From a virus, in IMG/VR virus record IMGVR_UViG_3300034198_011109, positions 1-26,830 of that record: DNA of 26,830 nucleotides; one strand, written 5' to 3'. Below are positions 1 to 26,830 of the stretch, one piece after another. Positions within the stretch are counted from its first letter, which is position 1, and each line of letters starts with the position of its first letter. Made by a program: the position numbers and the translations under genes. The notes beneath the pieces were generated by a model. That model ran no database searches. It saw nothing but the letters and a program-made list of their open reading frames with translations, and was not told the origin of the DNA.

Positions 1-151
1 AGTAACAACACCGAATCCATATCAAGTTTGTGTTGGTGGAGTTGCTGTTGGTAGTTTTAATATTTCTGTATATAATTCTGATTCAGGAGGCGGTTCATCA
101 CACTCAGATGCGATTGTATTGAATTGGGGATTAATGAGAGTTGGAAATTAA
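1..151 (+). CDS. C-terminal end of an unidentified virion-type protein (partial, 5' end outside window)
   Basis: An open frame enters the window in phase 2 and ends with TAA at 149-151, giving 49 residues with no start codon needed. The translated end is rich in Gly, Ser, Asn and Val, contains a run of glycines and serines (SGGGSSHSD), and finishes with the hydrophobic strand-like segment IVLNWGLMRVGN. This looks like the last strands of a beta-sandwich or fibre-like structural domain. In T4 the gene before gp8 is gp7, but I see no gp7 signature in so short a piece. It lies 16 bases upstream of gp8 on the same strand, so it probably belongs to the same structural operon. Function unknown. Confidence 0.6.
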   Translation, partial: VTTPNPYQVCVGGVAVGSFNISVYNSDSGGGSSHSDAIVLNWGLMRVGN

Positions 152-167
152 CGAATAAATACACACT

Positions 168-1559
168 ATGGCATATAAATCAATACTATCTTACGGCTCA
201 AAAGTTTCTCAGGTTGAATCTGTTTATTATTCTCCGGTTACTGTTGTATCTCCGTCAACAATTCCACTTTCTTCTTTGTATTGTGTATTGGCCAAGAATG
301 ATCCTTGGACAGATGAAAATAATCCTCCAACACCAACTCAAGACCAGCAATACATAAAACAATTTTATAAAAAAATCTTTGCAGCCAAATATATTAGCTC
401 AGGTAATATTTCTCCAGTAATTAAAAGAATTGATTGGACTTCTGGTTTTACCTATGATTTTTATCAAGATAATATTGATATGTTTGCTGTTGATTCTAAC
501 GAAAATTTAATTCTTAATTTTTATGTAAAAAACAAATACGACCAAGTATTCAAATGTTTGTGGAATAATTCAACTTTAGTTAATGGATCGTATGTTGGTA
601 CTCCATCAACAATTGAACCGTATTTTCAACCAGGCTCTTATAATACAAATAATATTTTTCAAAGTACAGATGGTTACAAATGGAAATATATCTTTACTGT
701 TGACATTGGTTCAAAAGTAAAATTTATGGACTCTGCTTGGATTCCTGTTCCTGTCGGTCAAAACACACCAAACCCATTAGCTACTACTGCAATTGGTGTG
801 GGCAATATAGATGTAATAAACGTACCACAAGGTGGTTCTGGTTATGATGTTGCTAATGCTGTAGTTACTGTAACGGTAACTGGTGATGGAACCGGAGCCA
901 CGGGAACCGCCACAATAGTTAACGGATCGGTCAAAGATGTTGTTGTTACAAATACAGGATCAAATTATACATATGCTTCTGTAGCAATAACATCAGATTT
1001 AGGATCCAACACAATTGCAATTGCGCCAACATCTCCTGTTTCTGGTCACGGTTATGATCCTGTGTCTGAATTAGGATGTTCTCATGTAATGTTGGTTTCT
1101 GAATTTACTGGTTCTGAAGGTGGAGTAATACCTACAGACATAATGTACCATCAAATTGGTTTATTGGTTAATCCTGTTGCAAAAAGTACAACTCCCAATC
1201 CAGCAAATTCAGCAATATATAAAACAACAACAGATTTTGTGGTTTCACCTGGTTTTGGTGTGTTTGTTACTGATGAAATTCTTTATCAAGGTGGCAGTTT
1301 GGCAACAGCAACTTTTACCGCAACTATATTAAGTTTTGATACCGCAGGCAATGTGGTTAAGCTGATAAATACAACAGGAACTCCAATAGAAAATGCTCCA
1401 GTTTTTGGAAATGTATCAAATACAACAAGAACTTTATTATCAATTAGTAATCCAGATTTTATAACATCTTCTGGTTATTTGACACTCATAGAAAATAGAA
1501 CTGGTATACAAAGAAGTACAGACGGAATAGAACAATTTAAATTTGTATTAGGTTTTTAA
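168..1559 (+). CDS. gp8: Baseplate wedge subunit, T4 gp8-like
   Basis: The 463-residue product resembles gp8 of T4-like phages, which forms a dimer in each baseplate wedge and contacts gp6, gp7 and gp10. Supporting segments are the N-terminal YKSILSYGSKVSQVESVYYSP, the VFKCLWNNS...STIEP block around residues 126-150, the DGYKWKYIFTVD block around 168-180, and SGHGYDPVSELGCSHVML near 290-310, a hallmark of the longer gp8 versions in marine T4-like phages. T4 gp8 is 334 residues; the extra length includes a glycine-rich beta insert at about 217-280 (GGSGYD, DGTGATGTA). The ATG at 168 has no clear Shine-Dalgarno sequence. It is followed after 9 bases by the DUF4815 baseplate gene, as expected for a baseplate operon. 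The assignment is by motif recognition only. Confidence 0.85.
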   Translation: MAYKSILSYGSKVSQVESVYYSPVTVVSPSTIPLSSLYCVLAKNDPWTDENNPPTPTQDQQYIKQFYKKIFAAKYISSGNISPVIKRIDWTSGFTYDFYQDNIDMFAVDSNENLILNFYVKNKYDQVFKCLWNNSTLVNGSYVGTPSTIEPYFQPGSYNTNNIFQSTDGYKWKYIFTVDIGSKVKFMDSAWIPVPVGQNTPNPLATTAIGVGNIDVINVPQGGSGYDVANAVVTVTVTGDGTGATGTATIVNGSVKDVVVTNTGSNYTYASVAITSDLGSNTIAIAPTSPVSGHGYDPVSELGCSHVMLVSEFTGSEGGVIPTDIMYHQIGLLVNPVAKSTTPNPANSAIYKTTTDFVVSPGFGVFVTDEILYQGGSLATATFTATILSFDTAGNVVKLINTTGTPIENAPVFGNVSNTTRTLLSISNPDFITSSGYLTLIENRTGIQRSTDGIEQFKFVLGF

Positions 1560-1568
1560 AGGAATAAA

Positions 1569-4500
1569 ATGTCATTGAATTTTAACACATCTCCCTATTA
1601 TGATGATTTTGATCAGACAAAGAATTTTCATCGAATTCTTTTTAAACCTGGAGTTGCGGTTCAGGCCAGAGAGTTAACTCAATCTCAAACCATTTTACAA
1701 GACCAAATTACCAAATTTGCTGACAACATTTTTAAACAAAATTCGCCTGTTACTGGTGGACAAGTAACAACCAACTTTAATTGTTATTATGTTAAACTTC
1801 AAGATACATACGCCAATGTAAATGTGGATGTAAGTAAATTTAATGGACTGTTGGTAACAGATGCAACAGGTACAGTATTGGCTCGTGTGTTGGCCGTTGC
1901 AGCGGCAACATCTGGTGACGCTCCTACTTTAGTTGTTTCTTATCTTTCAGGTAATCATTTTACCGATAATTCAGTAGTTTACGATACTGCTTCCAATTTA
2001 GCAGCTCAAGCTTTGACTGCCAATTCAACAGGAATTTCTTCTGTTGCTTCTATTTCTCAAGGCGTATTTTATGTTCTAGGTAACTTTGTACAAATTCAAC
2101 CTTCAACTATTATATTAAACAAGTATAGTTCAAGCGCCAATGCTCGAGTTGGTTTAACTATTACAGAAACCGTTGAAGATTATATTAATGATGCTTCTTT
2201 GTTAGATCCTGCTGTTGGTGCTTCAAACTATCAGGCACCTGGTGCAGACCGGTATTTAATTAGTTTAACTTTATCCAGCCGGCCATTAACTTTAGGTGAC
2301 GACCAAAACTTTATTGAATTGGTTCGTGTAACTAATGGCTCTGTTGCCAAACTGGTAGACGGTTCCGTATACAATGTAATTGATGATTATTTTGCCAAGC
2401 GAGATTATGAAACCAATGGTGATTATGTTGTTAATGATTTTAAATTAACTCCTAAATCCTACGCAGGCAACTCAGCCAAATACACAATGAGTATTGGTAA
2501 GGGAGTTGCTTATGTTCGTGGATATCGTTTAGAGAACTCTACACCAGTTGATTTGATTTCTGACCGTGCTAGAACAACCGCTTCACAAAATAATAATCCT
2601 GTTTTCATCGATGTTGGCAATTATTTTTATGTTAATAGTACCAATGGTATTTTTGATGTAACTACCACAGCAAACGTAGATTTACATTGTGTTACGGTAG
2701 CAAACGTAAGCACAACGAATGCCGCAACATATTCATCAACAGTAGTTGGTTCAGGTTATGTTCGTGAATTAATTTATGACCACAATACAATTGATGCACA
2801 ATCAAACACTTATGTTTACAGAGCATATGTTAATGATATTCAGACATCTTCACCCTCTGCAAACGTAGTTGCTGCAACCACCAATACTGTAACTTTACCT
2901 GCAACCTATTCTGCAGCAAATAATGCTTATGCTGGAGTTAATATTTCTATTATTAACGGTACAGATGCTGGAGATTTTAGAACAATCACTTCATATAATG
3001 GTGTAACTAAAGTTGCAACAGTTAATCAAAACTGGTCAATAACACCAGATGCAACTTCTGTGTTCTCTTTAAATTTTGGTATCAAAGACACACAAATAAT
3101 TGTTGGTGCTACCAAAACTTCTTACCCAGCAACAATTACGGCTTCTGCCATTATTGATCCAGAAAGTAAAGCAAACAATACTTCAACTGGTTTAACAGTT
3201 ATGCAAAATGGTGGTGCTCCAGAAATGTTGTTTAGGCTCGGAAATCCTTATGTTGCATCATTAAGTGGTACAACATACACAACACAACAACTCTGGAGAA
3301 GTGTTTCATTTGGTCTTTCTAGTGGTTCTTATACCGCTCAATTGAGTTTTACTGGCGGTTATTTAAATGTATTACGTCACATTGGAACCGTAGGCACAAC
3401 ATTATCTTCAAATGTTGTTAAACAAAATTTCTTTATTGTTGTTACTTCGGTAGGATCAGGATGTAAATTTAATGTTGGACAAGTTCTTACTTGGACTGGA
3501 GCATCTAGAACAGCTTCATTAAATTCTGATGGCTCTGTAGCCACATTAAGTGTAACTTCTGCTGATGCTGGTGGTACATTTACCGCATCTATTTTAGAAC
3601 AAGTTTACGCAGTCAATGCTGATAACTCTGGACATTTATTAAAGTATAAAAATTTAATTACTGCCAATACAACGGTAATTAATTCTTCAAATACTGCAGT
3701 TGTTACTGGAGTTTATGTTGACGATACTACTTTAACTTCTACTGGTCAGGTATACATTCAAAACTCGGCAATTGTATCACCAGGAAGTAAACAAAATTTA
3801 TATCTGTCTGATATCAAAACTGTTGTAAAAATTATTGATACTGGAAGTCCTTCATTAGCACCAACACCGGCAATGTTAAGTTCAGCAGCTTATGATGTTA
3901 CTGCTAACTTTAATTTTGATTCTGGTCAAAGAGATTCTTATTATGATCATGGTTCACTTACATTAAGACCTGGTGCACCTTCAATTAAAGGTAACATGCT
4001 TGTGTTGGTTAATTATTACCAGCATGCAGGTGGCGATGGTTACTTCTGTGTAACATCTTATTTGAATTCTTCTTTACCTGATACTTATCAATCTATACCT
4101 TCTTATAACGCTAAAGATGGTATGTTATATCAGTTGCGTGATGTAATTGACTTTAGGCCTGCTCGTAAGAATGCTCAGACAGCATTTACATATCGTCTGT
4201 CTACATCTGATACAATGCAAGGCATTTATTTACCATCAGATTTAAGTACATTTTATGGTCTGTATTCATATTATCTTGGCCGTAAAGACAAATTGGTATT
4301 AAGTAAAGATAGAAGTTTACAAATTGTTCAAGGTAATCCTTCTCTTAGTCCAATTCTTCCGGCCGAACCTGATGGTTCATTGGTAATTGCTAATTTAACT
4401 CATACTCCATATACTGGTTATGTACCAACTGAAGCACCATCAGGTGTTGTTCCTGATTTGTCAGTTGAAAAAGTTAAACACAAACGTTACACCATGCAAG

Positions 4501-7500
4501 ATATTGCTGGTCTTGAAACTCGTATCAATCAAATTGAATACTATACTTCATTAAATGCTCTTGAACAAAGTGCCACAGGCCTTCAAATTCCCGATGCATA
4601 TGGAGTAAATCGTTTTAAAAATGGTATTTTAGTTGATGACTTTTCAAGCTATGCTACAACAGATACTTTAAATCCTGATTATAATGCAACCATTAATCGC
4701 CGTCAACGTCAGTTAACTGCTGGCCAAAGTGTTCAGAATTTCCCATTAAAATCATCCGTTTTAGCGTACAATATGGGATTAATTTATAAAACTTTAGGAA
4801 ATTATAACTTAGGTTTTGAATTCAATTCTGATGGATACGTTAATTATTTTAGTTTGCCTTATACTACTGCTAATGCCGCTTCACAAGTGTTTGCTTCTCG
4901 TACCATTAATGTTAATCCATTTGGTGTTTCATTAACAACAGGTGTAACATCACTATCACCAAACGTTGATAATTGGGTTGATACAAACTATGCACCTTCA
5001 TTGTTGATTACTGATCCAAATTTACAAGTATTCCGTTCTAGTGGTAACATTAATGTGTTGACTGCAGGAGATTGGAAAACAATTTCAGGTACTACTACAA
5101 CTTCTTCAACTGGTCCTGTTGTAGGACATAATATTAATCCTTCACCATTTGGGTTTGTTGGTTATGTTGCAACACAAACAGCTTCAACAATAACTCAAGC
5201 ACAAACTAATGTTTTAGGTCCTTACGATCAAATTGGTAATACATATTCATTAAACAATGGATATATTACAGACATTTCCGTATTGCCATTTATAAGACCA
5301 CAACAAATTGTGGTTCGTGCCAAAGGTATGTTATTAAATACTCCTGTTGATTGTTATTTTGATAATATCAAAGTCAATAATTATATTCGTAGAGCCAATA
5401 GAATTGAATTAACTGGTGTCAGCGGAATATTTAATGAAGATGACGTTATTGGTTATTATAGTAGTAATGTTTTTTATCCAACAGCTCGTATATTAGGTGT
5501 GTATGTTTATACTGGTACAAATGGTACTAAAGTAAGATTGTATGTAGCTGCTGATGCTTCATCAACATCTTATACCACAAATGGTATAATTCAAAATGGA
5601 TATTTTAATACCTCTGGAACCTATGCGGCAAATACGGCAGCTGGTACACTCTCATCAACAACAGTACACGCTGGTAGATTCTCAAATGTAAGTGGTAACC
5701 AAGTAACCTTATCACCAATATCTTCTTCAACAGATATCTATTCAGGTAACACCATTTATGTTTGCGCAGGAACAGGCGCAGGACAGTCTGCTACGATTTC
5801 TTCATACAACGGCACAACCAAAGTAGCAACATTGTCCACAACGCTTTCTACAGCGAATGGAGATATATACTCGATTGGTAGTTTCACCACAAATCCTGAC
5901 GGTGCTTTCCATGCCGTCTTTAATTTGCCAGCCAATTCTTACCATACTGGCCAACGTGTGTTCCGTGTAGATAATTCATATGGTAATGCGGGTGGTGCTG
6001 CCACTACAGTTGCTGAAGGTACTTTCTATTCAGAAGGTCTACAAACAACTTCACAAGGAATAGATTTTGGTGCTTCACCATCAGGTGCTAAAGGCACATT
6101 TACACAAACCAATCAACAGACAACCACGAATATTACAACAGTTTATTCTCCATGGGATCCTGTGGCACAAACATTTATCTTCCCTAAAGATAATTATCCA
6201 AATGGTTTATTTTTAAATTCTATTTCAGTATTTTTTGCTTCAAAACCAACCTCATCGGATGCACCAATTAAACTGTCTATTGTAGGTACACAAAATGGTT
6301 ATCCAAATGGACAAACATTAGATCATTCTGTTGTTATTTTAACTCCAGAGGCAGTTAATGTTTCTACTGCTCCACAATATTTGGATAAAACAGCATCAAC
6401 AGTATTTAAATTTAGTGCTCCGGTTTATATTCAACCAGGTGTATTGTATGCTTTCATGTTACAAACATCTTCAACTGAATATACATTATGGTCTGCTTCA
6501 AATGGCGATGTTGCTTTGCCATCTTCGGTTAAGAATCTACCGAGTGATCCATCACCATCAACAATTACCAAAATTGGTTCTGCTCCATATGTTGGCGCTT
6601 TGTTTTTATCACAAAATTCTCAAACATGGACTGCTGATCAAAATCAAGATTTAATGTTTGTAATTGATCGTTGTGTATTCAACACATCGGTTACTCCAAC
6701 AATACAATATGTTTTACCTAAGAAATTACCATACCGTGCTTTGGTTGATCAAAGTTTAGATTATTTCTTAAATGCAAATAACGTTTCATCTGCAATTAGC
6801 AGTTTTGCCAATACTGACGTATATGTTGACGCATTTAATATTACCACAACTGATTTTACTCCTACAACAACAGGTATTAACTATTCTTATAATGCCACTT
6901 TAGCATCGACTGGACTACCTGCAGGCACAACAAATATTATTCCTGGCAAATTTGGTACAACAACCCAAGATGATATTTATTTAAATGACGGCAATGGTGA
7001 ACGTATATTGTTGGCCAATACAAATCAATCATTCTCATTATACGCACAGTTAAGTACATTTGATAATGCAGTTTCTCCAATCGTTTCTGACGCTGGTTTA
7101 TCCGTTTATGCAATTAGATGGAATATTAATAACTGTGAATTGTCAAACTCTGTAATCACTTTAGTCAATGGCGGTACAGGTTATAGTAATAATACGACCG
7201 GTAACGTAACAGTTTCTATTTCTGCACCAACAGGTACAGGCGGTGTACAAGCATATGCGGCAGCTAACGTACAAAACGGCAACGTAGTTTCTGTTTATGT
7301 TACATCCGGTGGTTCAGGATATATTGCAACACCAACAATTACAATCAATGACGCAAACACCACTCCAGGTTCAGGTGCCAATGTATCAATAACTGGTGAA
7401 ACATCTAAAACTGGTGGTAATGCTCTTGCTCGTTATGTCACCAAGAAAGTTGTATTGGATCAAGGATTTGATTCTGGTGATTTGAATGTATACCTTACTG

Positions 7501-7847
7501 CTTACCGACCAGTTAATACTGACATCAATGTATACTACAAGATTCTCAATCGTAATGACACACAACGATTTGAAGATAGTTCTTGGCAATTAATGACTAA
7601 GATTAATAACTCCGGTACTGCTTATTCTCAAACAAGAGATAATACTATTGAGTATACTTTTGCTCCAGGAACAACAGGTACAGACCAAGGCTTTGTATCT
7701 TACACAAGTACAACAGGTCAAGTTTACACCACATTTAGTCAATTTGCTATTAAAGTGGTATTAACTTCTTCTGATCACACTTATGTACCATACTTAACAG
7801 ACATTCGTGCTTTGGCTTTACCATCAAATACTAATACAACGGTATAA
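1569..7847 (+). CDS. Giant DUF4815-family baseplate/virion structural protein (T4 gp10-region counterpart)
   Basis: The 2092-residue protein opens with the DUF4815 hallmark (NTSPYYDDFDQTKNFHRILF, then VQARELTQSQTILQDQI). It keeps two further family blocks: YTMQDIAGLETRINQIEYYTS with FKNGILVDDF at about 975-1030, and SPWDPVAQTFIFP with a long beta-rich region (FFASKP, YPNGQ, VYIQPGVLYAFML) at about 1525-1640. Proteins of this family are virion structural proteins of T4-like phages, coded beside gp8 and thought to be baseplate wedge or fibre-attachment proteins. Apparent inserts are two related beta modules sharing TSYNGVTKVAT / SSYNGTTKVAT (about 440-510 and 1375-1440) and two glycine-turn modules (GGTGY, GGSGY) at about 1861-1945. 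The start is supported by AAAGGAA at 1558-1564, 4 bases before ATG. Its exact structural position is inferred from gene order. Confidence 0.85.
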   Translation: MSLNFNTSPYYDDFDQTKNFHRILFKPGVAVQARELTQSQTILQDQITKFADNIFKQNSPVTGGQVTTNFNCYYVKLQDTYANVNVDVSKFNGLLVTDATGTVLARVLAVAAATSGDAPTLVVSYLSGNHFTDNSVVYDTASNLAAQALTANSTGISSVASISQGVFYVLGNFVQIQPSTIILNKYSSSANARVGLTITETVEDYINDASLLDPAVGASNYQAPGADRYLISLTLSSRPLTLGDDQNFIELVRVTNGSVAKLVDGSVYNVIDDYFAKRDYETNGDYVVNDFKLTPKSYAGNSAKYTMSIGKGVAYVRGYRLENSTPVDLISDRARTTASQNNNPVFIDVGNYFYVNSTNGIFDVTTTANVDLHCVTVANVSTTNAATYSSTVVGSGYVRELIYDHNTIDAQSNTYVYRAYVNDIQTSSPSANVVAATTNTVTLPATYSAANNAYAGVNISIINGTDAGDFRTITSYNGVTKVATVNQNWSITPDATSVFSLNFGIKDTQIIVGATKTSYPATITASAIIDPESKANNTSTGLTVMQNGGAPEMLFRLGNPYVASLSGTTYTTQQLWRSVSFGLSSGSYTAQLSFTGGYLNVLRHIGTVGTTLSSNVVKQNFFIVVTSVGSGCKFNVGQVLTWTGASRTASLNSDGSVATLSVTSADAGGTFTASILEQVYAVNADNSGHLLKYKNLITANTTVINSSNTAVVTGVYVDDTTLTSTGQVYIQNSAIVSPGSKQNLYLSDIKTVVKIIDTGSPSLAPTPAMLSSAAYDVTANFNFDSGQRDSYYDHGSLTLRPGAPSIKGNMLVLVNYYQHAGGDGYFCVTSYLNSSLPDTYQSIPSYNAKDGMLYQLRDVIDFRPARKNAQTAFTYRLSTSDTMQGIYLPSDLSTFYGLYSYYLGRKDKLVLSKDRSLQIVQGNPSLSPILPAEPDGSLVIANLTHTPYTGYVPTEAPSGVVPDLSVEKVKHKRYTMQDIAGLETRINQIEYYTSLNALEQSATGLQIPDAYGVNRFKNGILVDDFSSYATTDTLNPDYNATINRRQRQLTAGQSVQNFPLKSSVLAYNMGLIYKTLGNYNLGFEFNSDGYVNYFSLPYTTANAASQVFASRTINVNPFGVSLTTGVTSLSPNVDNWVDTNYAPSLLITDPNLQVFRSSGNINVLTAGDWKTISGTTTTSSTGPVVGHNINPSPFGFVGYVATQTASTITQAQTNVLGPYDQIGNTYSLNNGYITDISVLPFIRPQQIVVRAKGMLLNTPVDCYFDNIKVNNYIRRANRIELTGVSGIFNEDDVIGYYSSNVFYPTARILGVYVYTGTNGTKVRLYVAADASSTSYTTNGIIQNGYFNTSGTYAANTAAGTLSSTTVHAGRFSNVSGNQVTLSPISSSTDIYSGNTIYVCAGTGAGQSATISSYNGTTKVATLSTTLSTANGDIYSIGSFTTNPDGAFHAVFNLPANSYHTGQRVFRVDNSYGNAGGAATTVAEGTFYSEGLQTTSQGIDFGASPSGAKGTFTQTNQQTTTNITTVYSPWDPVAQTFIFPKDNYPNGLFLNSISVFFASKPTSSDAPIKLSIVGTQNGYPNGQTLDHSVVILTPEAVNVSTAPQYLDKTASTVFKFSAPVYIQPGVLYAFMLQTSSTEYTLWSASNGDVALPSSVKNLPSDPSPSTITKIGSAPYVGALFLSQNSQTWTADQNQDLMFVIDRCVFNTSVTPTIQYVLPKKLPYRALVDQSLDYFLNANNVSSAISSFANTDVYVDAFNITTTDFTPTTTGINYSYNATLASTGLPAGTTNIIPGKFGTTTQDDIYLNDGNGERILLANTNQSFSLYAQLSTFDNAVSPIVSDAGLSVYAIRWNINNCELSNSVITLVNGGTGYSNNTTGNVTVSISAPTGTGGVQAYAAANVQNGNVVSVYVTSGGSGYIATPTITINDANTTPGSGANVSITGETSKTGGNALARYVTKKVVLDQGFDSGDLNVYLTAYRPVNTDINVYYKILNRNDTQRFEDSSWQLMTKINNSGTAYSQTRDNTIEYTFAPGTTGTDQGFVSYTSTTGQVYTTFSQFAIKVVLTSSDHTYVPYLTDIRALALPSNTNTTV

Positions 7848-7849
7848 TC

Positions 7850-8074
7850 ATGTTAGTTCAGGTTACTGGTACAAAATTAGTTCGAGATACTGAAACCATG
7901 GCACTCATTAATAAAGATATTAATGGGTTGCAAGAGTATAATATGAAAAGAAAAATGGCAGCTAGCCAAAAAGAAGAAATAAATACAATTAAATCAGAAA
8001 TCAACAATATAAAGAACGATATGGGTGAAATTAAACAGTTGTTGTTCAAATTATTAGAAGGCACAAATGGCTAA
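7850..8074 (+). CDS. Small coiled-coil virion-associated protein
   Basis: The 74-residue protein has a short N-terminal segment (KLVRDTETMALINKD) followed by a charged helix from about residue 32 to 72. In the helix, isoleucine, leucine and methionine recur in heptad fashion (EINTIKSEINNIKNDMGEIK, then LLFKLLEG), so a coiled coil is likely. Small proteins of this plan, with an RDT...INTD-like start and an IKxLL helix, commonly sit next to the DUF4815 gene in aquatic T4-like phages. It starts 2 bases after the previous stop without a good Shine-Dalgarno sequence, which suggests translational coupling. It overlaps the next fibre gene by 8 bases. No enzymatic function is suggested; a role as a trimerising adaptor for baseplate or fibre is inference. 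Confidence 0.75.
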   Translation: MLVQVTGTKLVRDTETMALINKDINGLQEYNMKRKMAASQKEEINTIKSEINNIKNDMGEIKQLLFKLLEGTNG

Positions 8075-11000
8075 TACAGTTTCTATTCTAAGTTATGCTA
8101 ACACCTTTGGCGATTGGGTAGTCACAACCAATGCTTTGGTAAGAGAAAATAACACACTAGCGGCCAACAATTATACCAAAAGTATCGGTACTTTATTTCT
8201 TAGTGACCCTACATTGGGTTTACAAGTCGCAAACAATTCTATTTTTGGTGGTCAACTTCAATCACAAGGCCTTGGTTCTTCTGTAATAATTCAAAACAAT
8301 CTTACTGTTAGTCAAGGTCAAATCTATTTTTCAAACACAGCATTAGGTTTAAACAATGCCGGTCAAATGATTGTTGGTGGTTTGTTAAATGTTAATGGTT
8401 CTGGTTTAGGCATTTCTGTTTTAAACAATTCTCAACTAAATGGTTACTTGTCAGTATTAGGTAATACGGCTATTGCCAACACATTAAGTGTTACTGGTAC
8501 AACCACAATTTCAAACAATACATTCATTAGTGGTAACGCTCAAGTTACCGGCAACGTCATTGCTCAAAATTATGTTAACGTAACTAAAGATGTTAACGCA
8601 ACCAATTTTAATGCAACAAATAACTTTAATGGTTATGGTTTAAATATTACCAATAACGGCAATATTGATAATGTTTTGTCTGTTGGCAACCAATCGAATC
8701 TTAGTGGTAACGTTTTTGCTGGTAATAATATTACTTCAACGGGTACAGTAACAGCGGCTAGCGTCACTGCAAACAATATTATTAATACTCCTTTATTGAA
8801 TGTTAGTACTTCAGCATATGTAAACGGCACATTGTATGCAGGTAATCATATTGGTAATACATTGTATGCAAACTCAATCAATGCCAATAATACCATTAAT
8901 GTTCCATTGTTAAATGTTTCTGGTGCTACATACACCAATACATTGAACGCTAATAACACTATTAATACTGCTCTACTAAATTCTAGTGGACCAACCTTTA
9001 CTAGTACACTTAATGCTAACAACACAATCAATACTCCTTTATTGAATGTTTCTGGATCCACATATACTAATACATTAAACTCCAATAACACCATCAACAC
9101 CGCCACATTAAATGCTTCTGGTACAGCATATGTAAATGCTTTGACATCTAATGGTGCAATTTCTGGTACAACAATTGGTGGTACTAATTTAACATTGAGT
9201 GGAACAACTCTTAGTGCCACTAATGTTACAGGTAGTTTTTCAGCATTAACAACAACTGGTTCTGTAACTGTCGGTGGTAATTTTATTATTACTGGACAAA
9301 CTGTTTACGCAACCAATACATTCACTCTTAGTGCTGGTGTTGGTTCACCAATCACTTCATACTTTAATGTGTATCGTCCAGCAGCTTCAAATGCTTCGAT
9401 TCGTTGGAATGAAACTCAACAATATTTTGAATTAAATGACGTTAATAATGGAAATTATTACAGAATTCATACAGACGAATATTCAAGTGACACCACTTAT
9501 AATTATGGTTCAAAAAATATTGCCACTTCAAATGCAGTATCATATTTACAAGGTGTTGCTAATACAGCAAATAGTAATTTAACAACCAACGTAAACACAT
9601 TAAATTCAAATATTACCGCTAACGTAAGCACATTAAATTCAAACATAACGGCCAACGTTAATACATTAAATTCAAATATTACCGCTAATGTTACTACTAC
9701 CGTAAGCACATTAAATTCAAATATTACTGCTAACGTTAATACATTAAATTCAAATATTACTGCTAATGTTACAACATTACAAAGCAATATTAATAATGCA
9801 AATGCTAATGCAGCAAACGCCACCTACTTAACCAACGGAACATTACCTGCTGCTAGATTACCAGCTTCTGGTGTGACTGCTGGATATTGGGGTGGAACGA
9901 CACAAATTCCAGTATTGAATATTGATTCTACTGGTCGTGTAATATCCGCTGCTAATGCTTCTGTATCATCTACTTTATCCACGGCAGGTTCTAGTGGTAC
10001 AGGTAGTGTATCGTTAATTAATCAAACTCTGACAGTTACATCGTCAAATACCAATATTGTTACAGTAGTTAATTCTGGTCAAACATTAACTGTTACTCCA
10101 CAAACTTCTGGTGCCTCATTTGGTAATTACGGTTCAAGTACGGCTATTCCTGTATTGACTGTTGATACTTTTGGTCGTGTGACTAACATAACAACGACAG
10201 CAATTTCAACATCAATTGCACTTGCTGGTGGATCAGGTACCGGTTCAGTTGCTGGTGGCGGTACATTAACCATTAACGGTAGTACAGGTCTAACAACATC
10301 TGTAACAGGTAGTACATTTACACTCACAAATTCTGGTGTTACTTCTTTAACAGGAACAACAAATCAAATTTCTGTTTCAGGTTCTACTGGCGGTGTAACA
10401 TTATCATTACCTCAAAACATTAATTCTGGTGCTGCTCCAACATTTGCTGGTACAAACTTCACAAGTATTCCTAATGGTGCTTTAACAAATTCAACCATTT
10501 CTGGTATCTCTCTTGGTAGCAATTTAAATAGTTTAACCATGAATAACGGTGGTGCTGGTGCAGCTTCAGGTACCACATTTAATGGTTCTACCGCTCAAAC
10601 TATTTCGTACAACACCATTGGTGCTTCACCTTTAGCCGGATCAAGTAGCTTAACTACAGTAGGTACTATTGGTACCGGTACTTGGCAAGGTTCTTCAATA
10701 GCAACCACCTATACTGCCGCCAAAGTAACTGACGTTCAAGCAGGTACTGGTGTGTCTGTAGGTAGTACAACAGGTTCTGTAACAGTTAATATTGGTCAAG
10801 CAGTTGGCACATCTGCCGCAGTTACTTTTGGTAGTTTAAATGTTGGTTCTGCAACAGGTTCCACTACAGGCCAAATTCGTGCTTCCGATAATATTACTGC
10901 TTATGCATCTTCTGATAAGAAATTTAAAGAAAATATTGAAGATATTCCAAATGCGTTAGATACTATTGATGCAATTGGTGGTAAATTGTTTGATTGGACT

Positions 11001-11219
11001 GATGCTTATTTGGAAGCACATGGTGGTGAAGATAGTTACTTTAATCAAAAACAAGATTTTGGTGTCATTGCTCAAGATGTTCAAACCGTATTCCCAAGAG
11101 CCGTTCGAACAAGAGAAGATGGTTCTTTGGCGGTAGATTATGAAAAATTAGTTGCTTTGTCATTTGCAGCAATTAAAGAACTCAAAGCTGAAATAGAGGT
11201 ATTGAAGTCAACTAAATAA
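8067..11219 (+). CDS. Long tail fibre with C-terminal S74 intramolecular chaperone/autoprotease
   Basis: The 1050-residue fibre has a tail-attachment-like N-terminus (SILSYANTFGDWVVTTNALV, TGTLFL-type motif, GLQVANN). It continues with short beta repeats (about 268-355), a domain with YFNVYRPAASNASIRWNETQ near 428-450, an 11-residue-repeat shaft (508-578) and Gly/Thr/Ser-rich beta repeats. It ends in a Peptidase_S74 domain (about 949-1050: SDKKFKENI, FGVIAQDVQTVFP, DYEKLVALSFAAIKELK). In this family the C-terminal domain helps the fibre trimerise and then cuts itself off at a conserved Ser using a nearby Lys. By the S-x4-K pattern these should be Ser949 and Lys954, releasing about 102 residues. 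The start at 8067 is preceded by AGAAGG and overlaps the previous gene. Role: host-surface binding at the virion tail. Confidence 0.88.
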   Translation: MANTVSILSYANTFGDWVVTTNALVRENNTLAANNYTKSIGTLFLSDPTLGLQVANNSIFGGQLQSQGLGSSVIIQNNLTVSQGQIYFSNTALGLNNAGQMIVGGLLNVNGSGLGISVLNNSQLNGYLSVLGNTAIANTLSVTGTTTISNNTFISGNAQVTGNVIAQNYVNVTKDVNATNFNATNNFNGYGLNITNNGNIDNVLSVGNQSNLSGNVFAGNNITSTGTVTAASVTANNIINTPLLNVSTSAYVNGTLYAGNHIGNTLYANSINANNTINVPLLNVSGATYTNTLNANNTINTALLNSSGPTFTSTLNANNTINTPLLNVSGSTYTNTLNSNNTINTATLNASGTAYVNALTSNGAISGTTIGGTNLTLSGTTLSATNVTGSFSALTTTGSVTVGGNFIITGQTVYATNTFTLSAGVGSPITSYFNVYRPAASNASIRWNETQQYFELNDVNNGNYYRIHTDEYSSDTTYNYGSKNIATSNAVSYLQGVANTANSNLTTNVNTLNSNITANVSTLNSNITANVNTLNSNITANVTTTVSTLNSNITANVNTLNSNITANVTTLQSNINNANANAANATYLTNGTLPAARLPASGVTAGYWGGTTQIPVLNIDSTGRVISAANASVSSTLSTAGSSGTGSVSLINQTLTVTSSNTNIVTVVNSGQTLTVTPQTSGASFGNYGSSTAIPVLTVDTFGRVTNITTTAISTSIALAGGSGTGSVAGGGTLTINGSTGLTTSVTGSTFTLTNSGVTSLTGTTNQISVSGSTGGVTLSLPQNINSGAAPTFAGTNFTSIPNGALTNSTISGISLGSNLNSLTMNNGGAGAASGTTFNGSTAQTISYNTIGASPLAGSSSLTTVGTIGTGTWQGSSIATTYTAAKVTDVQAGTGVSVGSTTGSVTVNIGQAVGTSAAVTFGSLNVGSATGSTTGQIRASDNITAYASSDKKFKENIEDIPNALDTIDAIGGKLFDWTDAYLEAHGGEDSYFNQKQDFGVIAQDVQTVFPRAVRTREDGSLAVDYEKLVALSFAAIKELKAEIEVLKSTK
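8868..9131 (+). repeat. Four tandem 66-base (22-residue) repeats in fibre 1
   Basis: Residues 268-289, 290-311, 312-333 and 334-355 follow one pattern, TNTLNANNTINTxLLNxSGxTY, with few changes. The DNA copies are diverged mainly at third positions. Alternating hydrophobic residues with Asn and Ser/Gly turns suggest a repeated triple-beta shaft. The long reverse-strand open frames here are by-products of the repeat. Confidence 0.8.
9588..9800 (+). repeat. 33-base (11-residue, hendecad) repeats in fibre 1 shaft
   Basis: Residues 508-578 are built from six near-copies of NVNTLNSNITA. The hydrophobic residues Leu, Ile and Val are spaced 4, 4 and 3, which is the hendecad pattern of a slightly right-handed coiled coil. 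A four-residue insertion (NVTT) between the third and fourth copies keeps a hydrophobic spacing of 4, so it acts as a stutter and not a break. At the DNA level the core ACATTAAATTCAAATATTAC recurs with one- or two-base changes, which makes the tract prone to copy-number change. Confidence 0.85.
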
Positions 11220-11246
11220 ACCAGAAGGTTTTTCAAAGAGGAAAAA

Positions 11247-11582
11247 ATGTCTGCTGGTTATCAAAATCTCTATCTGGAACAAGGATCCACCTTTTCCACA
11301 ACAATTACTCTAGATGATGTCTACTTAAATGCCTACAATCTGGTAGGGTATACTGCATCTAGTCAAATGCGTAGGTCGTATTATTCTGCAAATGTTTCAG
11401 CAACTTTTTCAACAGTAATCAATACTAGTACTGGTCAAATCACATTAAATTTGAACGCACCAACCACAGCAAATCTTGCTCCCGGTCGTTATGTGTATGA
11501 TACAATCATTACTAGTGCTTCACAGCAGGTAATAAGAATTTTAGAAGGTATTATTGATGTTTCTCCTGGCGTTACGAGGTAA
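11247..11582 (+). CDS. Small beta-sandwich virion protein (fibre/baseplate accessory)
   Basis: The 111-residue protein has the layout of a family often coded between fibre genes in T4-like and other phages. It starts with a YLEQGSTFSTTITL block, then a YNLVGYTASSQMR block at about 30-43, a predicted strand with GQITLNL near 64, and ends with LAPGRYVYDTIIT followed by a short strand and the terminal VSPGVTR. The family is regarded as structural, probably a single immunoglobulin-like or jelly-roll domain. The start is well supported by AAGAGGA at 11235-11241, 5 bases before ATG. It sits between the S74 fibre and a 77-residue protein with which it is nearly contiguous, so an adaptor or fibre-linking role is a reasonable inference, but no activity can be named. 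Confidence 0.72.
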   Translation: MSAGYQNLYLEQGSTFSTTITLDDVYLNAYNLVGYTASSQMRRSYYSANVSATFSTVINTSTGQITLNLNAPTTANLAPGRYVYDTIITSASQQVIRILEGIIDVSPGVTR

Positions 11583-11584
11583 TA

Positions 11585-11818
11585 ATGCCAAATGTTACAG
11601 TCACACCACCATCGGTTATTAAGGTTCAAGTAGGACCAGCAGCCAATCCAACAGTTCCAACTATTAATTATGGTGGTGCCGCCAATAAATTAAGAAATTT
11701 AACTGATGTTGATGCTACAAACCTACAAGATGGTTATGGAATCATCTATGTGGCTGCTACAGATAAATTTACAGTTGAAGCTGTTGCCAGTAAAAATATA
11801 GACAACGGATTCTTTTAA
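11585..11818 (+). CDS. Small virion protein, probable fibre adaptor
   Basis: The 77-residue protein has an N-terminal strand (VTVTPPSVIKVQVG), a Pro/Gly-rich linker and a C-terminal motif KLRNLTDVDATNLQDGYGII followed by YVAATDKFTVEA. The L-x-D-V-D...DG...L/I-x-Y...F pattern is recurrent in phage fibre and fibre-adaptor proteins. GAGGT at 11576-11580, overlapping the previous stop, serves its ATG. Its own TAA overlaps the ATG of the next fibre gene (TAATG at 11816-11820), so the two are probably made in a coupled way. That coupling favours a role as a small partner of the 1188-residue fibre; this is inference. Confidence 0.7.
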   Translation: MPNVTVTPPSVIKVQVGPAANPTVPTINYGGAANKLRNLTDVDATNLQDGYGIIYVAATDKFTVEAVASKNIDNGFF

Positions 11819-14800
11819 TGGCCAATACCGCAAATATTCAAATACTCCGTTCGTATGCTAATTCATCACCAACAACACTTCTTGATGGTCAGTTAGCATT
11901 TTCATTTAAATCCAACACTCTTTATATTGGTTCCAATACTGGTAGCGTTATTGCCATTTCAGATCAAGCCACAGCCAATCTTGCAAAACAATTAGCAAAC
12001 ACCAAAGTAAGTAAATCTGGCGATACAATGACCGGATCATTAATACTATCTGGTGAAGGTACTGATTTAAAGTTTAGTAGTGGTAGTTCATTGGTAGGAA
12101 ATGAGGCGAACAATTTAATATCAATTAAAGCAAATGCCAATAATGATATAACTGGTGTTTCTGCTTATGAATATGATGGAGGTGTGGTACAATTATATTC
12201 TAATAACCGTGTAGAAATAATTACAGATACGGGTGCCGCAGGCGCTTTATGGACTTTTGGTCCAGACAGTTCACTTACTTTTCCCGATGGTAGTAAACAA
12301 TATGTTGCCTATGATGCCACATATGCTCAAGGTGCTTTTGCCAAAGCCAACTCTGCTTCAGCAAATACCGTAATTACTCAAGGTGTTGATGCAACTCAAA
12401 ATACTAATATAATTGCAGCTGCATCATTAGCACAAGCGGCTTACAATACTGCTAATGCCGCCGGATCAAATCAAACAGTTATTGCGGCTTTCAATCAAGC
12501 CAATACGGCGTATAATGTTGCAACATCAGCTTCGTCAAATACCACATATTTGCAAGGTGGTTTAAATACTGCTAATTCTAATATATCATTATTATTTGGT
12601 ATATCAACAACTCAAAACACCAATATACAAAATGCTTATAACCAAGCCAATACTGCAACAGGTTTGGCTCAAGCGGCATTTAATTTAGCCAATACGGAAT
12701 CAAGTCAAGCGTTTACTCAATCTGTAGCTAATACTGCCAATTCAGCACAAGCAAACACCATCTATACTCAAGGTGTTGATGCAAGCCAAAATGTTAGTAT
12801 TGCTTTATTACAAGCAGGATTAATTACTGCTAATGCTAATACAGTTTATACGCAAGCAGGACTCAATACTGCTAACGGAAACATATCGGCACTTCAGGGT
12901 GGATTGATTACTGCAAACGCAAATTCTTTTTACATTCAATCAGGTCTCAATAGTGCTAACGCCAATATTAGTATTTTATTTGGTATAGAAACAACACAAA
13001 ATACCAATATCACCAATACTGATGGTAAGATGCAGTCGGCTTATAATCAGGCCAATGTAACCGCTGGTGGTTTGATAACTGCTAATGCAAATTCGTTCTA
13101 TATTCAATCAGGTCTTAATACCGCTAATGGTAACATATCGGCATTACAAGGTGGTTTGATTACAGCAAATGCTAATAGTTTTTATATACAGGCAGGTCTT
13201 AATACAGCCAATAGTAAAATTAGTGTTATTCAAGGTGTCGATGATACACAAAATACTAATATTGCCGCTACTGACGGCAAAATGCAGAGTGCTTACAATA
13301 AAGCAAATAGTTCATTGCAACTTAGTGGTTCGACACAAACTGTAAGCAGTAACGTAATTATTCAAGGTAACCTAACAGTTACAGGTAATGTATCATATAC
13401 AGGTAATGTAACTTCAATTCAAATTACTGGTAATACTGGACAATTTTTTGGTTACGCTGCAAACGGATTTAATGCATTGTATGCTGGTATACCAACAGGT
13501 TATCTTGTTGAACCACAAATGATTCTGCAACTCACCAGTAACTTTAATGGTTACGCTGGTGGTATTAATATGCAGAATGAAAATTCTGGTCAGAACGCAT
13601 CATCGGATTTATTCATTACCGCAGATAACGGATCAGTTAATGATGGATTCTTAGATTTAGGTTTAAGTTCTTCAACATATAATTATCCTGGTTATTCATT
13701 AATTGGTAAGAATGACGGTTACTTATTTGTGACAGGAAACACCACTACGGGTGGTGGTAATATGATTGTTGGTACCGGTTTAAACAATGATGTTATATTT
13801 GCCACAGGTGGTATTGAAACAACAAATGAAGTAATGCGTATCACTTCAGGTAATAATGTTGTTATACGATCAACTAATCCTAGCACATCAATATTCTCTG
13901 GAGCATTACAAGTTCAAGGTGGAGTTGGTGTAACAGGAAACATCTACGCAAACTCAGCAACAGTTAATGGTATAAATGTATACAACTACATGACTGCTGC
14001 TTATGCACAAGCCAATACAACTGCTGGCGGTTTGATTACTGCAAATGCAAATACAGTTTATATTAAAGCCGGATTAGATTCAGCTAATGCTAACATAGCA
14101 ATTTTATTTGGCATTGAATCAACTCAAAACACATGGATTAGTTCCAATGTGGCTTATATGCAGGGAGTTAATAATACTCAAAACACTAATATTCAATTAG
14201 CTTGGAATAGAGCTAACAATTCATTACAACTTACTGGTTATACATCACAGACCGTAAATGGTAATGTAACCTTCAATGACGTGGTCATTTCTGGCAACGT
14301 CAAATTGAATGGTATATCAAATGATGGTAGTCAAAATAATATTCTTTATTTTGATTCAAATAGTGGCAATATAAGTTATGGAACACCAAATAAGTTAACA
14401 AATAATAATTACACGTTGTTTTTGGATTCAAACGGAGGACTAAATCTTCCAGGTAATGATACTGGTTATGGCATTATTCGAAGAAATGGAAGTCGCACAC
14501 ATAATGAAATCAATATTGTGTCTAACAATTATGTTCAAATGCAATGGACAGACAATAGTGCGTCCTATAATCCAAATGATGTTCTTATAAGCCGACCAAC
14601 AAATTGGATTTATGTCGATCCGTTTGGTACAAATATTGAATGTGTTGATCAATATTCCAATTATATATCATGGAGTTTTGATTTTAACGGAAATTTAAAT
14701 TTTCCAGACCAGACATCACAAACAACAGCATTTACTGGTGTGGCGGTAGACGCTAATGCAAGAGCCAATATCATTTATATCCAAGGTGTTAATGATACTC

Positions 14801-15384
14801 AAAATACCAATATTCAATTAGCTTGGAATACTGCCAATAATGCTTTATCAAATATTGGTCCAGTAGTCACAGTTAATTCATCAGCAAGATTATTTGTTTC
14901 GAATACACAATCAAGTACATCAAATACTACTGGTGCTTTGGTTGTTGCTGGTGGACTTGGAGTTTCTGGTAATACTTATCACTCAAGTAACATTTATATT
15001 ACTGGAGCCAATACAGGTGTTGTTTTCCCGGATGGCACTTTTCAATCGTCCGCAGGTAATCAAGTTGTTTTTAATACTGATACTTTTACGGTTACAACAA
15101 GTCCAACGTTTGTTTTATCACGACAACCAACTTCAGCCAATAGTGTTTTTGTTAATATAAATGGTATATTACAAGCTCATGCTTCTTATATTTTATCCGG
15201 TTCTACCATAACTTTAAGTGAAGTTCCTTATAGTGGTTCGGTTGTTGAAATATCATATAATTATAATACAAATACTGGCGTTTTTGTACAAACAAATAAC
15301 TTTTTACCCATCGCTTTTGGTCCATCCGGTGCCTTAACTGATGTAGCATCTGTTGCTTTAGCATCGGCCCTTATTGCAGCATAA
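11818..15384 (+). CDS. Long tail fibre with Mtd-N-like start and 14-residue modular shaft
   Basis: The 1188-residue fibre begins with a segment (IQILRSYANSSPTTLLDGQL, then NTLYIGSNTGSV) resembling the N-terminal attachment domain of tropism-determinant and fibre proteins, followed by the shaft motif VSKSGDTMTGSLILSG. Residues about 165-500 are Asn/Ala/Thr/Gln-rich coiled-coil-like repeats, with strict 14-residue units at 332-499. Three beta-rich cassettes follow, two with GALQVQGGVGVTGN / GALVVAGGLGVSGN-type turns and FPDGTFQ motifs. The C-terminus carries VFVNINGILQAHASYILSGS with strands to VVEISYNY, a module common at phage fibre ends. There is no S74 chaperone. The start is coupled to the 77-residue gene by TAATG. 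Predicted role: host adsorption as a trimeric fibre; the receptor is unknown. Confidence 0.83.
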   Translation: MANTANIQILRSYANSSPTTLLDGQLAFSFKSNTLYIGSNTGSVIAISDQATANLAKQLANTKVSKSGDTMTGSLILSGEGTDLKFSSGSSLVGNEANNLISIKANANNDITGVSAYEYDGGVVQLYSNNRVEIITDTGAAGALWTFGPDSSLTFPDGSKQYVAYDATYAQGAFAKANSASANTVITQGVDATQNTNIIAAASLAQAAYNTANAAGSNQTVIAAFNQANTAYNVATSASSNTTYLQGGLNTANSNISLLFGISTTQNTNIQNAYNQANTATGLAQAAFNLANTESSQAFTQSVANTANSAQANTIYTQGVDASQNVSIALLQAGLITANANTVYTQAGLNTANGNISALQGGLITANANSFYIQSGLNSANANISILFGIETTQNTNITNTDGKMQSAYNQANVTAGGLITANANSFYIQSGLNTANGNISALQGGLITANANSFYIQAGLNTANSKISVIQGVDDTQNTNIAATDGKMQSAYNKANSSLQLSGSTQTVSSNVIIQGNLTVTGNVSYTGNVTSIQITGNTGQFFGYAANGFNALYAGIPTGYLVEPQMILQLTSNFNGYAGGINMQNENSGQNASSDLFITADNGSVNDGFLDLGLSSSTYNYPGYSLIGKNDGYLFVTGNTTTGGGNMIVGTGLNNDVIFATGGIETTNEVMRITSGNNVVIRSTNPSTSIFSGALQVQGGVGVTGNIYANSATVNGINVYNYMTAAYAQANTTAGGLITANANTVYIKAGLDSANANIAILFGIESTQNTWISSNVAYMQGVNNTQNTNIQLAWNRANNSLQLTGYTSQTVNGNVTFNDVVISGNVKLNGISNDGSQNNILYFDSNSGNISYGTPNKLTNNNYTLFLDSNGGLNLPGNDTGYGIIRRNGSRTHNEINIVSNNYVQMQWTDNSASYNPNDVLISRPTNWIYVDPFGTNIECVDQYSNYISWSFDFNGNLNFPDQTSQTTAFTGVAVDANARANIIYIQGVNDTQNTNIQLAWNTANNALSNIGPVVTVNSSARLFVSNTQSSTSNTTGALVVAGGLGVSGNTYHSSNIYITGANTGVVFPDGTFQSSAGNQVVFNTDTFTVTTSPTFVLSRQPTSANSVFVNINGILQAHASYILSGSTITLSEVPYSGSVVEISYNYNTNTGVFVQTNNFLPIAFGPSGALTDVASVALASALIAA
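12811..13314 (+). repeat. Twelve 42-base (14-residue) units in fibre 2 shaft
   Basis: Residues 332-499 read as twelve successive 14-residue units of a few types: QAGLITANANTVYT, QGGLITANANSFYI, QSGLNTANGNISAL, FGIETTQNTNITNT, QGVDDTQNTNIAAT and DGKMQSAYNQANVT. The period never slips, so each unit equals two heptads. The same unit types recur in the fibre at 17977-19611. Confidence 0.85.
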
Positions 15385-15393
15385 ATAACTATC

Positions 15394-15720
15394 ATGGCAA
15401 TCAATTATAAAAATAATCTCGTATCTGGCATTGGACAAACCTTTACAACGGTTTATAATCCAACCACCACAGGCGTCCAATCAACAGTTATTGGTATGAA
15501 TATATCAAATAGCTCAAATACTGCGGTTACAGCCAACGTTACTTTAACTTCTGCTGGAACTACATCTAACGTGGTTAGAAACATAGTAATTTATGCTGGT
15601 ACAACATTAAACGCTATTGATAATAGTAAATTAATTGTAGAGCAAAACGATTATATACAAGTCAATTCTTCAGTCGCTGGTGCTGTTGATGTAATTATAT
15701 CTACCGTAGAGGTATCTTAA
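15394..15720 (+). CDS. Small beta-rich virion protein
   Basis: The 108-residue protein is predicted to be almost all beta strand: a strand with FTTVYNPTTTGVQSTVIGMNI, then NTAVTANVTLTS, NVVRNIVIYAGTTLNAI and a final DYIQVNSSVAGAVDVIIST. This layout matches a widespread group of small phage virion proteins coded beside fibre genes. They are thought to adopt a sandwich fold and to decorate or link tail or head parts; no catalytic residues are seen. The ATG lies 9 bases after the fibre 2 stop and lacks a convincing Shine-Dalgarno sequence. Its stop overlaps the next start as TAATG (15718-15722), so it is probably coupled with the 487-residue neighbour and may be its partner. Confidence 0.7.
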   Translation: MAINYKNNLVSGIGQTFTTVYNPTTTGVQSTVIGMNISNSSNTAVTANVTLTSAGTTSNVVRNIVIYAGTTLNAIDNSKLIVEQNDYIQVNSSVAGAVDVIISTVEVS

Positions 15721-17183
15721 TGAGTTATATTGGTAACGTTCCGGTTATACCAGTAGATGCGATAACACCTATCACAGGTTCGTTATCCGCTAACGGTACA
15801 CTCATTTCAGTAGATACCACCGGTTATAATTCAATTTCAGTTCAGTTGACCGGTAACGTATTTTCTTCGGGTGCTTCCACCATGTTTGAGGCAAGTAATG
15901 ATAATCAAAACTGGTTTAACGTACAAGGTTTTAGTTTCAATAATGCTATCACTCCAAATGATACGGTTACTGGTCCAGACCTCTATATCTGTCCAACACC
16001 AGGAAGATATTTTCAGGTAGTAGTATCCAATTATGTTCCGGGTAGTAATACTTCAGTTAGTGCTTTGGCATATTTAAGGTCTCAAAGTGTTGCTGGTTAT
16101 GCCGATATGGCCATGAACCAAACACTTGATGATGACACAGGACTTGCACAAACGGTTAAATTTCCAGGATTTGTAGGTGCAGGTAACCAATCACAGGTTA
16201 ACGGACTTCCCGTCACTCTTACCAACGAACAAATTCAAGACAAATATATTGTAGGTCGTGCTTTTTCTGGTAATATTCCAGTTAATACAATTTTAACAAA
16301 CGATACTTCAATACCAACTCAACAAGGATGGATAGATTGCTCTCAATATAGAAGTTTAGCGGTTTTTGTAAACCAATCAGCGACTGCTACCGCTGGCACA
16401 ATAACATTTGAATTTTCTAATGATGGAGTTAATTTATTAAATCCAGTAGTTGGTCTTTTTGATACACAAGGTGTTGATTCCTTATCTTTTGTTTCATCAG
16501 TTTCATCTAGTTTATCTACAACAGGCGCAAAAACAATTACTCGATTTGGAAATATTGTTTGGAAATATTTTAGAATTAGAGTAACTTCAGCAATAACCAG
16601 TACATCATCCATTGTGCAAGCAACTGTGATGTTACGAATGACAACATCCCCAGTTTCTATTATACCTCAAGCAAATATTGGAGGAATAAATAACGGTACT
16701 TTTCCTACACAAACAACAGGTGCATTAAATAATGCTATTAATACAACAAACCTTACAACAGCATATTTACCTATTGGTGGCGATGACAAATCAGTAATAA
16801 ACCCACAGATTCAAGGCGCTCCATACCCAATTGCATCAACAAACGCATCTTATGTGACAGGACCTTTTTATCGCAGAAACTATGTTGATTTTGCTGGTGG
16901 TGTAGGAGTTGCAGGTTTAGATCCTCGTTATTCAGAAGATAAGACATATCCCGTCAACGTCAGGTTAGAAAGAACTACGGCTGGACAAGAATCGGTACAA
17001 GATATTTTAGCTCAAATATTGGTAGAACTTAAAGCAATGAACTATTATACCAGAGAACTGCCAGTTGCTGTAGGTCAAGTACTACAAGGTGCTAATCCAA
17101 ATGCCACATATCCTACAGCTATGCAGGATGAATTAGAGAATTTTTTCCACGATCCGAACATACTAAATAGTAAGAACGGTTAA
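15720..17183 (+). CDS. Virion structural protein with two related beta-sandwich domains
   Basis: The 487-residue protein appears to contain an internal duplication. Domain 1 (about 15-125) carries FEASNDNQNWFNV followed by GRYFQVVVSNYV and ALAYLRS. Domain 2 (about 185-315) carries FEFSNDGVNLLNP followed by WKYFRIRVTSAI and ATVMLRM. Both repeat the order 'F-E-x-S-N-D...Y-F-x-(V/I)-x-V...hydrophobic-L-R', as in discoidin- or jelly-roll-type carbohydrate-binding sandwiches. The last part (about 355-487) is different, with GPFYRRNYVDFAGGVGVAG, a short helix (VQDILAQILVELKAMNYY) and an acidic tail (QDELENFFHDP). GTAGAGGT, 7 bases before ATG, supports the start. It lies between fibre genes and the late unit at 17218. 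A structural or fibre-accessory role is likely but not proven. Confidence 0.68.
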   Translation: MSYIGNVPVIPVDAITPITGSLSANGTLISVDTTGYNSISVQLTGNVFSSGASTMFEASNDNQNWFNVQGFSFNNAITPNDTVTGPDLYICPTPGRYFQVVVSNYVPGSNTSVSALAYLRSQSVAGYADMAMNQTLDDDTGLAQTVKFPGFVGAGNQSQVNGLPVTLTNEQIQDKYIVGRAFSGNIPVNTILTNDTSIPTQQGWIDCSQYRSLAVFVNQSATATAGTITFEFSNDGVNLLNPVVGLFDTQGVDSLSFVSSVSSSLSTTGAKTITRFGNIVWKYFRIRVTSAITSTSSIVQATVMLRMTTSPVSIIPQANIGGINNGTFPTQTTGALNNAINTTNLTTAYLPIGGDDKSVINPQIQGAPYPIASTNASYVTGPFYRRNYVDFAGGVGVAGLDPRYSEDKTYPVNVRLERTTAGQESVQDILAQILVELKAMNYYTRELPVAVGQVLQGANPNATYPTAMQDELENFFHDPNILNSKNG

Positions 17184-17217
17184 AGAAAACCAAGTTACAC
17201 TAAATAATGGTGTATTT

Positions 17218-17225
17218 TATAAATA
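17218..17225 (+). promoter_or_regulatory. T4-type late promoter (exact TATAAATA)
   Basis: The 8 bases TATAAATA match the T4 late consensus exactly and lie in the 72-base gap before the gene at 17256. Initiation would be expected near 17231, leaving a leader of about 25 bases with AAAGGAAG as Shine-Dalgarno. A small inverted repeat TACAC/GTGTA (17196-17200 and 17210-17214) sits directly upstream. Confidence 0.75.
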
Positions 17226-17255
17226 TAAATTCATTAATTTGAAAGGAAGTAAAAA

Positions 17256-17885
17256 ATGTTAATTCAAGGATCAGTAGGACAGCCGTCCACAACTTCGATT
17301 CAACCAGGTACAACTCCAACATTACGTCAAGGTCAACTTGGTGAAATGGTAGTTCAAGAGCTTCATGGTCGTTATTATGAAACCGCTTATCGCCGTAACC
17401 AGTTTTTTGCTGCCACTCAGGCTGGTGTTACAACTACTGCTGGTTTGGCAACTACTACAACCGGTTTGATTTTGACCAATCCAACAACATCTACTGTTAA
17501 CTGTGTGTTAAATAAAGTTGGTTATGCTTTTACCGTTTTACCTGCTGCTCCTATCGTGGTTGGCTTGGCATTTAACACCTCAACTACTGCTGTTACTCAG
17601 ACTACTGCAATTACAACTCGTAACAGTTTTTTAGGTGGTGCTACTCCACAAGGATTAGTTGCTTCTTCTGTAACTCTACCAACTGCTGGTATCGTTTCAC
17701 ATATTTTTGGTGCAGTTAACTTTATTGCTACTCCTGCCAACATCTATGCGACTACAATGACTATGGTCGACTTGGAAGGTTCTGTTATTCTTCCACCAGG
17801 TTCATATGTTCACATTTACACATCAACCGCATCTGGTGCTTCCGGTTTCTTCGGTTCTTTCCAATGGGAAGAAGTTCCAGTTTAA
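17256..17885 (+). CDS. Probable abundant virion protein in its own late transcription unit
   Basis: The 209-residue protein starts with a flexible segment (QPSTTSIQPGTTPTLRQGQL) and a conserved-looking block GEMVVQELHGRYYETAYRRN at about 30-48. Many Thr/Ala/Val-rich strands follow, and it ends with LEGSVILPPGSYVHIYTS and FFGSFQWEEVPV. The GRYYExAYR block followed by a beta-rich body resembles phage structural proteins seen in metagenomic tailed phages; I know no established function. It stands alone between an exact late promoter (17218) and a strong terminator (17933), with the best leader and Shine-Dalgarno in the window (AAAGGAAG). That arrangement fits a protein needed in many copies, such as a head decoration or fibre subunit. 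Membership of the virion is inferred from composition and position. Confidence 0.7.
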   Translation: MLIQGSVGQPSTTSIQPGTTPTLRQGQLGEMVVQELHGRYYETAYRRNQFFAATQAGVTTTAGLATTTTGLILTNPTTSTVNCVLNKVGYAFTVLPAAPIVVGLAFNTSTTAVTQTTAITTRNSFLGGATPQGLVASSVTLPTAGIVSHIFGAVNFIATPANIYATTMTMVDLEGSVILPPGSYVHIYTSTASGASGFFGSFQWEEVPV

Positions 17886-17893
17886 TGCAGTAA

Positions 17894-17911
17894 TGCTCCT
17901 GCTCAGGAGTA
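17894..17911 (+). other. Small hairpin after the 209-residue gene
   Basis: The bases CTCCT-GCTC-AGGAG (17896-17909) form a five-pair stem with a four-base loop, extendable by a G-T and a T-A pair to 17894-17911. It starts 9 bases after the stop codon and has no T-run. It may protect the 3' end or act with the larger terminator downstream. Confidence 0.45.
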
Positions 17912-17932
17912 TTCAATCATATTATTTGAATG

Positions 17933-17961
17933 AATGGCTCCTACGGGAGCCATTTCTATTT
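17933..17961 (+). terminator. Intrinsic terminator with UACG tetraloop
   Basis: AATGGCTCC and GGAGCCATT pair perfectly (nine pairs, 17933-17941 with 17946-17954) around the loop TACG closed by C-G. In RNA this is a UNCG-type tetraloop, known for exceptional stability. The stem is followed by TCTATTT. It ends the unit that begins at the late promoter at 17218 and lies 15 bases before the next fibre gene. Confidence 0.8.
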
Positions 17962-17976
17962 ACGGAAAAATAAAAA

Positions 17977-19611
17977 ATGGCATTAACAAGACCAAGTATT
18001 AATTTAATATCGAGTGGTATTACCACTTCTAATCTTGTTATTAGTAATACAACACCAGCAACCTCAAATATTACTGGTGCTTTAGTTGTTTCTGGTGGTG
18101 TTGGTATTGCCGGAAATGTGTATGCGGCCGCAATATATTCTAATGGTATTTTAGTTGATACCAGCAATGCTAATACAGTATACATTAAAGCTGGATTGGA
18201 TTCAGCTAATGCTAATATAGCAATTTTATTTGGTACTGATGTAAGCCAGAATAATCGCATGTCGATTATTGAAGGAACGGATGTAAGCCAAAATGCTAGA
18301 ATGGCCATTATTGAAGGTGTTGATGTTACACAAAACACCAACATTTCTAATAAATTATCATTAACTGGTTCACTTAATCAAACTGTTAGTGGTAATGTGA
18401 CAATCAGCCAAGATTTAATTGTTTCTGGTAATTTGATACTTACTGGTAATATTAACTCTCAAAACGTTCAACAACTGGCGGTAGCCGATCCATTAATTTT
18501 ACTTGGTCTTGGTAACTATTTAAGCGATACTAAAGATATTGGTTTTGCTGCTCATTATAATGATGGCACAAATGCACATGCTGGATTAATTCGTGATTCA
18601 GGAACAAAAGAATTTTATGTATTTCAAGGATATATTCCTGAAGTAGATGCAACCAATAATATTGATATTAATGATGTTTCATTTGTTAAAGCAAACTTAA
18701 ATGCTGGTTATGTAAAATCAAATTTAATTGCTACAACGGCAGTAGTTAATGGATTAGAACTTTATAATTATTCTACCGCCGTTTATGCACAGGCCAACGT
18801 AACTGCAGGTGGATTAATTACTGCCAATGCTAATACAGCAATTACTCAAGGCGTGGACTTAACTCAAAATACTAATATTGCTTTATTACAAGCTGGATTA
18901 ATCACAGCCAATGCTAATGGTGTTGCTACTGATGGTAAAATGCAATCAGCATATAATCAAGCTAACGTTACTGCTGGCGGACTTATAACGGCTAACGCTA
19001 ATACAGTTTATATCAAAGCTGGATTGGATTCAGCAAATGCTAATATTGTTTCATTACAAGCATTAGCTAATAGCGATTATACTACATTAACATCATCTAC
19101 TGGAACTTTTGGTAGTGGATCATTAGTGCCCGTTGTTACTATAGCCGCAAATGGTCGTGTGACTAACATTACAACAACTTCTGTATCGGGTGGAGGTGGC
19201 GGAAGTTCTTCCAATAGTTTCTCTGTAATTAAAGTTTCTGGTCAACCAGATTTAATTGCAAACACTCCAAACTCACCATTAACATTGGTTGCTGGATCAG
19301 GTATTATACTTTCATCAGTTGGTACATCCAATACATTAACGATTGCTTCTACCAGTGGTTTCTCTGGTGGTACTATTGCAAATCAATTAATCGTTGCTAA
19401 TAGTAATACATCAACATCAACAACTACTGGTGCATTACAAGTACAAGGTGGTGTAGGTATTACGGGTAATGCATATTCTAATGCGATATATACTAATGGA
19501 CTTTACTATGCTGCCAATAATCAACCTATACCAATTGGTGGCGGTAGTGGCGGATCATCAATTACAATAGGACAAGTAACTGCAATAGCAATGGGCTTTG
19601 CGTTACCATAA
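17977..19611 (+). CDS. Tail fibre protein (third fibre) with 14-residue modules
   Basis: The 544-residue protein starts with ALTRPSINLISSGITTSNLV and a GALVVSGGVGIAGNVY turn cassette. It then has 14-residue coiled-coil-like units (71-126) and a beta cassette ending in a block recurrent in marine T4-like fibres (ADPLILLGLGNYLSDTKDIG with HAGLIRDSGTKEFYVF). A second set of 14-residue units follows (277-360), then a Gly/Ser-rich linker (SGGGGGSSSN) and a final GALQVQGGVGITGN cassette. There is no S74 chaperone and no obvious C-terminal receptor domain. The C-terminus (GGGSGGSSITIGQVTAIAMG) is short and Gly-rich, so the tip may be supplied by other proteins. The Shine-Dalgarno is weak (CGGAAAA). 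The following genes code for a virion protein and three glycine-rich paralogues, plausible tip proteins. Confidence 0.82.
   Translation: MALTRPSINLISSGITTSNLVISNTTPATSNITGALVVSGGVGIAGNVYAAAIYSNGILVDTSNANTVYIKAGLDSANANIAILFGTDVSQNNRMSIIEGTDVSQNARMAIIEGVDVTQNTNISNKLSLTGSLNQTVSGNVTISQDLIVSGNLILTGNINSQNVQQLAVADPLILLGLGNYLSDTKDIGFAAHYNDGTNAHAGLIRDSGTKEFYVFQGYIPEVDATNNIDINDVSFVKANLNAGYVKSNLIATTAVVNGLELYNYSTAVYAQANVTAGGLITANANTAITQGVDLTQNTNIALLQAGLITANANGVATDGKMQSAYNQANVTAGGLITANANTVYIKAGLDSANANIVSLQALANSDYTTLTSSTGTFGSGSLVPVVTIAANGRVTNITTTSVSGGGGGSSSNSFSVIKVSGQPDLIANTPNSPLTLVAGSGIILSSVGTSNTLTIASTSGFSGGTIANQLIVANSNTSTSTTTGALQVQGGVGITGNAYSNAIYTNGLYYAANNQPIPIGGGSGGSSITIGQVTAIAMGFALP
18187..18354 (+). 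repeat. Four 14-residue units, fibre 3, first block
   Basis: Residues 71-126 are KAGLDSANANIAIL, FGTDVSQNNRMSII, EGTDVSQNARMAII and EGVDVTQNTNISNK. They are two-heptad units of the same types found in fibre 2; the first unit is repeated almost base for base around 14065-14110. Confidence 0.8.
18805..19056 (+). repeat. Six 14-residue units, fibre 3, second block
   Basis: Residues 277-360 are six in-register units: AGGLITANANTAIT, QGVDLTQNTNIALL, QAGLITANANGVAT, DGKMQSAYNQANVT, AGGLITANANTVYI and KAGLDSANANIVSL. All six unit types also occur in the fibre 2 shaft or beside it. Confidence 0.8.
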
Positions 19612-19634
19612 TTTAATTATCAGGAGATTATAAC

Positions 19635-20399
19635 ATGGCAGGAAATCAAGCACCCATTTATTCGAGAGTAGGCGACATTGAAGGCTCAGTAATTTTAACA
19701 ACGGCAGCTGCTGATTATACCGGTAACAACGTTAATAATACTATTGTGTATCAAGCAGATCCAACCAACGGTGGATTTATTCAGCGTTTAAGATTTAAGG
19801 CTCTTGGTACTAACGTTGCAACTGTTGCTCGTATATATCTCAATGAAGGATATCCGGCACTTACGACACAAGCTTTGGTACCAGGAACTCCTACTGCATC
19901 ACTTAGTGGTACTGGTGGTGCATTACAAGTTGGTAGTTATTATGCGGTAGTTCAATCAATTGACCAATACGGACAACCATCACAGTTTTCAGCAGAAAGT
20001 ACAGTAGCAAACACAACATCTAATACATCAACAATTACATTTTCTTGGGCTGGTGCCACAGGCGCTAATACATATCGTTTATTTGTTGGTCCATCTCCTA
20101 GTGGTGAAGTAATTTATTTTCCGGTATCAGGAAATACAACATCATATACTGTGGCAAACGTTGTTCCTAATTTAGTAACAAACTTACCATCACAAGGTCA
20201 ACCAAAAGACTTTGTTAGCGTTAATATGTTTTATGGTGAAGTTTCTTTACCAGCAACTACTGCAACACAAACTGCGGCAACAACTGACGTAGATTATCCA
20301 ATGAATATTGCATTACCCCCTGGTTATCACGTTCTTGTTGGATTAGGAACTACTGTTGCTGCTGGTTGGACTGTAACGGCAATTGGTGGTGCATATTAA
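19635..20399 (+). CDS. Virion protein with a fibronectin-like domain nested inside it
   Basis: The 254-residue protein consists of an outer beta domain split in two. Residues 1-72 contain NGGFIQRLRFKALGTNVATV and end in ARIYLNEG; residues about 192-254 contain FYGEVSLPATT, YPMNIALPPGYHVLVGLG and AAGWTVTAIGGAY. These two halves together match the plan of a common small phage virion protein in which the two parts are joined by a short loop. Here about 119 residues intervene, and their pattern (GSYYAVVQSIDQYGQPSQFS, then TITFSWAGATGANTYRLFVG) is that of a fibronectin type III-like sandwich. AGGAG at 19622-19626 lies 8 bases before ATG. It is coded between fibre 3 and the glycine-rich genes. The role is probably structural or in surface attachment. 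Confidence 0.72.
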   Translation: MAGNQAPIYSRVGDIEGSVILTTAAADYTGNNVNNTIVYQADPTNGGFIQRLRFKALGTNVATVARIYLNEGYPALTTQALVPGTPTASLSGTGGALQVGSYYAVVQSIDQYGQPSQFSAESTVANTTSNTSTITFSWAGATGANTYRLFVGPSPSGEVIYFPVSGNTTSYTVANVVPNLVTNLPSQGQPKDFVSVNMFYGEVSLPATTATQTAATTDVDYPMNIALPPGYHVLVGLGTTVAAGWTVTAIGGAY

Positions 20400-20401
20400 C
20401 A

Positions 20402-21853
20402 ATGCTGGATCTTAATCATGTTCTTGCGACTCCAGGTTTAGATTCACAGTATTTTCAAGGACCTGGATGGGTAACATCACCCACAGCAATAACTATTTCT
20501 TCGATGGCTCCTGCTGGCGCTTTATTTCTAGCCTCAGGTAACTATCAAGTTGGTCAAGCAATTCAAATTACTGGTAATTATTTACCAGGTACCATTACTG
20601 GCTACACATCCGGTGCTATCTATTATATTCTCACCGTGAACGGATCAACAATTCAAATCAGTGCAAGTCCTGGTGGTGCTCTAGTAACATCATCGTTTAC
20701 GAACATAACTGATGTTACTGTGGCAACTGGCGGCGTTTTAACTGTATCTGCTGGAGATTGGAAAGTTGGTCAACCAATTACTATAACAGGTACATTTACC
20801 GCAGGTTCTATTACTGGTTATGTGTCTGGTACCACTTATTATATTATCACAGTTACCAGCACAACATCAATTACTATTAGTGCAACTCTAGGTGGTTCAG
20901 CAGTAACATCAACTGCGGGTACTGCGACTCCGGGAGCTACATTTACTGTTGTTGGTGATGCAACAGTAAGCGTACTGATTCCGCAATGGCAAACTTGGCG
21001 TAAACCTCGTGGAATTAAATGGATTTATATGTTAGGTGTAGGTGGTGGGGCGTCTGGTGGATGTGGAGTGAATACAGCAACAACATCGGGTGGTGGAGCA
21101 GGAGGTGGTGGCGGTGGACAAACAACATTAATGATTCCAGCAATGTTTGTTCCTGATATTCTTTATATTGCTGCCGGTAATGGTGGACCAGCGCAAAATA
21201 CAAGTGGTGCAGTTGGTCTTGGTGGAACTCCAACTTACATATCTATTGAACCAAATACAGGAATGGATTTAAATAAAAATTTATTTTGGGCAAATCCTGG
21301 TACTATTACTGGTTCTGCAGCTACTGCTACAACAGGTGGTGGTACTGGAGTTCTTGCGACAGCAGCAACAATTGGTTATATGCCATTAGCTGGACGAGGA
21401 TTATATAATTTACAGACAGCCGCAGCAGGTCCTGGCGCAGGAGGTTCGCCGAATGCTGTTGGGGGCGATATTAGTAATGCTCCAAATACAGGAAACGTGA
21501 GTTTTCCCGGTAGTGGTGGTGGTGGCACTAGCGGTGCTGGTGGTGGAATTGGCCAATCGGGCTTGATTTTAGGACAAGATTTTTACCCTCTCTTGTCTAC
21601 TGGAGCAGCAGCAGCATCAGGTTCAACTCCAGCAGTAGATGGACAAGGTGGTTTTATTGCAAATCATTTTATATTTAATGGTGGTGGTTGTGGTGGCGGA
21701 GGTGCAACTACTACTGCAGGTGGTATTTCTGGACGTGGTGGTAACGGAACACCTGGATCGGGTGGCGGAGGTTCAGGTGGTGCAACTACAACAAATCCTA
21801 ATGTACAATCTGGTGCAGGCGGGCCAGGTTTTGTTCTTATATTAAGTTGGTAA
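20402..21853 (+). CDS. Glycine-rich adhesin-like protein A (first of three paralogues)
   Basis: The start chosen is the ATG at 20402 (483 residues), because it gives MLDLNHVLATPG, which matches MLDFNHVLSTPG and MLDFNHILSTPG of the two paralogues; an upstream in-frame ATG at 20366 would overlap the previous gene. Residues about 29-172 hold two 72-residue beta repeats missing from the paralogues. From about 195 the shared domain begins (QWQTWRKPRG, hydrophobic strand, then GGGAGGGGGG and IPAMFVPDILYI), with further glycine clusters to the C-terminal GPGFVLILSW. A 'W-x-K-P-x-G plus hydrophobic strand plus poly-Gly' plan is typical of glycine-rich phage fibre-tip domains. Poly-Gly stretches framing variable loops recall gp38-type adhesins with polyglycine helices. 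Host binding is inferred. Confidence 0.75.
   Translation: MLDLNHVLATPGLDSQYFQGPGWVTSPTAITISSMAPAGALFLASGNYQVGQAIQITGNYLPGTITGYTSGAIYYILTVNGSTIQISASPGGALVTSSFTNITDVTVATGGVLTVSAGDWKVGQPITITGTFTAGSITGYVSGTTYYIITVTSTTSITISATLGGSAVTSTAGTATPGATFTVVGDATVSVLIPQWQTWRKPRGIKWIYMLGVGGGASGGCGVNTATTSGGGAGGGGGGQTTLMIPAMFVPDILYIAAGNGGPAQNTSGAVGLGGTPTYISIEPNTGMDLNKNLFWANPGTITGSAATATTGGGTGVLATAATIGYMPLAGRGLYNLQTAAAGPGAGGSPNAVGGDISNAPNTGNVSFPGSGGGGTSGAGGGIGQSGLILGQDFYPLLSTGAAAASGSTPAVDGQGGFIANHFIFNGGGCGGGGATTTAGGISGRGGNGTPGSGGGGSGGATTTNPNVQSGAGGPGFVLILSW
20488..20919 (+). repeat. Two 216-base (72-residue) beta-domain repeats in protein A
   Basis: The motifs YQVGQAIQITG...GTITGYTSGAIYYILTV...IQISASPGGA and WKVGQPITITG...GSITGYVSGTTYYIITV...ITISATLGGS recur at a spacing of 216 bases. 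This 'VGQ-I-ITG...ITGY-SG-YYI...IS-GG' sandwich-like module is found in many phage structural proteins. Confidence 0.78.
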
Positions 21854-21854
21854 A

Positions 21855-22853
21855 ATGTTAGATTTTAATCACGTTCTTTCTACTCCAGGCGCAGATATTC
21901 AGTATTTTACTGCTGTCAGCTCAGCCGCTCGATCCATTAGCCAAAATGGACAACAATGGCAAACTTGGCGTAAACCTAGAGGTTGTAAATTTATTTATAT
22001 GATAGTAGTAGGTGGTGGGGGTTCTGGTGGATGTGGAGTGAATACCGCAACAACATCAGGTGGTGGTGGAGGAGGTGGTAGTGGTGGACAAACAACATTA
22101 ATGATTCCAGCAATGTTTCTTCCTGATGTTCTATACATTCAATGTGGTATGGGCGGTAGACAACCAGCAACATTAACAAGTGGTGCTACTGGTGTTGCTG
22201 GGATTGGTACAATGGCTATATGTGAACCTAATAGTAGTTCAAGTCAATTAATTGTAATAAATGCTAATGGCGGTGGTGGTGGTGGTGCAGCAAGTACTAC
22301 TGCTGCTGGTGCTGCTGGTACTGCTGGAGCTACAATTCAACTTAACGCAACACCATTTTTGGGACGAGGAATATTTAGAATTTATGCTGGCCAAGTCGGC
22401 GCCACCGGTGGTAACGGTACTGCGGGTACTGCTGGTACTAGTGTAACATTACCAACAACAGGCCCAATGGTCACAGGTGGTAGCGGTGGTGGAGGAAAAA
22501 CCGCAACCGTGTTTGGTGCAGGCTCAGTAATTACTATGCCCACAGGTGGTGTTAGCACAGGTTCTTCTGATTTCTTTCCATTGACTGGAACAACACCGGC
22601 AGCTGCTACAGGTGCAACGCCAGCTGCCGCAGGACAAGATGGAATAATTGTAAGAAATATGTTAATGAATTTTGGTGGTGGTGGAGGTGGCGCAGCTTCA
22701 GAAACATCAGGTGGTATTGCTGGTGCTGGTGGTAACGGAGCTCCAGGTTGCGGTGGTGGTGGTGCTGGTGGATCCTCATCAACTACAGGCGTAACAACAC
22801 TAGCAAGACCAGGTGATGGCGGCGATGGTTTTATTTACATTATAAGTATATAA
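21855..22853 (+). CDS. Glycine-rich adhesin-like protein B (second paralogue)
   Basis: The 332-residue protein shares the N-terminal LDFNHVLSTPG, the QWQTWRKPRGCKFIYMIVVG strand block (from residue 34), a glycine cluster (GGGGGGGSGG), and TTLMIPAMFLPDVLYIQCGMG. The middle differs in sequence from A and C, with its own glycine clusters (NANGGGGGGAAST, TGGSGGGGKT). The C-terminal part is shared again: NFGGGGGGAASETSGGIAG, GNGAPGCGGGGAGG and DGFIYIIS. Cysteines recur at positions shared with A or C. It begins one base after the A stop and ends one base before the C start, with little Shine-Dalgarno signal, so translation is probably coupled. Expected role: fibre-tip or virion-surface adhesin, with the variable middle as candidate receptor contact. 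Confidence 0.75.
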   Translation: MLDFNHVLSTPGADIQYFTAVSSAARSISQNGQQWQTWRKPRGCKFIYMIVVGGGGSGGCGVNTATTSGGGGGGGSGGQTTLMIPAMFLPDVLYIQCGMGGRQPATLTSGATGVAGIGTMAICEPNSSSSQLIVINANGGGGGGAASTTAAGAAGTAGATIQLNATPFLGRGIFRIYAGQVGATGGNGTAGTAGTSVTLPTTGPMVTGGSGGGGKTATVFGAGSVITMPTGGVSTGSSDFFPLTGTTPAAATGATPAAAGQDGIIVRNMLMNFGGGGGGAASETSGGIAGAGGNGAPGCGGGGAGGSSSTTGVTTLARPGDGGDGFIYIISI

Positions 22854-22854
22854 T

Positions 22855-23823
22855 ATGTTAGACTTTAACCATATTCTTTCTACTCCAGGTTATGACTTTC
22901 AACAGTTCATTGGAACTGCTAGTGCTACTATAGGTACAGGATCCGGTGGCCAACAATTACAAACTTGGAGAAAACCAAGAGGTATAAATTGGGTTTACAT
23001 CATTGGCGTAGGTGGCGGTGGATCAGGAAGTGTTGGTGGTAGAGCAGCTGCTACTGCTGGTGGAGGTGGTGGTGGAGGTTCAGGCGGTCAAACAACATTA
23101 TTAATACCCGCCAGTATGATTCCAGACACACTCTATATTCTTGCTGGTCAAGGTGGTATTTCTGGAACAACTGTTGCTCTTGCGGGTACAGCAGGAACTC
23201 CAACATATGTATTAATTGAACCTGATACAACACTCACAGTTAATCTTACTTTATTACTTGCGAATGGTGGTTCTCCAGGTGGCGCTGAAGCAAATGGTGG
23301 TAGTCCTGGTGGTACTGGTGGTACATCTGTAACCATTGCCAATATGCCATTGGCAGGCAGAAGCGCATACAACTTTTTTGGAGGACAAACAGGTGGTACA
23401 GGTGGTAGCAGAGCAGCTGGTGCTGGTGCAGCTATTTCAATACCCACAACAGGATTGATGGTCACAGGTGGCCAAGGTGGTGGTGGCGGAGGTAATACGC
23501 CAAATGCTGGCAATGGATTTCTCGCTAGCACAGGTTCACTAGGTCAAGATTTTTTCCCCAATACAACAGGGGGAACGCAAAGTGTTAGTGACCTGCCAGC
23601 ACCAGCAGGATCTCCTGGTTTTATTAGTCGTAACTTTTTGATGAATTTTGGTGGTTCAGGCGGTGGCGGCTCAAGTTCGATTACAGGTGGCATAGCAGGT
23701 GCTGGCGGTGATGGTGCACCAGGATGTGGCGGTGGCGGTGCAGGTGCTTCAAACTCAAATAATCCTACAGTATCACCGGCAGGTAACGGTGGACCAGGAT
23801 TTGTTTATATCATTTCATTCTAA
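22855..23823 (+). CDS. Glycine-rich adhesin-like protein C (third paralogue)
   Basis: The 322-residue protein follows the same plan: LDFNHILSTPGYDFQQF, QLQTWRKPRGINWVYIIGVG near residue 34, GGGGGGGSGGQTTLLIPASM, a variable middle (NGGSPGGAEANGGSPGG), MPLAGRSAYNFFGGQ, and a C-terminal block NFGGSGGGGSSSITGGIAG with APGCGGGGAGA and GFVYIISF. Compared with B, the loop after the first glycine cluster has lost the CGVNTATTS sequence shared by A and B and reads VGGRAAATA. It is the last gene before the gp13 promoter. The three proteins could form alternative or mixed tips on one of the fibres; which fibre is unknown. Confidence 0.75.
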   Translation: MLDFNHILSTPGYDFQQFIGTASATIGTGSGGQQLQTWRKPRGINWVYIIGVGGGGSGSVGGRAAATAGGGGGGGSGGQTTLLIPASMIPDTLYILAGQGGISGTTVALAGTAGTPTYVLIEPDTTLTVNLTLLLANGGSPGGAEANGGSPGGTGGTSVTIANMPLAGRSAYNFFGGQTGGTGGSRAAGAGAAISIPTTGLMVTGGQGGGGGGNTPNAGNGFLASTGSLGQDFFPNTTGGTQSVSDLPAPAGSPGFISRNFLMNFGGSGGGGSSSITGGIAGAGGDGAPGCGGGGAGASNSNNPTVSPAGNGGPGFVYIISF

Positions 23824-23839
23824 TCACAAATAAACTTAA

Positions 23840-23865
23840 ATGGAGCAAGGTATAAATACCTCCAT
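23840..23865 (+). other. Dyad symmetry enclosing the gp13 late promoter
   Basis: ATGGAG (23840-23845) pairs with CTCCAT (23860-23865), and inside it GTAT pairs with ATAC (23850-23853 with 23856-23859), leaving CAAG unpaired on one side. The TATAAATA box forms the centre. In RNA read through from upstream this is a ten-pair interrupted hairpin without a T-run. Confidence 0.5.
23851..23858 (+). promoter_or_regulatory. T4-type late promoter (exact TATAAATA) for the neck genes
   Basis: A second exact TATAAATA lies in the 56-base gap between protein C and gp13. Initiation near 23864 would give a short leader carrying AGGAG (23869-23873), 6 bases before the gp13 ATG. It would drive gp13, the HNH gene, gp14 and gp15. 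Confidence 0.8.
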
Positions 23866-23879
23866 CACAGGAGATATTG

Positions 23880-24653
23880 ATGGCTACCATTACCAACAGA
23901 CAAGATTTTATTGATTATTGCAAGCGTAGGCTTGGATTTCCCGTCATCGAAATTAACGTGGATGACGACCAGGTTAATGACCGTATCGATGACGCACTTC
24001 AATATTTTCAGGATTATCATTTTGATGGACTTCAAAAGGTCTATTGGATTAAAGTACTTAATAATACCGATATTGCAAACCGGTATTTGGATGCCAGCCA
24101 AGCAAAAGATTCTCAGGGAAATAATTTAGAAATTGCTGGTATTTCTCGTATATTCCCAATATCCGATTCTCAAGCAAACGTTAATATGTTTGACCTTCGT
24201 TATCAACTTCGTTTAAATGAGTTGTATGACTTTACTTCCGCATCATACATCAATTATACTTTAACAAATCAACACTTACGCTCTCTAGAAATTATGTTTA
24301 CTGGAGAAGTTCCTATTCGATTCCAAAGACATACTCAAAGATTGTATATTGATTGGAATTGGGGTAATTCTGAAGCTCCTACTGGTACAGTTGTTATCGC
24401 TGAAGCGTATGCTTTGATTAATCCGGATGTTTATAATTTGGTATGGAATGACCGTTGGTTGAAAGAGTATGCCACAGCACTTATTAAAAGAACTTGGGGT
24501 AACAATATGGCTAAGTTTGATAACATTCAATTACCGGGCGGAGTTACATTGAATGGCGGAAGAATTCTTCAAGAAGCTACGACAGAAATTGAGCGTCTTG
24601 AAAGAGAGATGGAAAATAATTACGGAAGTCCTTTAGAATTTTTTATGAATTAA
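23880..24653 (+). CDS. gp13: Neck protein, T4 gp13-like
   Basis: The 257-residue product is clearly of the gp13 type: ITNRQDFIDYCKRRLGFPVI, then EINVDDDQVNDRIDDALQYF at about 25-45, a central block with FDLRYQLRLNELYDF, the strand RFQRHTQRLYIDWNWG, and a C-terminal region with WLKEYATALIKRTWGNN and a terminal helix (ERLEREMENNYG). In T4, gp13 (309 residues) and gp14 complete the neck between the portal and the tail. ATG at 23880 is preferred over the adjacent in-frame TTG at 23877, because AGGAG at 23869-23873 is then 6 bases away. It is transcribed from the late promoter at 23851. The C-terminus looks natural, so the following HNH gene has not cut into it. Confidence 0.9.
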   Translation: MATITNRQDFIDYCKRRLGFPVIEINVDDDQVNDRIDDALQYFQDYHFDGLQKVYWIKVLNNTDIANRYLDASQAKDSQGNNLEIAGISRIFPISDSQANVNMFDLRYQLRLNELYDFTSASYINYTLTNQHLRSLEIMFTGEVPIRFQRHTQRLYIDWNWGNSEAPTGTVVIAEAYALINPDVYNLVWNDRWLKEYATALIKRTWGNNMAKFDNIQLPGGVTLNGGRILQEATTEIERLEREMENNYGSPLEFFMN

Positions 24654-24654
24654 T

Positions 24655-25200
24655 ATGTACCATAAACACCACATTATACCTCGACATATGGGTGGATCCG
24701 ATGATCCATCTAATTTAATTAAGTTAACAATACCAGAACATGCTGAAGCTCATCGTGTTTTATGGGAAACACATGGAAAAATAGAAGATTACTATGCTTG
24801 GCAAGGATTATTAGGCAATGTAACAGGTTATGAAATATTAAAAGGAATAATGGGATCTGAAAAAATGAGAAACCATCTTTCCAAAAAAGGCAAAGAATAT
24901 TGGAATACTTTATCTGAAGAAGAAAAAAATAAAAAACTTGAAAAATTTAATGCATCAAAAATAGGTAATAAACACGCATTAGGTAAAACTTGGACGTTAT
25001 CAGAACAATCTAAAAACAATGTTGCAGAATCAAAAAGTGTAAATTGGTTGATAACTTTTCCTAATGGTAAAAAAGAAATTATAAAAAACATGAATAAATT
25101 TTGTAGGGATAATGGTTTAGATCAAGGCGCTATGTCTAATGTTGCCAAAGGTTTAAAAAGTCACCATAAAAACCATTTATGCCAAAAGGTAGGAACCTAA
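24655..25200 (+). CDS. HNH homing-type endonuclease inserted between gp13 and gp14
   Basis: The 181-residue protein has an HNH core at its very start (HKHHIIPRHMGGSDDPSNLI, then KLTIPEHAEAH), with His6, Asn20 and His29/His33 as likely catalytic and metal-site residues. A Lys-rich middle (about 75-125) contains a NUMOD3-like patch (GNKHALGKTWTLSEQSK). The C-terminal part (WLITFPNGKKEIIKNMNKFC, then GLDQGAMSNVAKG and HHKNHLC) resembles the small DNA-binding repeats of phage homing endonucleases. Such enzymes cut alleles lacking the insertion and spread by repair. It starts one base after the gp13 stop with no Shine-Dalgarno, and is visibly richer in A than its neighbours. The gene breaks the otherwise contiguous gp13-gp14 pair. 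No intron or intein boundary is seen. Confidence 0.85.
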   Translation: MYHKHHIIPRHMGGSDDPSNLIKLTIPEHAEAHRVLWETHGKIEDYYAWQGLLGNVTGYEILKGIMGSEKMRNHLSKKGKEYWNTLSEEEKNKKLEKFNASKIGNKHALGKTWTLSEQSKNNVAESKSVNWLITFPNGKKEIIKNMNKFCRDNGLDQGAMSNVAKGLKSHHKNHLCQKVGT

Positions 25201-25204
25201 AATC
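25188..25204 (+). promoter_or_regulatory. Shine-Dalgarno positioned for an ATC codon at the gp14 start
   Basis: GGTAGGA (25188-25194) inside the end of the HNH gene is followed after 7 bases by ATC at 25202, the codon where the gp14 family start is expected. In this frame a TAG at 25190-25192 closes the upstream side, and only GAA, CCT and AAA lie between it and the ATC. There is no ATG, GTG or TTG in frame until TTG at 25268. Confidence 0.6.
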
Positions 25205-26086
25205 GCAACCAACCATTATTTTAGCAATTATAATAGCAAATATTCAGAGCAAAGATTAGTTGAAGATTTGTTGGTTGAGTCCATAAAAATTATGGGCTTT
25301 GATGCTTATTATTTGGCAAACACAAATGATGAAGCTAGAGACCTTTTATACGGTGAAGATCCAGTTAAGAAATTTCAATCTGCATATGTGGTTGAAATGT
25401 ATATGTCCAGCATTATGGAATATTCTGGTGAAAGAGAATTGTTTTCTAAATTTGGTTTAGAAATTAAAAACAACATGGAAGTGGTTGTGTCTAAAAGATC
25501 ATTTTCACAAAGAGTTCCACAAAACCTTTTTACACGACCAAGAGAAGGTGATTTAGTTTACATACCTTTTGGTAACGGCACAGGTGAACTTTTTGAAATT
25601 ACTTTTGTTGAGCAGAACAAAGATATGATGATGTTAGGCCGTAAATATCCATTCTTCTATGAAATGCGTTTAGAGAAATTCAAGTATGCTCAAGAAGTCA
25701 TTAATACTGGTATACCAGACATTGATATTGCTATGGACAATTCAGCATATTCAATTGATTTACAATTAGGTTCTGGTGTAGGCAGTTATGTATCAAAAGA
25801 AATTGTATATCAATCACATGACGGCACTTTAGCCAATGCAACCACTTCAGCTATGGTACAAAGTTGGAACGATCCAACTAATACATTAATAGTTACTAAT
25901 ATTGCTGGAGAATTTGTAGACGGACAAACAATCATTGGCGCATCAAGTGGTGCATCTTATTATTTGTCAACTTACGATCCACTAGCAACAAGTATTCACA
26001 ATGAAATTTACGATAATAAACTGATAGAAAATAATGCCAATTCAGTTATTGACTTTTCAGAAACTAATCCGTTTGGAAGCATATAA
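25202..26086 (+). CDS. gp14: Neck protein, T4 gp14-like, with apparent ATC start
   Basis: Read from ATC the product is 294 residues and starts (M)ATNHYFSNYNSKYSEQRLVE-DLLVESIKIMGFDAYYL, the usual opening of gp14 proteins in aquatic T4-like phages. Further support comes from AYVVEMYMSSIMEYSGEREL, the block RPREGDLVYIPF near 112-123, LFEITFVEQNKDMMMLGRKY, YEMRLEKFKYAQEVINTGIP near 150-170, and a C-terminal Gly/Ser beta segment. In T4, gp14 (256 residues) joins gp13 in the neck and contacts the tail terminator. The first conventional start, TTG at 25268, would remove 22 residues, including the SEQRLVEDL helix, and has no good Shine-Dalgarno. Its stop overlaps the gp15 ATG (TAATG). A natural G-to-C change, a rare AUC start, or a sequencing error are all possible. 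Confidence 0.82.
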   Translation: MATNHYFSNYNSKYSEQRLVEDLLVESIKIMGFDAYYLANTNDEARDLLYGEDPVKKFQSAYVVEMYMSSIMEYSGERELFSKFGLEIKNNMEVVVSKRSFSQRVPQNLFTRPREGDLVYIPFGNGTGELFEITFVEQNKDMMMLGRKYPFFYEMRLEKFKYAQEVINTGIPDIDIAMDNSAYSIDLQLGSGVGSYVSKEIVYQSHDGTLANATTSAMVQSWNDPTNTLIVTNIAGEFVDGQTIIGASSGASYYLSTYDPLATSIHNEIYDNKLIENNANSVIDFSETNPFGSI

Positions 26087-26830
26087 TGGCAGATACATCA
26101 TATAACCGAATCATTCGTAAACTGGTTGTTGGTTTTGGCAACTTGTTTAATAACATTACATTGGTTCGATATAATCCAGATAATACAGAACAAGAAAGAG
26201 TCATTGTTCCAATTATCTATGCGGCCAAAGAATTATATGTTAAACGATTAGAAGAAGATTATAATTTGGACAAAAAAGTTCAAATTACTTTACCTAGATT
26301 ATCATTTGAAATGACTGGTCTTTCTTATGACACCTCTAGAAAACAAAATACAAATTGGAAATCTTTTGCAAATACAGGTAAAGGAGTTGTTTCACAATAC
26401 AATCCAGTACCTTATGATTTTGATTTTTCTTTATATCTTTATGTTAGAAATATTGAAGATGGTACTCAAATTATAGAACACATTCTTCCGTATTTTACTC
26501 CTGATTATACTATTAAATTAAATTTGGTTCCTGAAATGGGAGTAGTTAAAGAAATACCTGTTGTATTAAAAGATACTAGTCAAGAAATTATCTATGAAGG
26601 TGATCGCAATAGTGGCACAAGAACAATTATTTGGACTTTAAACTTTACAGTTAAAGGTTTTATATTTGGTAAAACTTCTACAGCAGGTTTAATTAAAACT
26701 TCTATTACAAATATTTTGGATAAAATTACTACTGCTGATGTAATTCAATTTAATATGTCAACTTCAGGAGTAGGAACATATAAAATTGGTGAAGGTGTTT
26801 ATCAAGGTTTTTCTCCGATAAATTCAACCG
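26086..26830 (+). CDS. gp15: Tail sheath stabiliser/tail terminator, T4 gp15-like (partial, 3' end outside window)
   Basis: The first 248 codons are present. ATG at 26086 shares its A with the gp14 TAA. The sequence follows T4 gp15 closely in order: YNRIIRKLVVGFGNLFNNIT, VIVPIIYAAKELYVKRL, ITLPRLSFEMTGLSYD, VVSQYNP (101-107), EHILPYFTP (131-139), and GTRTIIWTLNFTVKGFIFG (about 176-194), matching the T4 segments SQYNPSP, EQILPYFQP and RRRIEWSLTFEVNGWMYP. gp15 forms a hexamer that caps the finished tail tube and sheath and docks onto the gp13/gp14 neck. T4 gp15 is 272 residues, so little should be missing. It is transcribed with gp13 and gp14 from the promoter at 23851. Confidence 0.92.
   Translation, partial: MADTSYNRIIRKLVVGFGNLFNNITLVRYNPDNTEQERVIVPIIYAAKELYVKRLEEDYNLDKKVQITLPRLSFEMTGLSYDTSRKQNTNWKSFANTGKGVVSQYNPVPYDFDFSLYLYVRNIEDGTQIIEHILPYFTPDYTIKLNLVPEMGVVKEIPVVLKDTSQEIIYEGDRNSGTRTIIWTLNFTVKGFIFGKTSTAGLIKTSITNILDKITTADVIQFNMSTSGVGTYKIGEGVYQGFSPINST

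Follow-up and report, generated by a model that had tools for sequence, protein, structure and literature searches.

Translation of the E. coli gene pcnB, which begins with AUU, is reportedly limited by its inefficient start codon; the reading that we propose for gp14, a neck gene that is essential in phage T4, is alike in that dose would be limited through such a codon, and pcnB is a single host gene. Starts of the class AUU, AUC or AUA (AUH; ATH in DNA) are also found in infC, which begins with ATT in E. coli and with ATC in Streptomyces, and IF3 represses noncanonical starts (in the relevant parts of PMC5472188). In S. aureus, cvfC1 (AUU), ccpN (AUA) and infC (AUA) carry extended Shine-Dalgarno motifs (in the portion of PMC13009471 that covers them), and the weaker starts GUG and UUG tend toward compensation by stronger Shine-Dalgarno sequences (likewise from part of PMC5622118).

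Judged from its sequence, the gp14 case looks like the near-cognate starts of infC, cvfC1 and ccpN. As in infC, where the AUH start is a translational control point (portions of PMC5472188 and PMC13009471), the start codon of gp14 may act as such a point. Unlike in infC, the AUH of gp14 has repeatedly been swapped with AUG among relatives, and because gp14 is a virion gene and does not encode IF3, autoregulation of the infC type is impossible for it. The likeness to cvfC1 (AUU) and ccpN (AUA), whose starts were mapped by Ribo-Ret, lies in an AUH codon behind an extended Shine-Dalgarno; these are, in contrast, cellular genes, for which the available extract of PMC13009471 describes no link to mobile elements. 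Streptomyces sigR resembles one of the alternatives weighed below, in that IF3 represses its noncanonical start and a canonical replacement leads to overproduction (PMC5472188, in part), but its codon is GTC and not AUH. Finally, T4-like phages carry free-standing HNH and GIY-YIG endonuclease genes between other genes, as does the locus studied here, whereas the part of PMC2988022 that treats them describes no neighbour whose start was replaced by a near-cognate codon. Among the matches listed from the open-licence PMC literature, there was no near-cognate start of a phage gp14, which is weak evidence of absence; the portions of PMC10448857 and PMC11497404 that come nearest to the subject do not bear on it either.

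The gp14 locus in the window

The window, by which we mean the whole stretch of DNA that was analyzed, is an entire IMG/VR virus record of 26,830 bases, and carries T4-like phage late genes, in which gp13 is followed by a probable HNH endonuclease gene, then by gp14 and by the beginning of gp15 (Table 1). The assignment of gp14 follows from its match to PF11649 (102.4 bits, cut-off 25) and from its position between gp13 and gp15. The HNH protein scores 20.6 bits against Pfam HNH, slightly short of the cut-off of 21.4, and matches PHROG 655 more clearly; a single base separates the ATG of its gene from the gp13 TAA. Upstream of gp13, at 20366-23823, are three related tandem glycine-rich ORFs with an N-terminus like MLDFNHxLSTPG.

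Table 1. Features around the gp14 start, in window coordinates
Feature	Position	Strand	Remarks
gp13 (neck, head-tail adaptor Ad2)	23880..24653	+	ATG start; PHROG 211, 1.2e-40
Probable free-standing HNH homing endonuclease gene, 181 aa, in the gp13/gp14 interval	24655..25200	+	PHROG 655, 4.8e-18; stop TAA at 25198-25200
Putative initiation leader GTAGGAACCTAAA	25189..25201	+	same bases encode the HNH C-terminus VGT and the HNH stop
TAG, closes the gp14 frame on the upstream side	25190..25192	+	
ATC, proposed near-cognate gp14 start codon	25202..25204	+	relatives' alignment, codon survey, selection from codon 2
gp14 (neck, head closure Hc2), 294 codons plus stop	25202..26086	+	PF11649, 3.6e-29; PHROG 460, 1.1e-65
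TTG, codon 23, first canonical start downstream	25268..25270	+	use would delete the conserved gp14 N-terminus
gp15 (tail sheath stabiliser), extends beyond the window end	26086..26829	+	PF16724, 1.4e-62; ATG overlaps the gp14 stop

An earlier note on this DNA had described a gp14 frame that is closed by a TAG, offers no canonical codon until a TTG, and shows family-like sequence from an ATC onward, and all of these coordinates hold. Downstream of the TAG the frame reads GAA CCT AAA ATC GCA ACC AAC CAT, with no ATG, GTG or TTG between the TAG and 25268. Counted from the ATC, the Pfam T4_neck-protein match begins at residue 4 and the PHROG 460 match at residue 3, and the insert-free relatives L002, L003 and L005 have ATG at exactly the position of the ATC, in the context TAA-N-ATG-GCN. 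In other words, the gp14 frame of the window has no canonical start, and its conserved sequence begins at the ATC. The HNH stop is separated from this ATC by one base, and GGTAGGA occupies 25188-25194. Counted back from the ATC, the GG that forms the Shine-Dalgarno core of the leader lies at -10/-9, and positions -3 to -1 are AAA.

The same codon is found in L001, which is near-identical to the window (over 3,830 bases it differs at 6, all of them within 25981-26011) and, since it possibly comes from a related sample, gives only moderate support. L008, with a gp14 65% and an HNH protein 73% identical to those of the window, has ATT at the same position. Among isolates, megablast returned no match to window 24000-26830, and a short blastn query matched only at E values of about 8.

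Start codons and leaders among relatives

Two gp14-protein searches yielded 85 loci, 83 of them containing the start; the alignment used as query in the larger search included the window and L008, which introduces a mild bias, and loci were left out of the counts if their alignment fell short of the gp14 N-terminus or if fewer than 30 bases preceded it. The 83 starts comprised 73 ATG, 6 ATT and 4 ATC and no other codon, or, as 55 distinct contexts, 49 ATG, 4 ATT and 2 ATC (6/55 ATY). A further pattern search, independent of the conserved tail described below but itself imposing AA at -3/-2 and the YFNNY motif, matched at least 93 places in loci not collected before. At least 31 of these were gp14 genes starting with ATT, ATC or ATA, some of them only 34-49% identical to the query set. 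A scan of genome contigs matched 6 Flavobacterium/Polaribacter contigs, presumably by chance. The combined set of 155 was reduced to 137 and then to 133 rows by dropping rows that shared both their start codon and their first 150 residues with another row, and rows shorter than 130 residues; it includes 12 isolates. Among the matches listed, these 133 distinct gp14 starts were 76 ATG, 37 ATT, 18 ATC and 2 ATA, with GTG or TTG in none of the 133, and since the pattern searches enriched for ATH, these counts are not to be read as frequencies. All 20 isolates examined, hand-picked from the roughly 2,300 phage records that match gp14, start gp14 with ATG; one of them, S-H34, carries a homing endonuclease gene in the gp13/gp14 interval.

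Sorted by the gap between gp13 and gp14, the set holds 53 ATG and 19 ATH rows below 60 bases, 4 ATH rows at 60-399 bases, 20 ATG and 26 ATH rows at 400 bases or more, and 3 ATG and 8 ATH rows of unknown gap. The gaps of the 19 short-gap ATH rows (of 57) measure 9-56 bases, 15 of them 9-23 bases, which is too short for an endonuclease gene. The ATH start of gp14 is therefore not confined to endonuclease junctions. The earlier note had proposed to align the gp14 starts of related phages with and without the HNH gene, and the outcome is mixed: the insert-free relatives L002, L003 and L005 do have ATG, but ATH also occurs where there is no insert of endonuclease size.

Several observations suggest that ATH serves as the start. 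In 55 of the 57 ATH rows no ATG, GTG or TTG lies between the in-frame stop and the ATH, and this stop is the fourth codon upstream in 41 of them. In L300 and L306 a TTG precedes the ATH in frame by 4 codons, and in 7/57 rows the first canonical codon downstream is already codon 5, so that alternative starts are possible in those rows. Across the ATH rows the first downstream canonical codon falls at many different positions, and 5/57 rows have none within the first 40 codons. For codons 2-22, dN/dS was 0.073 in 15 ATH pairs, drawn from 33 eligible rows, and 0.070 in 30 ATG pairs; dS approaches saturation (it is 3.8 over codons 2-11), which makes these ratios rough. The N-terminal codons 2-22 are thus under protein-level selection in the ATH lineages.

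ATH and ATG rows also differ in their leaders. Using a generic anti-Shine-Dalgarno and rows that are not independent of one another, we obtained median Shine-Dalgarno duplex energies of -6.5 for ATH (n=19) against -2.7 for ATG (n=53) where the gap is below 60 bases, and of -6.7 for ATH (n=30) against -4.0 for ATG (n=20) where it is 60 bases or more; these medians exclude 11 of the 133 rows, which lack a gp13 end. With the same anti-Shine-Dalgarno, energies of -5 kcal/mol or lower were found in 47/57 ATH and 10/76 ATG rows. In 15 independent pairs drawn from the gp14 tree, the strong Shine-Dalgarno went with ATH in a mean of 10.4 pairs, the opposite held in 0.6 and both were equal in 3.9 (median p 0.006, range 0.0005-0.065). 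Among the 10 ATG rows with a strong Shine-Dalgarno are 4 behind inserts (L117, L121, L151 and L162), so AUG together with a strong Shine-Dalgarno is tolerated in places. Predicted RNA folding around the start did not differ (median MFE -5.3 in 57 ATH and -5.9 in 76 ATG rows, p 0.97). The reading of the ATC as a near-cognate start behind a well-spaced Shine-Dalgarno, as first put forward from the window, is supported by these relatives.

The endonuclease insert and its conserved tail

In the window, the HNH ATG at 24655 occupies the position that the gp14 ATG has in the empty-site relatives L002, L003 and L005. The 547 inserted bases end with GTAGGAACCTAAAATC, immediately before gp14 codon 2, so the 3' end of the HNH gene provides GTAGGAACCTAAA-AUC for gp14. 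We searched IMG/VR for the corresponding tail: the motif GTAGGNACCTAAAAT followed by YNC occurred in 53 stretches, 49 of them on gp14 codon 1 (38 ATT, 11 ATC), to which the window adds 1 ATC, while the same motif followed by RNC occurred in 18 stretches, none at gp14 (tail + ATR 0/18). The gene upstream of the tail is an HNH endonuclease in the window, L008, L071 and L182, GIY-YIG-like in L042, L072 and L185 (by eye), and shortened or decayed in L046, L187 and L191 (L191 by eye). L181 and L228 keep the tail and ATY with no endonuclease gene; L049, in which the HNH frame ends 26 bases upstream, keeps the tail and ATY too. The short-gap ATH rows L181, L193, L212 and L228 still carry the tail, and others, such as L287, L289, L291, L293, L300, L315, L321 and L336, have unrelated leaders.

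That the junction might be a scar of insertion, another suggestion of the earlier note, is partly borne out for the window, where the HNH gene sits on the ancestral gp14 ATG and its end supplies leader and ATC. It extends to some of the 19 short-gap rows, namely the four that carry the tail and L286, which has what look by eye like remains of an HNH start; the leaders of other rows are unrelated. Taken together, the sequences suggest that a mobile endonuclease can bring its neighbour a replacement initiation site.

A number of further features were observed at these junctions. Window positions 25190-25199 (TAGGAACCTA) form an inverted repeat, TAGG-NA-CCTA, that would be a perfect palindrome if N were T, and a DNA-binding role is possible. 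In L228, TAATGAGAGTAGGTACCTAA in the 18 bases upstream of gp14 leaves a five-codon ORF (MRVGT) that overlaps the gp13 stop, the endonuclease being absent. In L286, IHKHHIIPRHMGG in the 42 bases before gp14 resembles the first HNH residues and runs directly into leader and ATT (by eye), and this gap reads like an endonuclease start left behind. A second HNH-like gene (L002:1522-2223 and L008:1021-1725) is in frame with copied first ~15 codons of gp13 and is followed by a complete gp13, as if the endonuclease had taken over a second copy of the 5' end of the gene that it targets. At the gp13/gp14 junction of L010-L015, positions 2117-2839 hold an ORF with a GIY-YIG-like N-terminus (by eye) and a C-terminus like that of the window HNH, and gp14 starts with ATG. 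A possible GIY-YIG endonuclease gene lies at the gp14/gp15 junction of L002 (3955-4614), where L016 has an HNH gene.

For the history of the start codon, a quick gp14 tree was built with the first 25 residues removed; its long branches make deep placements unsure, and 8 isolates fall outside it. On this tree the ATG/ATH label changes at least 26 times, 15 of these changes being forced by starred branches, against a shuffled mean of 43, and C and T interchange at least 17 times within the ATY rows. Close relatives can differ, as do the window (ATC) and L002 (ATG), which are 90% identical. The simplest account would be that leader and start recombined together, with or without the endonuclease.

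The noncanonical start is, as far as tested, specific to gp14. A gp13 start was found in 100 of the 133 loci, 99 being canonical and 1 lying off the contig end, and a gp15 start in 126, of which 125 are canonical and the remaining one is followed, by eye, by an ATG at the next codon. Moreover, we compared 101 stop-to-stop frames with homologs between a 156,657-base ATT-type contig and an ATG-type contig plus the window, and in this one genome comparison, judged on flagged cases, gp14 was the only sense gene whose conservation clearly extends past its first canonical start. The ATT-type contig (L258:10546-10962 and L263:3506-9123) has 27 tRNA genes, for all amino acids but Met, and a tmRNA gene call with the tag ANDEKFALAA, whereas the 7 tRNAs of L269, the ATG-type contig, include two for Met(CAT). 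An initiator-like phage tRNA-Ile was considered and rejected, as the tRNA-Ile(GAT) on the ATT-type contig of 156,657 bases resembles an elongator (by eye).

Explanations for the AUH start

We consider it probable that gp14 is initiated at a near-cognate AUH codon, whose weakness is offset by a strong Shine-Dalgarno and which limits the dose of gp14, and that in the window the HNH gene replaced the original AUG. Translation of the window gp14 would begin, presumably with fMet, at the AUC at 25202. It would be one case of an arrangement that recurs in uncultured T4-like phages, in which gp14 has a short leader to itself, with a strong Shine-Dalgarno, ahead of AUU, AUC or AUA, the leader type having GG at -10/-9 and AAA directly before the start. 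Most other collected members instead combine AUG with a weaker Shine-Dalgarno, and as a rule no more than 4 bases separate the AUG from the gp13 stop (in 46 of the 53 ATG rows with gaps below 60); since the AUG-type start lies so close to this stop, translational coupling to gp13 is likely for them. Moderate amounts of gp14 would result from either combination, a strong Shine-Dalgarno with a weak codon or a weak Shine-Dalgarno with AUG, which would make the AUH a brake on dose; damping of gp14, raised earlier as a possibility, is supported as such. In the window, the HNH gene would occupy the former gp14 AUG site and carry a substitute initiation site in its 3' end.

Dose alone may not explain the choice of AUH, because GTG and TTG, which would be expected if any weaker codon sufficed, are absent from all 133 rows. 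Discrimination by IF3 or a constraint on base 3 would predict this absence; a pure dose model does not. We entertain, as less likely than not, an extended reading in which IF3 proofreading sets the dose or timing of gp14 in a large group of uncultured T4-like phages, and in which GTAGGNACCTAAAAUY is a portable cassette. AUU, AUC and AUA, never GUG or UUG in our sample, would then stand behind a strong Shine-Dalgarno; endonucleases would bring the cassette when they take over the gp14 AUG, and it would outlive them as a scar.

Somewhat more doubtful is the narrower idea that AUH persists on account of its rejection by IF3, gp14 being made mainly when proofreading relaxes during infection. The use of AUU, AUC and AUA, with the IF3-accepted GUG and UUG at 0/133, is consistent with it, as is the repression by IF3 of starts other than ATG, GTG and TTG, infC itself having ATT in E. 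coli and ATC in Streptomyces (again from part of PMC5472188). A phage-encoded IF3 was sought and rejected, however, as an IF3_C domain was found in 0 of 8 related records, some of them fragments, against 10 of 14 control genomes.

Resistance to cutting, which the earlier note had raised, is unlikely to be the cause. It would place base 3 of the gp14 start in the homing target, where a change from G to H protects, with the strong Shine-Dalgarno merely compensating. Many ATH loci have an insert or remnant (26 of 57 at 400 bases or more, 4 at 60-399), at gp14 the tail is never followed by a start with G or A (0/18), and AUH without GUG or UUG fits a base-3 constraint; a TAAAATG would, moreover, nearly recreate the TAAYATG junction of relatives. 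Against this, 19 of the 57 ATH gaps are below 60 bases, and although some hold remnants, the eight rows from L287 to L336 named above have leaders unlike the tail, for which immunity does not account. Furthermore, L009 has ATG at its 3' junction despite an HNH protein 77-78% identical, and 20 ATG rows have inserts of at least 400 bases.

Termination-reinitiation, in which ribosomes that finish the HNH frame at its TAA would restart at the ATC one base on, is less likely still. Stop and ATC adjoin in the window and in other tail loci, but the tail and ATY persist where the HNH frame ends 26 bases upstream (L049) and where there is no endonuclease gene (L181 and L228). We accordingly rejected HNH-coupled reinitiation as a general cause, and the dependence of gp14 on the HNH gene or its stop, as first supposed, is not supported as a general cause, given the same L049 and the 19 of 57 ATH rows with gaps of 9-56 bases. 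Two other routes into the gp14 frame were rejected as well: stop-codon readthrough from gp13, because in L228 the frame has TAA, TGA and TAG between gp13 and the ATC (by eye), and a frameshift at the ACC-TAA end of the HNH gene, because that gene is missing from L181 and L228 and the HNH frame of L049 stops earlier.

We give almost no weight to a sequencing or assembly error, or to a true start at the TTG at 25268: a single contig could hold an error, and a TTG is present, but ATT, ATC and ATA in many divergent phages make an error implausible (L001 agrees, and 49 tail contigs and at least 31 further gp14 places show the same class), while codons 2-22 are under selection and the position of the first downstream canonical codon varies, with none in 40 codons in 5/57. 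An intron or translational bypass linking the shared HNH/gp14 ATG to GCA is just as improbable, for although the insert of the window lies exactly between ATG and GCA, the HNH frame fills it, ATH also occurs in 15 rows with gaps of 9-23 bases, and no Rfam match at gathering score, including to a group I or II intron catalytic core, was found in the five sources searched (the window, L001, L002, L003 and L005).

Near-cognate AUH starts are documented for few cellular genes (in the parts of PMC5472188 and PMC13009471 concerned), and here such a start is predicted in a virion gene. Across many phages, gp14 shows all three AUH codons, repeated swaps with AUG, and a trade-off between Shine-Dalgarno and start codon among relatives; with these swaps and this trade-off, nature provides a comparative test of the ways in which one initiation signal makes up for another, and start-codon discrimination gains a clean reporter system. 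Gene callers that accept only ATG, GTG and TTG would truncate or misplace gp14 in such genomes. For the phages themselves, the pattern looks like a translation brake built into gp14.
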